The notes beneath the pieces are model-generated. The model was not told the origin of the DNA. It searched no databases and saw only the letters and a list, made by a program, of their open reading frames with translations. The position numbers were made by a program, and so were the translations under genes. 64,000 bases of DNA from Hydrogenobacter sp. (GTDB lineage: Bacteria > Aquificota > Aquificia > Aquificales > Aquificaceae). Below are positions 1 to 64,000 of the stretch, in pieces. The stretch spans positions 1 through 64,000 of the forward strand of contig JBEULM010000051.1 in the NCBI GenBank assembly GCA_041287335.1, given 5' to 3'. The first letter of the stretch is position 1, and each line of letters opens with the position of its first letter.

Positions 1-1082
1 TGTGGAGACCTACACCTCTTCATAGAGCGAGAAATCTGGAAGAGTACCTTCAAACACCTGCAAAGATCTTTTACAAAAATGAGAGTGTATCACCGCCGGG
101 AAGCCACAAACCAAACACTGCTGTAGCTCAAGCCTATTACAACAAAATATCCGGTGTTAAAAAGCTCACCACGGAGACGGGCGCTGGTCAATGGGGGAGT
201 TCTCTCGCTTTTGCTACACAGTTTTTTGGTCTTGAGTGCGAGGTTTACATGGTTAGGGTAAGCTACAATCAAAAACCCTTCAGAAGGATACTTATGGAAA
301 CATGGGGAGCAAGAGTAATCCCCTCTCCCAGCCCTTACACAAACTCAGGAAAGAGTTTCTATGAGGAAAACCCCGAACACCCTGGGAGTCTTGGCATAGC
401 CATAAGTGAAGCTATAGAAAAAGCGGTAACTTCATCCAATACTAAATACTCACTTGGAAGTGTTCTCAATCATGTGCTTCTGCACCAAACTGTAATAGGT
501 CTTGAAGCAAAAAAGCAGATGGAAAAGGCAGGATATTATCCTGATTACGTAATAGGTGCGGTTGGTGGAGGGAGTAACTTTGCAGGGCTTGCCTTTCCCT
601 TCATAAAGGATAAGATCACGGGAGACAAACCCAACCTTGAGATCATAGCTGTAGAGCCAGAAGCATGTCCTACGCTGACAAAGGGTGAATACAGATACGA
701 TTACGGAGATACGGTGGGGCTTACACCACTTTTGAAGATGTACACCTTAGGACACAACTTTGTTCCACCACCCATACATGCAGGTGGTTTGAGATATCAT
801 GGAGATGCACCTCTGGTGTGTCTTCTCTACAATGAAGGCTACATATCCGCATACGCATACAAACAGAGAGCGGTTTTTGAAGCTGCACTTACTTTTGCAA
901 GAACAGAAGGTATAGTTCCAGCTCCAGAAACGGCGCATGCAATAAGAAAGGCTATAGATGTCGCTTTAGAGTGTAAAAAAACCGGTGAGGAAAAAGTTAT
1001 ACTCTTTAACTTTTCGGGACATGGCTACTTTGACCTTTCAGCTTACGATATGTACCTAAGGGGCGAACTGCCAGACACTTAA
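1..1082 (+). CDS. trpB2: Tryptophan synthase beta chain, TrpB2 type (5' end missing)
   Basis: PLP enzyme that makes tryptophan from indole and serine. The reading frame is open from base 3, so the gene begins before the window; the first in-window ATG (249) is internal. The segment before it carries the TrpB family core: a GRPTPL-like start (WRPTPLHRA), then [10 protein letters not shown] with the PLP lysine (about base 105), then TETGAGQWG. The glycine-rich phosphate loop [11 protein letters not shown] follows. The SHKPN context and the extra segments mark the TrpB2 subgroup rather than classical TrpB1. No trpA is adjacent, which is usual for TrpB2. The stop overlaps the end of the convergent small secreted gene by 4 bases. 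Confidence 0.93.
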
Positions 1083-1333
1083 TCGTCCCAGTCTCTCCAG
1101 TGTTTCCAATGCTTGTGCTTGTGAATGATGATAACCCTCTCTACAGGAGCGTAATTAACTGGCGGAGGATAATACGGGCGGTAGATAACGGGTCTTTCTA
1201 CGTAAACCACTCTATCCGGACAGTAATAAGGGACTCCCAGATTCAAACCTACCGAAAAAAATACCCTATCGTGTGCATTTGAGATGCCAATAAGTCCTGA
1301 AGTTAATAAAATGGAAAGTATAAACTTCCTCAT
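1079..1333 (-). CDS. Small secreted Tyr/Pro-rich protein, function unknown
   Basis: 84 residues. Residues 1-20 are a clear Sec signal peptide (basic start, hydrophobic core, cleavage around SNA/HD). The mature part is rich in tyrosine, proline and valine (YRPYYPPP) and ends in a run of His, Lys, Trp and Asp residues, which could bind metal or be surface exposed. An AGGAGG ribosome site lies just upstream of the ATG. It is convergent with trpB2 and overlaps it by 4 bases. I do not recognise a family; small periplasmic proteins of this composition are common in Gram-negative genomes. The signal peptide and ribosome site support a real gene. Confidence 0.6.
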
Positions 1334-1389
1334 GCCTTTTACCTCCTTGCTTTTGAATTTACATTCCGTATATGAACAGAGGATGAAAG

Positions 1390-1418
1390 TTGAAGAGCAA
1401 ATAAAAAACGGTTATAAT
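1390..1418 (+). promoter_or_regulatory. Sigma70-type promoter of tRNA-Asn (and probably minCDE)
   Basis: -35 TTGAAG (1390-1395), a 17-base spacer and a perfect -10 TATAAT (1413-1418). The predicted start of transcription (about 1425) falls just before the tRNA at 1429. No other promoter is visible between the tRNA and minC, whose ATG is 12 bases after the encoded CCA. Confidence 0.6.
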
Positions 1419-1428
1419 TTTCTAAGTA

Positions 1429-1504
1429 TCCGGGGTAGCTCAACAGGCAGAGCGGGTGGCTGTTAACCACCTGGTTGGGGGTTCGAGTCCCTCCCCCGGA
1501 GCCA
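1429..1504 (+). tRNA. tRNA-Asn (anticodon GTT)
   Basis: Full cloverleaf: acceptor TCCGGGG pairs with CCCCGGA, the anticodon stem GGTGG/CCACC holds the loop CTGTTAA (anticodon GTT), and the T arm carries GTTCGAGTCC. The CCA end is encoded (1502-1504). The gene is preceded by a good promoter and followed after 12 bases by minC. Confidence 0.96.
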
Positions 1505-1516
1505 AAAAGGTAAAAG

Positions 1517-2095
1517 ATGATAGAAATAAGGGGATTAACGCTACCTGTCGTAGTAATAAAGGTGAAGGAGAAACTTAGCCCTCAAGAAGTGATAGGATAC
1601 ATAAACGAGAGGCTCTCCTCCAAACTTTTCAACGGTAGCTATTTTTTGTTAGATGGCGGGGGGTTTTTAAATGAGGAAGATCTTTCACAGATAGAAAATT
1701 TTTTAAGCTCTAAAAATATAAGGAGCGTAAAGAAGCTCAATTTAGATACGGGTGAGAGGGAAAAAGGCAGGCTTCTTGTGGTTCAGAGACATCTCAGGTC
1801 AGGTCAGAAAGTGGAACACAACGGTGACATACTCATCCTTGGAAATGTCAATAAAGATGCACAAGTTATAGCCAGTGGAAATATTATAGTTATGGGGAAA
1901 CTCAGAGGAATTGCCGTGGCAGGTGCCTTGGGAGACGAAAGTGCAGTAGTTGTTGCCCTTCAAATGGAACCTCAGCAAATAAGGATAGGTAGGAAGGTTG
2001 CCATATCCAGCGATGAAGATAGAAGGTCACCCGGTTATCCGGAGGTTGCAAAAATTGAGAATGATACAATAGTTTTAGAGAAGGTGAAAGGATGA
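1517..2095 (+). CDS. minC: Septum site-determining protein MinC
   Basis: 192 residues; inhibitor of FtsZ assembly that blocks division away from midcell together with MinD. The C-terminal half (from about residue 85) is the MinC beta-helix domain, recognised by GDILILGNVNKDAQVIASGNI and the GKLRG.A.AG turn. The N-terminal domain is short and diverged, as in other early-branching bacteria. The TGA stop overlaps the minD ATG (ATGA), so translation is probably coupled. Order minC-minD-minE is the standard operon. It appears to be transcribed from the tRNA-Asn promoter. Confidence 0.93.
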   Translation: MIEIRGLTLPVVVIKVKEKLSPQEVIGYINERLSSKLFNGSYFLLDGGGFLNEEDLSQIENFLSSKNIRSVKKLNLDTGEREKGRLLVVQRHLRSGQKVEHNGDILILGNVNKDAQVIASGNIIVMGKLRGIAVAGALGDESAVVVALQMEPQQIRIGRKVAISSDEDRRSPGYPEVAKIENDTIVLEKVKG

Positions 2096-2880
2096 CAAAG
2101 ATATACGTTGTTACATCGGGGAAAGGTGGTGTAGGAAAAACAACGGTTACAGCAAATTTGAGTGTCGCCCTTGCCAAACTTGGCAAAAAGGTGTTGGCAG
2201 TGGATGCGGACATAGGATTGAGGAATCTTGATATGATACTTGGGCTTGAAAATAGAATAGTTTACGATGTACTGGATGTACTTGAAGGGAGAGTTGAGTT
2301 TTCTAAAGCGCTTGTCAAAGATAAGAGGGGAATAACTCTGTGGCTTCTCCCGGCAAATCAAACCAAGAACAAGGACGCTGTTGATAAAGATAGATGGGTA
2401 AAACTTCTTGAGGATATAAAATCATCGCAAGAATATGATTATGTGTTTATAGACTCACCGGCGGGTATAGAGCAAGGATTTCAAATAGCCGTACTTCCAG
2501 CTGATACAGCGCTTGTGGTGGTAAATCCCGAGGTTTCCTCTGTAAGAGATGCTGATAGGATAATAGGACTGCTTGAAAACATGGGTAAGAAGGATTACTT
2601 TTTGGTTGTGAATCGCGTAAGATGGGATGCCATAAAAAAGGGTGAGATGCTCTCCGTTGAAGATATAGTAGATATACTTAAGGCACCTCTCCTTGGTGTC
2701 ATACCGGAAGAGCCAAAGCTTGTGGATTTCACAAACAGAGGGGAACCCATAGTTCTTGATAACAGTTATGGTGCTTCAAAAGCCATTTTAGACATGGCAA
2801 GGAGGATACTTGGAGAAGATGTGCCAATGATGTATCACGGGGAGAAGAAGAGCTTCTTAGAAAAGCTGTTCGGGAGGTAA
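2092..2880 (+). CDS. minD: Septum site-determining ATPase MinD
   Basis: 262 residues; ParA/MinD-type ATPase that binds the inner membrane and recruits MinC. The deviant Walker A motif KGGVGKTT is at residues 10-18, the switch I DADIGLRNLD follows near residue 38, and Walker B is VFIDSPAG. The last residues (SFLEKLFGR) form the short amphipathic membrane-targeting helix typical of MinD. Its ATG overlaps the minC stop. The stop is 3 bases before the TTG of minE. Confidence 0.96.
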   Translation: MTKIYVVTSGKGGVGKTTVTANLSVALAKLGKKVLAVDADIGLRNLDMILGLENRIVYDVLDVLEGRVEFSKALVKDKRGITLWLLPANQTKNKDAVDKDRWVKLLEDIKSSQEYDYVFIDSPAGIEQGFQIAVLPADTALVVVNPEVSSVRDADRIIGLLENMGKKDYFLVVNRVRWDAIKKGEMLSVEDIVDILKAPLLGVIPEEPKLVDFTNRGEPIVLDNSYGASKAILDMARRILGEDVPMMYHGEKKSFLEKLFGR

Positions 2881-2883
2881 GGT

Positions 2884-3123
2884 TTGTTTGACTTTCTGTT
2901 TGGCAGGGGAAAGAGCAGGGATGAGGCTGTAAGGAGACTTACTTTGGTGCTGGCTTACGAAAGGAGGGGACTGCCACCCAATTTTGTGGAAAAGCTCCGC
3001 GACGATCTCGTCTCGGTTTTCTCCAAGTATCCTCAGTTTGAGGTAAGAAGGATAGAGGTAGACATAAGGAGGGAAAAGGAGGGTTTTGATGAACTTTGGA
3101 TCAGTATACCTTTCAAAAGCTAA
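2884..3123 (+). CDS. minE: Cell division topological specificity factor MinE
   Basis: 79 residues; releases MinD from the membrane by stimulating its ATPase, placing the septum at midcell. The N-terminal amphipathic start (FDFLFGR) is followed by the conserved RLTLVLAYERRG contact helix and a C-terminal topological domain ending VDI...ELWISIPF. The start is TTG at 2884: it keeps the conserved N-terminal motif, and a GGGAGG ribosome site lies at 2872-2877 inside the end of minD. The next gene begins 2 bases after the stop. Confidence 0.92.
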   Translation: MFDFLFGRGKSRDEAVRRLTLVLAYERRGLPPNFVEKLRDDLVSVFSKYPQFEVRRIEVDIRREKEGFDELWISIPFKS

Positions 3124-3125
3124 AC

Positions 3126-3914
3126 ATGGTAAGACTTTTGCTCGATCTGGATGGTGTCCTTGTTAAGGATAAGGCTTTAAATCCCTTTCCTGATACAGTA
3201 GAGTTTCTAAGGTTTCTCAGCGACACTGGACTCCCTTTCAAGGTAGTTTCCAACAATTCCACAAGACCCCCTGAGGAGATACTTCAAGAGCTAAAAATCA
3301 AGGGCGTGAATCTAAGTAAAGAGAGGCTCGTTACACCCCTCAGCGTGCTTCCCAATTATCTCAGGGAAAAAGGCTTGTTTCATATATTCGTGATAGGTAC
3401 TCCGTCGCTAAAGTCTTATCTTGAAAGGGAAGGCTTTCATGCAATTGAAAATCATAATGTTCAAGCAGTTGTAATAGGACAGGATAGATCGCTGGATTTT
3501 AGAAAGATAAAGGTGGCAACTTCGGCAATATTTCTATCAGATGCGGAGATAGTACCTGTAAACTTGAGTAGAATCGTAAAGGATGATGATGGTCTCTATT
3601 TTCCCGGTGCGGGATCAATAACACAGATGCTTCTCCATGCATGTAACTACAACAGGGAGGTGCCGAATCTCGGTAAACCTTCAAAAGAGTTTATAAATTA
3701 CGCCCTTAGGGATATGCCAGAAGGAGAAACCTTTCTCGTAAGCGACGATATATATACGGATCTTATAGGGGCAAAGGATCTCGGTATAAACACAGTCTTT
3801 ATGACTACAGGAAAATATAAAAGAGAAGAGCTTTTGAAAACAGATTTCCGTCCTGACTTTGTCTTTGAAAGTCTCAAAGATTTCGGAAGCTTTTTAAAAA
3901 CTTTCCTAAGATAG
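3126..3914 (+). CDS. HAD-superfamily phosphatase, NagD-like (subfamily IIA)
   Basis: 262 residues. All four HAD motifs are present: LLLDLDGVLV at the N-terminus (nucleophile Asp), VSNNST (motif II), GKPSKEF (motif III Lys) and SDDIYTDLIGAKDLG (motif IV). The C2 cap and the GKP motif match the NagD/phosphoglycolate/nitrophenyl phosphatase group, so it probably hydrolyses a small phosphorylated metabolite in the cytoplasm. An upstream start at 3096 inside minE would add 10 residues before the beta strand; the ATG at 3126 fits the family better. It follows minE by 2 bases. The 3' end overlaps the convergent deacetylase gene by 41 bases. Confidence 0.88.
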   Translation: MVRLLLDLDGVLVKDKALNPFPDTVEFLRFLSDTGLPFKVVSNNSTRPPEEILQELKIKGVNLSKERLVTPLSVLPNYLREKGLFHIFVIGTPSLKSYLEREGFHAIENHNVQAVVIGQDRSLDFRKIKVATSAIFLSDAEIVPVNLSRIVKDDDGLYFPGAGSITQMLLHACNYNREVPNLGKPSKEFINYALRDMPEGETFLVSDDIYTDLIGAKDLGINTVFMTTGKYKREELLKTDFRPDFVFESLKDFGSFLKTFLR

Positions 3915-4911
3915 CAAGAAATGACCACATGTCTTTGGGTACTGTCACCCTTGGCAGGAGATATGTGTCATCTTGAGGCTTTACTAATCTCTTTTCTGTG
4001 GTGAAGGCAGATATAAACCTTTTGGAAAGCTCTTTTCTTAAAAAGATGTCATAATCACCAAAGGGATAAGCCGAGTGTAAAATCTTCTCTCCTGTAATAG
4101 CTTCAAGCTCACTAAGAGATTCTTCTACTTCCCTTATAGTCCTTGCCATTCTTTCTTCTTCTTTCTCAAATTCCAAAAGCTTATCAAACCTACTTAACAG
4201 GTCATTTTTTAACTCCCTTTTCCAACCTGACATCTTAAAAAAGTCCTTATTTAGACTCTTCAAAAAGGCTTTCACTTCTTCTTTCAGCTTACCCTTCCTC
4301 ACCGAAAGAGAGCCTCTCATAGGGAATATAGGAAATCCCATCTTTGGTTCTTCGGCGTAGGCGTGATATAAAGACCAGTGAAAATTCTTTCCATCACACA
4401 GATCCAACAGTTTCTCTTCATAGAAATCTTTAGTGTGGTACTTGGAGTGCCAACCGATATCAAAGACATCTTTCATGCTTAAAAGCTCCTCCTGTGTCAA
4501 AAAGTCATCACTTTTACCATATTTGAGAAATTCGTAATTGGCTTCCCACATATTTTTAGGATCGTATAGTTCACGAAGAGATACCTCTCCCTTCCAGTAA
4601 TCCTCAAGATTCTTTCTTTTCCTTTCAATCCTTAGTATCCTTGAAGAAGCAATGAAAAGGGTAGCCTTTAGCTTATGCTTTTTTAGAATTGGATAGGCAT
4701 AGATGTAGTTATCCGCATAACCGTCATCAAAGGTTATGGCGACAGATGGTGATTCTGGAAACTTACCGATCCTGAAATATTCTATTACATCGTCAAGAGT
4801 GATCAATCTGAAGAACCTTTTGAGTATATAAAGCTGTATATCAAAAGTCTTCCACCACAGATCAAAGGTTGGGTACTTGACAACTTTATGATAAAGCAAA
4901 ATCAGTATCAA
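3874..4911 (-). CDS. Polysaccharide deacetylase family protein
   Basis: 345 residues with NodB-homology motifs: ILLYHKV at the N-terminus, TFDDGYADN (catalytic Asp and metal Asp) near residue 60, WHSKYH (metal histidines) and SAYPFGDYD near the C-terminus. A long helical, charged insertion separates the motifs, making the protein larger than the usual 200-260 residues. It probably removes acetyl groups from a surface or exported glycan. Its start overlaps the end of the upstream glycosyltransferase by 4 bases, so it is the last gene of a four-gene envelope operon. Confidence 0.85.
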   Translation of the reverse strand: MILILLYHKVVKYPTFDLWWKTFDIQLYILKRFFRLITLDDVIEYFRIGKFPESPSVAITFDDGYADNYIYAYPILKKHKLKATLFIASSRILRIERKRKNLEDYWKGEVSLRELYDPKNMWEANYEFLKYGKSDDFLTQEELLSMKDVFDIGWHSKYHTKDFYEEKLLDLCDGKNFHWSLYHAYAEEPKMGFPIFPMRGSLSVRKGKLKEEVKAFLKSLNKDFFKMSGWKRELKNDLLSRFDKLLEFEKEEERMARTIREVEESLSELEAITGEKILHSAYPFGDYDIFLRKELSKRFISAFTTEKRLVKPQDDTYLLPRVTVPKDMWSFLAILGKFLKSFRNL

Positions 4912-6002
4912 GAAAGTAACCTCTCAAAGAGTTTTTCGTATCCGTCTGCGGTTTTGTTTATAGAAAAGTCCTGTGCAGTTTTTATAGCCTCTTTGGATAT
5001 TCTAATCAGATCCCCCTCAGTAAGCGAAATTACTTGCATCATCTTTCTTAAAAGTCCATCAAAATCACCTACATCCACCAAAAATCCGTTCTTTCCATCT
5101 TTTATCGCTTTCTCTATACCACCTGCTTTTGTTGATATGACAACCTTACCGCAAGCCATAGCTTGCAAAAGCGCATTAGATATACCCTCAAGGTAAGAGG
5201 AAAGCACAAAAAAGTCAGCCATGTTGAGAAGCTCATCCACATCTTCTCTAAAACCGAGAGCCAAGGATTTACTTTCTATACCGTACTTTCTTAAAAGCTC
5301 AGGCGCATAAATATCCGTATCAATACCCACAAGGACTAAATAACACTCATCACATTTAAGTTTAGAAAATGTCTCAATAAGTCTGTCTTGTCCCTTCACC
5401 TTTGGGTTCCAATTTGCAACATTTATAAACACCTTTGCATCTGGTGGGATATGGAGTTTACTCCTCACGATCTCCCTTATCGTAGGATCTGGTCTAAAGC
5501 GTTCAGTGTCTATACCGCTTTCTACAACAAAAACCTTTTCTGCGGGAAACCCCACGTTTAGAAGCTCCTCCTTTATGGTGGACGATACCACAACGAGAGC
5601 ATCAGCATAGGCATACTTAAATTTTAGAGACATTATGTTCGGTATCCTACCAGATCTTTTTACAGCTACCAACTTAGGTCTCTTACTTAGAAAGGGATAA
5701 ACCAATCTCACAAAGTCAAAGGCGTGCGGTGAATTTGCAATTACCACATCAAAATCCCCATTTTTTATTATCTTCCAAAGTCTGTAGTAATTGGCTAAGC
5801 TGAATCTTGAAAGCTTACTGTGATGTTCAAAAAAGTGAAATTTTACACCGTAAGGTGTTAGCTTTTCCACCATTTTTCCATACTCAAAGGCTAAGGCTAA
5901 ATGCACATCCATACCTCTTTTCGCAAGCTCTTTTGCAAGGAGGTAAACCTGTTCTTTTGTACCACCCCAGCCTATCCCGTCAATTACCGAAAGAATGCGC
6001 AT
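4908..6002 (-). CDS. Glycosyltransferase family 4 (GT-B fold)
   Basis: 364 residues. The N-terminal domain starts with IDGIGWGGTKEQVYLLAKELAKRG, typical of the acceptor domain of GT4 enzymes; the C-terminal Glycos_transf_1 domain has NVANWNPKVKGQDRLIETF and the donor-binding EGISNALLQAMACGKVVISTKAGG. It is likely to add a sugar to lipopolysaccharide or an exported polysaccharide at the cytoplasmic face. It overlaps the upstream SurA-like gene by 23 bases and the downstream deacetylase by 4. The donor sugar cannot be told from sequence. Confidence 0.88.
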   Translation of the reverse strand: MRILSVIDGIGWGGTKEQVYLLAKELAKRGMDVHLALAFEYGKMVEKLTPYGVKFHFFEHHSKLSRFSLANYYRLWKIIKNGDFDVVIANSPHAFDFVRLVYPFLSKRPKLVAVKRSGRIPNIMSLKFKYAYADALVVVSSTIKEELLNVGFPAEKVFVVESGIDTERFRPDPTIREIVRSKLHIPPDAKVFINVANWNPKVKGQDRLIETFSKLKCDECYLVLVGIDTDIYAPELLRKYGIESKSLALGFREDVDELLNMADFFVLSSYLEGISNALLQAMACGKVVISTKAGGIEKAIKDGKNGFLVDVGDFDGLLRKMMQVISLTEGDLIRISKEAIKTAQDFSINKTADGYEKLFERLLS

Positions 6003-6852
6003 CGGAAATTATCTTTATAAAGCTTTTCTTTTTCAGACTTTCAATAAGCTCCCTCCTCCTTTCCTCAAGCTTTTTAGTAAAAAGCTCTTTTTTTAGCTCT
6101 TCCTCAGGAGTACCGCTGTATGTTTCCCTCTGATCTTTCACATATGCTAAATAAATGTGTTCATTATCTTCAGAGATAACAAGGTTTCCTGGGCTTGTCC
6201 TCCATACTTCCTTATCTAAGGGTTCAACGAGATCGCCTTTTTCTACGCTGAGGCTTTCCAGATTAGATCCAAGAGCTTTTGCAATTTCAGACAGCGTCTT
6301 TTTTTCCTCCATAAGCTTCAGCACTTTATCCCCATCCTTTTTGTCAAGTACAAGCAGATCTATATCCCTTTTAATTTTTACTTCCCCTCTTTTTAACTTT
6401 TCAAGTTCTATGTCAAGATCGGAGATTTTTATCTCCTTGGAAAGGTAAGCATTAAGTCCTTGGGTAGAAAGAAGCTCCTTTTCAAGGAATCCTTTTAGAT
6501 CTTCTATGGTAAGACCTTCTTTTGAAAGCTCTTTCGCAAGCCCATCAATGTCCGTATTGTTAGCTTTTGCTATGTCCATAATAGCAGTGTTTATGTATTC
6601 CTCAGGGACATGCCCTCCTTTGTTTTCTAAAAATTGTGCGAGAATATACATGTCAACTATTTTTTTTATTACTTCTTTCTTGTCAGTGGTGTTGTAAAAA
6701 AGTTCTCCCAACTTTACATCACTCTCAAGTACAGGCTCACCGTTTACAGACGCAACAACCCTATCAACGAGTTTCAGCGCAAAGGTAGGAAGTATCAGAG
6801 TTGCCAAAAGAAGAATTCCACACGATACTCTTTTAAAACCTTTTGAAACCAT
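5980..6852 (-). CDS. SurA-like periplasmic chaperone, no intact PPIase domain seen
   Basis: 290 residues. A signal peptide (residues 1-25, ending TFA) is followed by VDRVVASVNGEPVLESDVKLGE, the signature N-terminal segment of SurA-family outer-membrane-protein chaperones. The remainder is helical and charged. A short stretch near residues 165-235 could be a degraded parvulin domain, but I see no clear parvulin active-site motif. The gene overlaps the upstream parvulin gene by 58 bases; the start at 6852 is kept because it gives the complete signal peptide. Likely role: holding outer membrane proteins unfolded in the periplasm, with the neighbouring PPIase. Confidence 0.75.
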   Translation of the reverse strand: MVSKGFKRVSCGILLLATLILPTFALKLVDRVVASVNGEPVLESDVKLGELFYNTTDKKEVIKKIVDMYILAQFLENKGGHVPEEYINTAIMDIAKANNTDIDGLAKELSKEGLTIEDLKGFLEKELLSTQGLNAYLSKEIKISDLDIELEKLKRGEVKIKRDIDLLVLDKKDGDKVLKLMEEKKTLSEIAKALGSNLESLSVEKGDLVEPLDKEVWRTSPGNLVISEDNEHIYLAYVKDQRETYSGTPEEELKKELFTKKLEERRRELIESLKKKSFIKIISDAHSFGN

Positions 6853-7634
6853 TCTTTAAACACCTCCTGTCTTTTTTCTTTCAGAAGTTTCTCCCTGACT
6901 AAAGGCTTTGCCTCTTCAAGGGGAAGGATGCCTCCTCCTCTTCTGTCAATTATTTTAAGTATCAGGTAACCGCTACCCGTATCTATAGGCTTTGATACCT
7001 TCCCGACGTCGTAGGGATATAACTGCTCTTTAACTATCTCTGGAAGAGTTTGGATGGAGTACCACATAGGTTTTCCTTCTTTAATGGAATTCATTCCCTC
7101 AAGACTTCCCGACCCTGTCAGTAAACGGTAATAAGCCTCATTTGCGGTATCAAGATCATCCGCCAAAATCCTCATCACAAGCACTTGAGCGGGTAGTTTA
7201 AAGTCTCTTAAATTAAGATAGTAATATGCGATAACTTCTTTATCACCGACTTCTATGTTCCTGGCTATAGTATTTATGATCTTGTTAGTTAAAAGTTCCG
7301 TTCTCACAAAATTTTTGACCGTTTCACTTATAGAGTTACTTCCTATGTTTTTTGATATATAATCTCTCAATTCAGATTCTCTCACATTTATCCCCATTTT
7401 CTTAGCTTCTTGTTGTATTATTTGGCTTCTCACATACTCCACAAGAAATTCTTGCATATCCTTTTTTGTAGCATGAGTTATCGGCATATGTATGATCTCA
7501 CGCCAATAAGCATTAAAGGCATCTATTAGCTCCTCTTTTGTGATGGCTTTCTGGTTTATTTTTGCGACTATGCTGGCATAAGAAAAACCAAACAGCACAA
7601 AACACGCTGTTATTATAAAACGAAACAGCATCAT
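6795..7634 (-). CDS. Parvulin-type peptidyl-prolyl isomerase, SurA-like
   Basis: 279 residues from the ATG at 7634. A hydrophobic signal segment (FRFIITACFVLFGFSYA) is followed by SIVAKINQKAITKEELIDAF, a SurA_N-type segment. The C-terminal half carries parvulin-like features: VLVMRILADDLDTANEAYYRLL, then MWYSIQTLPE and GKVSKPIDTGSGYLILKI. Longer versions of the frame reaching 7775 run into the divergent glcD gene and its promoter and are rejected. A TATAAT lies 6 bases before the ATG. First gene of the envelope operon going down to 3874. Confidence 0.82.
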   Translation of the reverse strand: MMLFRFIITACFVLFGFSYASIVAKINQKAITKEELIDAFNAYWREIIHMPITHATKKDMQEFLVEYVRSQIIQQEAKKMGINVRESELRDYISKNIGSNSISETVKNFVRTELLTNKIINTIARNIEVGDKEVIAYYYLNLRDFKLPAQVLVMRILADDLDTANEAYYRLLTGSGSLEGMNSIKEGKPMWYSIQTLPEIVKEQLYPYDVGKVSKPIDTGSGYLILKIIDRRGGGILPLEEAKPLVREKLLKEKRQEVFKEWFQKVLKEYRVEFFFWQL

Positions 7635-7640
7635 ACCACA

Positions 7641-7691
7641 ATTATAGATAATGTCATAAATCATTGCAATATCCTCATATCGGTTTATAAT
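7641..7691. promoter_or_regulatory. Back-to-back promoters sharing one palindromic -35 (TTGCAA)
   Basis: The 64 bases between the divergent parvulin and glcD starts hold TATAAT on each strand: 7686-7691 for glcD and the complement of 7641-7646 for the parvulin gene. Between them is a single TTGCAA (7664-7669), which reads the same on both strands and lies 16 and 17 bases from the two -10 boxes. The -10 boxes are 7 and 6 bases from their ATGs, so both transcripts should begin at or next to the start codon. Confidence 0.55.
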
Positions 7692-7698
7692 CACAACT

Positions 7699-9096
7699 AT
7701 GTTTAGCATATTGAAAAAAAAGCCTATGGATAAACTCTCTGAGGTACTTGGCAAGAACAAGGTAAACACATCCATAGTGGAAAGAAAGTTATACTCCTAC
7801 GATGCTACACCCATACCCGTGGAGAGATCCATCCCTTCTGCGGTAGTGTTTCCAGAAAATCAGGAGGATGTTCAAAAACTTGTTGAGATCTGTTATCAAG
7901 AGGATATACCTATCTTTCCAAGGGGTGCAGGCTCAGGTCTAACGGGAGGTGCGGTTCCTACGACTGAAAAGGGTGTGGTTGTTTCCTTTGAGAAAATGAA
8001 GAAATTCAGTGTGGATGTGGATAACGCTACAGCTACCGTAGAGCCTGGTGTTATTACTCACGACTTTCAACAGTATGTAGAAAAACTCGGACTTTTTTAT
8101 CCACCGGATCCTTCCTCTTTTAGGTATTCCACAATAGGTGGAAATATAGCTGAAAATGCCGGAGGTCCAAGATGTCTAAAATATGGCGTTACGCGAGAAT
8201 ATGTACTTGGTATCACAGCGGTGATAAAAGAGGGCAAGGTCTTAAAGACGGGCAATCCAGTTATAAAAGATGTGGCAGGTTACGATATTACCAAGTTTTT
8301 TGTTGGTTCTGAAGGGACTCTTGGACTCATAACTTCAGCAACCCTTAAGCTTATCCCCAAACCTAGGGCAAGGGCAACCGCTCTGGTATTATTTGACAGA
8401 TTGGAAGATGTAGGAAAGGCTGTTACGAGGATCATGACTTCTGGTGTGTTTCCATCAGCTCTTGAATTTATGGATGCTGATGCCATAAGAGCTGTTGAAG
8501 ATCATAAGCCTGTTGGACTTCCTAAAGATGTATCCGCACTTTTACTCATAGAGCTGGACGGTTCTCCCCAAAGCGTAAAGGAAGATCTTGATCTTGTTGA
8601 AGGGCTCCTTAAACAGATGGGACTCAGAGTTAAAGTTGCTGAAGATGAAGCATCTGCAGAAAAGCTTTGGATGGCTCGTAAAAATCTCGGACCTGCGCTC
8701 GCTAACCTAAAAACCGGCAAAATAAACGAAGACATAGTTTTCCCGAGAATTTATCTCTCCGAAGCTATACCTAAATTGAGGGATGTAGCCAGAAAGTATG
8801 ATCTCCTTATGGTCATTTTTGGGCATATAGGTGACGGAAATCTGCATGTTAATCTTCTTTATGACAAGAAAAATCGCGATGAAGAAGAGAGAGCGGAAAG
8901 GGCTGTTGATGAGATCTTTCACCTTGCACTTTCTTATAAAGGATCAATAACTGGAGAACATGGCGTAGGACTCACCAAAAGAAAGTTCCTAAAATGGCAA
9001 CTGGGTGATGTAGGTGTGGAAGTAATGAGAGATATAAAGTCTGTTTTTGATCCGAAAAACCTGTTCAATCCTGGAAAACTCTTCACGGAAGATTAA
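7699..9096 (+). CDS. glcD: FAD-linked oxidase, glycolate oxidase subunit GlcD-like
   Basis: 465 residues; flavoprotein of the GlcD/D-lactate dehydrogenase family that oxidises 2-hydroxyacids. The FAD_binding_4 domain covers about residues 40-215, with PRGAGSGLTGGAVP and TIGGNIAENAGGPRCLKYG. The C-terminal FAD-oxidase domain has the conserved FGHIGDGNLHVN and TGEHGVGLTKR motifs, and the family's C-terminal DPKNLFNPGK is intact. No glcE or glcF lies next to it, so its electron acceptor partner is elsewhere. It may detoxify glycolate or use D-lactate. Translation may also begin at the ATG 9 codons downstream (MDKLSEVLG). Confidence 0.88.
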   Translation: MFSILKKKPMDKLSEVLGKNKVNTSIVERKLYSYDATPIPVERSIPSAVVFPENQEDVQKLVEICYQEDIPIFPRGAGSGLTGGAVPTTEKGVVVSFEKMKKFSVDVDNATATVEPGVITHDFQQYVEKLGLFYPPDPSSFRYSTIGGNIAENAGGPRCLKYGVTREYVLGITAVIKEGKVLKTGNPVIKDVAGYDITKFFVGSEGTLGLITSATLKLIPKPRARATALVLFDRLEDVGKAVTRIMTSGVFPSALEFMDADAIRAVEDHKPVGLPKDVSALLLIELDGSPQSVKEDLDLVEGLLKQMGLRVKVAEDEASAEKLWMARKNLGPALANLKTGKINEDIVFPRIYLSEAIPKLRDVARKYDLLMVIFGHIGDGNLHVNLLYDKKNRDEEERAERAVDEIFHLALSYKGSITGEHGVGLTKRKFLKWQLGDVGVEVMRDIKSVFDPKNLFNPGKLFTED

Positions 9097-9200
9097 CACA
9101 ATGAAGGCCCCGCCTCAAGAGTGGTAGGGTTGAAATGACCCGAACTTATGCCTCCGATGAAGCAGTCCGCTCCATATTCTACGAAGATGGAGTTATTCAC
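9093..9200 (-). CDS. Possible 35-residue ORF coupled to the DUF507 gene
   Basis: An open frame of 35 codons starts with GTG at 9200, whose GTGA overlaps the TGA stop of the DUF507 gene, and ends with TAA at 9093, overlapping the glcD stop. The peptide is not low-complexity: it contains EYGADCFIGGISSGHF and ends PSLC, with two cysteines and many glycines. It fills the otherwise empty 100-base gap exactly. No family is recognised. It could be a small conserved protein or chance; the overlapping start is the main support. Confidence 0.35.
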   Translation of the reverse strand: MNNSIFVEYGADCFIGGISSGHFNPTTLEAGPSLC

Positions 9201-9745
9201 AGTAATCCTCTCCTTTTTAAAGCATCTTCGTAGATCCTTCTGTAGAGATGATTCCACTCAGGCGTACCTTCCACTATCCTTCTGGAGTAAGATTTTATCC
9301 TCTCCCTAACTTCCCTGTCTATTTCCTCTTCTTCTTTCACCGCATCCATGAGTATCTGTCTTATCCTGTTTCTTATGTGGTGAGGTTCTTCATATATCTC
9401 AACGCTCTCTTCAGCCATTATAAGGTCCTTTATCATGTTAGCTATCTGGTTCATCCTCTCTCTCCTACTTGTGTGTATATTCATCTCCTCAGCCAGTTTT
9501 GCTCTCACGGCTCTGTATGCTGTTCTGTAATCAAGACTTGATTCTTCAAGCAGATCAAGCCTCTCTTTTAAAACCTCTTTTGTCTTTTCATCAAGCATCC
9601 TCTCTTCTTCTTCAGCCTCTTTAAAAACCGCAAGTATTTTCTTTTTAAAGGTATAGGGATCTTCCACTTCTATAACCCTTTCATCCCCCAACTCCTTTAT
9701 AATTCTGTCAGCTATCCGCTCCATAAGTTTTTCCGGCAACCTCAT
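9197..9745 (-). CDS. DUF507 family protein, tandem domains
   Basis: 182 residues, almost wholly charged alpha helix. The two halves are recognisable repeats of the DUF507 unit: the first has LMERIADRIIKELGD followed by VEDPYTFKKKI and EEEERMLDEKTKEVL; the second has RMNQIANMIKDLIM followed by EEPHHIRNRI and KEEEEIDREVRERI. DUF507 is known mainly from Aquificales and some delta-proteobacteria; its function is unknown. It has its own signals: TATAAT about 25 bases upstream and an AGGAGG ribosome site. A possible small ORF is coupled to its stop codon. Confidence 0.85.
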   Translation of the reverse strand: MRLPEKLMERIADRIIKELGDERVIEVEDPYTFKKKILAVFKEAEEEERMLDEKTKEVLKERLDLLEESSLDYRTAYRAVRAKLAEEMNIHTSRRERMNQIANMIKDLIMAEESVEIYEEPHHIRNRIRQILMDAVKEEEEIDREVRERIKSYSRRIVEGTPEWNHLYRRIYEDALKRRGLL

Positions 9746-9771
9746 AAAAGCCTCCTGAGATGTTTATTATA

Positions 9772-10497
9772 TCACAGGAATTTGCAAAGGATATCTTTTA
9801 CTTCGTCTGTATATTCACCATCGTCTCTATTTATTATTAATGGTTTTTCAATTGTTGCATATCCCTTACTATTCTTTACACCATATATATGCAAAAATTT
9901 ACCATCTTTTTTCATTTTAGGATAAAAGATACGTAGAGTAATAGGATTTATATTGTTATTTTTTAAGGTTAAAATAGCCTCAACCCATCTAAAAGCTGTA
10001 TAAAGTAAATTCACTTTACCACCATCTTTCAGAAGATATTTTGTAGCTTTAAGGAAGTCTGTAAGCTGTGTATCACCTTCAAAATGGAAAGTGTTATTTT
10101 TACATCCATAAGTCCTTGGATAAAAAGGAGGATTCAGTAAAACATTATCAAAATGATTCTTTTGCATAAACTTGTCCACGAAACGTATGTCCCCTTCTAC
10201 AACGTGTACTTTGTCGGTAAGATCATTTATGCGGACGTTGTAAAGGAGAAGTTCAAGCATACTTTCGTCCCTTTCAACAGCCCATACTTCACAACCATAC
10301 TTTAAAGATGCCAGAATGGAAAGTGTCCCAAAGCCTGCGCCTAAATCAACTACTTTGCTTTTTCTACCGATACCTTTCACATTTGATAGAAAAAGTATTT
10401 CCGTTACAGATAGCCTATGTTTTTTAGGCTGTTTAAACTTTACTTTACCGCCGAAAAAGGTAAACTCTTTAACTTCCAAATCTTTCAAGTATTTCAA
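9772..10497 (-). CDS. SAM-dependent methyltransferase, TrmN6/YfiC-like
   Basis: 241 residues. The Rossmann-fold SAM site is VVDLGAGFGTLSILAS; the catalytic motif NPPFYP (in VLLNPPFYPRTYG) is the NPP[FY] signature of N6-adenine methyltransferases, as in the tRNA1(Val) A37 methylase TrmN6. The N-terminal FFGGKVKFKQPKKHRLSVTEILFLS matches that family's start. Probable role: m6A37 modification of a tRNA. It overlaps the 3' end of atpC by 29 bases on the same strand, so the two are probably co-transcribed. Confidence 0.78.
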   Translation of the reverse strand: MKYLKDLEVKEFTFFGGKVKFKQPKKHRLSVTEILFLSNVKGIGRKSKVVDLGAGFGTLSILASLKYGCEVWAVERDESMLELLLYNVRINDLTDKVHVVEGDIRFVDKFMQKNHFDNVLLNPPFYPRTYGCKNNTFHFEGDTQLTDFLKATKYLLKDGGKVNLLYTAFRWVEAILTLKNNNINPITLRIFYPKMKKDGKFLHIYGVKNSKGYATIEKPLIINRDDGEYTDEVKDILCKFL

Positions 10498-10867
10498 GAA
10501 GGGTTCGCGCTCTATCCCTTACTCTTTCCCACTCCTGAATCTCTTCCATGGTTTGTGCTGTAGCAAGCTTTTTGACAGCTCGATCAAACAATTCCTTTTC
10601 CTTTCCTGCATCAATCTCACCTACAGTATAGGCTTCTTCAGCGAGGATTATCACCCTCTCAGGTGTTATGTCCACAAACCCGTATGTCACCGCTATTCCA
10701 TCTTTTTGATTTCCATCAAAGTAAACAAGCCCCGGCTTTAACAGCGTCATAAGATACATATGCCTTTCCAAAACACCTATCTCTCCCTCCTGTGTAGGTA
10801 TATTTACCAAATTTACCTGGCGTGAGAAGGCAATACCTTGAGGTGTAACTATCTCTACGCTTATCAT
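10469..10867 (-). CDS. atpC: ATP synthase F1 subunit epsilon
   Basis: 132 residues. The N-terminal beta sandwich has the family signature VEIVTPQGIAFSRQVNLVNIPTQEGEIGVLERH; the C-terminal half (from about residue 90) forms the two-helix regulatory arm. Together they identify the epsilon subunit of the F1 rotor stalk. Unusually, no other atp gene is beside it: the neighbours are a methyltransferase and the divergent gspG. A TATAAT on this strand (complement of 10876-10881) lies 8 bases before the ATG. Confidence 0.93.
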   Translation of the reverse strand: MISVEIVTPQGIAFSRQVNLVNIPTQEGEIGVLERHMYLMTLLKPGLVYFDGNQKDGIAVTYGFVDITPERVIILAEEAYTVGEIDAGKEKELFDRAVKKLATAQTMEEIQEWERVRDRARTLLEILERFGS

Positions 10868-10915
10868 GGATCATTATTATAACATGACTCAAATTACGCG
10901 TTATAATGTTTACTC

Positions 10916-11347
10916 ATGAAAAGGGGTTTTACTTTAATTGAAATACTCATAGTGGTCATTATAATAGGGCTTCTTGCCGCTCTGGTAGCTCCGAGATTGG
11001 TAGGTAAACTCACCGAGTCAAAAGAGAAGATAGCAAGGCAACAAATAGCTATGCTTTCAACCGCTGTTGATCTGTTTAGGGCTGATGTAGGTAGATACCC
11101 AACAACTCAGGAAGGATTGGAAGCTCTCATAAAGAAGCCTGAAGGTATTCCCGATAATCTCTGGAAAGGTCCGTACGTTAAGGGCAACAAGCTACCACTT
11201 GATCCGTGGGGGAATCCTTACCACTACTTTGGTCCAGACGATCCAAAGACTAAAGAAAAAGGCGTAGATTATCTTATCATTTCTTACGGTTCTGACGGTA
11301 AAGAAGGGGGAGAAGGAGAAGCAAAGGATATATCAAACGCAGATTAA
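10916..11347 (+). CDS. gspG: Type II secretion major pseudopilin GspG
   Basis: 143 residues. It has the type IV prepilin start: MKRG/FTLIEILIVVIIIGLLAALVAP, with cleavage after Gly4 and Glu5 of the mature protein present. The GspG signature YPTTQEGLEAL and LPLDPWGNPYHY follow, and the calcium-site tail DYLIISYGSDGKEGG is intact. It is the main subunit of the pseudopilus that pushes proteins through the outer membrane. No other gsp genes are adjacent; pilT and pilC-like genes occur at 49-51 kb. TATAAT at 10902-10907 is 8 bases before the ATG and there is no ribosome site. Confidence 0.94.
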   Translation: MKRGFTLIEILIVVIIIGLLAALVAPRLVGKLTESKEKIARQQIAMLSTAVDLFRADVGRYPTTQEGLEALIKKPEGIPDNLWKGPYVKGNKLPLDPWGNPYHYFGPDDPKTKEKGVDYLIISYGSDGKEGGEGEAKDISNAD

Positions 11348-11350
11348 TTT

Positions 11351-12472
11351 ATGAAGCTCTTTATAAACGCAACTCACTTTTACGATAAACCAAGCGGTTT
11401 AGGAGTTTATACACAGAACTTAGTAAGAGCTTTGCTTAAAAGATACAGCAACGTAAAAGTTTTTACTGGTAATAGGAATATAGAGGTATCTGATCTTCAC
11501 TCCTTAGTAATAACACCACGATGTATAAATCCAAGAAAAGGTACGTTCGGTCATCTTTTGCGCCTTTTATGGGAGCACAGTTTTCTTTGGATAAATACAA
11601 TAAAAGAAAGACCCGATATACTGTTTTCAACCGTTCATGAAGGTATCGCACTTCCAATAATTAAGACAAAACAGATAATCACAATACACGACCTAATTGC
11701 TCTAAGATTTCCTCACTACTTTAAGAGATTAAAGTATTACTTTACCTATTTTCTGCCAGCAATTGTAGAAAATTCTTATGCAATTGTATGCGTATCAGAA
11801 AGCACGAAAAAAGACTTACTTACCTATTACAAACCAGATAAACAGATCTATGTTGTGTACCCAGGTTATGATAAAAGGATCTTCTTCCCAAGAAAGAGGG
11901 AAAAATTTAAGAGTTTTGGTAGATATATACTTTTCGTAGGAGATATGAGACCTCACAAAAATCTTGAGAGATTGATCCAAGCCATAAGCAAGTTAAGGCA
12001 TCTGAATTTTAAACTGCTGATAGCTGGTAAGAAAGATGAGCGTTTTTATCCTGCGCTGGAAAAAATAGTTAAAGATCACAGGATAGAGAATAGGATCGTA
12101 TTTTTGGATTACGTGCCACTTGAAGAACTACCACACATTTACTCATGCGCTGAAGCCTTTGTATTTCCATCCCTTTACGAAGGTTTTGGTCTTCCATTGA
12201 TTGAATCTATGGCTTGTGGTTGTCCTGTTATAACTTCAGATATTCCACCCATCAGGGAGGTATGCGGTGATAGTGTCTACTATGTGGACCCTTACGATAC
12301 GGAAAGTATAGCGGGCGCAATTTATCGCATACTCACTGATCCCCTACTAAGAGAAAATCTCCGTATTAGAGGAATAGATCGTGCAAAAGCCTTCTCTTGG
12401 GAGAGATCGGCCGATGAGCATGTCAAGATCTTTGAGGAGGTGATGAAAGGGAATTTTCAACAAAAGCTTTAA
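11351..12472 (+). CDS. Glycosyltransferase family 4, mannosyltransferase-like
   Basis: 373 residues. The N-terminus KPSGLGVYTQNLVRALL and the middle TIHDLIALRFPHYFK are typical of the WbdB/mannosyltransferase-like GT4 group; the C-terminal donor site has VGDMRPHKNLERLI and PSLYEGFGLPLIESMACGCPVITSD, with the EGFGLPLIE E-x7-E pattern. It begins 3 bases after gspG and so may be co-transcribed with it. Probably makes an O-antigen or exopolysaccharide. Its 3' end overlaps the convergent glycosyltransferase by 50 bases, an unusually deep overlap of two real genes. Confidence 0.87.
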   Translation: MKLFINATHFYDKPSGLGVYTQNLVRALLKRYSNVKVFTGNRNIEVSDLHSLVITPRCINPRKGTFGHLLRLLWEHSFLWINTIKERPDILFSTVHEGIALPIIKTKQIITIHDLIALRFPHYFKRLKYYFTYFLPAIVENSYAIVCVSESTKKDLLTYYKPDKQIYVVYPGYDKRIFFPRKREKFKSFGRYILFVGDMRPHKNLERLIQAISKLRHLNFKLLIAGKKDERFYPALEKIVKDHRIENRIVFLDYVPLEELPHIYSCAEAFVFPSLYEGFGLPLIESMACGCPVITSDIPPIREVCGDSVYYVDPYDTESIAGAIYRILTDPLLRENLRIRGIDRAKAFSWERSADEHVKIFEEVMKGNFQQKL

Positions 12473-13538
12473 ATTTTTCCCTGAAAACTTCTCTCCTGAA
12501 CCTTTCTGCATTAAGTCTTATTACCTCAGGCGAAAATTTGCTTTCCGATCTTTCAAAATCTTTTATAGCTCTCAGAAGTTCAGTTTGGCTTTGTTCCCAA
12601 AAAAGTATCCCCGTTTTTCTATCTACAACCACCTCATTTGCACCACCTCGTCCGTAAGCTATAACAGGTACACCGCAAGCTTGAGCTTCTACCATAGCCA
12701 TACCAAAATCCTCTTCAGCCATATAAATAAATGCTTTCGCTTTCATCAGGTATAACTTAAGCTCTTCTCTATTCACATAACCGAGAAATTCTACGTTCTT
12801 GCTGGCATCTTTTTTTAGTCTTTCGTAATCTGGTCCATCCCCTATTACGAGAAGTTTCCTATCTTTTATGGAGGAAAAAGTACTCACTATAATATCAATC
12901 CTCTTGTAAGGCACAAGCCTTGACACTGTTATGTAATAATCTTCCCTGTCTTTACTTACATTGAAGAATTCTACATCAATAGGTGGGTATATAACTTCAG
13001 CGCTCCTCCCATAGATTTTCCTTATGCGCTCTGCTACAGATAGCGAATTAGCTATGAAGTGATCAACTCTCTGTGAACTCGCATAATCCCACATCCTTAT
13101 ATAGTGAAGGAAAATCTTGGCAAGAAAACCTCTCACACCTCTGTCAAGGCGCAGCTGTCTGATGTACTGATGATACAGATCCCACGCGTATCTTATAGGT
13201 GTGTGACAGTAACATATATGAACTTGTCGGGAGTGCCTGAGAACACCTTTAGCTACAGCGTGCGAGGAAGATATTATAACATCGTATTGCGAGAGATCAA
13301 ATTGCTCCACCGCGAGAGGAAAAAGAGGAAGGTAGTATCTGTAGTACTTTTTTGAGAAAGGGAGCTTTTGTATGAAGGATGTGTAAATTTCGGCATTTTT
13401 TAGGGGTTCTTTAAGAGATCCCGTGCCGTTACACAAAAGCGTGTATATAGGCGATGGGTAAAGTCTGTATATTTCCTCAAGCACTATTTCAGCACCACCG
13501 TACGATACAAGCCAGTCATGAACTATAGCACTTTTCAT
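12423..13538 (-). CDS. Glycosyltransferase family 4
   Basis: 371 residues. Starts KSAIVHDWLVSYGGAEIVLEEI, the classic N-terminal motif of GT4 enzymes such as WcaC/WbaZ-type mannosyltransferases. HICYCHTPIRYAWDLYHQYI is the conserved middle motif of this subgroup. The donor-binding part is SRLVPYKRIDIIV followed by EEDFGMAMVEAQACGVPVIAYGRGG, with both conserved glutamates. Likely role in lipopolysaccharide or exopolysaccharide assembly with the convergent gene at 11351. Upstream is the 700-base repeat region, which must hold its promoter. Confidence 0.88.
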   Translation of the reverse strand: MKSAIVHDWLVSYGGAEIVLEEIYRLYPSPIYTLLCNGTGSLKEPLKNAEIYTSFIQKLPFSKKYYRYYLPLFPLAVEQFDLSQYDVIISSSHAVAKGVLRHSRQVHICYCHTPIRYAWDLYHQYIRQLRLDRGVRGFLAKIFLHYIRMWDYASSQRVDHFIANSLSVAERIRKIYGRSAEVIYPPIDVEFFNVSKDREDYYITVSRLVPYKRIDIIVSTFSSIKDRKLLVIGDGPDYERLKKDASKNVEFLGYVNREELKLYLMKAKAFIYMAEEDFGMAMVEAQACGVPVIAYGRGGANEVVVDRKTGILFWEQSQTELLRAIKDFERSESKFSPEVIRLNAERFRREVFREKFKAFVENSLSSPPQRS

Positions 13539-14242
13539 ACACCTGCTTAGTATTATATCCCATATATATGTTAATATAATATCAAAAGAATTTCACACCA
13601 TAGCTTATAAATGCTGTTTTTCAACGTATAAAGGAATATATGATTTTTATTATAAAAATTGTTCATATCATTGTAAATCAAGAATAAAGAAGCGATCATC
13701 TGTTAATATAATGTCATTTTGTTAGATCGTTGAAATACAAGCTTTATAATAGAATTTCACATCTATAAAATTTTCTCGCAAAATCAATGAGTTATGAACC
13801 AAGAATTTCACAGGAATTCCACATCTTCTTCACACCCTTTAATGGATCGCAAAAGCTCGTTTTCATAAACTATTGAAAATGCGTACTTTTTTATAAAAAG
13901 ATCTTCACATAGTGCTACACATTGATATTTAAGCTCCAAAATAGAATTTCACATGTAAAATCATAAGCCATTGATCTTACGTTACATTTTTTAAATTAAT
14001 TGATCTTACGGAATCAATGATTACAAGCATGGGGTGTGAAAAGGTGTGAATGAAAATTATAAGTTATTGATCTTACGTTACATTTTTCGGACAAACGAGC
14101 ACTACAGAATCAATAACTTCAAATATGGGGTGTGAAATTCTTTTTACCAGATTGAGTAATATCAATGACTTGAGCTTTTCCGCGCCCTTGAGGTATTCTT
14201 TTATTATTATTATAAAAAAGAAAGAATAATAAGAAGACTAAG
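13539..14242. repeat. AT-rich non-coding block with repeated TTCACA and ATCAAT motifs
   Basis: No plausible gene on either strand in 704 bases. The block contains the hexamer TTCACA on the plus strand at 13592, 13756, 13807, 13829, 13904 and 13948, plus TTCCACA at 13817, then the same motif inverted (TGTGAA) at 14035, 14045 and 14131. Five copies extend to GAATTTCACA. A second family, ATCAAT, occurs about eight times on both strands (for example 13783, 14013, 14109, 14161). The left end (13557-13700) is especially AT-rich. No canonical DnaA box (TTATCCACA) is present. It could be a replication origin, a large regulatory region or a remnant; see findings. Confidence 0.75.
13957..14140 (+). repeat. 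Imperfect tandem repeat, period 96 bases, two units
   Basis: Unit 1 begins at 13957 and unit 2 at 14053. Three landmarks keep an exact 96-base offset: TTGATCTTACGTTACATTTT (13971 and 14067), GAATCAAT (14011 and 14107) and GGGGTGTGAA (14031 and 14127). Between these landmarks the units have diverged, including at 14005-14010 versus 14101-14106, so conserved blocks have been kept while spacers drifted. Confidence 0.85.
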
Positions 14243-15208
14243 ATGGAGATGCTAAATACACTTGCAAAGGAACTCAACGCTAAGGTTGTTCAAACGCACG
14301 CAAGCTGGGTACTTATTTTGGAAGACGTGGTCTATAAAATAAAAAAGCCTGTTAATTTTGGTTTTCTCGATTATTCTACACTTGAGAAGAGAAGAGAAAA
14401 CTGCGAGAAAGAGGTACTTTTGAATAAGAGGCTTTGCGAAAACATCTACTTAGGTGTCGTGCCTATAAGCTATGTATTCGGTTCTTTTCGTATAGAAGAT
14501 GAAAGTAATGTGGTGGAATATGCGGTAAAGATGAAAAGGATACCCCAAGAGAGGCTATTGTTAAATATGCTTGACAATGTATCAGAAGAGGATATGAAAA
14601 GGATAGCAAGACGCATAGCTATATTCCATTCTATGGCTGAAAGGAAGGACGAATTTGGAAAACTTGAGGTTATAAAGTACAATACAGACGAAAATTTTGA
14701 ACAAACGCAAAAGTATGTTGGAATAACTATAGATGAAGCAGACTACAGATTCATAAAGGAAAAAACGGAAGCTTTCTATAAAAAATACACTCATCTATTT
14801 GAAAAAAGGATAAAAGACGGTAAGATAAGGGATGGACATGGGGATATTAGGCTTGAGCATGTAGCACTTTTGGAAGAAGGTATATGCGTGTTTGATTGTA
14901 TAGAGTTTAACGAACGTTTTAGATGTGGTGATGTTATAAACGACATGTGTTTTCTCTCTATGGAGCTTGACTTTTATGGTAGGAAAAATTTATCCCTGGC
15001 TTATGAAGAAGAATACAAGAGGCTTTCAATGGATGAAGAATTTGACATATTCTTACCTTTCTTTAAGTGTTACAGAGCTTATGTTAGAGGAAAAGTAAAC
15101 AGTTTCCTCTTGGACGATCCCTATTACCCATCAAAAGAATCGGCTACTGTCTTGGCAAAAAAACTCTTTAAGCTGAGCACTTTTTATGCACAGCTCATAC
15201 CTACTTGA
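14243..15208 (+). CDS. Aminoglycoside-phosphotransferase-like kinase domain protein
   Basis: 321 residues. The N-terminal lobe has SWVLILEDVVYKIKKPVNFGFLDYSTLEKR, typical of the APH half of 'bifunctional aminoglycoside phosphotransferase/ATP-binding' proteins. The catalytic loop is DGHGDIRLEHV and the metal site DCIEFNERFRCGDVINDMCFLSMELD. Those fusion proteins carry a P-loop kinase domain after this point; here the protein stops, and a matching P-loop protein is encoded alone at 28985. The substrate is unknown; drug resistance should not be assumed. It follows the repeat block, with no clear ribosome site. Confidence 0.8.
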   Translation: MEMLNTLAKELNAKVVQTHASWVLILEDVVYKIKKPVNFGFLDYSTLEKRRENCEKEVLLNKRLCENIYLGVVPISYVFGSFRIEDESNVVEYAVKMKRIPQERLLLNMLDNVSEEDMKRIARRIAIFHSMAERKDEFGKLEVIKYNTDENFEQTQKYVGITIDEADYRFIKEKTEAFYKKYTHLFEKRIKDGKIRDGHGDIRLEHVALLEEGICVFDCIEFNERFRCGDVINDMCFLSMELDFYGRKNLSLAYEEEYKRLSMDEEFDIFLPFFKCYRAYVRGKVNSFLLDDPYYPSKESATVLAKKLFKLSTFYAQLIPT

Positions 15209-15220
15209 CTTTTATTTAAT

Positions 15221-15235
15221 TGAGAATTATTATCA
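15221..15235 (+). promoter_or_regulatory. Fur-box-like inverted repeat upstream of leuA
   Basis: TGAGAATTATTATCA matches the 7-1-7 Fur consensus (TGATAAT-N-ATTATCA) in 13 of the 14 arm positions. It lies 20-34 bases before the leuA ATG and just ahead of its AGGAGG ribosome site. AT-rich chance similarity is possible. Confidence 0.35.
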
Positions 15236-15254
15236 TTAAAGGAGGTTTTTAGGT

Positions 15255-16814
15255 ATGGACAAAGTATATATCTTTGATACAACTCTGAGGGACGGAGAAC
15301 AAGCTCCTGGATTTTCCATGACAACTGAGGAAAAACTCCAGATGGCTTATCAACTCTCAAAACTCGGTGTAGATATTATAGAGGCAGGCTTTGCAGCTGC
15401 ATCCAAGGGAGATTTTGAAAGCGTCAAACTTATATCTGAAGAAATTGACGGTCCTGTAGTATGTTCGCTTGCGAGAGCTTTGGAAAAGGATATAGAGCTT
15501 GCAGGTGAAGCTCTAAAACATGCAAAGCGAAAAAGGATACACACCTTCATAGCTACGTCCGAAATACACATGAAATACAAACTTCGCATGTCTCCAGAAG
15601 ATGTTCTTGATAGAGCAAAAAGGGCTGTAAGGTACGCAAGGAGATTTACTGACGAAGTTGAATTTTCTTGTGAAGATGCTACGAGAAGTCAGCGGGAGTT
15701 CCTATACAGAGTTATAGAAACCGCTATAAAAGCTGGAGCGAACGTTATAAACATACCTGATACGGTAGGTTATGCATTACCTGAGGAGTTTGCAAAACTC
15801 ATAGAGGACATAAAAAACAACGTACCGAACATAGATAAAGCTATCATCAGCGTACATTGTCATGATGATCTGGGTTTAGCTGTAGCTAACTCCCTTATGG
15901 CTGTAAAGCACGGTGCAAGACAGGTGGAGTGTACGATAAACGGTATAGGTGAAAGAGCGGGGAACGCTGCTCTTGAAGAGATAGTTATGGCTCTTAAAGT
16001 ACGCAAAGACTTTTTTGAAGGATTATACACTGAAGTAAAAACTAAGGAGATATACAAAACGAGTAGGCTACTATGTAGGATCACTGGATCTTTCGTTCAA
16101 CCTAACAAAGCTGTAGTTGGGGATAATGCCTTTGCTCATGAATCTGGTATACATCAGCACGGTGTTTTGGCACATCCGCTTACTTACGAAATAATGAATC
16201 CGGAAGACGTTGGTTTTCCATCTACAAGAATAATACTCGGCAAACACTCTGGAAGGCACGCGCTTAAACGTAGGTTAAGCCAACTTGGATTTAATTTCAG
16301 CGATGAAGATATAGACAGAATCTTTGAAAAGTTCAAAAGTCTTGCTGACAAAAAGAAAGAGGTTTACGATGAAGACATTGAAGCGCTCATATATGAAGAG
16401 TTCCTGAAGGTGGAAGAGGAAGAACCCATAAAGGTCATGCACTATCAGGTTCAAACTGGTGACAACCTTCTTCCTACAGCTACAGTCATACTTACCTTCA
16501 AGGGTGAGGAAAGAACCGCAACTTCTACAGGAAACGGTCCTGTGGATGCTGTAATAAAAGCTATACAGAAAGCTCTCGGGCTTGAACCCAAACTTCTTGA
16601 CTTTTCCATAAAAGCCTTAACTCCAAATACTGATGCACAGGCTGAGGCGAGACTTGTTATAGAGCTTGATGATTTAAAAGCTTCCGGTAGAGGTGTGGAT
16701 ACGGATATAATAAAGGCAAGTGTAAGCGGATTTGTGGATGCTCTAAATAGGGTGATGATGAGAAGGAGCTACATACTTTCTAAGGGGAGGGTAAGAGAAG
16801 AAGGAACGATCTAA
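15255..16814 (+). CDS. leuA: 2-isopropylmalate synthase
   Basis: 519 residues; joins acetyl-CoA and 2-oxoisovalerate in the first step of leucine synthesis. The HMGL-like barrel starts [16 protein letters not shown], with the metal-binding [13 protein letters not shown] near residue 200 and [11 protein letters not shown] near 297. The C-terminal LeuA dimerisation/feedback domain (about residues 390-510) is complete ([18 protein letters not shown]). A strong ribosome site (AGGAGG) precedes the ATG. No other leu genes are adjacent. trxB follows after 10 bases. Confidence 0.95.
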
Positions 16815-16824
16815 AATATACATC

Positions 16825-17754
16825 ATGCAACAGCTGATAATAATTGGTGGAGGACCTGCAGGCATATCAGCAAGTATATATGCTTCAAGAAAGAAAATGG
16901 ACTTTTTGCTTTTAACGCGAGAAGTGGGTGGACAGGTAATAAAAGCTGGAGAGATAGAAAATTATCTTGGGTACGCTATGGTGGATGGTATAGCCTTCGT
17001 AGAGAAGATGATAGAACAAATGCGAAAGCTCGATGTGGAACCTGTATTAGATGAAGTCATCAACGTAGAAAGGACTGTTGATGGCTTTGGGGTAAAAACG
17101 ATCTCAGGTAAATATTACGAAGCAAAAACCATCCTTTTTTGTACAGGTGCGGAACACAGAAGATTAAACGTGCCGGGAGAGAAAGAATATACGGGAAGAG
17201 GAGTATCTTACTGTTACACATGTGATGCCCCCTTTTTTAAAGATGTAGATGTTGTGGTTATAGGAGGAGGAAACTCCGGATTTGAAGCTGCGCAACAACT
17301 CACCAATTACGCATCGCAGGTGTATCTCGTAGAGATATCTGATAAGTTTGTCGCTGACGAGGTTCTAAAGGAAAAAGTGCTTTCAAGCCGTAAGGTTAAA
17401 CCTATGTTGAGGCACAGGATTTTGGAAATAAGGGGTGATGTAAAGGGTGTGAAGGAGGTCCTTTTGGAAGATCTTGAAAAAAGAAGAATATACAGCATTA
17501 AGGTAGAAGGTGTGTTTGTAGAGATCGGCTTAAAGCCAAACTCTGAGTTAGCCAAAGATCTTGGAGTTTTAACTACCCAAAGAGAGGAGATCATAATAGA
17601 TTGTAATAACAGGACATCAGAAAAGGGTGTGTACGCAGCTGGGGATTGCACCAATATTTTCGCAAAACAGATCATAACCGCTGCAGGAGAAGGAGCTAAA
17701 GCCCTCTTATCTATTTATCATGACCTTACTTACGGAATAAGTTCGTGGATTTAA
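16825..17754 (+). CDS. trxB: Thioredoxin reductase (TrxB family)
   Basis: 309 residues; FAD enzyme that passes electrons from NAD(P)H to thioredoxin. FAD site IIGGGPAGISASIYA at residues 6-20; redox centre C130-Y-T-C133 in SYCYTCDAPFF; nucleotide-binding VIGGGNSGFEAA; C-terminal FAD motif GVYAAGDCTN. Normal family length. It is 10 bases after leuA and 19 before eno, though eno has its own -10 box. Cofactor preference (NADH, NADPH or ferredoxin) cannot be decided. Confidence 0.92.
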   Translation: MQQLIIIGGGPAGISASIYASRKKMDFLLLTREVGGQVIKAGEIENYLGYAMVDGIAFVEKMIEQMRKLDVEPVLDEVINVERTVDGFGVKTISGKYYEAKTILFCTGAEHRRLNVPGEKEYTGRGVSYCYTCDAPFFKDVDVVVIGGGNSGFEAAQQLTNYASQVYLVEISDKFVADEVLKEKVLSSRKVKPMLRHRILEIRGDVKGVKEVLLEDLEKRRIYSIKVEGVFVEIGLKPNSELAKDLGVLTTQREEIIIDCNNRTSEKGVYAAGDCTNIFAKQIITAAGEGAKALLSIYHDLTYGISSWI

Positions 17755-17764
17755 GGGAGTATAA

Positions 17765-19323
<1,559 letters not shown>

Positions 19324-19337
<14 letters not shown>

Positions 19338-20412
19338 AAGGGACATTCATTTTATGAAGAGAGCTTTGGAGCTTGCAAAACTCAGGAAAGGTTTAACACA
19401 CCCTAATCCCACAGTGGGTTGTGTTATAGTTAAAGATGGAAAGATAGTGAGCGAAGGGTATCACGAGAAGGCAGGCATGCCTCACGCTGAAGTTGTGGCT
19501 CTTGAAAGAGCTGGGAAAGAAGCAGAAGGATCTACCGTTTACGTAACCTTAGAACCGTGCAGTCATCATGGAAGGACTCCACCATGCACCGATGCCTTAA
19601 TAAGGGCTAAGGTCAAGAGAGTAGTGATAGCTACACCAGATCCGAATCCACTAGTGTCAGGTAAAGGAATTTGGAAGCTCAAAAGCGCAGGTATAGAGGT
19701 AAGTATAGGAATCCTTGAAGAAGAAGCAAAAGAACTGAATGAGGACTTTTTCACGTACATAACATTAAAAAGACCTTTCGTTACAGTAAAGCTGGCTCAA
19801 AGTATAGATGGGTGCATAGCTACAAAACATGGAGAGAGCAAATGGATAACAAACGAAGAAAGCAGGGTATTTGCTCACAGACTACGGGCGCAAGCCACTG
19901 CAGTTCTCGTAGGTATAAATACTGTGGTAAGGGACGATCCATCTTTGACGATCAGGGCTTTCTTCTGGGAGAGACAACCTATCAGGATAGTACTTGATCC
20001 AATGCTTAGAATACCCTTGAGTTCAAAGCTTGTGAAGGAAAAAAGCGCAAAAACTTGGATTATAACAGCTTCGGAAAATAGAGAAAAGATAGAGTTTTTG
20101 GAGAGTCAGGGTGTAGAGGTGCTTTTAGCTCCAGTGGAAGATGGAAAGTTAAAGCTGGATGAGGTTTTGAGGGAACTTTACTTTCGGGAAGTTATGCATC
20201 TCCTCGTGGAAGGTGGGAGTATAACAGCTACGAGTTTTATAAAGGATAATCTTTATGATAGGCTTTTTGTTTTTGTTGCACCGATCATAATTGGTGATGG
20301 GTTGAGCATAGGCTACACAGGTGTTGAAAGGCTTCAAGATGCAAAAAGACATATGCTGAAAAACATATACAGGTTTGGACACGACCTGGGATTGGAGTAT
20401 AAAAGAGTATGA
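19324..20412 (+). CDS. ribD: Bifunctional riboflavin biosynthesis deaminase/reductase RibD
   Basis: About 362 residues; carries out the deaminase and reductase steps after GTP cyclohydrolase II in riboflavin synthesis. The deaminase domain (residues 1-145) has the zinc site HAEVVAL and [11 protein letters not shown]; the reductase domain (from about 147) begins [27 protein letters not shown] and includes [16 protein letters not shown] and [13 protein letters not shown]. The start may be GTG 19321, ATG 19324 or ATG 19327; all overlap the ftsB end. Its TGA overlaps the fmt ATG. Confidence 0.94.
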
Positions 20413-21305
20413 AGATAGTCTTTATGGGTACGTCTTCCTACGCTGTACCGAGCCTTACAGCCATCTTTGAAAACTTTGGAGTTATAGGAGTTGTAACTCA
20501 ACCGGATAAACCTGCACACAGGGGTCAAAAGCTTACGCCTCCGCCAGTTAAAGTGATGGCTATGCATTTGAATGTCCCTGTATATCAACCTGAGAAAAAA
20601 AGCCAGATTGAGGAACTCCTCCTTAGATTAAAACCCGATTGCGTTGTGGTTGTGGCTTATGGAAAGATACTGACCAGAAGCATTCTTGAGATCCCGCGCT
20701 ATGGCTGTATAAACCTTCACGCATCGCTTCTGCCCAAGTACAGAGGACCAGCGCCTATACAAAGATGTCTGATGTCTGGTGAAAATCTGACAGGAAATAC
20801 TGTGATCCTTATGGACGAAGGCATGGATACCGGAGACATACTGAGTGCGGAAAGCTTAAAAATAGAAGAGGATGATGACTATGTGAGTTTGGCTGAAAAG
20901 CTATCCGTACGAGGTGCTAAACTCCTAATTGATACATTAAAAAAGTGGTTTGAAGGAGAGATAACACCTACAGCACAGATGCACGAACAAGCCACTTACG
21001 CACCACCTATTATGAGGGAAGAGTACCGCATATGCTGGAAAGCGCCTGCTCAAAGCGTAAAGGACAGAATAAGAGCGCTTTATCCTGACTGCTATGCCTT
21101 TCTTGAAGGAGGTGAGAGGATAAAGATCCTCAAGGTGAAGGTTTGCCAAGAGAAGGGTGAGCCTGGGGAGGTTATACACAGAAAAAAGCTTCAAGTTGCT
21201 TGCGGTGAGGGTTGTGTTGAAGTACTTGAGCTTATAAATCCAAAAGGTAAAAAAGTGAGCGGTGAAGATTTTATGAGAGGCTATAACCCCAAAAACCTGA
21301 TTTAA
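20409..21305 (+). CDS. fmt: Methionyl-tRNA formyltransferase
   Basis: 298 residues; formylates initiator Met-tRNA using 10-formyl-THF. N-terminal formyltransferase domain: [32 protein letters not shown], and the active-site region [17 protein letters not shown] followed by [11 protein letters not shown]. The C-terminal OB-fold (from about 205) is shorter than in E. coli. The ATG overlaps the ribD stop, so translation is probably coupled. Confidence 0.95.
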
Positions 21306-21344
21306 GAGCTTGATCCTGGAAGGATATATCTTAACTTCAAAATC

Positions 21345-22220
21345 ATGAAAAAAGGACCTAACATAAGCCTCATACTGGAGAGTTTTCAGAATTTAGAAAA
21401 AGCTTATGTAGATTTAAAGAAAAATCTCTCCCTTCCAAAGGAAGAGTTTATCAACAACAAACTTGTTCTTGACAAGGTTCGTGTGGACTTTAATCTAGCT
21501 TTTGAAAGTAGTATGAGACCTTGCAGGCATCTCTCAACCCTTTATGGGTTAAAAACCACATCAAAGGATTGTCTAATTAAGCTTGCTGAGTATATAGGGA
21601 TGGAAGACATACAGACTCTGCAGAGCTTTACAGATTTTTATTTCAAATACAGAGACCTCAAAGATACAGTTTCACCTGAGGAACTTTACGAATTTCTTAA
21701 GGAACATCTTGTAGTTTTTAAAAAGTACGCTCAAGCGGTGGTGGAGTATGTTAAAAAAAGCACGGGCAATTATCTGCTCATTGACTTTGATCTTCTCAAC
21801 GAAAAGGCAAAGCACTTGAAAGAATCTATAAAAAAGATTGAGTTTGTTTTATCTCAAGGGATTGAGGAGTTTAGATCAAAACCTATGTATTATGATAGGG
21901 TAAAGTACTTTTATCAAGTTGCGTACGATAGCCTCTTTGACATATGTAAGCACCTTGCCCCTAAATTTGGTATAAAAAAGTTTGGAGATGACTGTCTTTC
22001 TAAGCTTATAGAGATCGGAGTTATACAGCAAGATTATTACATGGATGTTTTCAAGATGACACAGCTCAAAAATAAGCTTATAAGCACATGGGAGGTATCC
22101 CCTGACGAACTCTACATATCGCTTCACGAACTCAAAGACAAGTTTGAACCAGTTATGAAAGAGATATCAAAAAGTTTAAAAAGACTCCTTGAGGAGAAGG
22201 CAAGAGGTGGTAAAAGCTGA
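21345..22220 (+). CDS. Tandem HepT/DUF86-like helical protein
   Basis: 291 residues, all helix. Two copies of a HepT-like unit can be aligned: residues about 47-108 (DKVRVDFNLAFESSMRPCRH, KDCLIKLAEYIGM) and about 185-250 (DRVKYFYQVAYDSLFDICKH, DDCLSKLIEIGVI). Single-domain HepT toxins have an R-x4-6-H RNase motif near the C-terminus of the unit; here the corresponding places read YRDLKDT and LKNKLIST, so the active-site His is missing in both. No MntA nucleotidyltransferase is beside it. Therefore it is unlikely to be an active toxin; a structural or binding role is more likely. Family assignment is by eye. Confidence 0.55.
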   Translation: MKKGPNISLILESFQNLEKAYVDLKKNLSLPKEEFINNKLVLDKVRVDFNLAFESSMRPCRHLSTLYGLKTTSKDCLIKLAEYIGMEDIQTLQSFTDFYFKYRDLKDTVSPEELYEFLKEHLVVFKKYAQAVVEYVKKSTGNYLLIDFDLLNEKAKHLKESIKKIEFVLSQGIEEFRSKPMYYDRVKYFYQVAYDSLFDICKHLAPKFGIKKFGDDCLSKLIEIGVIQQDYYMDVFKMTQLKNKLISTWEVSPDELYISLHELKDKFEPVMKEISKSLKRLLEEKARGGKS

Positions 22221-22265
22221 ATTTTAAAGGTGGACAAATCTTCACGAAAGTTTATTATTTAAGCT

Positions 22266-22661
22266 ATGAAGGTCTTTGATTTGGACAGTGCCAGAGAGTT
22301 GCTTACTCTCATAAAACCCCTTGTTGAGGCTATTAACATAAAAAGGGAAGAACTATATTCTCTGTATACGAGCATTGAAGAAGAAGAAGACAAGCTTGAG
22401 AAGCTTTATATGGAAAGTCAGACAAGAGAGCTTGATGCGGAAATAAGACAGTGCTTTCAGAAAATAGAAGCTCTTGGGGGTGTTATAAAAGGTACAGATC
22501 CTATACTGATAGATTTTCTCTCCTTTTATCAGAACAGATACATATGGCTATGCTGGAAGGAAGATGAAGATACTATACTTTACTGGCACGAGCTTGACGA
22601 AGGTTTTGCCGGAAGGAAACCTATAGAGCTTCTTAAAGAAGGTATTTCTGGATATTTCTGA
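22266..22661 (+). CDS. DUF2203 family protein
   Basis: 131 residues. The N-terminal half is a helical hairpin (SARELLTLIKPLVEAINIKREEL); the C-terminal half carries the family's conserved block: IKGTDPILIDFLSF, YIWLCWKEDED, and WHELDEGFAGRKPIE. The function of DUF2203 is unknown. No ribosome site is seen; TATTAT at 22253-22258 is 7 bases before the ATG. It lies between the HepT-like gene and dapA, each apparently with its own promoter. Confidence 0.85.
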   Translation: MKVFDLDSARELLTLIKPLVEAINIKREELYSLYTSIEEEEDKLEKLYMESQTRELDAEIRQCFQKIEALGGVIKGTDPILIDFLSFYQNRYIWLCWKEDEDTILYWHELDEGFAGRKPIELLKEGISGYF

Positions 22662-22699
22662 ACGCAAAACCCATTTTAGGTGGTATAATTCTAATCACT

Positions 22700-23587
22700 A
22701 TGTTTCAGGGTTCAATAGTTGCGCTTATAACACCTTTTAAAGATGGTGAGGTAGATTACAGTGCTTTGGATCAGCTCGTTGAGTTTCATATAAACAACCA
22801 TACGGATGGCATAGTAGTTTGTGGTACTACGGGTGAGTCAGCAACCCTAACTTTTGAAGAACACGAAAGGGTGATAGAACATGTGGTCAAAAGCGCAAAG
22901 GGAAGAATAAAGGTTATAGCTGGAACGGGCGCAAATGCTACACACGAAGCTATTGAACTTACAGCTCACGCAAAGCGTGTAGGAGCAGATGCCTGTTTGT
23001 TAGTTGTGCCTTATTATAACAAGCCCACTCAAGAAGGTATATACAGACACTTTAAAACTATAGCTGATGAGGTAGATATCCCTATGATCATATACAATAT
23101 ACCATCAAGGACAGGTATAGAGATATCACCGGAAACTCTTTACAGGCTTGTGAGAGACTGTTCCAACATAATTGGCTCAAAGGAATCAACTCCCAGTATG
23201 GACAGAATTTCTGAGATCTTTAAACTTTTGGGGGATAACTTTACCGTACTATCAGGTGACGATTCTCTTACACTGCCTATGATGGCGCTCGGCGCAAAAG
23301 GGGTAATATCCGTAGCTAACAATATAGTACCCAGAGAAGTAAAAAGTATGGTTGATTACGCTTTAAAAGGTGATTTCAAAAAGGCTATGGAGCTTCACTA
23401 TTACCTTTTTGATCTTTTTAAGATACTTTTCGTGGAGACAAATCCCATACCGATAAAAACCGCCTGCTGGGCGCTTGGAATGTGCGAAAAAGAGTTCAGG
23501 CTCCCTATGTGTGAGATGAAGCCAGAAAACGAGAGTAAGCTTATAGAAATTCTCAAGAGATACAATCTCCCCATAGTGAGAGGATAA
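22700..23587 (+). CDS. dapA: 4-hydroxy-tetrahydrodipicolinate synthase
   Basis: 295 residues; condenses pyruvate with aspartate semialdehyde in the lysine/diaminopimelate pathway. Barrel signature GTTGESATLTFEEHERVI, the active-site Tyr in VVPYYNKPTQEG, and the Schiff-base lysine in IIGSKESTPSM. Complete length. TATAAT at 22684-22689 lies 10 bases before the ATG. A membrane protein gene starts 1 base after its stop. The homoserine branch enzyme of the same aspartate family is at 59-60 kb. Confidence 0.96.
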   Translation: MFQGSIVALITPFKDGEVDYSALDQLVEFHINNHTDGIVVCGTTGESATLTFEEHERVIEHVVKSAKGRIKVIAGTGANATHEAIELTAHAKRVGADACLLVVPYYNKPTQEGIYRHFKTIADEVDIPMIIYNIPSRTGIEISPETLYRLVRDCSNIIGSKESTPSMDRISEIFKLLGDNFTVLSGDDSLTLPMMALGAKGVISVANNIVPREVKSMVDYALKGDFKKAMELHYYLFDLFKILFVETNPIPIKTACWALGMCEKEFRLPMCEMKPENESKLIEILKRYNLPIVRG

Positions 23588-23588
23588 T

Positions 23589-23981
23589 ATGTCAAGGTTT
23601 TTGCTCTTCCTAAACTCCTTCTACCTTGGTTTGGGTGTCTTCTTCAGCTTCTATGTGGCACCTACACTTTTTAAAGTGCTTGAGAAGGAACAGGCTGGAA
23701 GGGTTGTTGAAAAGATATTTCCTGTGTACTTTGGTATAGGACTTTTTATAATGGTGTTTTCTCTCCTTTCGGGTTTTAAGCTGGGTAAGTGGGTTATACT
23801 TTTGCTAACTTTAAACCTTCTTGTACTTGCCTTTCAAGAGTTTTATGTACTTCCCTTATCGCATCAACTCAAACTTACGGATTATCAATCCTTTATGAAA
23901 TGGCACGGCATATCCATGGTCTTGAATCTGGTCAACCTCCTGACAGTTTTCGTTCTTTGTCTTCTTCTCCTCAGGAAATGA
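23589..23981 (+). CDS. DUF4149-like small membrane protein
   Basis: 130 residues with four hydrophobic segments (about 3-25, 45-62, 67-85 and 105-128). The first segment, FLNSFYLGLGVFFSFYVAPTLFKVLEK, is the characteristic opening of DUF4149/TMEM205-like proteins. Function is unknown. The ATG is 1 base after the dapA stop and its own stop overlaps rusA (ATGA), so the three genes form an operon. Confidence 0.75.
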   Translation: MSRFLLFLNSFYLGLGVFFSFYVAPTLFKVLEKEQAGRVVEKIFPVYFGIGLFIMVFSLLSGFKLGKWVILLLTLNLLVLAFQEFYVLPLSHQLKLTDYQSFMKWHGISMVLNLVNLLTVFVLCLLLLRK

Positions 23982-24343
23982 TAGAGATAGTTCTGTCCAA
24001 GATTCCTGTACCTAAGAGCAATCGCTACGTGCGAAAAAAAGGCGGGAAGGTCTTTAAACCACCGAGGGTAAAAAACTGGGAGGTTCGGGCTATGTGGGAA
24101 ATATCTCAGCAGTATAGAGGAAAACCCTTGGAAGGAAGGCTCTCCATGGATGTCCTTTTGGTACTTCCTAACAACAGAAAAAGAGATATAGATAACATGT
24201 TAAAGAGCCTATGGGACATCCTTGAAAAGGCTGGAGTCATAAAAAACGATAACCAAATATACGAGATAAGGACAGTTAAAAAGGTTGTAAAAGGTCAGGA
24301 AGGTACGGTAATAAGGATAAAGGAATACATAGAGGATCACTGA
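23978..24343 (+). CDS. rusA: RusA-family Holliday junction resolvase
   Basis: 121 residues from the ATG at 23978 (ATGA overlap with the upstream gene); longer forms reaching 23789 only read the other gene out of frame. The RusA active site is recognisable: NNRKRDIDNMLKSLWDILEKAGVIKNDNQI gives the D-x-D-N-x2-K pattern and the later conserved Asp. The enzyme resolves four-way DNA junctions as a dimer. RusA is often phage-borne, but here it sits in a biosynthetic operon with no phage genes, and RuvC-independent chromosomal RusA is known from Aquifex. Confidence 0.88.
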   Translation: MIEIVLSKIPVPKSNRYVRKKGGKVFKPPRVKNWEVRAMWEISQQYRGKPLEGRLSMDVLLVLPNNRKRDIDNMLKSLWDILEKAGVIKNDNQIYEIRTVKKVVKGQEGTVIRIKEYIEDH

Positions 24344-25872
24344 GTATTTTTAAGATATTCGGTGGGATCTAAGGGAACACCGTCCTTAGTTCTGAGTTCA
24401 AAGTGGAGCATGCACTCTTGAGAATTGTTCTTGTTGCCTACGGTTGCTATCTCTTGCCCTTTACTGACGCTATCCCCCCTTTTTACCAAATTTTTAGAGT
24501 TGTACGCATAAAGGGATATAAAGTCTTTGTGTTCTACGATCACCATGTTTCCATAAGCTTGAAGGTCACCACCACTGTATATAACTTTTCCATCGTCAAC
24601 GCTCCTTATAGGTTGTCCACAGTCAGCCAATATATCCACGCCCCTTGTGGACTTTACCATCTTTCCATCAACGGGCATAGGTATGCTACCTTTTGAGATC
24701 TTTACTTCGGTGGGTTGGGTCTCCTTTTCCTCCGGTAAATTTGCCATGGATCTTCCGCCGATCTCCGAAGATTTTTCCTCCTTAACAAGCGCAGGCTTCC
24801 CCTCTACAGGGATATTTATTACCTTGCCCGCTACGAGCTTTCCGCTTTTTAGACGGTTTGCTTTCATGATCTCTTTTTCGGAAACACCGTACCTTTCTGC
24901 TATAGATCTTAAAGTCTCACCTCGCCTCACTCTGTGCTTCACGTAATGTACGCTGGGCTTTTTTGCTTCCATCTTAGGTACTTTTATCTTTGTACCCTTA
25001 CTCAAAAATTTTCCCTTTAACTCTGGATTTAGCTTCTCAAGCTCTTTAAGTGGTACACCAAGCATCTTTGATACATCCTTTAGCCTACCACCTCTTTTTA
25101 TTGTGTAAATTTCGTACTCTTGTTTTACTTCCTCTCGCTCAGGTATTCTTATTTTTGTGCCTTTTTTAAGCCATACCCCTTTATACTCCGGGTTTAACTT
25201 TTCCAGTGTCTTTAATGGAATGCCCAATTTCTTTGATACGTGTTCGAGTTTTCCTCCGCGCTCAACTGTGTAAAATTCATAACCACCTTCCTCTTTGGTC
25301 GCTTCTTTCTCTTTTCCCGTTTCCATCTTAGGTATCTTCACCTTTGTACCCTTGCTTAAAAATTTGCCTTTGTATTCAGGATTTAGAGACTCTAACTCTC
25401 CAAGAGGTATACCGAGCCTTTTGGATATATCTTTCAGCCTTGCGCCTTTATGTACTGTATAATAACTATAGCTCTCTTCAGCTTTCTCGCTTTTGACAAA
25501 CTTTTTGTGCGGTATCTTTATTTTTTGACCCTCAAGTACGTGTTCTGACTTTAGGTTATTAAATTCTACAAGCTCCTTTACGCTTACGTGGAACTTTTTA
25601 CTTATCTTCTCAAGAGTATCCCCTTTTTTCACTGTGTACTCTGTGTATTGCTGTTTGCCCTTTTTTACAGGTATACATATTTTCTCACCCGCTCTTATCC
25701 TTTTAGTGTCAAGGTTTTTATTGCTACTGATTATAGCATCAACGCTCACACCTTTCTTTTTAGCTATATCCGACAGAGTATCACCTTTTTGAACTTTATA
25801 GTATTCGCATTCAACACCATAGGCAAAACTCAGCATTGCACTAATACCTAACGCTAAAACCTCTTTCTTCAT
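24337..25872 (-). CDS. Six-LysM protein with degenerate M23 domain, NlpD/EnvC-like
   Basis: 511 residues. Signal peptide 1-20 (SMLSFAYG). Six LysM repeats (for example YKVQKGDTLSDIAKKKG and YTVKKGDTLEKISKKF) bind peptidoglycan; repeats 3-5 are a diverged set with KGARLKD/RGGKLEH/RGGRLKD. The C-terminal LytM/M23 domain (from about 395) has lost most zinc ligands: TRGVDI lacks the first His, YAYN replaces YAH, and MLHFE keeps only one His. Such dead M23 proteins in E. coli (NlpD, EnvC) activate amidases at the septum, so this is probably an amidase activator. It overlaps acyP by 32 bases and convergent rusA by 7. Confidence 0.85.
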   Translation of the reverse strand: MKKEVLALGISAMLSFAYGVECEYYKVQKGDTLSDIAKKKGVSVDAIISSNKNLDTKRIRAGEKICIPVKKGKQQYTEYTVKKGDTLEKISKKFHVSVKELVEFNNLKSEHVLEGQKIKIPHKKFVKSEKAEESYSYYTVHKGARLKDISKRLGIPLGELESLNPEYKGKFLSKGTKVKIPKMETGKEKEATKEEGGYEFYTVERGGKLEHVSKKLGIPLKTLEKLNPEYKGVWLKKGTKIRIPEREEVKQEYEIYTIKRGGRLKDVSKMLGVPLKELEKLNPELKGKFLSKGTKIKVPKMEAKKPSVHYVKHRVRRGETLRSIAERYGVSEKEIMKANRLKSGKLVAGKVINIPVEGKPALVKEEKSSEIGGRSMANLPEEKETQPTEVKISKGSIPMPVDGKMVKSTRGVDILADCGQPIRSVDDGKVIYSGGDLQAYGNMVIVEHKDFISLYAYNSKNLVKRGDSVSKGQEIATVGNKNNSQECMLHFELRTKDGVPLDPTEYLKNTQ

Positions 25873-26113
25873 CTTTTACCACCTCCTTTTTTATTTCCAG
25901 AAGTTCCACCCTTGAGAGAGGTGGACCATCGGAAAGTTTTTTTAGAAAATCCCATACAGTATCTTTATCTCCCTGTACGAATACTTCAACCCTACCATCA
26001 GGCATATTCCTCACCCATCCGTCAAGACCGTAACTTTCAGCGAGGGTTCTTGTATAAGCTCTAAAACCTACTCCCTGAACGATCCCACTTATGTAAACCC
26101 TGTAGGCAACCAT
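25841..26113 (-). CDS. acyP: Acylphosphatase
   Basis: 90 residues; hydrolyses acyl phosphates. The signature GIVQGVGFRAYTRTLAESYGLDGWVRNMPDGRVEV is complete, with the catalytic Arg (GFRAY) and the Asn of VRN. A typical small ferredoxin-like fold. It lies directly upstream of the LysM gene and overlaps it. Confidence 0.94.
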   Translation of the reverse strand: MVAYRVYISGIVQGVGFRAYTRTLAESYGLDGWVRNMPDGRVEVFVQGDKDTVWDFLKKLSDGPPLSRVELLEIKKEVVKDEERGFSVRY

Positions 26114-26130
26114 AAAATAATTTTATCTTA

Positions 26131-26502
26131 TTAAAAAGCTTCCTTGGATCTCACTTCTTCAATAAGATTACCTTTCTCATCATAAATTCTCATTAAGGCT
26201 TTCGTTTTCCTTATCTGCGTTTCAGATCTTATAACACCTCCCTTATACTGTACCCATCTCTGCCTTAGTCCATCTTGAGTAAAGTATATCTCCGATCTGA
26301 AATCCCCGCTTGCGATAACCATCTTACACCAATTTATATCTTCGTAATCTACTATGCCCTCAATGGTTATGTTAGTAACACCGCTGAGGACAATACCTCT
26401 TGGACACCAACTGCTTGTAACCTCTTTACCCGTATAAGTGCTTCTCTCTTTGCACGAAAAGACCAAAAGGGAGATAATTAGGAGAATTAACCATTTACGC
26501 AT
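26131..26502 (-). CDS. Putative lipoprotein, function unknown
   Basis: 123 residues from the ATG at 26502. The N-terminus KWLILLIISLLVFSC is a lipoprotein signal peptide with the lipobox cysteine at about residue 17. The rest is predominantly beta and carries two more cysteines; the C-terminal part IYFTQDGLRQRWVQYKGG, MRIYDEKGNLIEEV looks like a beta-repeat fold. A longer start at 26541 would place the signal peptide inside and is rejected. TATAAT lies 6 bases before the ATG. Divergent from ispH. Family not recognised. Confidence 0.6.
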   Translation of the reverse strand: MRKWLILLIISLLVFSCKERSTYTGKEVTSSWCPRGIVLSGVTNITIEGIVDYEDINWCKMVIASGDFRSEIYFTQDGLRQRWVQYKGGVIRSETQIRKTKALMRIYDEKGNLIEEVRSKEAF

Positions 26503-26539
26503 GAACACATTATACACTATAAGGCTTATATTTTTATTC

Positions 26540-27409
26540 ATGGTTCAGATAATAGTTGCACCGCATGCAGGATTCTGTTTCGGAGTAAAGAGAGCTATAA
26601 ATATTGCAGAGCAGTCTTCAGATCTTTCCAGACAGGGCAGAAAAGTTTTCACTATGGGACCCCTCATACATAATCCTCAAGAGGTGGGTAGACTCAGAAG
26701 TCAGGGTGTTGAACTTTTGATATCAGAAGATAGCTTAAAAAGAGGAGATACAGTCATAATAAGGTCACACGGCATACCCCCTCAAAAGGAAAGACATCTG
26801 AGGGCTTTGGGTATCAACGTGATAGATGCTACATGTCCTTACGTGAAGGCTGTACATGAAGCTGTTATGAAGCTCTCTAAGGAAGGATACTTTGTGGTGC
26901 TTGTAGGAGAAAAGAATCATCCTGAGGTAATAGGTACATTAGGCTATCTCCAGGAAGTTGGTGGAAAGGGTATCGTAGTTGAAAATAGGGATGATCTTAA
27001 AGCTGTTCTCGGTAAAGATAAGGTAGGCATAGTCGCACAGACAACACAAAACGAGCATTTTTTTAAAGAGGTAGTTGGGGAAATAGTACTTTGGGCTAAA
27101 GAAGTGAAAGTTATAAACACAATATGTAACGCTACGTCTGAGAGACAAGAGGATGTTTATGAGCTTGCACCTCATGTTGATGTTATGATCGTAATAGGTG
27201 GTAAAAACAGTGGAAACACAAGAAGGCTTTATGAAATATCGAAAAACCTAAATCCGAAAAGTTATCACATAGAAACAGCACAGGAGCTTTGTGGTGAGTG
27301 GTTTGAAGGAACAAAAAAAATAGGGATCACCGCAGGTGCTTCTACGCCAGACTGGATCATAAGAGAAGTAGTGGAAAAAATAGAAAAGATGTGTTTCTCA
27401 AAAGTATGA
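26540..27409 (+). CDS. ispH: 4-hydroxy-3-methylbut-2-enyl diphosphate reductase
   Basis: 289 residues; last step of the MEP isoprenoid pathway, a [4Fe-4S] enzyme. The three cluster cysteines are visible: HAGFCFGVKRA (C13), DATCPYVK and NTICNATSERQ. The family motifs GPLIHNPQEV, IIRSHGIPP and GITAGASTPDWII are intact. Start chosen at 26540, where the family begins; upstream extension overlaps the divergent lipoprotein. Its stop overlaps the tetR ATG. Confidence 0.96.
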   Translation: MVQIIVAPHAGFCFGVKRAINIAEQSSDLSRQGRKVFTMGPLIHNPQEVGRLRSQGVELLISEDSLKRGDTVIIRSHGIPPQKERHLRALGINVIDATCPYVKAVHEAVMKLSKEGYFVVLVGEKNHPEVIGTLGYLQEVGGKGIVVENRDDLKAVLGKDKVGIVAQTTQNEHFFKEVVGEIVLWAKEVKVINTICNATSERQEDVYELAPHVDVMIVIGGKNSGNTRRLYEISKNLNPKSYHIETAQELCGEWFEGTKKIGITAGASTPDWIIREVVEKIEKMCFSKV

Positions 27410-27984
27410 TAGGCAAAAAGGAAAAAGCCGAGTTTACAAAGCTGGTAATACTAAATACAGCCAAAAAACTCTTCGTAGAGAAAGGATATTTTAATACCAG
27501 TATAAGAGATATAGCCAAGGAAGCCGATCTTAGTACGGGTGCAGTTTATCATCACTTTGGAAGCAAAGAAGAAATAGCAAGTGTTATATACAGGGAAACC
27601 TTAAATAGAATTAAAGACTTGATACAATCGGCTATAAGGGAAGGTGGAACAGCCAAGGAGCGTATAAGAAATATTGTTAAAAAGCTTTTTTATATGGCTG
27701 AAAAAGATAGATACACGATGGAGTATGCTCTTTATATAAAGCACAGGGAAATTATAGACACACCTATATGTTCCTCAGAACCTTACGAAATAATAAAAGA
27801 CTGGCTTACAAAAGAAATCGACAATAAAAGTATAAAGTTAGCAGACGGAGATATGTTGGCGATACTTTTTACAGGCACTATAATAAGGTTCATGCAGTTG
27901 AGATGGGATGATATCATAAAGGAGAGTTTGGAGAGCTACTCGGATAAAGTTACTGAATTTTTATGGGAATTACTGAGAAGATAA
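27406..27984 (+). CDS. TetR/AcrR family transcriptional regulator
   Basis: 192 residues. The N-terminal HTH is ILNTAKKLFVEKGYFNTSIRDIAKEADLSTGAVYHHFGSKEEIA, a textbook TetR domain. The C-terminal ligand domain is helical with two cysteine-free pockets that cannot be matched to a ligand. The ATG overlaps the ispH stop, so it is translated from the ispH message. The best operator candidate is the perfect 18-base palindrome 20 bases past its stop, inside the promoter of the DsrE-like gene; TetR proteins commonly bind such sites beside their own gene. Confidence 0.93.
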   Translation: MIGKKEKAEFTKLVILNTAKKLFVEKGYFNTSIRDIAKEADLSTGAVYHHFGSKEEIASVIYRETLNRIKDLIQSAIREGGTAKERIRNIVKKLFYMAEKDRYTMEYALYIKHREIIDTPICSSEPYEIIKDWLTKEIDNKSIKLADGDMLAILFTGTIIRFMQLRWDDIIKESLESYSDKVTEFLWELLRR

Positions 27985-28000
27985 TTTTTTTTACACTTTC

Positions 28001-28029
28001 TTGACATACCGAACGTTCGGTATTACAAT
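28001..28029 (+). promoter_or_regulatory. Promoter with perfect 18-base palindrome (TetR operator) in the spacer
   Basis: -35 TTGACA (28001-28006), spacer of 17, -10 TACAAT (28024-28029). Positions 28006-28023 form the palindrome ATACCGAACGTTCGGTAT, which fills the whole spacer. A repressor bound there would block RNA polymerase directly. A ribosome site (AGGAGG) and the ATG of the DsrE-like gene follow at 28052. Confidence 0.75.
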
Positions 28030-28051
28030 AAGGAGCAGGAGGTAAGAAAAG

Positions 28052-28471
28052 ATGAAAAGGATGTCTATGATAGTGAGGCAAGACGCCTATGATCTTGTGC
28101 TTACACCTTTCGCCTTTGCTTATTTGGGAGCATCTGAATACGATGAGGTTAATATGCTTTTCGTTAACTGGGCGGTAAGGCTTTTGACCAAACAGGGGGT
28201 TGAAGCGATTAAACCTTCTGCGGACCATGCAGGTACAGCGATAGAGTTGATAGAAGAGCGGGTTTCTTCAGTCGGCTTACCCGCGGACATATACGGTATC
28301 ATAAGAAAACTCAAGGAAACTGGTAAAGTGAATATATACGCTTGTAGCCTCGCTGCACAGATATTTGGGGTTGAGGAGAAAGATCTTTTACCGGAAGTTG
28401 ACGGTATGGTTCATGCTATATGGTTCTTAAAGGAGAAGGTTGATCCGTCAACAGTTTTTATGCAGTGGTAA
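28052..28471 (+). CDS. DsrE-family protein, sulfur-relay type
   Basis: 139 residues. The N-terminus MSMIVRQDAYDLVLTPFAFAYLGASEYDEVNMLFVNWAVRLL and the later IYACSLAAQIFGVEEKDLLPEVDG match the DsrE/DsrE2-like group, in which the conserved cysteine (ACSL) can carry sulfane sulfur. In sulfur-oxidising bacteria such proteins shuttle sulfur to the Hdr-like or Dsr pathways. Strongly predicted to be controlled by the upstream TetR palindrome. The sulfur substrate is inferred, not shown. Confidence 0.75.
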   Translation: MKRMSMIVRQDAYDLVLTPFAFAYLGASEYDEVNMLFVNWAVRLLTKQGVEAIKPSADHAGTAIELIEERVSSVGLPADIYGIIRKLKETGKVNIYACSLAAQIFGVEEKDLLPEVDGMVHAIWFLKEKVDPSTVFMQW

Positions 28472-28490
28472 ATGTATTAAAATAAACTTT

Positions 28491-28988
28491 ATGGTGATCT
28501 TAGCATTGATGATTTTTTTCTTGATGCCTGTCTTGGGTGCAGATTTGTATTCGGAATTTATCAAAGAGAGGGTCAAGGAAATACCTTTAAATAAAGCTAT
28601 AGTGGTGGGAAATGGGAAGAATAGGCTCATAACCTTCATAAATCCTGACTGCCCTCACTGTAGGAAAGAGTGGAAAGAACTGAGACCTCATCTTGGCAAA
28701 GTGAAGCTTTACATTTTCCTTTTCCCTTTCAAGACAGCTCCAGAGAGCTATCCAAAAGCGTTTTACATAGCATGTTCAAAAGATAAAGTAAAAGCCTTAG
28801 ATGAGGTGCTTTCGGGTAAGTTTGATGGAAATCCGCCTAAGGTAAAAGAGTGTCCTCTGGTTTACGAACATGTAAATATAGCGCAGGAGCTGGGAGTTCA
28901 GGCAACACCTTACAACATAGTGCTTAAAGACTATAGAGTCATAGAAGGCTACAATCCGGAACTTCTCAATATGTTAGGCATAAAATGA
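28491..28988 (+). CDS. Thioredoxin-fold periplasmic protein with CPHC motif
   Basis: 165 residues from the ATG at 28491. A signal peptide (VILALMIFFLMPVLGA) is followed by LITFINPDCPHCRKEWKELRPHL, a DsbA/DsbC-type active site, and the cis-Pro loop VQATPYNIV. Probably a periplasmic thiol-disulfide enzyme. The TAAAAT at 28478-28483 is 7 bases before the ATG. It follows the DsrE-like gene by 19 bases and overlaps the P-loop kinase by 4, so it may work with sulfur or disulfide handling there. Confidence 0.8.
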   Translation: MVILALMIFFLMPVLGADLYSEFIKERVKEIPLNKAIVVGNGKNRLITFINPDCPHCRKEWKELRPHLGKVKLYIFLFPFKTAPESYPKAFYIACSKDKVKALDEVLSGKFDGNPPKVKECPLVYEHVNIAQELGVQATPYNIVLKDYRVIEGYNPELLNMLGIK

Positions 28989-29503
28989 TAGTTGTGGTAA
29001 TGGGTCTTTCTGGAAGTGGTAAATCCTTTATAGCGAAGATATTGCACGAAGAGTTTGGTTTTGAGTGGATAAGAAGTGATGCTATAAGGAAGGAATTGGC
29101 AGGTGTAGAAGAAGGAAGGCATGTAAAGGTCGGTTTCGGTGAAGGCATATATTCAGAAGATTGGACGAAGAGGGTCTATCAGGAAATGATAAAAAGAGCT
29201 GAACAAATTCATTCTCGTGGTAAAGATGTGGTACTTGATGCAACATTCCTGAAAGATTGGCAAAGGAATATGGTAAAAGAGCATTTTAAAAATGCGATAT
29301 TTTTACTCACTCAAGCGCGGGAAGAAGAGATAAAGAGGAGACTTTCAAAAAGAGAAGATATATCAGACGCTGACTTTAGTGTGTATCTAAAACAGAAGGA
29401 GATCTTTGAAGAACCTAAGGAAGCTATAGTTATAAATACTCAAAAAGGAAGAGAAGAGATCAAGGCTGAGCTACAGAAGATTCTCGGAATATCTTATCCA
29501 TAA
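28985..29503 (+). CDS. P-loop kinase (AAA_33), separate half of the APH/kinase fusion family
   Basis: 172 residues. Walker A is GLSGSGKSFIAKIL at residues 7-20, followed by IRSDAIRKELAG, the sequence DVVLDATFLKDWQRN and KREDISDADFSVYLKQKE. These are the conserved features of the C-terminal kinase half of the 'bifunctional aminoglycoside phosphotransferase/ATP-binding' proteins, whose N-terminal half matches the protein at 14243. The ATG overlaps the upstream stop (ATGA). Its end overlaps the convergent protease by 44 bases. Substrate unknown. Confidence 0.8.
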   Translation: MIVVVMGLSGSGKSFIAKILHEEFGFEWIRSDAIRKELAGVEEGRHVKVGFGEGIYSEDWTKRVYQEMIKRAEQIHSRGKDVVLDATFLKDWQRNMVKEHFKNAIFLLTQAREEEIKRRLSKREDISDADFSVYLKQKEIFEEPKEAIVINTQKGREEIKAELQKILGISYP

Positions 29504-30578
29504 GGCAATCCAAAGCCATACTAAGCCCTTCGTCACCTTTAGCTTTTATCACACAATCGGGAAGGATCCCCTTGTCATCCGTTATATTTCTACCATCTGG
29601 AAGCTTCATCTCGAAGGTAACAAGTCTGAGTATGTCACCGCAATTGTCTAACTGGTACATGTTACTGCCCACATACTTACCCACAGTTAGTTCACCTGCA
29701 ACAATAGCTTTATCGTAAACCTTGAGTAGTACTGTGAGAAGCTCCGCAGCCGAGGCTGTCCAGCGATTTACAAAAACCAACAATGGTTTACTAAGGATAG
29801 GTTCACCACTCTTAAATTCGTATATGTCTGGTCCACCGTTTCTTGATTCCAAATAAAACATTACACCTTCTCCCCTGATTAACATGTCAGCTATAGCTTT
29901 AGTTACAGATATCAGTCCACCACCGTTATCTCTCAGATCAAGTAAGAGGGCATCTATATTCTGAGAGTTTAAGAATTCCAAAGCTTTCCTGAACTCTTCT
30001 ACTGCGGGATTTGTAAAGTTCGTTAAGGCTATGTATCCTATCCTCTTATGATCCAGCAGGATCACCCTCACATCCTCAACAGGTGGTACGGTAAATTCAC
30101 CTTTAATTATACGGAAATCAAGAACTGTGTTCCCTCTTTTTACGCTAACATTCAGAGTGCTACCAATCTGCACGTTTCTTATGGTTTGACTCCAGAGATT
30201 TTTCTCCTTTACACCATTTACGGAAATTATAATATCTCCTTCCTTTAGTCCAGCTTTTTCCGCAGGAGATCCCCTAAAAACACGCTTTATCTGTCCATCT
30301 TCATCCCACCTTATCCCTATCCCATACATCTTTGCCTTAGAGTACCAAAGCCTATCTTCCTCAAGCTTAGTTATTGCAGTCCATCTGTCACCATTTTTTC
30401 TTAGATACATGATGGCTTCGTCAAGGCTTCCCCACTCTACGCCATCCACTCTATCTTTCCACAAATAATACTTATTGATGAACTCTTTAAATCTGCTCAA
30501 AGCCTCTTCCTTTGAACACGTTTCCTGAGAATAAGCTATGTGTAAGATAAAAAACAGAAGGATCAGCGGAATACTCAT
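29460..30578 (-). CDS. ctpA: S41 family C-terminal processing protease with PDZ domain
   Basis: 372 residues. Signal peptide 1-18. The PDZ domain (about 85-165) has RVFRGSPAEKAGLKEGDIIISVNG. The S41 catalytic part has LRDNGGGLISVT, the nucleophile serine in NRWTASAAELL, and the lysine in GELTVGKYVGS. It probably trims or degrades envelope proteins in the periplasm. A short N-terminal helical region (EEALSRFKEFINKYYLW) precedes the PDZ domain, as in CtpA-like proteases. Its start lies 90 bases from the divergent oxidoreductase operon. Confidence 0.9.
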   Translation of the reverse strand: MSIPLILLFFILHIAYSQETCSKEEALSRFKEFINKYYLWKDRVDGVEWGSLDEAIMYLRKNGDRWTAITKLEEDRLWYSKAKMYGIGIRWDEDGQIKRVFRGSPAEKAGLKEGDIIISVNGVKEKNLWSQTIRNVQIGSTLNVSVKRGNTVLDFRIIKGEFTVPPVEDVRVILLDHKRIGYIALTNFTNPAVEEFRKALEFLNSQNIDALLLDLRDNGGGLISVTKAIADMLIRGEGVMFYLESRNGGPDIYEFKSGEPILSKPLLVFVNRWTASAAELLTVLLKVYDKAIVAGELTVGKYVGSNMYQLDNCGDILRLVTFEMKLPDGRNITDDKGILPDCVIKAKGDEGLSMALDCLMDKIFRESSVAQP

Positions 30579-30668
30579 ACTGTTAGGTAAGAAAATATAA
30601 AGCAGGTTGACATTTTTTGCAAGAGCTTTATTTTAATAACTCCAAACAATCTCTTTTAGGAGGCAGGC

Positions 30669-30899
30669 ATGTACTATGTAGCCGAGGTGATAAACGATGA
30701 GTGCAGTAAGTATAATTGCAAGCAGTGTACCCTGTTCTGTCCTGAACCCAATACCCTTATGTACACGGATGAGGAACATCATGCCTACGTTGTTCAAGAT
30801 AGGTGTAAGGGTTGTGCCTTGTGCGTTTATGTCTGCGTTAACCTTCTCAAGCGCAACGCCATACATATGATAATGCCGGAAGTACATGTGGAAAAGTAA
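30669..30899 (+). CDS. porD: 2-oxoacid:ferredoxin oxidoreductase, delta (ferredoxin-like) subunit
   Basis: 76 residues with eight cysteines in two 4Fe-4S patterns: CSKYNCKQCTLFCPEP and CKGCALCVYVC. It carries electrons between the enzyme core and ferredoxin. AGGAGG precedes the ATG. First gene of the operon running to 34836. The spacing of the first cluster (C-x4-C-x2-C-x3-C) is the variant found in pyruvate oxidoreductase delta subunits of Aquificales. Confidence 0.85.
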   Translation: MYYVAEVINDECSKYNCKQCTLFCPEPNTLMYTDEEHHAYVVQDRCKGCALCVYVCVNLLKRNAIHMIMPEVHVEK

Positions 30900-30959
30900 G
30901 CTATGGCTAATAGGAAGTGTTTTCTTGAAATTTTTAAAGCTTTTTTAAGGAGGTAAGTT

Positions 30960-31529
30960 ATGGCAACACTTGGACCGAGCGGTTTTTCACCCTATCCAGT
31001 AGCTGTTTACGAGAGTGTTTTAAATCCACCGCCGGGTAAAGCCCTCATGTTTAATGAGATAGTAGATGAAGAGGTGGCAATGCGAGAAGCTGCCAAGGCT
31101 ATGCTCACGAGACCAAACCCCACCATATTTCCTGGACCTCAGGTGCTTTACGCATGGAACGAGGAGGCTAAAGAAAAGGCAAAACTCGTGAGGGAAATGG
31201 CACAAGTTTTAGGAGCTAAGATCATTCCCATGTACGACTATAGACCTAAATATCCTAAGATAAATCCGGCAGTTGAGATAAACCCTAATCACCCCAACCT
31301 CACCATATGGCATAACAAAATAAAAGCTTGTATCTTTGTAGGGGTTCATTGTCATTATGCGAATGTAGCCCTTAAGATAATAAGGGCAGAGACCGACTGT
31401 TTCACCATAGCCATGTGTGGTATGGCAGGACATGAAGATGCCATGATAACCCTCAGAGACCAGCATGTGGAAGAAATGGAAAAGTTCATAAAGATAGCTC
31501 AAGAGGTTAAAAAGGAACTCGGGAAATGA
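30960..31529 (+). CDS. porE: Oxidoreductase epsilon subunit (PorE-like, CdhB-related)
   Basis: 189 residues, no transmembrane parts. The protein matches in outline the fifth subunit known from Hydrogenobacter pyruvate oxidoreductase, related to the CO dehydrogenase beta (CdhB) family: a Rossmann-like core with ACIFVGVHCHYANVALKIIRAETDCFTIAMCGMAG. A ribosome site (AAGGAGG) precedes the ATG. The family's role in the enzyme is uncertain; a structural role has been proposed. The stop overlaps the ATG of the next ORF (ATGA). Confidence 0.75.
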   Translation: MATLGPSGFSPYPVAVYESVLNPPPGKALMFNEIVDEEVAMREAAKAMLTRPNPTIFPGPQVLYAWNEEAKEKAKLVREMAQVLGAKIIPMYDYRPKYPKINPAVEINPNHPNLTIWHNKIKACIFVGVHCHYANVALKIIRAETDCFTIAMCGMAGHEDAMITLRDQHVEEMEKFIKIAQEVKKELGK

Positions 31530-32005
31530 AAACCACAGAAAAACTTTGGACTTATGAAGAATATCTGAAGTTAGGGGAAGACAAAGGATATGAAATAATT
31601 GAAGGGGAGCTTCTTGAAATGCCAGTGCCGAGCATAATACATCAAAGAGGTGTAAAGAAACTGCTAAAAAAACTTGACAAATTTGTGGAAGCAAAGAAAG
31701 TTGGCGAGGTCTTTGTATCTCCAGTAGATGTTGTTTTGTCTGAAATCTTAATCCTCCAACCAGACATATTTTTTATATCGGAGGAAAAGAAGGGCTTTAA
31801 GAGGGATGTGGAAGACAAAAGAAAGCTATACGCTCAGCATGACATAAAAGAATACTGGCTTGTTTTTCCAGAGGAGAAGGTAATAGAAGTTTTGAGTTTA
31901 CAAGGAAAGGAATATGAAGTCTATTCCTGCGCTTATGAGAAGGGTAAGGTATGCTCTAAGCTCTTAGAGGGCTTTTGTGTAGAGCTTGAGGAGGTCTTTT
32001 CATGA
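31526..32005 (+). CDS. Uma2-family (DUF820) nuclease-like ORF, catalytic core deleted
   Basis: 159 residues. The start MKTTEKLWTYEEYLKLGEDKGYEIIEGELLEM and the C-terminal half DKRKLYAQHDIKEYWLVFPEEKVIEVL are characteristic of Uma2. Between them the usual segment APDLVVEILSPST, which supplies the catalytic Asp/Glu/Lys strand, is missing: EEKKGF is followed directly by KRDVEDKRKLYAQ. The protein is about 25-30 residues short, so it is probably inactive as a nuclease. It is in frame, overlaps porE by ATGA, and separates porE from porA, which starts after a 65-base gap with its own ribosome site. Confidence 0.8.
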   Translation: MKTTEKLWTYEEYLKLGEDKGYEIIEGELLEMPVPSIIHQRGVKKLLKKLDKFVEAKKVGEVFVSPVDVVLSEILILQPDIFFISEEKKGFKRDVEDKRKLYAQHDIKEYWLVFPEEKVIEVLSLQGKEYEVYSCAYEKGKVCSKLLEGFCVELEEVFS

Positions 32006-32070
32006 CATTAATCATCCAATCTATCACACTTTTTTATACATTTAAGCTAAATCTTCAAAGGAGGTAAGCT

Positions 32071-33276
32071 ATGCAAACAGCTACCCAAACGGTGATATAT
32101 AACAGGGCAGGACAACGGGTTGTATCACCCGATTATTTACTTTTTGAAGCACCAAGAACCAAACACTTCATGACAGGTTCAGAAGCTGTCAAAGAAGCGG
32201 TAAAAAGAGCTTCCGTTGATGCTTCTGTTTCTTATCCTATAACTCCCCAGTCTGAAGCGGCACACCTCATAGGTGAACTTTGGGTTGAAGGTTATGTAGG
32301 TGTTTATTTTAGAGGAGAGTCCGAGTTTGGTGTTATGTCAGAAATTGCAGGGTGTGCATTGGCTGGCGCAAGAACTATCACAACAACATCGGGACCTGGA
32401 ACTCTCAGGGCTATGGAAAACTTTCCTATGTGGGCTGGAACGAGAATACCGGTTCAGCTTGTCCTTATGGCGAGAGGTGTAAATGCACCCCTTTCTATAC
32501 AGCCTGACAATCTTGAAGTAGGATTCTTACTTGATACAGGTTGTATGATATGGTATGCGGAAACCGCGCAGGATCTCTTTGATATGATCCTTGCAGGTTT
32601 TGTGGTAGCTGAACAACCTGATGTGCATGTGCCTGTGATCACAGTAGTTGATGGATTTTTTGTTTCCCACACGAGAGAAGCTATAATGTTACCACCAGAT
32701 GATATAGCCTTGCCACCCTATAACCCTTATAGAGCACCCATGCCAGTTATTGATGCTGAAGTTCCTCCAGGTAGATTTCTCAGGGATCCCTTCGTAATGA
32801 AATCCAACTATATATCCTATGCAACCCATGCCAGTTGGCAGTGGGAAGTTAGGGCTGCGATAGAAAGATCAAGACCTTACGCCAAGCATTATTTGAGAGG
32901 TCTTATAGAACACTTTGGAGATCCTGAGGCTGATCTCGTATTCGTTGCCTGCGGTACAGCATCCGCTCAAGCAAAGGAAGCAGTTAGGCTCTTAGAGGAT
33001 GAAGGCATTTCCGCAAGAGTCGTTAAGCTAAAAACCATAAGACCCTTCCCCATTGAAGAACTTAGGCAAGCTGTTAAAGGTGCAAGATACATATTCGTAC
33101 CTGAGTTTAATGTGGTTGGATGGCTGGAGAGGGAAGTCAGAAGATATCTCTATGGGCATTCGGATGCTGAAATAATAGGTGCGCCCAGAGTTGCAGGTGG
33201 TATGACAATGCCTGCAGAAGTTATTGTAAGGGAGGTCTTAAAGATTACAGGAAAGGAGGTTAAGCATGTCATATAA
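32071..33276 (+). CDS. porA: 2-oxoacid:ferredoxin oxidoreductase subunit alpha
   Basis: 401 residues. Pyrimidine-binding domain opens TGSEAVKEAVKRASVDASVSYPITPQSEAAHLIGEL and contains RGESEFGVMSEIAGCALAGARTITTTSGPG; the C-terminal domain II has VFVACGTASAQAKEAVRLL and KLKTIRPFPIEELRQAV. Substrate is probably pyruvate (or 2-oxoglutarate), and the reaction in an autotroph runs toward CO2 fixation. Overlaps porB by 11 bases. AGGAGG precedes the ATG. Confidence 0.92.
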   Translation: MQTATQTVIYNRAGQRVVSPDYLLFEAPRTKHFMTGSEAVKEAVKRASVDASVSYPITPQSEAAHLIGELWVEGYVGVYFRGESEFGVMSEIAGCALAGARTITTTSGPGTLRAMENFPMWAGTRIPVQLVLMARGVNAPLSIQPDNLEVGFLLDTGCMIWYAETAQDLFDMILAGFVVAEQPDVHVPVITVVDGFFVSHTREAIMLPPDDIALPPYNPYRAPMPVIDAEVPPGRFLRDPFVMKSNYISYATHASWQWEVRAAIERSRPYAKHYLRGLIEHFGDPEADLVFVACGTASAQAKEAVRLLEDEGISARVVKLKTIRPFPIEELRQAVKGARYIFVPEFNVVGWLEREVRRYLYGHSDAEIIGAPRVAGGMTMPAEVIVREVLKITGKEVKHVI

Positions 33277-34126
33277 GATATACGATATAAACGAAGAACT
33301 TAAAGATTTTATGCCAAGAGAAATAGTTGATCTTGAAGAGAGAGCTACATGGGGCAATCCCAAGAGAGGAGTTATGGATCTGCCATATACTAAAGAGCTT
33401 ATAGAAGAACACTCTCTATGTGCGGGATGTCCTGAGTCTATGGCTCTTCGCTATATACTTGCATCTCTTCCAAACCCTGAAGACACCATAATAGTGAACT
33501 CTACGGGATGTACCTCTTTAGTCTTTCCTCACATAGCTCTCCATACAGTTCACTCCCTTTTTGGGAACCAAAATGCGGTAGCTTCAGGTATAAAAAGGGT
33601 GTTAGAGTGGAGATTTCCAGATAAGGTAAAAGATGTAGTGGTGCTTGCAGGTGACGGTGCGACTGTTGACATAGGTCTTGATTGTACTCTTCAGTCCTTT
33701 TTCAGGCAAGAGAAAATCACCACCATATGTTTTGATAACGAAGTATATGCCAACACGGGTGGTCAGGAAAGCGGTCTTACGGTAAAGGGTCACGTTTTCA
33801 AGATGGCACCCAAAGGAAAACAGTGGGACAAAGTACCCTTCTGGCAGATCGCTATAGATTCGGGATGTCACTATGTGGCAAGGCTCACCGTTTCCTCACC
33901 TAAGAGGGTGGAGAGCGTAATAAAGAAGGCGATATATGTGGCGAGAGAGGTAGGACCCACTTACGTACACCTATACACTCCTTGTATCCTTGAGATAGGT
34001 CTGAACTCAGATGATGGACTTGATGAGATGAGACAGAGGGATAAAGAGCGGTTTAGCTTCTTTGAATATATGACACCACAAGCTGAAGAGGTCATAAACA
34101 GAGTTAAGGAGGAAGGATTGCTATGA
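33266..34126 (+). CDS. porB: 2-oxoacid:ferredoxin oxidoreductase subunit beta
   Basis: 286 residues. TPP-binding subunit: cluster cysteines in HSLCAGCPESMALR, the TPP motif AGDGATVDIGLDCTLQSFF with FDNEVYANTGGQESG. Typical length for the four-subunit POR type, with a long N-terminal lead (residues 1-40) before the first cysteines. It overlaps porA by 11 bases and porG by 4, so translation is probably coupled. Confidence 0.92.
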   Translation: MSYKIYDINEELKDFMPREIVDLEERATWGNPKRGVMDLPYTKELIEEHSLCAGCPESMALRYILASLPNPEDTIIVNSTGCTSLVFPHIALHTVHSLFGNQNAVASGIKRVLEWRFPDKVKDVVVLAGDGATVDIGLDCTLQSFFRQEKITTICFDNEVYANTGGQESGLTVKGHVFKMAPKGKQWDKVPFWQIAIDSGCHYVARLTVSSPKRVESVIKKAIYVAREVGPTYVHLYTPCILEIGLNSDDGLDEMRQRDKERFSFFEYMTPQAEEVINRVKEEGLL

Positions 34127-34836
34127 GAAGAAGGAGAGTTAATATCAGAATGCCAGCTTTGGGAGGTCAAGGTGCCGTTACTGCGGCACATATTATAGCA
34201 ACAGCTGCGGACTATGAAGGCTATTACGCTGTTTCCAATCCTTTCTTCGGAGCTGAAAAGAGGATGGCTCCTGCGGAAAGCTACGCTCGTATAGGTATAG
34301 AACCTATATACGATAGAGGTGAGGTGGTGTATCCGGATGTGATTATGGTTTTCCATCCGCAGGTTATTACTATGGGTAAATCTTACACCATGCCCTTTTA
34401 TTCGGGTATAAAGCGCGACGGGCTTATAATCATAAACTCCGAGGAGGATCTACTTACAGAGGAGGATAAAGAGTTTTTGGAGTCTATAAACGTCAAAGTA
34501 TTTAATTTCCCAGCTACTAAGTTTGCTATAGACATAGCTGGGACAGAGCTTTCTACAAACATGGCTATGATAGGTGCGCTTTTTGGTGCCATAGGTTCAG
34601 TAGGTCTTGAGGCTATTGAGGAAGGTATAAAATCAAGGTTTCTCAAGAAATTCGTTGCTTCAGGTGGTACCGCTTCTCTTGACTCAGCTTTGGAGAGAAA
34701 ATTCAAAAAGAAGTTGGAACTCATAGAAAAGAACCTGAATACCGCAAAAGCTGCATACGAGCTCGGTAGAAAGTGGGCACAAGAGCAGGGACTTGAACCT
34801 TTTTTACCCAGACCTCAAGAAGTTCTTTCAAGGTGA
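34123..34836 (+). CDS. porG: 2-oxoacid:ferredoxin oxidoreductase subunit gamma
   Basis: 237 residues. Gamma-subunit motif RMPALGGQGAVTAAHIIATAADYEGYYAV, followed by GAEKRMAPAESYARIG and PDVIMVFHP, typical of PorG. The C-terminal extension after about residue 185 (KLELIEKNLNTAKAAYELGRKWAQEQ) is helical. Last gene of the operon, followed by a GC-rich hairpin. Confidence 0.92.
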   Translation: MRRRRVNIRMPALGGQGAVTAAHIIATAADYEGYYAVSNPFFGAEKRMAPAESYARIGIEPIYDRGEVVYPDVIMVFHPQVITMGKSYTMPFYSGIKRDGLIIINSEEDLLTEEDKEFLESINVKVFNFPATKFAIDIAGTELSTNMAMIGALFGAIGSVGLEAIEEGIKSRFLKKFVASGGTASLDSALERKFKKKLELIEKNLNTAKAAYELGRKWAQEQGLEPFLPRPQEVLSR

Positions 34837-34842
34837 TTGTGG

Positions 34843-34879
34843 GGGTGCCTATTGGCACCCTCTCAATATAGGGTTTTTT
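34843..34879 (+). terminator. Possible intrinsic terminator after the oxidoreductase operon
   Basis: GGGTGCC (34843-34849), loop TATT, GGCACCC (34854-34860): a perfect 7-bp stem. A run of six T (34874-34879) follows 13 bases later, farther than in a standard terminator, so the call is tentative. It sits 6 bases after the porG stop, before the convergent nuoH. Confidence 0.5.
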
Positions 34880-34968
34880 AAGCATTCAAAAGCTTTTGGT
34901 GTACATATAGCGTACTGTATAACTTAGGAATAGCTTTATTCAATAGCAAAAAGGACAGAACCATCTCA

Positions 34969-35979
34969 CTACAAAATGTATATTGCAATCGCTGTTATGA
35001 TAACATTTGCAAGAGCTATTGGAAGGAGTATCTTCCAAGCTATTTCCGTTATATCCCTTGCCTGAAACCTCGGGAGTGTCCAATGTAGCCAAAGGACAAA
35101 GAAGACCAAAGAAAACATCTTCAAGAGAAACCACAGGTAAGGTGAAAAAGGTCCAAATATGTGCGGACCTGACCACCCCCCGAAGAAAAGTATCACAGCA
35201 AGGGCAGAAAGAGCCATAACGTTCAGGTACCACTCGGCAAGCGGAAAAATTCCAAATCTCATTCCACCATACTCTACATTATATCCTGTTACAAGTTCAG
35301 CTTCAGCCTCCTGAATATCAAAAGGTACGCGCCCTGACTCAGCGAGCATGCAAAAGAGAAAAAGCACAAAAGCAACAGGTTGGTAAAGTATGTACCATAC
35401 ACCACTTTTTATCTGAGCTTCCACTATACCTACAGTGCTCATACTTCCAGATAGAAGCACAACTCCTAAAACGGAAAAACCCAGTATTACCTCGTAAGCT
35501 ATAATGACGGCGCTCTTTCTGAGAGAACCTATAAAAGCATACTTGGAGTTAGAAGCCCATCCAGAAAATATCGTGCCGTAAACTGCGAGAGAACCCATAG
35601 CAAAAATGAGAATAAGAGCTATGTTTACGTCAGAAACAACGGGTTCTATCTTATAACCCAAAAGTTCAAAACCTGGACCAAAAGGTATGACTGAAAAGAG
35701 CATAAGGGAAGGAGCCAAAGATAAAACTACAGCAAGATAGTAAACTGGCTTGTCCGCATTTCTTGGTATTATAGACTCTTTTGTAAGCAGTTTTATTCCA
35801 TCTGCTAAGGGTTGTAAAAGACCAAAAGGACCTACGAGCTTAGGACCCATGCGCGCTTGAATGTGTCCAGCCAGTTTCCTTTCAAACCATGTGAGGTAGG
35901 CACCAAGCCCAAGCAACACACCCAGAAGTATGAGCACCTTGATAAGTGTAACTATGAAATTCAAGCCCATCTGTGCCAT
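34969..35979 (-). CDS. nuoH: NADH-quinone oxidoreductase subunit NuoH
   Basis: 336 residues, about eight membrane segments. Family motifs: LGAYLTWFERKLAGHIQARMGPKLVGPFGLLQPLADGIKLLTKE, and AESGRVPFDIQEAEAELVTGYNVEYGGMRFGIF. NuoH links the electron-transfer arm to the proton-pumping membrane arm and lines the quinone site. No other nuo gene is present here. The ATG is 2 bases past the stop of a histidine kinase gene, so it is probably in that operon, which is odd for a complex I gene. A second nuoH elsewhere is likely. Confidence 0.93.
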   Translation of the reverse strand: MAQMGLNFIVTLIKVLILLGVLLGLGAYLTWFERKLAGHIQARMGPKLVGPFGLLQPLADGIKLLTKESIIPRNADKPVYYLAVVLSLAPSLMLFSVIPFGPGFELLGYKIEPVVSDVNIALILIFAMGSLAVYGTIFSGWASNSKYAFIGSLRKSAVIIAYEVILGFSVLGVVLLSGSMSTVGIVEAQIKSGVWYILYQPVAFVLFLFCMLAESGRVPFDIQEAEAELVTGYNVEYGGMRFGIFPLAEWYLNVMALSALAVILFFGGWSGPHIFGPFSPYLWFLLKMFSLVFFVLWLHWTLPRFQARDITEIAWKILLPIALANVIITAIAIYIL

Positions 35980-35981
35980 AC

Positions 35982-37013
35982 TTACGCTCCTTTAATAACA
36001 TTATACACTTTCGGTATACGAATTTTGAAACAAGCACCTTTTTTTTCTTCAATCTGCATACTACCATTGAATTGCTCAAGAAGCATACCTATGAGTTTAA
36101 GTCCGAGTCTTTCACCCCTTACCTTACCTTTGAATCCGATACCATCATCTCTAACCTCAAGAAATATCTCTGTACCACGATCTTTAAAGGATACGTAAAT
36201 GTTACCGTCGTTGCGGTGTGGAAAGGCATGTTTTAAAGCATTTAATATAAGCTCACTCAGTATTATACCTATAGGTATGGCTATATCTATACTCAAGGAC
36301 ACATTGTCAATGTCATGGTGGATGCTTATACCTCCCCCGTAAGATATATGCAGATTATACAGTAGATTCCTTATGTAACTTCCTGTATCTATACTCGTTA
36401 TATTCTCAGACCTGTATAAACTTTCGTGTATCATTGAAATAGCCATTATACGCTGTTGTAAGTCTTCAAGTACAGCTCTCGATGTAGCATTTTTTACTGT
36501 TCTGAGCCTCATACCTATCAGACTAAGCACTATCTGCAGATTGTTCTTAACCCTATGATGCACTTCTTTCAAAAGTATATTTCTCTCCTCAAGGGAAGCC
36601 CTAAGCTTCTCTTCTATATTTTTGCGCTGTGCTATTTCAGAAAGAAGATGCTCTGTCCTTTCTCTCACTTTCCTTTCAAGCTCTCTCTGAAACTCTTTGA
36701 GCTTTACTATAGTTGGCATCCACTTTTTTAGCCCGACCGCTATCAAGAAAAAGCCAAGAAGATACCCAAAGAATCTCTCAAAAATAGATTGATATAAAGT
36801 TTTGCCCAATATGAAGTACTTGCCAAGATCTGGGAAGTTATCACTTAGATCAACGAGCATACCTATAAATACTAGAAAGAAACCCAAAAGCATATAATTC
36901 CAACCTTCCTGCTTGTTTATGTTCTCACGTTTTCCTATTAGGAAAAGATAAAGAAATATGATCAAAAGCAGAAGCGTACTGAAAAGCTCAAGTAACAGCT
37001 CATGCAGGTACAT
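35982..37013 (-). CDS. Membrane-bound sensor histidine kinase (HisKA_2/HWE type)
   Basis: 343 residues. Residues 1-95 hold about three to four membrane segments (FSTLLLLIIFLYLFLIG; MLLGFFLVFIGMLV; RFFGYLLGFFLIAVG), then a coiled coil (ELERKVRERTEHLLSE). The phospho-acceptor box LLKEVHHRVKNNLQIVLSLIGMRL marks the HisKA_2 class; the ATPase domain has ELILNALKHAFPH (N box) and RDDGIGFKG (G1). Start is divergent from the response regulator by only 11 bases, so they are almost certainly a two-component pair. The stop abuts nuoH. Confidence 0.9.
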   Translation of the reverse strand: MYLHELLLELFSTLLLLIIFLYLFLIGKRENINKQEGWNYMLLGFFLVFIGMLVDLSDNFPDLGKYFILGKTLYQSIFERFFGYLLGFFLIAVGLKKWMPTIVKLKEFQRELERKVRERTEHLLSEIAQRKNIEEKLRASLEERNILLKEVHHRVKNNLQIVLSLIGMRLRTVKNATSRAVLEDLQQRIMAISMIHESLYRSENITSIDTGSYIRNLLYNLHISYGGGISIHHDIDNVSLSIDIAIPIGIILSELILNALKHAFPHRNDGNIYVSFKDRGTEIFLEVRDDGIGFKGKVRGERLGLKLIGMLLEQFNGSMQIEEKKGACFKIRIPKVYNVIKGA

Positions 37014-37024
37014 ATTTTAATAGT

Positions 37025-37672
37025 ATGCCTAAGGGAAGATTACTCATAATTGAGGATGAAGTCATAGTAGCAAGGTATATAAAGGATGTTTTAGAATCCT
37101 TTGGTTATCAAGTGGTTGCCTGCAGTTCATCCGGTGAAGAAGCGGTGAGATTAGCAAAAGAACTTCATCCTGATCTCGCTTTGGTAGACATAGTTCTAAA
37201 GGGTAGCATGGATGGTATAAAGACGGCTCACCATCTCACAACCTTCTTAGGTATACCTGTCATATATGTGACCGCCTATACAGATGAAGATACCCTTTCA
37301 AGGGTTAAAGGTACGGATTATCTGGGTTATCTTGTAAAGCCCTTTGATGATAAGGATATATACGTAACGGTTGAACTCGCTATGCATAAGCGCAAAAACA
37401 AAAGGGTGCTGAAAAAACCACTTCGTAGGGTTTTGGGATCTCTTAATAAGGATGAGCTTAAAGTCCTCCTTTTCTTCATAACCACCTGCGATACCGACGG
37501 TTGGATACACATACCGTTGCACAAAATAGCTAAGGAGGTAAAAAGCGACACGGGTAATGTCTCAAGAGCTATAAGATCGCTGAGTATGAAGGGGTATGTG
37601 GAGGTTTTAAAGAACGGTAGGGAAAACTATTACAGGCTCTCAAAAGACTTAGCTTACGAAGAAAATCTATGA
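37025..37672 (+). CDS. Response regulator, receiver plus winged-helix output domain
   Basis: 215 residues. Receiver (about 5-122) has LIIEDEVIVARYIKDVLESFGYQ, the phosphoacceptor Asp in PDLALVDIVLKG, the Thr in VIYVTAYTD and the Lys in YLVKPF. The C-terminal domain (from about 138) is a winged helix with HKIAKEVKSDTGNVSRAIRSLSMKGYVEVL, a MarR-like DNA-binding helix. Partner of the divergent kinase. Target genes are not evident, but nuoH behind the kinase and the TonB receptor 65 bases downstream are candidates. Confidence 0.9.
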   Translation: MPKGRLLIIEDEVIVARYIKDVLESFGYQVVACSSSGEEAVRLAKELHPDLALVDIVLKGSMDGIKTAHHLTTFLGIPVIYVTAYTDEDTLSRVKGTDYLGYLVKPFDDKDIYVTVELAMHKRKNKRVLKKPLRRVLGSLNKDELKVLLFFITTCDTDGWIHIPLHKIAKEVKSDTGNVSRAIRSLSMKGYVEVLKNGRENYYRLSKDLAYEENL

Positions 37673-37737
37673 TCTGTATCATTGTAAATATTATAACTTT
37701 CTGGTAAGCTCTATACAAAACATTTTGGAGGTGTGCT

Positions 37738-40083
37738 ATGAGAGGGTTTTCAAAGGGGTATCTCTTTTTCATCTCACTAAGTTTAGTATCCTTATCTCAT
37801 GGTCAGGAAAAGGAACTTGAACCTGTTGAGGTAATAGGGATATCCCCACTGCACGGGGTGGACGTTTCAAAAGAGAAGTTTCCATCTGCGGTAGAAACGG
37901 AGACATCACAAGAAATTGAGAAACAGAGAACAGTAAACTTAAGTGACTTTCTAAACTTGAGATTCAGCAGTATTCATCTTTCGACCGATAGGAGCAATCC
38001 CTTTCAGAACACCGTTATATACAGAGGCTTTACTTCTTCGTGGTTGATAGGTCAATCCCAAGGTCTTTCTGTGTATTTTGACGGTGTGCGTATGAACGAA
38101 CCTTTCGGTGATGTGGTAAACTGGGACACTATACCTGACAAGGCTATAAACAGTTTGAATCTGATACCAGGCTCTAATCCTATTTTCGGTCTTAACACGC
38201 TCGGCGGTTCTCTATCCATAGAAACTAAAAATGCTTTTAATTTTCCAAGAAGTGAGGTAGGTGCATACTTTGGATCTTTTGAGCGCAAGTACAGCTGGTT
38301 TCAGACAGGATATAAGCTAAAGGAAAATCTTGGGCTTTACATTATGGGTGACTGGTATAAGGGAAAGGGTTGGAGAGATTTTTCCGACACAGATGTGAAG
38401 AGGGCATTTGGCAAACTCTCTTACCTCCTTGACAGAGGCTTTCTTGACTTTTCTATACTTGCAACCGATAACACTATACAGAGCACAGATGTGCTGTTAG
38501 AGAAGTTTTTAAATATAAATAGACACATGGCTTTCACAGCTAAGGATATATACAAAAATAACACTTATCTTTTTACACACAGGGGTAGTTACGAACTGAG
38601 TGATCGTGTAACTCTTGACTGGAACCTTTACTACAAAAGAAGTAGGTTCGGTTTTGACAGCGGTGATATGACGGATTTTCAAATAGAGGATGGCATACTC
38701 TACACGGAAGAAGGACCTGTTTTGGATAAGAGCGGTAACGTCATACCCTTCCCAGAAGGACTGATACCTGGCGTTATAAACAGGACACTGATAAAACAAA
38801 ACGTTTATGGTGGAACAATTCAGGCTACTTTTAAGGGGAATTTTAAGGGTATGAAAAACAGTCTAACTGTGGGTGCCGGTATGGATACTTCTAATGTGAA
38901 GTATACCTTTGATAGGGAAATCGGAGCTTTCAAACCAAACAGGGAAGTATCCGGTTTTGGTGTGCTTCTGGGTTCAGCAGGAGATGATATATTTTTTAGG
39001 GATGTCAAAAATACGAATGCAGTTTACAGCCTTTACTTTCTTGATATTCTCTCACCACTCAAACCCCTTGACATATTTATAGGAGGACGACTCAATCACA
39101 TAAGGATAAAGCTTGAAGATAAAACAGGTCTTTTCCCGGATATAAACGGTACAAACTCTTATTCAAGATTTAATCCTGCTATGGGGGTTTCCTACGAGGT
39201 TCTGCACGGCGTTTTCGCTTACGCCTCTTACTTTGAGTCTTCAAGGGCTCCTACACCCGTGGAGATAACTTGCTCTGACCCTAACGAGCCTTGCAGATTA
39301 CCCTCCGCTTTCGTGCAGGACCCACCCCTCAGGCAGGTTGTGGCAAAGACTCAGGAGGCAGGGATAAAGGGTATTATCACTGGAAACATTTACTGGTATC
39401 TGTCTCTTTTTAATACTGATCTTAAGAATGATATACTTCCTGTTGCCGGTGGAACTCTCGGACAAGTTTATTTTAAGAATGTGAGCAAGACCAGAAGGAG
39501 GGGTGCAGAAGTAGGGCTTGAAGGTAAGGTGGGAAAACTTGATTTTTTCGCAGGTTACACACTTGTGGATGCTGAGTTCAGAACTCAGGAATTATTTAGC
39601 AGTCCAAACCATCCTCTTGTACGTGAGGTGTGTGATAATGGAGGTAACGACCCAAGGGTCAATTGTGATCTCAAGGCTTTGGTTGTAAAGCCTGGGGACA
39701 AAATACCGGGTATACCAAAGCACAGTCTAAAACTTGGGATGAGTTACGAACTTATAAAAGGTCTGGTGATTGGAACGGACATCCTCTATTCGTCCGGCGT
39801 ATACCTGCTTGGCGACGAGGCAAATCTTGACAAGAAAACCAGGAACTATACATTGGTGAACCTTACAGCCAATTATAGGATCGGAAAGCTTACGCTTTTT
39901 GCAAGGATAGATAACCTCTTTGACAAAAAGTACGAAACAACGGGTAGATATGTCTCCTTAGAAGATGCTGCTAAGCTGAATTCTCTTTTGCCTGTACCTA
40001 TAGATCCGAGGACTGACAGTTCGAGAGCTTTAGCTCCAGGTGCACCCAGAAGCTTTCTCGTGGGTTTTAGTTACTCCTTTTGA
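37738..40083 (+). CDS. TonB-dependent outer membrane receptor
   Basis: 781 residues. Signal peptide 1-22 (SLVSLSHG). A TonB-box-like segment EPVEVIGI lies near residue 28. The plug (about 45-165) has SVYFDGVRMNEPFGDVVNWDTIP and NTLGGSLSIETK; the rest is a 22-stranded barrel ending in LVGFSYSF, with the terminal phenylalanine required for outer membrane insertion. A C-terminal barrel motif TLFARIDNLFDKKYE is typical. Possible ligands: siderophore, vitamin or metal complex; not determinable. GGAGG lies 5 bases before the ATG. No TonB-ExbBD genes are adjacent. A pair of cysteines near residue 514 (EITCSDPNEPCR) could form a disulfide. Confidence 0.93.
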   Translation: MRGFSKGYLFFISLSLVSLSHGQEKELEPVEVIGISPLHGVDVSKEKFPSAVETETSQEIEKQRTVNLSDFLNLRFSSIHLSTDRSNPFQNTVIYRGFTSSWLIGQSQGLSVYFDGVRMNEPFGDVVNWDTIPDKAINSLNLIPGSNPIFGLNTLGGSLSIETKNAFNFPRSEVGAYFGSFERKYSWFQTGYKLKENLGLYIMGDWYKGKGWRDFSDTDVKRAFGKLSYLLDRGFLDFSILATDNTIQSTDVLLEKFLNINRHMAFTAKDIYKNNTYLFTHRGSYELSDRVTLDWNLYYKRSRFGFDSGDMTDFQIEDGILYTEEGPVLDKSGNVIPFPEGLIPGVINRTLIKQNVYGGTIQATFKGNFKGMKNSLTVGAGMDTSNVKYTFDREIGAFKPNREVSGFGVLLGSAGDDIFFRDVKNTNAVYSLYFLDILSPLKPLDIFIGGRLNHIRIKLEDKTGLFPDINGTNSYSRFNPAMGVSYEVLHGVFAYASYFESSRAPTPVEITCSDPNEPCRLPSAFVQDPPLRQVVAKTQEAGIKGIITGNIYWYLSLFNTDLKNDILPVAGGTLGQVYFKNVSKTRRRGAEVGLEGKVGKLDFFAGYTLVDAEFRTQELFSSPNHPLVREVCDNGGNDPRVNCDLKALVVKPGDKIPGIPKHSLKLGMSYELIKGLVIGTDILYSSGVYLLGDEANLDKKTRNYTLVNLTANYRIGKLTLFARIDNLFDKKYETTGRYVSLEDAAKLNSLLPVPIDPRTDSSRALAPGAPRSFLVGFSYSF

Positions 40084-40108
40084 TGTATTGTAATAAAATA
40101 TATAATAA

Positions 40109-40182
40109 GGCGGTGTAGCTCAGCTGGTTAGAGCGGAGATCTCATAAGTCTCAGGTCGGAGGTTCGAGTCCTCCCACCGCCA
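40109..40182 (+). tRNA. tRNA-Met (anticodon CAT), elongator type
   Basis: Acceptor GGCGGTG pairs with CACCGCC; discriminator A; CCA is not encoded. Anticodon stem GAGAT/GTCTC holds CTCATAA (anticodon CAT). G1-C72 rules out an initiator tRNA; an isoleucine tRNA with lysidine at C34 cannot be fully excluded. TATAAT lies 2 bases before the tRNA, probably too close to be its -10. It ends 1 base before the convergent ligase gene. Confidence 0.93.
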
Positions 40183-41901
40183 TTACTCCACACTCACCTT
40201 CTTTTGCATTTTGTACATTTTTACTATCTCGTCCACTGTATTGGCATCTTCGGCTCTTTTGTCACCTCTTATAAATCCCACAGCTCTTGGGAATCTAAGG
40301 GCAAATCCCGGCTCTTGAGAAGTTCTTCCCGCTGTATGCAAAGGAGATCTCGTTATTTCGTCAGCTGTAACCGTTATAACATACTTGGGTTCCACCCAAA
40401 CATCCGGTTCAAGCAGTGAATCAACTCTCGCATGTCTGTGTGGTATCTTTATCTGATCCAACAGATCCTTTAATTTAACCCATTCATCTTCTGTAAAACC
40501 CGAACCTACTTTACTGATAGTTTTAAAGGTATCCGTTTGAGGATCATATAAGGCGGTAAGCAATGCACCTATACCGAGTTTGGTTCTCGCTCCCTTCCCA
40601 TAGAAGTACCCCACTATGACTACATCTATGGTATCCGCAAGTGATCCTTTATAGCTTCTCTTTAACTTTATCCAGTTGAAGTTTCTTGAACCAGCGGTGT
40701 AAGGTGCGTCCAACCTCTTAGCCATTATACCTTCCAAACCTCTTGATACAACATCTTCAAAGAACTTTTCTATATCCTTTACATTGTCCGTTATGAACAT
40801 TTCCGAAGTTAGAAGGAGGGAGTTTTTGGGCAATATCTCTTCAAGCCTTTTCCTACGTTCAATGAAAGGTTTTGATGTGAAGTCTTCACCTTCCAGATAT
40901 AGGAGATCAAAGGTGAAAAGTTTCAGGGGAAACTCCTTTGCGTATTCGGATACACCGTACTTTCTTTTCCTCTGTATTGTGATCTGAAAAGGATAGAACT
41001 CTCCTGTCTCTTCGTTGTAAGTTATAGCCTCACCTTCTATAATCACTTCTCCGAACTTCACGTGTTGTAAGACCGCCTCCTTTACATCTGGAAACATGTC
41101 GGTCATCCTCTCCAAATTCCTTGAGTATATCTCTATATCTTTACCCTTTTTATGAACCTGAAGTCTAAAGCCATCGTACTTAGCCTCTATAGCACATTTG
41201 CCGAGGCGTTTTATGATCTCTTCAACATTCGTGACCCTCTCAGCGAGAGCCATCCTGATGGGATAACCTACCTTTATTTTAAATTCCCTAATTCCCTCTA
41301 TACCTGTCTGTACGAGAACCTTTGCGACCAAACCGAGATCCGAACACAAATTGTAAGCTCTTTCTATAGCATCTTTATGTTCCTTGCCGTTTATCAAGTT
41401 AGCCAATGCTTCTATCAATGTTGCGTCTCCTACCCCTAATCTCAATCTGCCTACTATGATCCTCGCCGCATATTTGGCTTCCAAACTTGAAAGACCTTTT
41501 ATGAGACTCATTATCCTGAGAACTTTGTCCTTTGTACCTCTGGTAGTTGCTATATCCAAAAGCTCATCGTAAACTTGCCTAACACTCAGTTCCTTACCTT
41601 CCCAATTTACAAGCTCAATTGCAGTTTCCCCTATGTCTCCCTTTAATTTGTAGAGTTTTTCTACTTGGGAGATCTTAACACTTGAGGCTTTAGAAAGCGC
41701 ATCCATCATAAGTTTTTCCGAAACACCCATCTGAATACCTCTAAATGGAGGTAATATTTCCCCTAGCGTAAGATAAACTACTTTGTCTATATCTTCGTGA
41801 GTTGCTTTACGAAGCATTTCGGCGAGGATGTTTGACATTTCTATCCTGCTTGTGGTTTCTTCCAACCTCTGAAAGTATTGGGAAAGCTCTTTAAACTTCA
41901 T
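40183..41901 (-). CDS. lig: ATP-dependent DNA ligase, archaeal type
   Basis: About 572 residues from the ATG at 41901. The adenylation motif I is EAKYDGFRLQVHK (KxDGxR, Lys about residue 248), with motif III (FDLLYLEGEDF), motif IV (EGIMAKRLDAPYTAG) and motif V (WIKLKR). The long N-terminal DNA-binding domain matches archaeal replicative ligases; most bacteria use NAD-dependent LigA instead. Upstream extension to 41943 would read the tRNA-Lys T arm (GRGFDSRPAH) as protein and is rejected. The gene follows lpxK and tRNA-Lys in the same direction, so all three are probably co-transcribed. Confidence 0.93.
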   Translation of the reverse strand: MKFKELSQYFQRLEETTSRIEMSNILAEMLRKATHEDIDKVVYLTLGEILPPFRGIQMGVSEKLMMDALSKASSVKISQVEKLYKLKGDIGETAIELVNWEGKELSVRQVYDELLDIATTRGTKDKVLRIMSLIKGLSSLEAKYAARIIVGRLRLGVGDATLIEALANLINGKEHKDAIERAYNLCSDLGLVAKVLVQTGIEGIREFKIKVGYPIRMALAERVTNVEEIIKRLGKCAIEAKYDGFRLQVHKKGKDIEIYSRNLERMTDMFPDVKEAVLQHVKFGEVIIEGEAITYNEETGEFYPFQITIQRKRKYGVSEYAKEFPLKLFTFDLLYLEGEDFTSKPFIERRKRLEEILPKNSLLLTSEMFITDNVKDIEKFFEDVVSRGLEGIMAKRLDAPYTAGSRNFNWIKLKRSYKGSLADTIDVVIVGYFYGKGARTKLGIGALLTALYDPQTDTFKTISKVGSGFTEDEWVKLKDLLDQIKIPHRHARVDSLLEPDVWVEPKYVITVTADEITRSPLHTAGRTSQEPGFALRFPRAVGFIRGDKRAEDANTVDEIVKMYKMQKKVSVE

Positions 41902-41911
41902 GTTATCAAAA

Positions 41912-41984
41912 TGGGCTGGGCGGGAGTCGAACCCGCGACCCACGGATTAAGAGTCCGTTGCTCTGCCTGCTGAGCTACCAGCCC
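41912..41984 (-). tRNA. tRNA-Lys (anticodon CTT)
   Basis: Reads on the minus strand: acceptor GGGCTGG pairs with CCAGCCC, discriminator A, CCA not encoded. Anticodon stem ACGGA/TCCGT holds CTCTTAA (anticodon CTT). The lpxK frame runs 38 bases into the tRNA and stops with the TAA in the anticodon loop; the ligase ATG lies 10 bases beyond the tRNA 3' end. It must be cut out of a longer transcript by RNase P and 3' processing enzymes. Confidence 0.95.
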
Positions 41985-42924
41985 TATGCCTTCTTATTAT
42001 AGCATTCTCTAAAAGCTCTATCAAGCCAGGGACATCAAGGGAGTAATCAAGGTAATAGACATTTTTGTATGAAGGAAGCTTCACTATGTCTTTAAGCGTA
42101 GTTATATATAGCTTATCTTGCGAAAGTTTGAGATCCTTATAATCGTAGTGATCCTTAAAAGAAATCTTTTTAATAACCTTGATACCGAGGTTATCCAATG
42201 TTTTGAAAAACTGCTCGTTGTCCCCCAATCCTGCAAAAGCGATAACTTCAAGATTTTTTAGTTCGTGTACCGGATTTCCTTCACCATCAAGTATCCTCCA
42301 GTTTTTTCTATAGAGTTTAAAAACAGGTTTTTCAAGCTTTATGTCCCATTCATTAAGTTCTTGATAAGACAAAACGATCGCATCAGCTCTAAAAAGTGAG
42401 GAAAGAGGTTCCCTAAGCCTCCCATAAGGTAGCAGATGGTCTTTTAGATCTTCTTTCTTTAATAGAAGGATATCAAAGTCTCTGTATATTCTCCTATGCT
42501 GAAAACCATCATCAAGTATGAGAATTTCTGCCCTCAACTTTTCTACTGCGTAAAATCCTCCTCTGCACCTTATTTCATCAACCACCACACTCACCCCTTT
42601 TAGGACCTTTGCGAGCATAAAAGGTTCATCACCCGCTTCTTCCCATCCGACCTTCAATTCGCCCTTATAAGATACAAGCAAAGTACCCTTCGTTTTTCTT
42701 CCGTAACCCCTTGAGAGTATACAAACATGAAACTTTTTTGACAGATATTCGGATATATACCTCACGAGACTGCTTTTTCCAGTACCCCCTACTGATAGGT
42801 TTCCTACGCTGATAACTGGAATTCCAAGCTTGCATACCTTTAAGACATTCCGATCATAAAGGAAGTTTCTCAAATTAACCGCCCACAGATAAGGATTTAA
42901 AAGATCTAAAAGATTAGTTTCCAT
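41947..42924 (-). CDS. lpxK: Tetraacyldisaccharide 4'-kinase
   Basis: 325 residues; phosphorylates the 4' position of lipid A precursor DS-1-P. Walker A VGNLSVGGTGKSSLVRYI near residue 40, followed by LSRGYGRK and LILDDGFQHRRIYRDFDILLL, the LpxK signature. The N-terminus is short for the family but includes the membrane-contacting segment. The last 12 residues (GSSAGRATDS and neighbours) are translated from the 5' half of the tRNA-Lys gene. It overlaps the upstream membrane protein gene by 11 bases. It proves an LPS-containing outer membrane. Confidence 0.93.
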   Translation of the reverse strand: METNLLDLLNPYLWAVNLRNFLYDRNVLKVCKLGIPVISVGNLSVGGTGKSSLVRYISEYLSKKFHVCILSRGYGRKTKGTLLVSYKGELKVGWEEAGDEPFMLAKVLKGVSVVVDEIRCRGGFYAVEKLRAEILILDDGFQHRRIYRDFDILLLKKEDLKDHLLPYGRLREPLSSLFRADAIVLSYQELNEWDIKLEKPVFKLYRKNWRILDGEGNPVHELKNLEVIAFAGLGDNEQFFKTLDNLGIKVIKKISFKDHYDYKDLKLSQDKLYITTLKDIVKLPSYKNVYYLDYSLDVPGLIELLENAIIRRHRAGSSAGRATDS

Positions 42925-43879
42925 CTTTTAGCTTCTTTGTATCAATAAGTATAAGTGCGGAAAGTAAAATACCTCCTATCAGAGCGCTCAGATACTGGCT
43001 TACAAACCTCCATATGAGGGCAAAGATCCCCAAGATAAAAGGCTCAAGAAAAGGAGAAAAGACGGATAGCGCTCCCAGTTCACCCACACCGCTACCTCCA
43101 GGTGTAGGACTTATAAATAAGGCGTAAACTAAAAAAAGTTGATTTAAAAAGATACTTAAAGTATCAACATCCGCATGAAAAGCTTTAACTAAAAACACTC
43201 CTACGGAGAGAAAAGATATGTATAGTAAAACACTGCTTACAACCGCACCTAATATGTATCTCTTTTTGTCCCTCAAAAAGATCTTCATGGTAACTGCATA
43301 CCTCTTTAATGTATTTTTTATCTTGGCTGTAAACTTCCCGTTGGACGAGTTTTTCCTCAGGAAAATCCTCAAGAACACATACAAGGTACCAGCTATGGTT
43401 AAAACTATAGCCACCAATTCAAGGAGATCTTTCGCCTGAGATGGATTTTTAAAGAGAGCATAAACGGTCAAGGGGAAAGCTAAGATAAAGAAGGATGCAC
43501 CTGTGAGGGTTTTCATAGTAACCACACTCATTACTTTATGGAGTTGACCACCCTTTCTCATCAATGTGTAAATAGACAAAAACTCTCCCCCCAAATGAGC
43601 TGGTGTCACCGTAGCACCAAAAGTATTTATTAGGGATATTACATAACCGTATGCAAATGAATATTTCATCCCCATGGCTCTTGAAAGTACAAAGAGCCTT
43701 ATGTTATCAAAGGTATGGTAAAAGAACATGCTCAATAGAGCAAGTATTATATACCTCTTTTCAAGAAGAAACAGGATGTTTAAAAGCTCTTTTGAAAAGG
43801 TCTTTTTGAGAATATACAGAGCTGTAGCAAATATTATGAGTATGGTAATTAAAGAACCGTAAAGGATTGATCTGTACAT
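42914..43879 (-). CDS. Flippase-like membrane protein (UPF0104/LPG synthase TM family)
   Basis: 321 residues with about eight hydrophobic segments. The conserved family stretches are YVISLINTFGATVTPAHLGGEFLSIYTLMRKG (near residue 90) and FISPTPGGSGVGELGAL (near residue 260). The family covers the membrane domain of MprF-like lipid flippases and many uncharacterised envelope proteins; a role in moving or anchoring lipid-linked glycans is plausible beside lpxK. Overlaps lpxK by 11 bases. Confidence 0.8.
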   Translation of the reverse strand: MYRSILYGSLITILIIFATALYILKKTFSKELLNILFLLEKRYIILALLSMFFYHTFDNIRLFVLSRAMGMKYSFAYGYVISLINTFGATVTPAHLGGEFLSIYTLMRKGGQLHKVMSVVTMKTLTGASFFILAFPLTVYALFKNPSQAKDLLELVAIVLTIAGTLYVFLRIFLRKNSSNGKFTAKIKNTLKRYAVTMKIFLRDKKRYILGAVVSSVLLYISFLSVGVFLVKAFHADVDTLSIFLNQLFLVYALFISPTPGGSGVGELGALSVFSPFLEPFILGIFALIWRFVSQYLSALIGGILLSALILIDTKKLKDGN

Positions 43880-43993
43880 ATAAATAGTTTAAGACATCAC
43901 TAATTAGCGGGTAGTAGGATAAAAACTGCTGTTAATATAATCGCTATTATCTTAACAAACTTTTCAAACATCACCCGTGCGTCAATTGATAGA

Positions 43994-44067
43994 TTTGACA
44001 TTGATAGTAAAAACTGTTAAATTATGTCAAATAAAGTATCAGGAGGTATATCATGAATGATGTCAAA
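43994..44067 (+). promoter_or_regulatory. Promoter with repeated TTTGACAT/ATGTCAAA sites
   Basis: TTTGACAT at 43994-44001 contains the -35 TTGACA; the inverted copy ATGTCAAA is at 44024-44031 right after a weak -10 (TAAATT, 44018-44023); a third copy ATGTCAAA lies at 44060-44067 inside the first codons of the HTH gene. The ribosome site AGGAGG follows. Three equal 8-base sites around the promoter suggest autoregulation by the HTH protein; the site identity is inferred. Confidence 0.5.
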
Positions 44068-44673
44068 TTGAAGGCGAGTGATTACGCCCTGCATGTGGGG
44101 GTCTCTCTAAACACCGTGAAAAACAGAATAAGATCGGGAATACTAAAGGGTAGCAAGGAGGAAGATGGTATATGGTACGTGTACCTTTCACGGGATGAGT
44201 ACGAACATCTCTTGAAGTCTGAAGAGAGGCGTAATGAGAAGCAAAAGGAAATAAGCAACAGCCTTGAGAAATTGAAAGCGAGTTTTGAAGGACAGCTCAT
44301 AGCTACGTATATAGAGATACAGATGTTCAAGGATCTCCAAAAGGAAGAACTCCTTCATGAGATGTCAAGCCTTTATACCCTTTTAGCCGTGAGGGAAAAG
44401 GAGATACAGATAATGAAAGATGAGATGGAAAGAATGGAAAAGGCTTTAAAAGAAAAGGAGGATAGCTTGAAAGACCTTCAACGAAGGACTATGGAGCTTG
44501 AAAGGAGTCTCAAGCATATGGAAAGTCAGCTAAGAGAAAAAGATCTTATGCTCGCAGAAAAAGACATACAAACGCAAAAGTTGCTACTTGAAAAAGAGAG
44601 AGAAATTCTGAATAAAACCGCACAGATTGAAAAGCTTAAAAAAGAACTTGAGTTAAGAGAACGCAAGGATTAG
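44053..44673 (+). CDS. Excisionase-like HTH protein with long coiled coil
   Basis: 206 residues. The N-terminus (about 1-55) KASDYALHVGVSLNTVKNRIRSGILKGSKEEDGIWYVYLSRDEYEHLLK is a winged-helix HTH_17/excisionase-type domain. From about 60 to the end it is one highly charged coiled coil, with heptad-like runs (ERMEKALKEKEDSLKDL, KTAQIEKLKKELELRE). It is 11 bases before the recombinase gene and likely co-transcribed with it. It could direct or bridge the recombinase on DNA; the role is a guess. The coiled coil is longer than normal for excisionases. Confidence 0.7.
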   Translation: MNDVKLKASDYALHVGVSLNTVKNRIRSGILKGSKEEDGIWYVYLSRDEYEHLLKSEERRNEKQKEISNSLEKLKASFEGQLIATYIEIQMFKDLQKEELLHEMSSLYTLLAVREKEIQIMKDEMERMEKALKEKEDSLKDLQRRTMELERSLKHMESQLREKDLMLAEKDIQTQKLLLEKEREILNKTAQIEKLKKELELRERKD

Positions 44674-44684
44674 AATTTAAATTT

Positions 44685-45551
44685 ATGGATAGGGCTGACC
44701 TCCTCCAACTTTGGAAAAAAACGCTGGAGAAAACCAAAAGTGGAAGGACGGTTATCACCTACTTAAAGAGCCTTCAATCTTTTTTGAGACACGTAGAGGG
44801 AGAGGATATAATCGGCGTTGATCCAAAAAAGATATACAGCTACGTAGATACATCCAATCTGAATACCTCTTCTATTCTTACACATCTGTCTGCCATAAAA
44901 CACTTTTATAAGTTTGCCTTCAGAAGGGGATACGTGGATAGAGAGAAGTACTCACAAATAGAATCTGTCATAGATGAAGTCAGGGAAGATGTAGGTAGAA
45001 ATCTCTCCCAAAGGTATCCTAAGGCTCTTTCAAAAGAGGAGGTTAGGGAGATCTTGTCTGCTGTAAGCGGAACAAAGTATGAAAAAATATACGTACTTTT
45101 TTTATACAGCGGAATAAGGCTTTCTGAGTACCTCTCTCTTAGAGAAGATAACTTTTACCAAGACAAGAGCGGTCTTCTGTGGATAAGACTATTGCCTGAC
45201 ATGACCAAGAGGAGAAAGGAGAGACTCGTTCCCGTACTTGGAAGCACTAAGGAAGAGACTTACGCTGTAACGGATAGACTGCTTGCGTGGATAGAATCTT
45301 ACGATGAAAACTTTAGGGTAAAGAGGGGATCTCTGCAAGTTTTTACCAATCGTCTGTCTCACAGATTGGGTATTCCTTTTTCTCTTCATAGCTTTAGGCA
45401 CACGTACATAACTAACCTTGTAAATAGTGGATTTCCTGCCGAAGTGGTTAAAGAGTTTGCAGGTCACTCCAACGTAAGAACCACTATAGACATATACTAT
45501 AGATTTAGTCATGAGAGGGCAAGACGGCTAATAGAAAATTTCTTAAGATGA
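44685..45551 (+). CDS. Tyrosine recombinase, Xer-like
   Basis: 288 residues. The N-terminal SAM-like core-binding domain is about 1-100. The catalytic set is complete: Arg in YSGIRLSEYLSL, Lys in DMTKRRKERL, His-x-x-Arg in HSFRHTYITNL, His in AGHSNVRTTIDIY, and the Tyr nucleophile in IYYRF. The family covers XerC/D/H. It lies in an operon with trmD, a metallo-hydrolase and rimO (4-base overlap with trmD), not beside transposon or phage genes, so it is probably the cell's own chromosome resolution recombinase or a domesticated integrase. Confidence 0.9.
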   Translation: MDRADLLQLWKKTLEKTKSGRTVITYLKSLQSFLRHVEGEDIIGVDPKKIYSYVDTSNLNTSSILTHLSAIKHFYKFAFRRGYVDREKYSQIESVIDEVREDVGRNLSQRYPKALSKEEVREILSAVSGTKYEKIYVLFLYSGIRLSEYLSLREDNFYQDKSGLLWIRLLPDMTKRRKERLVPVLGSTKEETYAVTDRLLAWIESYDENFRVKRGSLQVFTNRLSHRLGIPFSLHSFRHTYITNLVNSGFPAEVVKEFAGHSNVRTTIDIYYRFSHERARRLIENFLR

Positions 45552-46291
45552 AGTTTTTTGTGTTCACCCTTTTTCCGCAAGTGATTCAAGGTTATGCACA
45601 GTATGGGGTTATAAAACAGGCTATAAAAAAGGGATCTCTGGAACTTCACGTCGTGAATCTAAGAGAGTATGCAATCAAGAGGAAAGTAGATGACGAAGCC
45701 TATGGAGGAGTGCCAGGTATGGTGATAAAACCTGAGCCAGTTTTCTGTGCGTACAGAAGTATTACACAAAATTATGGAAAGCCGCATACCATAATACCTC
45801 AACCGTGGGGAAAGAGACTCGTTCAGCAGGACTTTGAAAGGCTTAGTAGGAAGGAAAGTATAGCCATTATATGTGGTAGATACGAGGGTCTAGACGAGCG
45901 CACAAGCGTACTTGCGGATGAAGAGTTATCCTTAGGGGACTTTGTCCTTTCCGGAGGTGAGATATTTGCGCTCGCTTTACTTGAAGGTGTAGCAAGATTA
46001 TTACCAGGGGTACTCAGTCAGCCAGAAAGTCTTTTGTCGGATTCCTTCAGAAGGTGGATGGGGTATCCAGTTTATACAAGACCTCCTGAATACGAAGGTA
46101 TGAAGGTTCCTGATGTACTACTTTCTGGAAATCATAAACTTATAGAGCTATGGAGGCTCTGGCATTCTATAGAGAGGACATTGAAGTATAGACCCGATCT
46201 CATTCCTGATGATCTCACTCCTATGGAGAAGGATATAGTGGAAAACATAAAAAAAGGAACTAAATTTGAAGATTGGGTAAAAGGAAGATGA
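45548..46291 (+). CDS. trmD: tRNA (guanine37-N1)-methyltransferase
   Basis: 247 residues. SPOUT (trefoil knot) family: YGGVPGMVIKPEP, the SAM pocket IIPQPWGKRLVQQDFERL, IICGRYEGLDERT and ELSLGDFVLSGGE, with C-terminal RWMGYPVYTRPPEYEG. Makes m1G37 in tRNAs reading CNN codons, which prevents frameshifting. ATG overlaps the recombinase stop (ATGA) and its stop overlaps the next gene. Confidence 0.96.
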   Translation: MKFFVFTLFPQVIQGYAQYGVIKQAIKKGSLELHVVNLREYAIKRKVDDEAYGGVPGMVIKPEPVFCAYRSITQNYGKPHTIIPQPWGKRLVQQDFERLSRKESIAIICGRYEGLDERTSVLADEELSLGDFVLSGGEIFALALLEGVARLLPGVLSQPESLLSDSFRRWMGYPVYTRPPEYEGMKVPDVLLSGNHKLIELWRLWHSIERTLKYRPDLIPDDLTPMEKDIVENIKKGTKFEDWVKGR

Positions 46292-47199
46292 AGGCTCTGC
46301 TATACATTCTGATACTTGTGGTTATTGGCTTTTCTCTGGAGATGAAACTTAAAAAAGTGGAAGAGAACATCTACATGGTGAGGGGTGTAGATGCTCTACC
46401 TTCTTTGGAAAATGAAGGTTTTATTTCAAACGCTTACGCTGTACTTACACAAGAGGGATGGGTAGTCATAGATACTCTTTCCACTCCTGAGCTATCTGAA
46501 AAGTTTGCAAAAGAGCTTTTACGTATAAAGAATGTCCCGATAAAGTATGTCTTGATAACTCACTATCATCCCGATCATTGGTACGGGGCGAAAACGTACA
46601 ATAATTTTGGAGCCAAGATAGTTGCACATAGGAAACTTCGAGAACTTTACAATTCCGGGGAGGCGAGGGCTATACTTGAAGAAGCAAATAAAAGTTTTAA
46701 AGGTCTTTACAACGATGTAGTTTTAGTTCCACCTGATTTGGTTGTTGATGATAAACTGAATATTCGTGCAGGTTCTGAAGAGTTTGAGTTAATAGCCATG
46801 ACACCGGCTCATACAAATAGTGATATAGTGGTATACATGCCTAAACGCAAAGTACTCTTCGCTGGGGATCTCGTTTACGATCATCGCATACCTTTCATGG
46901 GGGACAGGAATGCAAGCTCAAAAGGTTGGGAGGAAGTACTTCGCAGGATGAAAAACATGGACATAAGGCTCATATTAGGTGGACACAACGATCCTATGGA
47001 GAAAAGCGCAATTGACTATACTCTCGGATACATTACTTATTTGAGACAAAATATAAAGAAGATGAAAGAAGAGGGAAAATTCATAGATGAGATAAAAAAA
47101 GCACTAAAGGATTCCCCATATAAGAACGATGCTATGTACGAGCAGTTTCACAACGTCAACATATTCAGAGTGGACAGTGAACTGGATATGGAGCCATGA
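46288..47199 (+). CDS. Metallo-beta-lactamase-fold hydrolase, secreted (SoxH-like)
   Basis: 303 residues from the ATG at 46288. Signal-like segment residues 1-15 (LLYILILVVIGFS), then the zinc-site motif THYHPDHWYGA (HxHxDH) near residue 95, further His in TPAHTNSDI, Asp in LFAGDLVYD and His in LGGHNDP. It belongs to the quinoprotein-relay/SoxH-like group of MBL proteins, which are often periplasmic; substrate unknown. Overlaps trmD and rimO by 4 bases each. Confidence 0.8.
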   Translation: MKALLYILILVVIGFSLEMKLKKVEENIYMVRGVDALPSLENEGFISNAYAVLTQEGWVVIDTLSTPELSEKFAKELLRIKNVPIKYVLITHYHPDHWYGAKTYNNFGAKIVAHRKLRELYNSGEARAILEEANKSFKGLYNDVVLVPPDLVVDDKLNIRAGSEEFELIAMTPAHTNSDIVVYMPKRKVLFAGDLVYDHRIPFMGDRNASSKGWEEVLRRMKNMDIRLILGGHNDPMEKSAIDYTLGYITYLRQNIKKMKEEGKFIDEIKKALKDSPYKNDAMYEQFHNVNIFRVDSELDMEP

Positions 47200-48458
47200 A
47201 GGTAGGAGTTATAAGTCTCGGATGTGCTAAAAATCTCGTAGATACAGAGGTGCTTTTGGGTAAGCTCAGATCGGGCGGTGCGGAGCTTGTCAGCGATCCA
47301 AAAAAGGCTGACGTTATAGTGATAAACACATGCGGTTTTATAGAACCCGCTAAGATGGAAGCCATAGAGACCATTTTGGAGTTCGCAGACAAAAAAAAGG
47401 TAATAGTTATGGGCTGCTTAGTACAAAGGTACAGAGAAGAACTCAGAAAAGAGATCCCGGAAGTTGTAGCTTACTTCGGAACTGAAAGTTGGGATAGTAT
47501 TGTGGAATTTTTAAACCTAAAACCTGAGAGAGAAGAGAAAAGATTACTTACCACACCAAAATCGTACGCCTATCTTAAGATCTCGGAAGGATGTAACCGT
47601 CTTTGTTCCTTTTGTGCCATACCTCTCATAAGGGGGAGACACAGATCAAGACCAGTTGAAGATATTCTTCGTGAGGCTAAACATCTGGCAGATCAGGGAG
47701 TAAAAGAACTTTGCCTTGTATCTCAAGATACTACTTATTATGGAAGGGATATTTACAAAGAGGTATATCTTACAGAGCTTCTTGCAGAACTTGAAAAAGT
47801 TGAGGGTATAAAGTGGATAAGACTGCTTTACCTTTATCCTACGGAAGTGGATGATAGGCTTTTACACTACATTTCCAATTCGGAAAAGGTACTTCCTTAT
47901 TTTGATATACCTCTTCAACACATATCCACACGCCTTTTAAAGAGTATGAGGAGAGGATACGATGAAGTTTTTGCAAAAAAGCTCGTAGAAAAGATAATTA
48001 AAACCTTACCCGATGCGGTTTTGAGAACCACATTCATAGTAGGTTATCCACTGGAGGAAGAAGAGGACTTTAAGAAGCTCTTGGACTTTGTAGAAGAAGG
48101 ATACTTTCACTGGATGGGTGTATTCCCGTACTATCAGGAGGAGGGTACTCACGCATACCTGCTCGGAGATCCTATTCCGCATAGTAAAAAGGAGGAGAGG
48201 AAAGAGACGCTTCTTAGGTTGCAAAAAGAAATCACTCAAAGAAAGCTCCGATCTTTTGTGGGAAAGAGTTTGGAGCTTCTGGTAGATGGCTTTGATGAAG
48301 AGTTTGGCTTCGTACCTATAGGTAGGATTTATGCTCAAGCTCCGGAAGTGGACGGAATTACTTACATAGAATCCTGCAGAGAACTAAGAGAGGGAGAGGT
48401 AGTTAAGGTTAGGATAACTCAAGTTGGGGATTACGACCTTGGAGCTGAAGTCATCTAA
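47196..48458 (+). CDS. rimO: Ribosomal protein S12 methylthiotransferase
   Basis: 420 residues; radical-SAM enzyme that adds a methylthio group to an Asp of ribosomal protein S12. Domains: N-terminal UPF0004 (VGVISLGCAKNLVDTEVLLGKL, with more cluster cysteines at NTCGF and MGCLVQRY), radical SAM with CNRLCSFC near residue 146, C-terminal TRAM beta-barrel. The N-terminal 'CAKNLVD' distinguishes RimO from MiaB. Its end overlaps convergent fumarase beta by 4 bases. Confidence 0.92.
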   Translation: MKVGVISLGCAKNLVDTEVLLGKLRSGGAELVSDPKKADVIVINTCGFIEPAKMEAIETILEFADKKKVIVMGCLVQRYREELRKEIPEVVAYFGTESWDSIVEFLNLKPEREEKRLLTTPKSYAYLKISEGCNRLCSFCAIPLIRGRHRSRPVEDILREAKHLADQGVKELCLVSQDTTYYGRDIYKEVYLTELLAELEKVEGIKWIRLLYLYPTEVDDRLLHYISNSEKVLPYFDIPLQHISTRLLKSMRRGYDEVFAKKLVEKIIKTLPDAVLRTTFIVGYPLEEEEDFKKLLDFVEEGYFHWMGVFPYYQEEGTHAYLLGDPIPHSKKEERKETLLRLQKEITQRKLRSFVGKSLELLVDGFDEEFGFVPIGRIYAQAPEVDGITYIESCRELREGEVVKVRITQVGDYDLGAEVI

Positions 48459-49012
48459 GGATCAATTTGAGCAAACTTCATTCTTCCCTCTTCAAACACA
48501 TCGCCCCCGTATATGTCATTAGCAACTATAACAGGAAAGTTTTCTACATAAAGCTTTCTTACAGCCTCTGTACCGAGATCTTCGTAAGCTATTATTTCGG
48601 AGGATTTTATACTCTTTTGTAGAAGGACAGCCACACCACCTACAGCAGCAAAATAAACAGCTTTGTACTTTACTAAAAGATCTCTAACTTGTTGACTTCT
48701 GTAGCCTTTACCTATCATACCCTTGAGTCCAAGCTTCAGAAGTGGTTCTACGTATTTATCCATTCTGATAGCTGTAGTCGGTCCTGCAGAGCCTATAACC
48801 TGCCCAGGTTTTGGTGGCGTTGGTCCAACATAGTATATGACTTGTCCCCTCATATCAAAAGGTGGAGCTTCGCCTCTGCTTAAGGCTTCCACCATCCTCT
48901 TATGGGCTGCATCTCTCGCTGTGTATATATATCCGGTTATAAGTACCTTGTCACCTACTCTAAGACTTTCCACAATCTCATCCGTCAAGGGAGTAGATAT
49001 CCTTTTCTCCAT
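48455..49012 (-). CDS. Fumarate hydratase class I, beta (C-terminal) subunit
   Basis: 185 residues. The domain opens with ISTPLTDEIVESLRVGDKVLITGYIYTARDAAHKRM and contains YVGPTPPKPGQVIGSAGPTTAIRMD, the signature of the beta subunit of two-subunit, 4Fe-4S fumarases. Used for malate/fumarate exchange; here consistent with a reductive TCA cycle. The alpha subunit is not adjacent in this window. Confidence 0.92.
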   Translation of the reverse strand: MEKRISTPLTDEIVESLRVGDKVLITGYIYTARDAAHKRMVEALSRGEAPPFDMRGQVIYYVGPTPPKPGQVIGSAGPTTAIRMDKYVEPLLKLGLKGMIGKGYRSQQVRDLLVKYKAVYFAAVGGVAVLLQKSIKSSEIIAYEDLGTEAVRKLYVENFPVIVANDIYGGDVFEEGRMKFAQIDP

Positions 49013-49055
49013 AAAATCATTTTACAATACTATATTATTTTATAAGGAGGGAAGT

Positions 49056-50147
49056 ATGACGCCTACTGCGCAGTCTCAAGAGGTTAAGCTTGTGGATCTT
49101 TTAATTAAAACGGTACAGCTCGGTGCCAGTGACCTTCATATAACACCTGGAGCAAAGCCTTCAGTAAGGATAGATGGTAGGATAACACCTCTTGCTGAAT
49201 ACCCAGTGCTGACACCTGAAATGACGCAAAAGCTCGCATACTCAGTTATGTCCGAAAGGCACAGAAAGGATCTTGAAGAGAAGGGTCAAGTGGACTTTTC
49301 CTTTGGTGTTAAGGACATAGGGAGGTTCAGAACTAATGTCTTCTTCCAGAGAAACTCCATAGCTGGAGCGTTTAGAAGGCTCCCTTACAAGATAATGAGC
49401 GTAAAAGAGCTGGGACTCACGGAAAAGGTACTTGAACTATGCCACAAAAGTATGGGACTTGTTTTAGTAACAGGTCCGACGGGTTCAGGAAAAACTACTA
49501 CTTTGGCTTCTCTCATCAATTACATAAATGAAAACTTTCCTTATCACATAATAACTATAGAGGATCCCATTGAGTATGTCTTTCAACACAAAAAAAGCAT
49601 AGTGAATCAGAGGGAGATAGGGGAAGATGTGGATAGCTTTGCGAGCGCGCTAAGAGCAGCTTTACGTGAAGATCCAGATGTTATTCTTGTAGGTGAGATG
49701 AGGGATCTTGAGACTATAGAGATAGCCCTCAGGGCTGCGGAAACTGGACACCTGGTTTTTGGAACGCTTCATACAAATACCGCTATATCAACAATAACGA
49801 GGATTATAGATGTCTTTCCTCCTACACAGCAGGAGCAAATAAGGATACAGCTCTCCTTTGTACTTCAAGGAGTTATTTCCCAAAGACTTCTCCCAAAGGT
49901 AGGGGGTGGGAGGATATTAGCTTACGAGCTTATGATCCCAAACACAGCGATCAGAAACCTAATAAGGGAGAACAAACTTCAGCAGGTGTACGCCATGATG
50001 CAAAGCGGTCAAGCCGAAACGGGTATGCAAACTATGAATCAATCTCTGGCAGGTCACTATAGGGCAGGTCTCATAACCCTTGACGACGCTTTCAAGTACT
50101 CTCCAGATGTAAAAGAACTTGAAAGGATGATAGGTAGGAGCTTTTAA
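49056..50147 (+). CDS. pilT: Twitching motility ATPase PilT
   Basis: 363 residues from the ATG at 49056, with ribosome site AAGGAGG. Walker A GPTGSGKTTTLASLI near residue 145, Asp box IITIEDPIEYVF, Walker B REDPDVILVGEMRD and His box HLVFGTLHTNT are in order. C-terminal conserved AIRNLIRE. Type IV pilus retraction motor. A longer form reaching 48837 would read antisense to the fumarase gene and is rejected. Confidence 0.95.
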   Translation: MTPTAQSQEVKLVDLLIKTVQLGASDLHITPGAKPSVRIDGRITPLAEYPVLTPEMTQKLAYSVMSERHRKDLEEKGQVDFSFGVKDIGRFRTNVFFQRNSIAGAFRRLPYKIMSVKELGLTEKVLELCHKSMGLVLVTGPTGSGKTTTLASLINYINENFPYHIITIEDPIEYVFQHKKSIVNQREIGEDVDSFASALRAALREDPDVILVGEMRDLETIEIALRAAETGHLVFGTLHTNTAISTITRIIDVFPPTQQEQIRIQLSFVLQGVISQRLLPKVGGGRILAYELMIPNTAIRNLIRENKLQQVYAMMQSGQAETGMQTMNQSLAGHYRAGLITLDDAFKYSPDVKELERMIGRSF

Positions 50148-50149
50148 AT

Positions 50150-51373
50150 ATGCCTAAGTTTAGATACAGAGCCTTTGGAGAAGATGGCACCTTTGTGGAG
50201 CAAGAAGTTACTTATCCGAGCCATGAGCTTCTCGTATCGGAGCTTCAGCAAAAAGGTTTTACCATAGTTGAGGTAGAGGAGCTTGAAGTTAAGAAGAAGA
50301 GGGAGATAAAAATAAGCCTGCCTTTTCTTAAAGGCGTAAAGGATAGAGATATATCCATATTCTGCAGACAGCTCGGTACTATGATAAATGCAGGGGTAAA
50401 CATAATAGATGCTATAAACATACTTTCCGAACAGCTTCCCAACAGATCCCTCTCTGAAGCCTCAAAAGAAGTAGCCAAGATGGTAAGTGAAGGTATGTCC
50501 CTCTCTGCGGCTATGAACAGGTTTCCCAAAGTGTTTCCCGAGCTTGTGGTGAATCTTGCTAAGGTTGGTGAGGAAACGGGAAATCTTGACGTTGCCCTTA
50601 TAAGAGCAGCAGATTATTACGAAAAGATGGCTATGATAAAGAGTAAGATAAAGAGTGCCTCTTTTTATCCTATTTTTGTAGTAGTAATAGCCACCATCAT
50701 AGTTACTGGCATACTATACTACCTTGTACCTACCTTTGCCCAGATGTATCAAAGTCTTGGAGGTGAGCTTCCACTTCCTACACAAATGCTCGTTAATGCA
50801 TCAAACGCTTTAAGAAATAACCTCATGCTTATAATAGGCGTAATATTACTATTTTCCGCAACTTTTAGATTGCTTTATCAGAAAAATTATGCCTTCAGGA
50901 GATCCGTTCATGCTTTTTCACTTAAAGCTCCAAAGATGGGAGAGCTTGTCTTAAAGAGTGCCATGGCAAAGTTTGCAAGAACTATGGCAACACTCTTTGC
51001 GAGCGGGGTTTCCCTTGAAAGAGCTTTTGACATAGCAGGTCAAGTCACTGGGAACCTTGTGATAAAGGAATCAGTAGACAGAGCAAAGAAGAGAGTCATA
51101 GAAGGTAAACCTATGCATTCTTCTTTAGAAGAGACAGGTATATTCCCAAAGCTCGTTATAGCTATGGTGAGGGTCGGTGAAGACACGGGAAGACTTGACG
51201 AGATGCTTGATACCATAGCGAGGTTTTACGAGGACGAATTTGATAGAGCCGTTGAGGGAATGATAAAACTTATAGAACCCGCACTTATGGTATTCATAGG
51301 CGGTATTGTGGGTCTCATACTCGTAGCGCTATACCTACCCATCTTCAAGATGGGAGAACTCATAAAAGGTTGA
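50150..51373 (+). CDS. pilC: Type IV pilus inner membrane protein PilC (GspF family)
   Basis: 407 residues. Two GspF domains (about 65-190 and 270-395), the first with FCRQLGTMINAGVNIIDAINIL and PEELVVNLAKVGEETGNLDVAL-type motif, the second with KFARTMATLFASGVSLERAFDIA and RVGEDTGRLDEML; three membrane segments near 170, 222 and 380. Two bases after pilT; the pair are inner membrane platform and motor of a type IV pilus or type II secretion machine, and can be tied to the gspG at 10.9 kb. Confidence 0.94.
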   Translation: MPKFRYRAFGEDGTFVEQEVTYPSHELLVSELQQKGFTIVEVEELEVKKKREIKISLPFLKGVKDRDISIFCRQLGTMINAGVNIIDAINILSEQLPNRSLSEASKEVAKMVSEGMSLSAAMNRFPKVFPELVVNLAKVGEETGNLDVALIRAADYYEKMAMIKSKIKSASFYPIFVVVIATIIVTGILYYLVPTFAQMYQSLGGELPLPTQMLVNASNALRNNLMLIIGVILLFSATFRLLYQKNYAFRRSVHAFSLKAPKMGELVLKSAMAKFARTMATLFASGVSLERAFDIAGQVTGNLVIKESVDRAKKRVIEGKPMHSSLEETGIFPKLVIAMVRVGEDTGRLDEMLDTIARFYEDEFDRAVEGMIKLIEPALMVFIGGIVGLILVALYLPIFKMGELIKG

Positions 51374-51407
51374 TTGAAAACAGCAAGATGCTTATATTTA
51401 TTCATTT

Positions 51408-52505
51408 ATGCTGAGTATAGGAATAGTGGGGCTTCCCAATGTAGGCAAATCCACCCTGTTTAACGCTATCACTGAATCAGCCAAGGCTCAAGCCGGGAAT
51501 TATCCTTTCTGTACTATAGAACCCAATATGGGTGTTGTGGAGGTTCCCGATAAAAGGCTCTATAGGATAGCTGAGCTTGAGAAATCAAGAAAGGTCACAC
51601 CTACATTCATTGAGTTTGTTGACATAGCTGGTCTTGTCCGTAACGCCAGCAAAGGTGAAGGGCTTGGAAATCAATTTTTAGCCCACATAAGGGAGGTGGA
51701 TGCCATCGCTATGGTTTTGAGATGTTTTGAGGATCCTGACGTAGTTCATGTGGAAGGTACAGTTGATCCAGTAAGAGACGCTCAGATAATAGATCTGGAA
51801 TTAATAGCAAAAGACCTTGAAACGGTGAGCAAAAGGATAGAGAAGATAGAAAAGATGGCAAGACTTGGAGACAAAAAAGCAAAAGAGGAGCTTGAAAAAC
51901 TCCTTTATCTGCGCAACATTTTGGAAAACATAGAGCCAGTAAGAAAACATAAGGAACTTCCCGTTGAGATAAGTGAATATGCAAGAAAAACGCTATTTTT
52001 ACTTACCATAAAACCTGTCCTGTACGTGGCGAATGTAGATGAGGAGGGACTTTTGGGAAACAGCTATGTAGATAATGTGATAAAGTATGCAAAGCAAGAG
52101 GGTGCGCCTGTTGTTGTTATCTGTGCAAAACTTGAGGCTGAGCTTGTAAGTATTCCACAAGAAGAGAGGAAGGAATTACTATCAGCTTACGGACTTGAGG
52201 AACCTGGTCTTAACAAGTTCGTAAGAGAGGGTTACGCGCTTTTGAACCTAATAACCTTTTTTACAGCTGGAGAGAAAGAAACAAGAGCTTGGACAGTAAT
52301 TAAAGGTACTAAAGCCCCTCAAGCTGCAGGAAAGATACACTCAGATTTTGAAAAGGGCTTTATAGCTGCCGAAGTTATAAACTATGAAGACTATACCAAA
52401 ATAGGCTCTATTAGCAAAGCCAAAGAACTTGGACTTGTGAGACTTGAGGGTAAAGATTACGAGATAAAGGATGGTGACATAGTGTACTTTAGGTTCAACG
52501 TCTGA
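51408..52505 (+). CDS. ychF: Ribosome-binding ATPase YchF (Obg family)
   Basis: 365 residues. P-loop GLPNVGKSTLFNAI near residue 8, DIAGLVRNASKGEGLGNQFL, the NVDE in place of NKxD (TKPVLYVANVDE-type), helical hairpin in the middle, C-terminal TGS domain ending KDYEIKDGDIVYFRFNV. Complete. The TATATT at 51393-51398 lies 9 bases before the ATG. Its end overlaps the convergent glycosyltransferase by 11 bases. Confidence 0.95.
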   Translation: MLSIGIVGLPNVGKSTLFNAITESAKAQAGNYPFCTIEPNMGVVEVPDKRLYRIAELEKSRKVTPTFIEFVDIAGLVRNASKGEGLGNQFLAHIREVDAIAMVLRCFEDPDVVHVEGTVDPVRDAQIIDLELIAKDLETVSKRIEKIEKMARLGDKKAKEELEKLLYLRNILENIEPVRKHKELPVEISEYARKTLFLLTIKPVLYVANVDEEGLLGNSYVDNVIKYAKQEGAPVVVICAKLEAELVSIPQEERKELLSAYGLEEPGLNKFVREGYALLNLITFFTAGEKETRAWTVIKGTKAPQAAGKIHSDFEKGFIAAEVINYEDYTKIGSISKAKELGLVRLEGKDYEIKDGDIVYFRFNV

Positions 52506-53538
52506 GGTTCTCTAAACTTTCCATAAAATTATTTATCACTGAATCCCTTGAAAACTTTTTCTTGTAAACCTTGAGGGAGTTTTGAGACATTTCTCTCCAA
52601 TGGTTTACAGCTTTTTTGAGTTTTTTGGCGAGGTCAGTCAGATTTCCCGCTTTAAATACGTAGCCATTCCTTCCTTCTTCTACAGCCTCTTTAATACCAC
52701 CTACGTCCGAAACTACAAGGGCGCAACCACAGGCAAGTGCCTCTATAGCAACTCTCGGAAAAGCCTCTGTCTCTTTTGAAGGTATTACACATATATGCGA
52801 CCTTTTGTAATACTCCTCAACATCAGGAACATAACCAACTACGCTCACATGCTCATGTATTCCCCTCTCGTTTATGTAAGACTTTATACATTCCCTTAAC
52901 TTACCATCTCCCACGATCCAGGCTTTGAGATCTTTTTCAGTATTGAGCAGAGAATCAAAAGCCATTAAAAAATCCATAACTCCTTTTCCTTCCTCAAGCT
53001 TCCCCACAAAGAGAAGCTCCACTGACTTTGGGGACTTCTCTCTGTAAAAAAACCTCTCCTCATCGACTACGTTGTAAATTACCTTAATTTTATCTTCCCT
53101 TACACCTTCCTCTATGAGATTTTTCTTCACATGCTCGCTTACCGCTAAGAAAAGGTCTACCTGTGGAAAGATAATCTTTCTGACTATTCGTTGTTTCATT
53201 CTCTCCATATGTCTAAAGAGTACCACTCTTGTACCACCCAACTTGCCAGCTATTACCGCATTAGGATACTCTTTGCCATTGTTCGCTACAAGAAAGTCCG
53301 GCTTCAATCTCTTTACCAGACTCAGGAGTTTTATTGTACTTACCAGAGCCAGACTGTGGGGAAAGGATAAATGAAATTTTTCAATCTCTAAGGTGTGTTT
53401 GTCCACATAGGAATCCTTAGCGCAAACTAAAAGTATGTCTACACTTTCCTTTAAAAGCTCTTTTATCATCTGTACAGTGTGTATTTCAGTCCCTCCAAAG
53501 TTGGGATTGGGATTGCCATTCAGCCAAAGAACTCTCAT
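52495..53538 (-). CDS. Glycosyltransferase family 4
   Basis: 347 residues. N-terminus LWLNGNPNPNFGGTEIHTVQMIKELL; C-terminal donor part VELLFVGKLEEGKGVMDFL and PSKETEAFPRVAIEALACGCALVVSDVGGIKEAV. Overlaps the upstream deacetylase by 4 bases. Last gene of the operon starting at 56632. It resembles the deacetylase-GT4 pair at 3.9-6 kb in arrangement, though not closely in sequence by eye. Confidence 0.87.
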   Translation of the reverse strand: MRVLWLNGNPNPNFGGTEIHTVQMIKELLKESVDILLVCAKDSYVDKHTLEIEKFHLSFPHSLALVSTIKLLSLVKRLKPDFLVANNGKEYPNAVIAGKLGGTRVVLFRHMERMKQRIVRKIIFPQVDLFLAVSEHVKKNLIEEGVREDKIKVIYNVVDEERFFYREKSPKSVELLFVGKLEEGKGVMDFLMAFDSLLNTEKDLKAWIVGDGKLRECIKSYINERGIHEHVSVVGYVPDVEEYYKRSHICVIPSKETEAFPRVAIEALACGCALVVSDVGGIKEAVEEGRNGYVFKAGNLTDLAKKLKKAVNHWREMSQNSLKVYKKKFSRDSVINNFMESLENLRR

Positions 53539-54215
53539 AAGGCTACCTTCAAAAGGAACTTAAGCGAAAAATCGCTTCCAAATACTGTCAACCTTCTTAT
53601 TTCAAAAGGGTTATGGCTATCCTCCACCGAGCCATGTTTTGTGGTAAATGCCATTATATAACCAGCTTCTTCCACCATATCCCTAACCTCTGGATTATAA
53701 TCTCCGTAAGGGTAGCAAAAAGCTTTAACTTCAATGCTCAGTTTATCTTCAAGGAGTTTTTTTGAATCCTCTATCTCCACCTTTGCCTTTTGACGAGGTA
53801 TCTTTGAGAGGTAAGGATGAGTTAAACTGTGTGAGCCTATTTCTATGCCAGCTTTTATAAGCTCTCTCAGATGCTCCCAATCCATTATAGGTTTTTTTAC
53901 ATTCAATTTTATATAGTCCCACTGGTTAAACTTTCCCACAAGGCTTGCGGGTACGAAAACCAATGCAGGGAGATTCAATTCCTTCAAGATGGGAAAGGCA
54001 TGTTCCCAAAAGTCCAGATAAGCGTCATCAAAAGTCAGCAATATGCCCTTCTTTGGCTTTTCCTTTCTGAGAACCGCATCGCTATTTGAGAAGTTGTAAC
54101 CAAAAAGTTCAAGCAGTCTTATCTGTCTTTTAAAGCTTGGCGGTTTAACGTAAAGAGTTTTAAGTTTTGCCCTCGGTGGTGGATAGCTTACGTTGTGGTA
54201 GGTAAGAACCTTCAC
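53535..54215 (-). CDS. Polysaccharide deacetylase (NodB domain)
   Basis: 226 residues, normal length. All five NodB motifs can be seen: LTFDDAYLDF (motif 1, Asp-Asp), IEIGSHSLTHPYL (motif 2, HxxxH metal site), KAFCYPYGDYNPE (motif 3), and MAFTTKHG. Probably de-N-acetylates a cell surface glycan. No signal peptide, so the substrate may be a cytoplasmic, lipid-linked glycan. Overlaps the kinase gene by 4 and the GT4 gene by 4. Confidence 0.88.
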   Translation of the reverse strand: MKVLTYHNVSYPPPRAKLKTLYVKPPSFKRQIRLLELFGYNFSNSDAVLRKEKPKKGILLTFDDAYLDFWEHAFPILKELNLPALVFVPASLVGKFNQWDYIKLNVKKPIMDWEHLRELIKAGIEIGSHSLTHPYLSKIPRQKAKVEIEDSKKLLEDKLSIEVKAFCYPYGDYNPEVRDMVEEAGYIMAFTTKHGSVEDSHNPFEIRRLTVFGSDFSLKFLLKVAL

Positions 54216-55027
54216 GCTAACCTCTCCCTTATCATGTATTCAATAAGTTCTTTTGCTGTTCTGAACCTCTTACTGTGATCACTGCTCAGCATTATGCCGA
54301 GTAATCTTTTTATACGCTCTGATAGAGCATCGTCCAGAGTGTAAGATCCTTCTTTGTTTCTTTTGAGCTTTTGCTTTTTGTCTATGCACTCAAAGGGATC
54401 TCTTCCCGTGAGCATAAAGTGAAGTACACAGCCCAGAGAAAATATGTCACTGCTTCTGTGTATCTCGCACCTGAATACTTCCGGTGCAATGTACCCTACC
54501 GTACCTTTTACATCTATTACGCTCTGGCTACCTCTTATCCTCACAAGTCCGAAGTCACCAAGCTTCCAAACTGTATCACGAAGCACCTTTTTGCCAAAGA
54601 TGTTTTCCGGCTTTATATCCCCATGTATGTATCCCCTACCGTGTAAAAACTCAAGTCCTCTCGCTACGTGCAGTAAAACTTTCAGAGCTTCATTCTCCTG
54701 CAGTGTACCTTTGTTTTTTACGTAATCTTTTAAATCACCTACATCCATGAGTTCGTAAAGTACATAAAGTTCTCCTCTGTCTTTCTTATAAAGATAACTC
54801 TGCAGTGATATTATATGAGGATGGTTGAGTAAAAGCAAGGTCTGTACTTCCTTCCATAGATAGGGTAAAACTTCGGCGTTTTTTGCCACTTTCAGAGCCA
54901 TGATCTTTCCTCTGTACCTTCCCTTCAAAACCTTAACTTTATAAACATCCCCAAAAGTTCCCCCTCCAAGAAAGGAAAGGACTTGATAAGTACCTAAAAT
55001 TAAATCACCTTCCTCCAGCTTGTCCAT
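54212..55027 (-). CDS. Eukaryotic-type Ser/Thr protein kinase
   Basis: 271 residues with the full Hanks set: Gly loop LGGGTFGDVYKV, invariant Lys in MALKVAKN, catalytic loop YIHGDIKPENIFG (HGD instead of HRD, so a non-RD kinase), LGDFGLVRI, APEVF, and ELIEY end. The kinase domain fills the protein; no extracellular sensor or membrane segment is present. It sits inside a polysaccharide gene operon, 1 base after the alcohol dehydrogenase and overlapping the deacetylase by 4. Targets unknown. Confidence 0.92.
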   Translation of the reverse strand: MDKLEEGDLILGTYQVLSFLGGGTFGDVYKVKVLKGRYRGKIMALKVAKNAEVLPYLWKEVQTLLLLNHPHIISLQSYLYKKDRGELYVLYELMDVGDLKDYVKNKGTLQENEALKVLLHVARGLEFLHGRGYIHGDIKPENIFGKKVLRDTVWKLGDFGLVRIRGSQSVIDVKGTVGYIAPEVFRCEIHRSSDIFSLGCVLHFMLTGRDPFECIDKKQKLKRNKEGSYTLDDALSERIKRLLGIMLSSDHSKRFRTAKELIEYMIRERLA

Positions 55028-55028
55028 A

Positions 55029-56192
55029 TTAAAAGCCTTCGTAAGCCTTTTCGTAAATGTGGTATATATCTTCAGGTGAAGGCTCTACAGGATTTATTTT
55101 AAGAGAAGCTCCTGATAGCATAAGTACATCTTCTGTGAACCTTTCAAGACTTTCCCTTTTAACACCTAAGGATTTGAGACTTAAGGTCAAGTTAACTCTT
55201 TCTAAAAGATCCATCAGAGCATTCACAGCCTTTGAAGCCTTCTTTTCGTAACCCATGATCTCAGCAAAAAGTGCGTACTTTTCCGAATTTCCTCTACAGT
55301 TAAAATCAGTTACCACAGGAGCGAGAATAGCTAAACCTTCACCGTGCGCAACAAAGGGGTAATGTGCCGAAACGGGATGCTCCATAATATGTATAAGAGC
55401 CACTCTCTTTTTGTCTATAGCCATACCTGCAAGCATAGCTGAGTAGCTCATCATTTCCCTTGCTTTAATATTTTGAGGATCTTCTACCGCAATAGGTAGC
55501 CACTCTCTTATTATTTTAATAGATCTTATTGCAAGATCATCAGCAATAGGATTGTAAGCTCTGTTTGTGAAAGACTCAAGAGCATGTATGAAGGCATCTA
55601 TTCCTGTGATTGCGGTAAGTTTCGCATCCATACTCTTTGTAAGTGCAGGATCCACTATCGCCACTTTGGGATAATTGAGAGAATGTGATATGACAAGTTT
55701 CTCCTTCCTTATAGGATTGGATATTACAGAATATCTGTTTACTTCACTACCTGTTCCAGCGGTTGTGGGGATACATATTACAGGTCTATTCAGAAAAGGT
55801 ATTAGCCTTGACCCTTCCGGGTAACTTACGTAATCCCACGCATAGCCTTCGTTAGAAGAAACTATGGACACCGCCTTAGCAACGTCTAAAGAGCTTCCTC
55901 CCCCCAGACCTATTATAAAGTCCACCTTTTCCCTAACAGCTATATCACTTGCGGTATTTACCTGTTTATCCGTAGGATTTGGCTCCACACCGTCAAACAA
56001 GATAACTTCCCTTATACCAGCCTCTTCCAAAGAACCAAGTACCTGATCGAGCGCACCGCTCTCTTTGGCACTTTTCTTTCCAGTAACTATCAACGCCTTA
56101 AAACCGAAACGTCTTGCTATCTCCCCTACCCTTTTTACGGAACCTAAGCCAAAGATGATCTCCACCGGCAGGTAAAACTCAAAGCCTTTCAT
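55029..56192 (-). CDS. Iron-containing alcohol dehydrogenase
   Basis: 387 residues, group III ADH. NAD site GGGSSLDVAKAVSIV; metal ligands in TGIDAFIHALESF (Asp, His) and HIMEHPVSAHYPFVAHGEGLAI (two His). Complete. It could reduce aldehydes to alcohols or use other polyols. Overlaps the DksA-like gene by 4 bases. Substrate unknown; its place in the kinase-glycan operon is not explained. Confidence 0.88.
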   Translation of the reverse strand: MKGFEFYLPVEIIFGLGSVKRVGEIARRFGFKALIVTGKKSAKESGALDQVLGSLEEAGIREVILFDGVEPNPTDKQVNTASDIAVREKVDFIIGLGGGSSLDVAKAVSIVSSNEGYAWDYVSYPEGSRLIPFLNRPVICIPTTAGTGSEVNRYSVISNPIRKEKLVISHSLNYPKVAIVDPALTKSMDAKLTAITGIDAFIHALESFTNRAYNPIADDLAIRSIKIIREWLPIAVEDPQNIKAREMMSYSAMLAGMAIDKKRVALIHIMEHPVSAHYPFVAHGEGLAILAPVVTDFNCRGNSEKYALFAEIMGYEKKASKAVNALMDLLERVNLTLSLKSLGVKRESLERFTEDVLMLSGASLKINPVEPSPEDIYHIYEKAYEGF

Positions 56193-56632
56193 GCCTCCGT
56201 TATATCTTCCCTCTGGATCTCCATCTCTTCAGGTATGGTACCTTCAAAAGTGGGCGCAGGATAGGTAGGTATTATACCTTCCTCTTCCACTTTCTCCGCA
56301 CAGTGAGCGTGATACCTCGTCCACGGTATAGCCAAAAGTCTCTCCTGAGGTATCTCTTCACCACAATACTCGCATATACCGTAAGAACCCGCATCCATCT
56401 TTTGAAGAGCGTAATCTATCTCCCTGAGCATGAAAACCTCACGGGCGGACAAAGTGTCAAGAAGCTCCTGCGTGTAAGTCATTTGGCTAAGATCCTCAAG
56501 ATCACCTGGCTCTTTAACTTCCTCTCCTATTCTGGCTTGGGTATCTTCCTTTTTACGGTACCTTTCAAGGATTTTAGCTTTCTCTTCAAGTAACTTCGCC
56601 CTTAAACTCTCCAATATCTCCTTTGTAAGCAT
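56189..56632 (-). CDS. DksA/TraR C4-type zinc finger protein
   Basis: 147 residues. N-terminal coiled coil (LRAKLLEEKAKILERYRKKED), central PGDLEDLSQMTYTQELLDTLS, and the finger GICEYCGEEIPQERLLAIPWTRYHAHCAE. The third ligand is His rather than Cys (YHAHC), so a CCHC site. DksA-family proteins bind RNA polymerase near the secondary channel. The gene is the first of the operon reaching 52495. Its start is 59 bases from the divergent ppiD gene. Confidence 0.9.
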   Translation of the reverse strand: MLTKEILESLRAKLLEEKAKILERYRKKEDTQARIGEEVKEPGDLEDLSQMTYTQELLDTLSAREVFMLREIDYALQKMDAGSYGICEYCGEEIPQERLLAIPWTRYHAHCAEKVEEEGIIPTYPAPTFEGTIPEEMEIQREDITEA

Positions 56633-56691
56633 CTTTTTGTACCTCCTGCGTTTTAAGGTTTAATAATATAACCTGTGTTAAAATTTTTGCC

Positions 56692-58026
56692 ATGTATGTC
56701 TTGATCCAAAAGCATAAAACCTTAGTTACATTCATAATCGCACTGGCATCAGGTGCCTTTTTCCTCTGGCTTTTTTTTACTGGAAGCGTCAGAGATATAA
56801 CGTCTGTAGGTAAAAAGTGTGTGGCGAAGGTAAACGGTAGCTGCATAACTTTGAGGGATTATAGAAGGGAACTTCTGAGATTCTCTAACATCCAAAATAG
56901 GGAACTTGAGGAGGTCATAAAGAAACAGGTAATTGAAAATCTTATAACCCAAGAGCTTTTGTACCAGAAGGCTAAATCTTTAGGTTTTTCTGCATCTGAC
57001 AAAGAGGTTATAAGCGTTATAAAAAGCGATCCTACTTTTCAGGAAAATGGAAATTTTAGCGCTTCCAAATATAGGGAAATGCTTGCAAGGGTAGGACTTA
57101 TGCCTGAAGAATATGAAGATTACATAAGAAAAATGTTAACTATACAGAAACTTTTGGCGCTTGTGTCCAACGGAGTTTATCTCTCAGACAAGGAAAAGGA
57201 AGTCAACATAGCGGTACAATCCACCTTACTTTCTGGGAGGCTTTATTTGATAACACCATCAGATGTAAAAATATCATACACACCTACTCAGGAGGAGATG
57301 CTGAACTTTTACCAAAAGAACAAGGAGCTTTTCAAGAGAGCTGAAAGAAAGCTTATAAGAGTATGGATTGAGAAGGATAAAGGAAGGGTGGAAGGCATAT
57401 ACAGATTGCTAAAAGAGGGCAAACAGCCAGCAGGTTACACTGAATATATACTTCCCGACGACGAAAATAAAATACCCAAAGGTGTAAGCTCGGAAGTTTC
57501 AAGATTGAGCGATAAAGAGCGCATTTCCGTAACAAAGGAGGGTGATCAGTACTTTTTAGTTTATCTTTACAAAGTTGAACCTGCCGGTGTGAGAAGCTTT
57601 GATGAGGTGAAGGATCAGATAAAATCAGCTTTAATAGAACAGAAGAAGATTTCCCTTCTGAGAGATAAAGCACAGGAGGTTTACAAGGCACTTTCCGAGG
57701 GCAGGGATGTGGATTTAAAATACTTAACCTTCAGTGATACACCTGCCAACCAGATAATGAGTGTGGCAAAGGTAAAAGAAGAACAAGTTGCGGGCTTGCT
57801 ACTATCAAAGGAAAAGGTGTTTGGTCCTTATCAATTAACTCAAGGTTACGGTGTTTTTCTAATAACGGAAAGAAAGAAAAAAGCTGTGGATGAGGGAGAG
57901 GTTAAAAAATTGGCACAGGATATTTTAAACATGAAGTCGGACGCTATGGTAAACTACCTCATAGATCATCTTATGAGAAATGCTAAAATAGAGATAAACG
58001 AAGAGATTATAAAAGGAGGCGCTTGA
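56692..58026 (+). CDS. SurA/PpiD-like membrane-anchored folding factor
   Basis: 444 residues. A single N-terminal membrane anchor (about 13-32, FIIALASGAFFLWLFFTG), then CVAKVNGSCITLRDYRRELL, the SurA_N segment as in PpiD, and RKLIRVWIEKDKG with GPYQLTQGYGVFLITERK at the parvulin-like C-terminal domain. No clear active parvulin motif is left. Third SurA-type chaperone in the window. TAAAAT at 56679-56684 is 7 bases before the ATG. Its stop overlaps the citryl-CoA lyase start. Confidence 0.78.
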   Translation: MYVLIQKHKTLVTFIIALASGAFFLWLFFTGSVRDITSVGKKCVAKVNGSCITLRDYRRELLRFSNIQNRELEEVIKKQVIENLITQELLYQKAKSLGFSASDKEVISVIKSDPTFQENGNFSASKYREMLARVGLMPEEYEDYIRKMLTIQKLLALVSNGVYLSDKEKEVNIAVQSTLLSGRLYLITPSDVKISYTPTQEEMLNFYQKNKELFKRAERKLIRVWIEKDKGRVEGIYRLLKEGKQPAGYTEYILPDDENKIPKGVSSEVSRLSDKERISVTKEGDQYFLVYLYKVEPAGVRSFDEVKDQIKSALIEQKKISLLRDKAQEVYKALSEGRDVDLKYLTFSDTPANQIMSVAKVKEEQVAGLLLSKEKVFGPYQLTQGYGVFLITERKKKAVDEGEVKKLAQDILNMKSDAMVNYLIDHLMRNAKIEINEEIIKGGA

Positions 58027-58805
58027 TGGAAAAAATGTGGAGGACAAGTATAACCCAGCATGTAGGACACGAGACTTACATAAGAGGTTACAGACTTCTC
58101 GATCTTGTAGGAAACCTTTCCTTTGCACAAGCTGTTTATTTGATACTCAAAGGTGAACTTCCAAACGAGAGGGAGAGCAAGATGATGGAAGCTATGCTGG
58201 TTTCCGTCATAGACCACGGCATAGCTCCACCTTCTGCCATAGCAGCTAGAGCTGTCGCATCCGGAGGTAATTCTCTTAACGTGGGTGTGGCAGCGGGCAT
58301 ATTAGCTTTCGGTTCGGCTCACGGGGGTGCCCTTGAGGATGCCATGAAGTTTCTGCAGGATGGCGTATCAAGTAAGAGGAGTGTTGAGGATATAGTGAGA
58401 GAGTACTTGGAAAGTAAAAAACCTATACCGGGCTATGGACACAGATACTATAAGGATTTTGATCCGAGAACAAAGAGGCTCATGGATATAGCTAAGGCTT
58501 TGGAGTTTTATGGGATGCATTGCGAGTTTGCTGAAGCTGTAGCTGAAGAGATAGGTAGGCAAAAAGGTAAAAAGCTCGTCTTGAACGTAGATGGAGCTAT
58601 TGCTGCAGTGGCATCTGAAATGGGATTTGATTGGAGGCTCGGTAAGGGATTTTTTATCATAGGAAGGGTGCCTGGTCTTGTGGCGCACGTTTACGAAGAG
58701 CTAACTACCGAAAAACCCTTTTCAAAGAGGCTTGATGAGGAGAGGGATGTGGAATACACTGGACTACCTCCGAGGGAACTGCCACTTGAAATCAAAAAGA
58801 TATAA
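58026..58805 (+). CDS. ccl: Citryl-CoA lyase
   Basis: 259 residues from the ATG at 58026. Homologous to the citrate synthase large domain: RTSITQHVGHETYIRGYRLLDLVG, VGVAAGILAFGSAHGGALEDAMKF, PGYGHRYYKDFDPRTKRL, and NVDGAIAAVASEMGFDWRLGKGFFIIGRVPGLVAHVYEE. The size (about 30 kDa) and absence of the synthase's remaining domains fit the stand-alone citryl-CoA lyase of Hydrogenobacter, which splits citryl-CoA into acetyl-CoA and oxaloacetate in the reductive TCA cycle. The partner citryl-CoA synthetase (ccsAB) is not in the window. Strong ribosome site; ATG shares an A with the ppiD-like stop. Confidence 0.9.
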   Translation: MEKMWRTSITQHVGHETYIRGYRLLDLVGNLSFAQAVYLILKGELPNERESKMMEAMLVSVIDHGIAPPSAIAARAVASGGNSLNVGVAAGILAFGSAHGGALEDAMKFLQDGVSSKRSVEDIVREYLESKKPIPGYGHRYYKDFDPRTKRLMDIAKALEFYGMHCEFAEAVAEEIGRQKGKKLVLNVDGAIAAVASEMGFDWRLGKGFFIIGRVPGLVAHVYEELTTEKPFSKRLDEERDVEYTGLPPRELPLEIKKI

Positions 58806-59219
58806 ATGCAAGAGTTAGTATCAAAGATATACAAAACTTTTGTGAGGTTGGCTTTTAACATAACCATTGTAATACTGATAGTAGGTTTATTTGTAGGTAT
58901 ATACAGGACGGTTTCCGAGATAGGTCTCACGGCTTCTGAATCTACGGTAAGGCTTGGCTATAAAGAACTTGTTACAAATGTACTTTCGCTCATTGTAGTG
59001 CTTGAGCTTATAAGGGCGTTCATAGACTTTTTTGAACACGAGAGGGTAAGGGTGGACATACTTTTGGAAGTACTTATAGCTTTCGTAATAAGGGAATTCA
59101 TGCTTCACCTTTTTGAAGGGAAGATGTCAGGTGTAGATGTATTCTTCTGGTCTTTCGGTGTGATATTTCTCATAGGTGCAAGAAGCATAAGCTTATTTTA
59201 CAAGGTCCCGAAGGCTTAA
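58806..59219 (+). CDS. PsiE-like membrane protein
   Basis: 137 residues with four membrane segments (about 15-35, 57-75, 82-100, 108-130). The pattern KELVTNVLSLIVVLELIRAFIDFFEHERVRVDILLEVLIAFVIREFMLHL matches the phosphate-starvation-inducible PsiE family; function unclear. ATG immediately follows the ccl stop, so co-transcribed with ccl. The 3' end overlaps convergent hom by 4 bases. Confidence 0.8.
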   Translation: MQELVSKIYKTFVRLAFNITIVILIVGLFVGIYRTVSEIGLTASESTVRLGYKELVTNVLSLIVVLELIRAFIDFFEHERVRVDILLEVLIAFVIREFMLHLFEGKMSGVDVFFWSFGVIFLIGARSISLFYKVPKA

Positions 59220-60520
59220 TAGGCTTCCTCTTCAACGCGAATGATCACAGGCTCTCCTACTATGACGGGAAGTTTCTTTATATCCTCAATAGCTTTTTGC
59301 ATGCTCTTCTCATAAGCTTTATGAGTAAGTATTACAAGCGGAACTATTGCTTCACCTTCCCTACCCGCCATCTTGCAGACTTTTTCTTTTTGAAGAACAC
59401 TTGCCACGCTTATGTTGTAATCAGCTAAAACCCTTGATACACTTGCCAAAACTCCCGGTTTGTCAGGTACGTCAAATCTCATGTAGTACCTGCTGTAAAA
59501 GTTCCTGTTTATACCTACTGGCTGTGTTTCCCACTGGAATTCTTCGCGATCTTTGCTACAGAAAAGCATCTTTTTGGCTATATCCACAATATCCGAAACT
59601 ACCGCTGAAGCTGTAGGATGAGATCCCGCACCCTTTCCGTAGAACATGGTTTTCCCTACAAAGTCACCTTCTACCATAATTGCGTTGTAAACGTCAGAAA
59701 CCTTAGCCAATGCATCTTCTGACCTTATAAAAGTGGGATGAACTCTTACCTCTATTTCCCCATCTGTCCTCTTGGATATGGCTAAAAGTTTCAGAGTATA
59801 TCCAAGCTCCTTTCCCAGTTCCACATCAAGTATGTCAATATCCCTTATACCTTCCACATAAACCTCTTCAAAGGGAACATACTTTCCAAATGCTATCATA
59901 GAAAGTATGCATATCTTATGAGCTGAATCCCATCCATCTATGTCAAGGGAGGGATCTGATTCAGCATAACCTTGTTTTTGGGCAAGTTCCAGTGCATGAA
60001 GAAAGTCCATATCATCCTCAAGCATCCTCGTAAGTATATAATTTGTTGTGCCGTTAAGGATACCGTATATAGTGTTTATCCTGTTAGCAACGAGACCCTC
60101 TTTCAGAGCTTTAATTATAGGTATACCTCCACCTACCGATGCTTCAAAACCTACATACAGTCCTTTTTCCTTAGCTTTTTTGAATATTTCAAAACCATCC
60201 TCAGCAAGTAAGCGTTTATTTGCAGTGACTATGTGCTTTCCATTTTCTAAAGCTTCAAGTATAAGGCTTTTTGCAAAGGTCTTTCCTCCAACTAATTCAA
60301 CAACTATGTCACTCTCTTTGATGACCTCCCTGTAGTCCAGTGTTCTTAATTCAAAAGGAACATCTATTTCCCGTTTTCTTTCCCAATCTTTATCAGCCAC
60401 TTTTGTAAGCGAAAGTTCAACGCCTGTTTTCTTCTTTATAATTTGAGCGTTTTCTAAAAGGAGCTTTACGGTCCCTGTTCCTACAACACCGCAACCTACT
60501 ATGCCTACTCTTACCTTCAC
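59216..60520 (-). CDS. hom: Homoserine dehydrogenase
   Basis: 434 residues; reduces aspartate semialdehyde to homoserine for threonine and methionine. NAD-binding GCGVVGTGTVKLLLEN at the N-terminus, GILNGTTNYILTRM, AQKQGYAESDPSLDIDGWDSAHKI, and a C-terminal ACT domain (RFDVPDKPGVLASVSRVLADY) for threonine feedback. Start is GTG at 60520; an in-frame ATG is not available (the ATG just before is out of frame and followed by TGA). TATAAT is 6 bases upstream. Confidence 0.95.
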   Translation of the reverse strand: MKVRVGIVGCGVVGTGTVKLLLENAQIIKKKTGVELSLTKVADKDWERKREIDVPFELRTLDYREVIKESDIVVELVGGKTFAKSLILEALENGKHIVTANKRLLAEDGFEIFKKAKEKGLYVGFEASVGGGIPIIKALKEGLVANRINTIYGILNGTTNYILTRMLEDDMDFLHALELAQKQGYAESDPSLDIDGWDSAHKICILSMIAFGKYVPFEEVYVEGIRDIDILDVELGKELGYTLKLLAISKRTDGEIEVRVHPTFIRSEDALAKVSDVYNAIMVEGDFVGKTMFYGKGAGSHPTASAVVSDIVDIAKKMLFCSKDREEFQWETQPVGINRNFYSRYYMRFDVPDKPGVLASVSRVLADYNISVASVLQKEKVCKMAGREGEAIVPLVILTHKAYEKSMQKAIEDIKKLPVIVGEPVIIRVEEEAY

Positions 60521-60540
60521 ATGTTTATTATAACAAATTG

Positions 60541-63500
60541 CTATCTGAGTATGTCCTTCTGCACTTCTTCTGGGGATGGTATAACTGCGAGCCTTTTTAC
60601 CTTTGAGGCGTAATACATAATAGGTATGAGAACGAGAGTTAGGGTAGTTGAACCTATGGTTCCGAATATCAAGGATATGGCAAGTCCGTTAAATATAGGA
60701 TCAAAGAGTATCACAAAAGCACCTACAATAACCGCAACCGCTGTCAATAATATTGGGCGTGTTCTTATGACTCCTGCCTCAACAACAGCCAGATGAGGTG
60801 GTACACCGTCCCTTATTCTCTCTTCAGCAAAGTCTACCAAAAGTATGGAATTCCTTACTATTATACCGGCAAGAGCGATAAATCCTATCATGGAAGTTGC
60901 TGTGAAGAAGGCACCAAGTAACAAATGCCCCGGTACTATACCTACCAAGGTAAGAGGTATAGGTGCCATTATAACGCCAGGCACTTTAAAGTCCTTAAAC
61001 CAACCCAATATGAGAACGTACATAACAAAAAGGGCTACTCCAAAGGCAAGCCCTAGATCCCTAAAAACCTCTAAGGTAATTTGCATCTCACCATCCCACT
61101 TGATGTAAATACTGTCTTCCACGAGAGGTAAAGACATCCAAAGCTCTTTTATACCTCCGTAAGGGTTGGGAATATTTAGGACTCTGTTTCTCACATCAAG
61201 TATACCGTAAAAGGGGGCTTCCTCCCTTCCAGAAACGTCACCTATTACGTAAACTACCCTTCTGAGGTTCTTGTGATATATAGTGGTAGGTAGAGTATCT
61301 TCCGAAATAGAAACGAGCTCCGAAAGAGGAATGAGCTTGCCATCTCTTGTGGGTATTTTCAGGTTTTTCAAAAGGTCCATAGTCCTATACTTTTCGTCAA
61401 ACCTTATCACTATAGGTACGTGTTCGGCGTCGGTGTTTTGCAACACTCCCACTTGGTATCCACCTATCAAAGCTCTCAGTGTATTTACAAGCTCCTCTTT
61501 GCTAAGACCAGCCATTTTCAATTTGTCTTCCTTTGCAATGAGCTTTATCATAGGTGCAGGTTCTTCTAAGTATATACCCGCATCCGTTATAGAAGGTGTC
61601 TCCTTGAAAACTTTTAAAACCTCCTTTGCGAACTTTTCTTGCTCTTTCAGATCAGGTCCATAAACTTCGGCTACTATGGGAGACAGTACGGGAGGACCTG
61701 GTGGAACCTCCACTACTGCCACGTACTTGGCACCGTATTGACGGGCTATTTCATGTACAGTAGGTCTTATCCTTTTGGCGAAATCGTGGGATTGTTCCAA
61801 TCTTTCGTGTTTATTTATGAGATTTACCTGAATATCCGCTAAATTCGTTCCGTGCCTCAAATAGTAGTGCCTCACAAGACCGTTGAAGTTAAAGGGAGAT
61901 GCTGTACCTACATATATTTGGTAATCTGTAACTATGCTTTGTTTTGATACATAATCACCTATCGCCTTGGCGACTTCCAAGGTTTTTTCCAAAGGTGTAC
62001 CCTCGGGCATATCAAGAACTATTTGAAGCTCACTTTTGTTATCATACGGTAGCATCTTCACTATAACTGCTTTTGTGACGAAAAGACTGAGGGACAAAAT
62101 AAGTAGAAGCAACGTAAAGGTATAAAAGGCATACCTTTTAGGTTTACTGATGATCAAAGGCACCATGATCCTCGAATATACCCTCCAGAAGGCTGTATTT
62201 TTTATATCTATTTCATGCATGTTAGCCTCTCGATCGTGTCTTAGGAATTTGTAAGATGCCCATGGTGTTATTATGAAAGCTACCAAGAGTGAGAAGAACA
62301 TGGCAACAGAGGCGTTTATGGGTATTGGTCTCATATAGGGTCCCATAAGCCCTGTAACGAAAGCCATGGGCATAAGGGCGGAGATAACTGTAAACGTTGC
62401 TAATATAGTTGGATTCCCCACCTCGTCGGTAGCTCTCACTATCGCTTCTCGAGGAGTTTTTGCAAGTTTGAGCTCAAACCACCTATGTATGTTTTCCACA
62501 ACAACTATAGCGTCATCTACGAGAATGCCTATTGCGAAGATGAGAGCAAAAAGGGTGACCCTGTTTAACGTAAATCCGTACATCTCGCTCAAGAAGAGGG
62601 CTATAGCCAAGGTTATAGGAACTGCTATGCCAACAACCACCGCTTCTCTTACCCCTAAAGCCACAGCGATGAGCAGTATTACAGAAAAGGTGGCTATAAA
62701 GAGGTGCTCAAGAAGTTCGTCAGCTTTTTCTTTGGCGGTTTCTCCGTAATTCCTCGTTACTGTAATATTCACATCTTTTGGTATTATGTTACCTTTTAAG
62801 TGATCAACAAGGCGTAGCACTTCTTCTGCAACATTTACCGCATTTGTGCCTTTCCTCTTTGAAACAGCTATGGTTACAGCTGGATAAAGATCTCCCTCCT
62901 TAACATTTTTTATGCCTTTTTCATCTGCCTTAGGACCAAAACCCATAAGTACGTAATCTTTTATCTCTGAAGGACCATCTATTACTTGTGCTACATCTTT
63001 GAGATAAACCGGCTTACCGTTTACCACTGTTACAAGTATGTTCTCCACATCCTCCTTTGATTTTAGAAATTCGCCAGTCCTTATCTGATAAACTTTGTTA
63101 GCTTGTGTTATATTCCCGCTAACTTCTTGTGCGTTTGCACTTTTTATTACCTGAGCCAAGTAAAGAGGTGATATGTTATAGGCTTGTATCTTTGTTGGAT
63201 CAAGTATTATCCTTATCTCTCTCGGTCTTCCTCCTACAACAAAAACGTCAGCAACATCATTGATCTTTTTTATTTCATTTTCAACGGTTGAGGCTATTCT
63301 CCTCAGGCTGTACCAGTCATAAGACTTTCCCCAAAGGGTAAGGGTCAATATGGGAACATCATCAATGGACTTAGACTTTATCAATGGAGGAAGAACAACA
63401 CCTGGCGGTGCAAGATCCATAGCTGACATCATTTTTGTATTCAGATCCACGAGGGCTTTTACCGGATCTGTTCCTACATAAAACCTTGCGGTAACTACCG

Positions 63501-63777
63501 CTTTACCTTCAGAAGATGCCGAGTATATGTACTCGATGTCTTTCAACTCCCAAAGTTTTTTCTCAAGCGGTGTGACAACCCTCCTTTCTACTTCCTCTGG
63601 TGTAGCACCTGGATAGCTTATGAATATATCTATCATTGGTACCACTATCTGAGGCTCTTCCTCTTTCGGAGTTGTTATCACTGCAAAAATACCCAGAGCC
63701 AAAGATACAAGTACGAGCAGGGGGGTAAGCTTGGAATCTATAAAGTAGTTAGCGAGTCTTCCCGCAAGCCCGTACAT
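60541..63777 (-). CDS. RND family efflux permease (AcrB/CzcA-like)
   Basis: 1078 residues, 12 membrane segments predicted in the usual two halves. N-terminal IDIFISYPGATPEEVERRVVTPLEKKLW; TM4 region GILVDDAIVVVENIHRW carries the Asp pair of the proton relay; second half GFIALAGIIVRNSILLVDFAEER. The periplasmic loops show the porter and docking repeats. Inner membrane trimeric pump; substrate (drug, metal, lipid) not determinable by eye. The adaptor gene precedes it by 1 base, forming the usual MFP-RND operon; the outer membrane channel gene is not in view. Confidence 0.92.
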   Translation of the reverse strand: MYGLAGRLANYFIDSKLTPLLVLVSLALGIFAVITTPKEEEPQIVVPMIDIFISYPGATPEEVERRVVTPLEKKLWELKDIEYIYSASSEGKAVVTARFYVGTDPVKALVDLNTKMMSAMDLAPPGVVLPPLIKSKSIDDVPILTLTLWGKSYDWYSLRRIASTVENEIKKINDVADVFVVGGRPREIRIILDPTKIQAYNISPLYLAQVIKSANAQEVSGNITQANKVYQIRTGEFLKSKEDVENILVTVVNGKPVYLKDVAQVIDGPSEIKDYVLMGFGPKADEKGIKNVKEGDLYPAVTIAVSKRKGTNAVNVAEEVLRLVDHLKGNIIPKDVNITVTRNYGETAKEKADELLEHLFIATFSVILLIAVALGVREAVVVGIAVPITLAIALFLSEMYGFTLNRVTLFALIFAIGILVDDAIVVVENIHRWFELKLAKTPREAIVRATDEVGNPTILATFTVISALMPMAFVTGLMGPYMRPIPINASVAMFFSLLVAFIITPWASYKFLRHDREANMHEIDIKNTAFWRVYSRIMVPLIISKPKRYAFYTFTLLLLILSLSLFVTKAVIVKMLPYDNKSELQIVLDMPEGTPLEKTLEVAKAIGDYVSKQSIVTDYQIYVGTASPFNFNGLVRHYYLRHGTNLADIQVNLINKHERLEQSHDFAKRIRPTVHEIARQYGAKYVAVVEVPPGPPVLSPIVAEVYGPDLKEQEKFAKEVLKVFKETPSITDAGIYLEEPAPMIKLIAKEDKLKMAGLSKEELVNTLRALIGGYQVGVLQNTDAEHVPIVIRFDEKYRTMDLLKNLKIPTRDGKLIPLSELVSISEDTLPTTIYHKNLRRVVYVIGDVSGREEAPFYGILDVRNRVLNIPNPYGGIKELWMSLPLVEDSIYIKWDGEMQITLEVFRDLGLAFGVALFVMYVLILGWFKDFKVPGVIMAPIPLTLVGIVPGHLLLGAFFTATSMIGFIALAGIIVRNSILLVDFAEERIRDGVPPHLAVVEAGVIRTRPILLTAVAVIVGAFVILFDPIFNGLAISLIFGTIGSTTLTLVLIPIMYYASKVKRLAVIPSPEEVQKDILR

Positions 63778-63778
63778 C

Positions 63779-64000
63779 TTATCCTCCTATCTTACATCCG
63801 TCACAAGCTCTCTCTATACCTTCTGTTACTATTCGTTCATCCGCGCTAAGTCCGGACAGAACTTCAACCATATTTCCTCTCCTTTCTCCGAGCTTCACAA
63901 AACGAAGTTCCAATGTATTGTCCGGTTTTACTACCCAAACCCCAGTAAAATCAAACCTCCTGAATATGGCACTCTCAGGCACAAGCAATACATTCAATTT
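63779..64000 (-). CDS. RND efflux periplasmic adaptor, C-terminal end only
   Basis: The frame is open to the window edge; about 72 codons are seen. VPESAIFRRFDFTGVWVVKPDNTLELRFVKLGERRGNMVEVLSGLSADERIVTEGIE is the typical end of HlyD/MFP adaptor subunits (VxxGLxxGDxVVxxG motif). A C-terminal CDGCKIGG tail carries two cysteines. The N-terminal part lies beyond the window. It links the RND pump to an outer membrane channel. Confidence 0.88.
   Translation of the reverse strand, partial: KLNVLLVPESAIFRRFDFTGVWVVKPDNTLELRFVKLGERRGNMVEVLSGLSADERIVTEGIERACDGCKIGG

Follow-up and report, generated by a model that had tools for sequence, protein, structure and literature searches.

The non-coding block

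The window, the whole stretch of DNA analyzed, comprises 64,000 nucleotides (G000:C51:1-64000) from a genome of 1.67 Mb in 64 contigs (G000). A glycosyltransferase reading frame on the minus strand starts at position 13538, and the next reading frame starts at position 14243. The region between them (13539-14242) constitutes the candidate oriC block. It had been described as a gene-free stretch of 704 bases, and only open reading frames of at most 52 aa were indeed found between 13538 and 14243. Each of the four other genomes of the genus has a single locus that is 69-71% identical to the block. Comparison of the block to Rfam gave no match, leaving a reading as structured RNA without support. 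For the reading frame called from 14243, the start is probably the ATG at 14249, to which the starts of the relatives align (window 14243-14251). Elsewhere in the window a tRNA-Lys called by ARAGORN (41912-41984) shares bases with the beginning of a co-directional 586-aa ORF; one of the two calls, the tRNA or this ORF start, may be in error.

The block holds ten 9-mers with a TTYCACA core, seven right-pointing and three left-pointing, which are candidate DnaA boxes. Boxes 1 (13589-13597, plus strand) and 2 (13753-13761, plus) and the terminal inverted box 10 (14131-14139, minus) read AATTTCACA and are invariant in all five genomes of the genus. Box 3 (13804-13812, plus) is also AATTTCACA and fits AATTYCACA in five of five genomes, while box 4 (AATTCCACA, 13815-13823, plus) does so in four and reads ACACTCACA in G004. 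Box 7 (13945-13953, plus) is AATTTCACA in four genomes and ATTTCCACA in G002. Box 5 (TTCTTCACA, 13826-13834, plus) and box 6 (ATCTTCACA, 13901-13909, plus) are degenerate; the CACA site of the former is aligned and the TTCACA core of the latter is present in all five genomes. Box 8 (CTTTTCACA, 14035-14043, minus) has a TGTG core aligned in all five genomes, the other four being one or two bases shorter after the core. The TGTGA core of box 9 (TCATTCACA, 14045-14053, minus) is found in five of five genomes, and this box fits the Helicobacter pylori consensus TYATTCACN (PMC8235120).

The motif counts of the original prediction were reproduced. TTCACA occurs six times forward (13592, 13756, 13807, 13829, 13904, and 13948) and three times inverted (14035, 14045, and 14131), and TTCCACA occurs once at 13817. 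Chance levels were obtained from 1000 dinucleotide shuffles of the block. The nine TTCACA (shuffle mean 0.62), the five AATTTCACA (mean 0.04) and the three TTGATCTTACG (mean 0.00) were each reached in none of the 1000 shuffles. ATCAAT, estimated at about eight copies, is present exactly eight times, four per strand, a number matched by 2 of the 1000 shuffles.

A second motif of 18 bp, TAAGT-N11-CG (termed motif 2), is interleaved with the boxes and often occurs in inverted pairs. Two copies on the plus strand, at 13964-13981 and 14060-14077, have PWM scores of 25.2 and 26.0, respectively. The copy at 13777-13794 (minus, score 19.9) contains an IHF-consensus site at 13782-13794, where AATCAATGAGTTA matches WATCAANNNNTTR, the IHF consensus taken from PMC10380432. 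Of the two weaker copies, one is located at 13866-13883 (plus, 13.7) and the other at 14155-14172 (minus, 17.1); the latter carries an IHF-consensus site at 14160-14172 (TATCAATGACTTG matches WATCAANNNNTTR), which separates the last box from the triplets described below. The previously noted 96-bp tandem duplication extends over 13957-14137, with 1.9 copies and 77% matches, and its unit consists of motif 2, an inverted motif-2 half and an inverted box. The three conserved blocks ascribed to it were found to be a motif-2 copy plus ACATTTTT, the degenerate inverted motif-2 half (AATCAAT) and the GTGTGAA box.

An AT-rich candidate unwinding element adjoins the boxes at the right end of the block (14195-14238). 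The GC-rich stretch CCGCGCCC (14180-14187) precedes a DnaA-trio-like run of TAA/TAG triplets on the bottom strand, TAATAATAATAAAAGAAT (14195-14212), which is followed by an AT- and purine-rich tract (14213-14238). This tract is presumed to be the rest of the unwinding element, and a like tract is found at the right end of the blocks in most relatives. The left end is also AT-rich as originally noted (22-23% GC), but as an unwinding element the right end (14180-14238) is the better candidate. On the left, a conserved AT-rich repeat is present on the plus strand as copy 1 with TGTTAATATAATATCA (13566-13584) and copy 2 with TGTTAATATAATGTCA (13698-13716), both closely similar in all five genomes. 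This left end, which holds two TGTTAATATAAT repeats, is conserved as well and could participate in unwinding.

Conservation among the relatives

The block is present in all five genomes of the genus (G000-G004), and all ten box sites are homologous in the alignment. Invariant columns of the five-genome alignment make up 79% of the boxes, 66% of the motif-2/IHF sites and 36% of the rest. The observed invariance of the box columns was reached by none of 629 slid box placements. A like order of elements was found in 14 genomes of three genera. In the two other genera, right-pointing boxes are followed by motif 2, left-pointing boxes, an IHF-like site and triplets, with different flanking sequence. 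Both motif families are conserved in the relatives, as the original prediction had proposed to check.

The flanking genes vary. G004 shares the glycosyltransferase on the left and has a lipoate-ligase-like gene on the right. G001 shares the right gene, and its left neighbor is a short-chain dehydrogenase (SDR), the gene that follows dnaA in the genome of the window. Since a like element lies beside other genes in two further genera, the block is not the promoter of its neighbors.

Motif 2 keeps its outer bases and spacing in the three genera, reading TAAGTCATTGATTTTACG in the genus of the window and TAAGTATTGGAATTTCCG and TAAGTATGGCTTTTTCCG in the others. Matches to the strict motif-2 pattern are confined to the blocks in the genus of the window and one sister genus. 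All four strong copies of G004 are located inside the block, with scores of 24-26 compared to 16 for the best copy elsewhere. The motif-2 core contains the IHF consensus WATCAANNNNTTR in the genus of the window and departs from it in two genera. This consensus occurs twice in the window block, three times in that of G004 and two to five times per block in the genus, against a genome expectation of 0.03 per 720 bp, and IHF-consensus sites in the block are approximately 100-fold enriched. In the other genera one or two exact IHF sites lie near the right end of the block, with none in G012. Three genes of the HU/IHF family are present in the genome of the window. Motif 2 may be bound by IHF/HU or by a factor yet to be described. 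It is possible, although doubtful, that its ligand is an origin-specific protein distinct from both DnaA and IHF/HU, in which case these Aquificaceae origins would be two-factor origins with a new initiator partner; this reading is suggested by the outer TAAGT, the CG and the 11-bp spacing being kept where the core departs from the IHF consensus.

The right end of the sister-genus block reads TAATAATAATAATAG-ACCCCTGCA-AATTTCACA, which matches the DnaA-trio unwinding system (BUS). On the bottom strand of G014, G021, and G033, a run of TAA/AAT triplets that closes with TAG is followed by 9-11 bp of C-rich spacer and then AATTTCACA; G019, G031, and G036 have a like arrangement of trio, spacer and box with a spacer of 8-10 bp. 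The trio-GC-box geometry with a spacer of 8-11 bp was therefore found in six sister-genus genomes. Published BUS spacers do not exceed 16 bp and are most often 10-13 bp long (PMC8287927), and a strict BUS has three or more xAx triplets no farther than 16 bp from a box carrying no more than two mismatches. The six sister-genus genomes fit this definition, as does G012 with an inverted degenerate box. The window and G004 also have the triplets and the GC-rich step; there, 55-61 bp with an IHF-like site lie between the triplets and the closest strong box. With a distance of 55 bp in the window, its element was not filed as a strict BUS. The 13-mer CTATTATTATTAT, which is related to TAATAATAATAAAAGAAT, occurs once each in G004, G014, and G012, always within the block. 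The triplets are eroded in G001-G003, where no run of four trio triplets was found, and the genus of the window as a whole therefore falls outside the strict BUS.

Uniqueness of the box cluster, dnaA and base skew

G004, of the same genus, is a single contig of 1,743,135 bp, of which 92% (1.59 Mb) was scanned. Seven of its ten AATTTCACA copies and all five AAGAATTTCACA copies were located in the block. The block contains 5 of the 22 genomic AATTTCACA copies in the genome of the window, 6 of 16 in G001, 4 of 10 in G002 and 5 of 11 in G003; in the other genera the corresponding numbers were 12 of 25 (G014), 11 of 21 (G021), 10 of 14 (G027), 6 of 14 (G019) and 2 of 6 (G012). No second AATTTCACA cluster was found in these nine genomes. 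In an unbiased 9-mer scan of G004 the block cluster ranked second, behind an array that reads as CRISPR, and canonical TTATNCACA boxes reached at most two per 600 bp in the scanned part. A bacterial oriC has a single dense cluster of initiator 9-mers on the chromosome, and this pattern was found. G005, G007, G009, and G013 had no AATTTCACA cluster, and since these four belong to the same family the block form is limited to part of it.

Two other repeats were observed in G004. The CRISPR-like array (G004:C1:1122560-1125300) has the repeat GTTTCAATCCCTTATAGGCACCTAATAAAC in a 2.7-kb gap lacking long ORFs, and some of its spacers occur twice. At locus L225 (G004:C1:509996-510260), six of the eight genomic TAGTGTCCA 9-mers lie within an ORF of 1953 bp, and a second ORF, whose start is P-loop-like, follows immediately downstream; these 9-mers look like mobile-element repeats.

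Linkage of oriC to dnaA is common but not universal. The absence of dnaA from view was originally held against an origin, an objection weakened by the approximately 2.4 kb between dnaA and the block in G001 of the same genus. The distance is approximately 15 kb in G019 and 34 kb in G021. In G004, G012, G014, and G027 dnaA is hundreds of kb from the block, which counts against oriC. Two of six single-contig genomes have dnaA within 35 kb, for which a simple binomial estimate, with the threshold chosen post hoc, gives a chance level of approximately 2%.

The single full-length DnaA encoded in the genome of the window has GKRDHTSA as its recognition sequence (DHTS motif). The motif is DHTS or DHTA in the block-bearing genera examined and DHTT or DHST in most other family members; the correlate is weak, because DHTS is also present in one genus where no block was detected. 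A divergent recognition motif in the DnaA of A. aeolicus was considered and rejected, as the sequence reads KDHTT. DnaA autoregulation was likewise rejected, the region upstream of dnaA in the genome of the window having no TTCACA box. A second, weaker DnaA-domain match in a 219-aa frame (G000:C29:29928-30356) could be an Hda-type regulator.

The 9-mer AATTYCACA was correctly described as fitting the relaxed DnaA box TTWTNCACA at seven of nine bases, with positions 1 and 2 mismatched. The block has no exact canonical DnaA box. The weight originally given to this is lessened by several of the box differences between genomes being T/C changes at the fifth base, the N of TTATNCACA. Lineage-specific DnaA boxes exist, e.g., TYATTCACN in H. 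pylori (PMC8235120), and AATTYCACA is best read as a candidate lineage-specific DnaA box.

The raw cumulative GC skew of G004 has its minimum at 1.177 Mb compared to 0.959 Mb for the block (92% of the genome). After correction for coding, the best origin/terminus fit was reached by about a third of sign-randomized gene sets. An early skew minimum at the block, seen in a 23% sample of G004, was discounted since it was gone at 92% coverage. Skew samples of G014 and G019 were likewise uninformative. Replication-dependent skew is near zero in Aquifex aeolicus (PMC2099444), and Aquificae genomes have alternating purine-rich segments (PMC4070872). The skew minimum, originally proposed as a check, cannot decide on oriC, because G004 shows no detectable replication-linked skew and the Aquifex values are near zero. 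A test of gene order by distance from the origin between genera gave weak correlations of 0.18, -0.07, and 0.11.

Origin reading and alternatives

Based on this analysis the block is very probably the oriC, at which this Hydrogenobacter-type bacterium of the Aquificaceae and its relatives in three genera would start chromosome replication. Our high confidence in this reading comes from comparative anatomy: the clustering and uniqueness of the motifs, their conservation independent of the flanks, the enrichment of IHF-consensus sites and the trio geometry in sister genera. DnaA would bind the approximately ten AATTYCACA-type boxes in two facing arrays, seven right-pointing and three left-pointing, which an IHF/HU-like bending protein or another factor on the interleaved motif-2 sites would fold. 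DnaA is then predicted to open the AT-rich right end, where the GC-rich step and the TAA/TAG triplets (DnaA-trio) may guide it to one strand. Helicase would be loaded, and replication would start at the block. Weighing against oriC are the absence of skew support, the 55-61 bp between triplets and strong box in the genus of the window, the eroded triplets of G001-G003, the distant dnaA of four genomes, the lack of the box upstream of dnaA and the four family genomes in which no AATTTCACA cluster was found.

The original prediction left a choice between oriC and a multi-site regulatory region. In the window the block does lie between divergent glycosyltransferase and kinase-like genes which it might control. 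However, the right gene is another in G004, the left gene is another in G001 and both flanks are different in the other genera, and promoter-like matches number 6 compared to 5.5 in shuffles. Because the anatomy is constant while the flanking genes vary between genomes, oriC fits and regulation of the neighbors does not; conservation without the flanking genes has already largely refuted this half of the prediction, and we regard it as highly improbable. We give equally little credence to an integrated plasmid or phage with an iteron origin. Such origins have similar interleaved repeats, but the block is one locus per genome with a like site order in three genera, gave no match among 72,556 plasmid and 50,697 phage records and has no replication-initiator gene among the nearest neighbors examined.

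datA and DARS consist of DnaA-type boxes with IHF sites, and the DnaA-type boxes and IHF-consensus sites of the block have the same make-up. DnaA and IHF could then bind at a DnaA-titration or -reactivation locus with replication starting elsewhere. This is improbable, since no other box cluster in G004 could serve as oriC and the triplets and AT-rich tract are found at the same end in several genera. A partition site (centromere), where a segregation protein on the repeated sites would move the chromosome, would agree with a single locus per chromosome having long arrays and two motif families, of which motif 2 is without explanation. The parS site, however, is a palindrome unlike the 9-mer of the block, which fits the DnaA box at seven of nine bases, and the trio-like, AT-rich right end would be left unexplained. 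A partition site is therefore quite unlikely.

Read as oriC, the block resembles that of Escherichia coli in its facing DnaA-box arrays, an IHF site near the unwinding element and an AT-rich element at one end (PMC10316083, PMC10380432). It differs in its box (AATTYCACA compared to TTATNCACA in E. coli), in having several IHF-like sites within a longer repeated 18-bp motif and in the trio-type triplets at the right end. The oriC of H. pylori also has a TTCAC-type box (TYATTCACN), a GC-rich step and a DnaA-trio including AAT triplets (PMC8235120, PMC10316083), but it is bipartite, whereas the block is single and usually not beside dnaA. The basal unwinding system (BUS) of Bacillus subtilis and others shares the box, the short GC-rich spacer and the repeated 5'-TAG/TAA-3' triplets, a geometry found in the sister genera, whereas in the genus of the window the nearest strong box lies 55-61 bp from the triplets, beyond an IHF-like site. 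Thermotoga maritima, also a thermophile, has an oriC with boxes in both directions, a GC-rich step and trio-type triplets (PMC10316083). That origin is smaller (149 bp minimal, five boxes) and has another box sequence. With its second interleaved motif the block would be an origin of unusual design, and it suggests a layout that stays constant as the box and unwinding sequences vary. We know of no counterpart of motif 2 in the T. maritima oriC.

The Aquificaceae are an often-cited early-branching thermophile family. In a literature search we found no experimentally placed Aquificales origin, and oriC and dnaA are absent from the text of the H. thermophilus and T. albus genome papers (PMC3111988, PMC3035279). 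The usual base-skew method gives no origin signal in the relative tested (G004) or in Aquifex, hence the value of the block. New in this work would be an origin placed in a lineage where skew fails, its AATTYCACA box and the second interleaved motif. Exact coordinates of the candidate origin that can be tested are 959,257-959,827 in G004 and about 948,335-948,870 in G012, which are probably cultured species.

Aquifex-type genomes were searched for a counterpart with both motifs, and no such cluster was found. G007, which has no visible AATTTCACA cluster, contains a single motif-2 match (TAAGTCATGGGCTTTGCG, G007:C1:227844-227861) approximately 19 kb from dnaA (208723). G023 and G029 of the same genus as G007 share TAAGTTATTGGTTTTCCG. 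The G007 match is a possible lead to the Aquifex origin.
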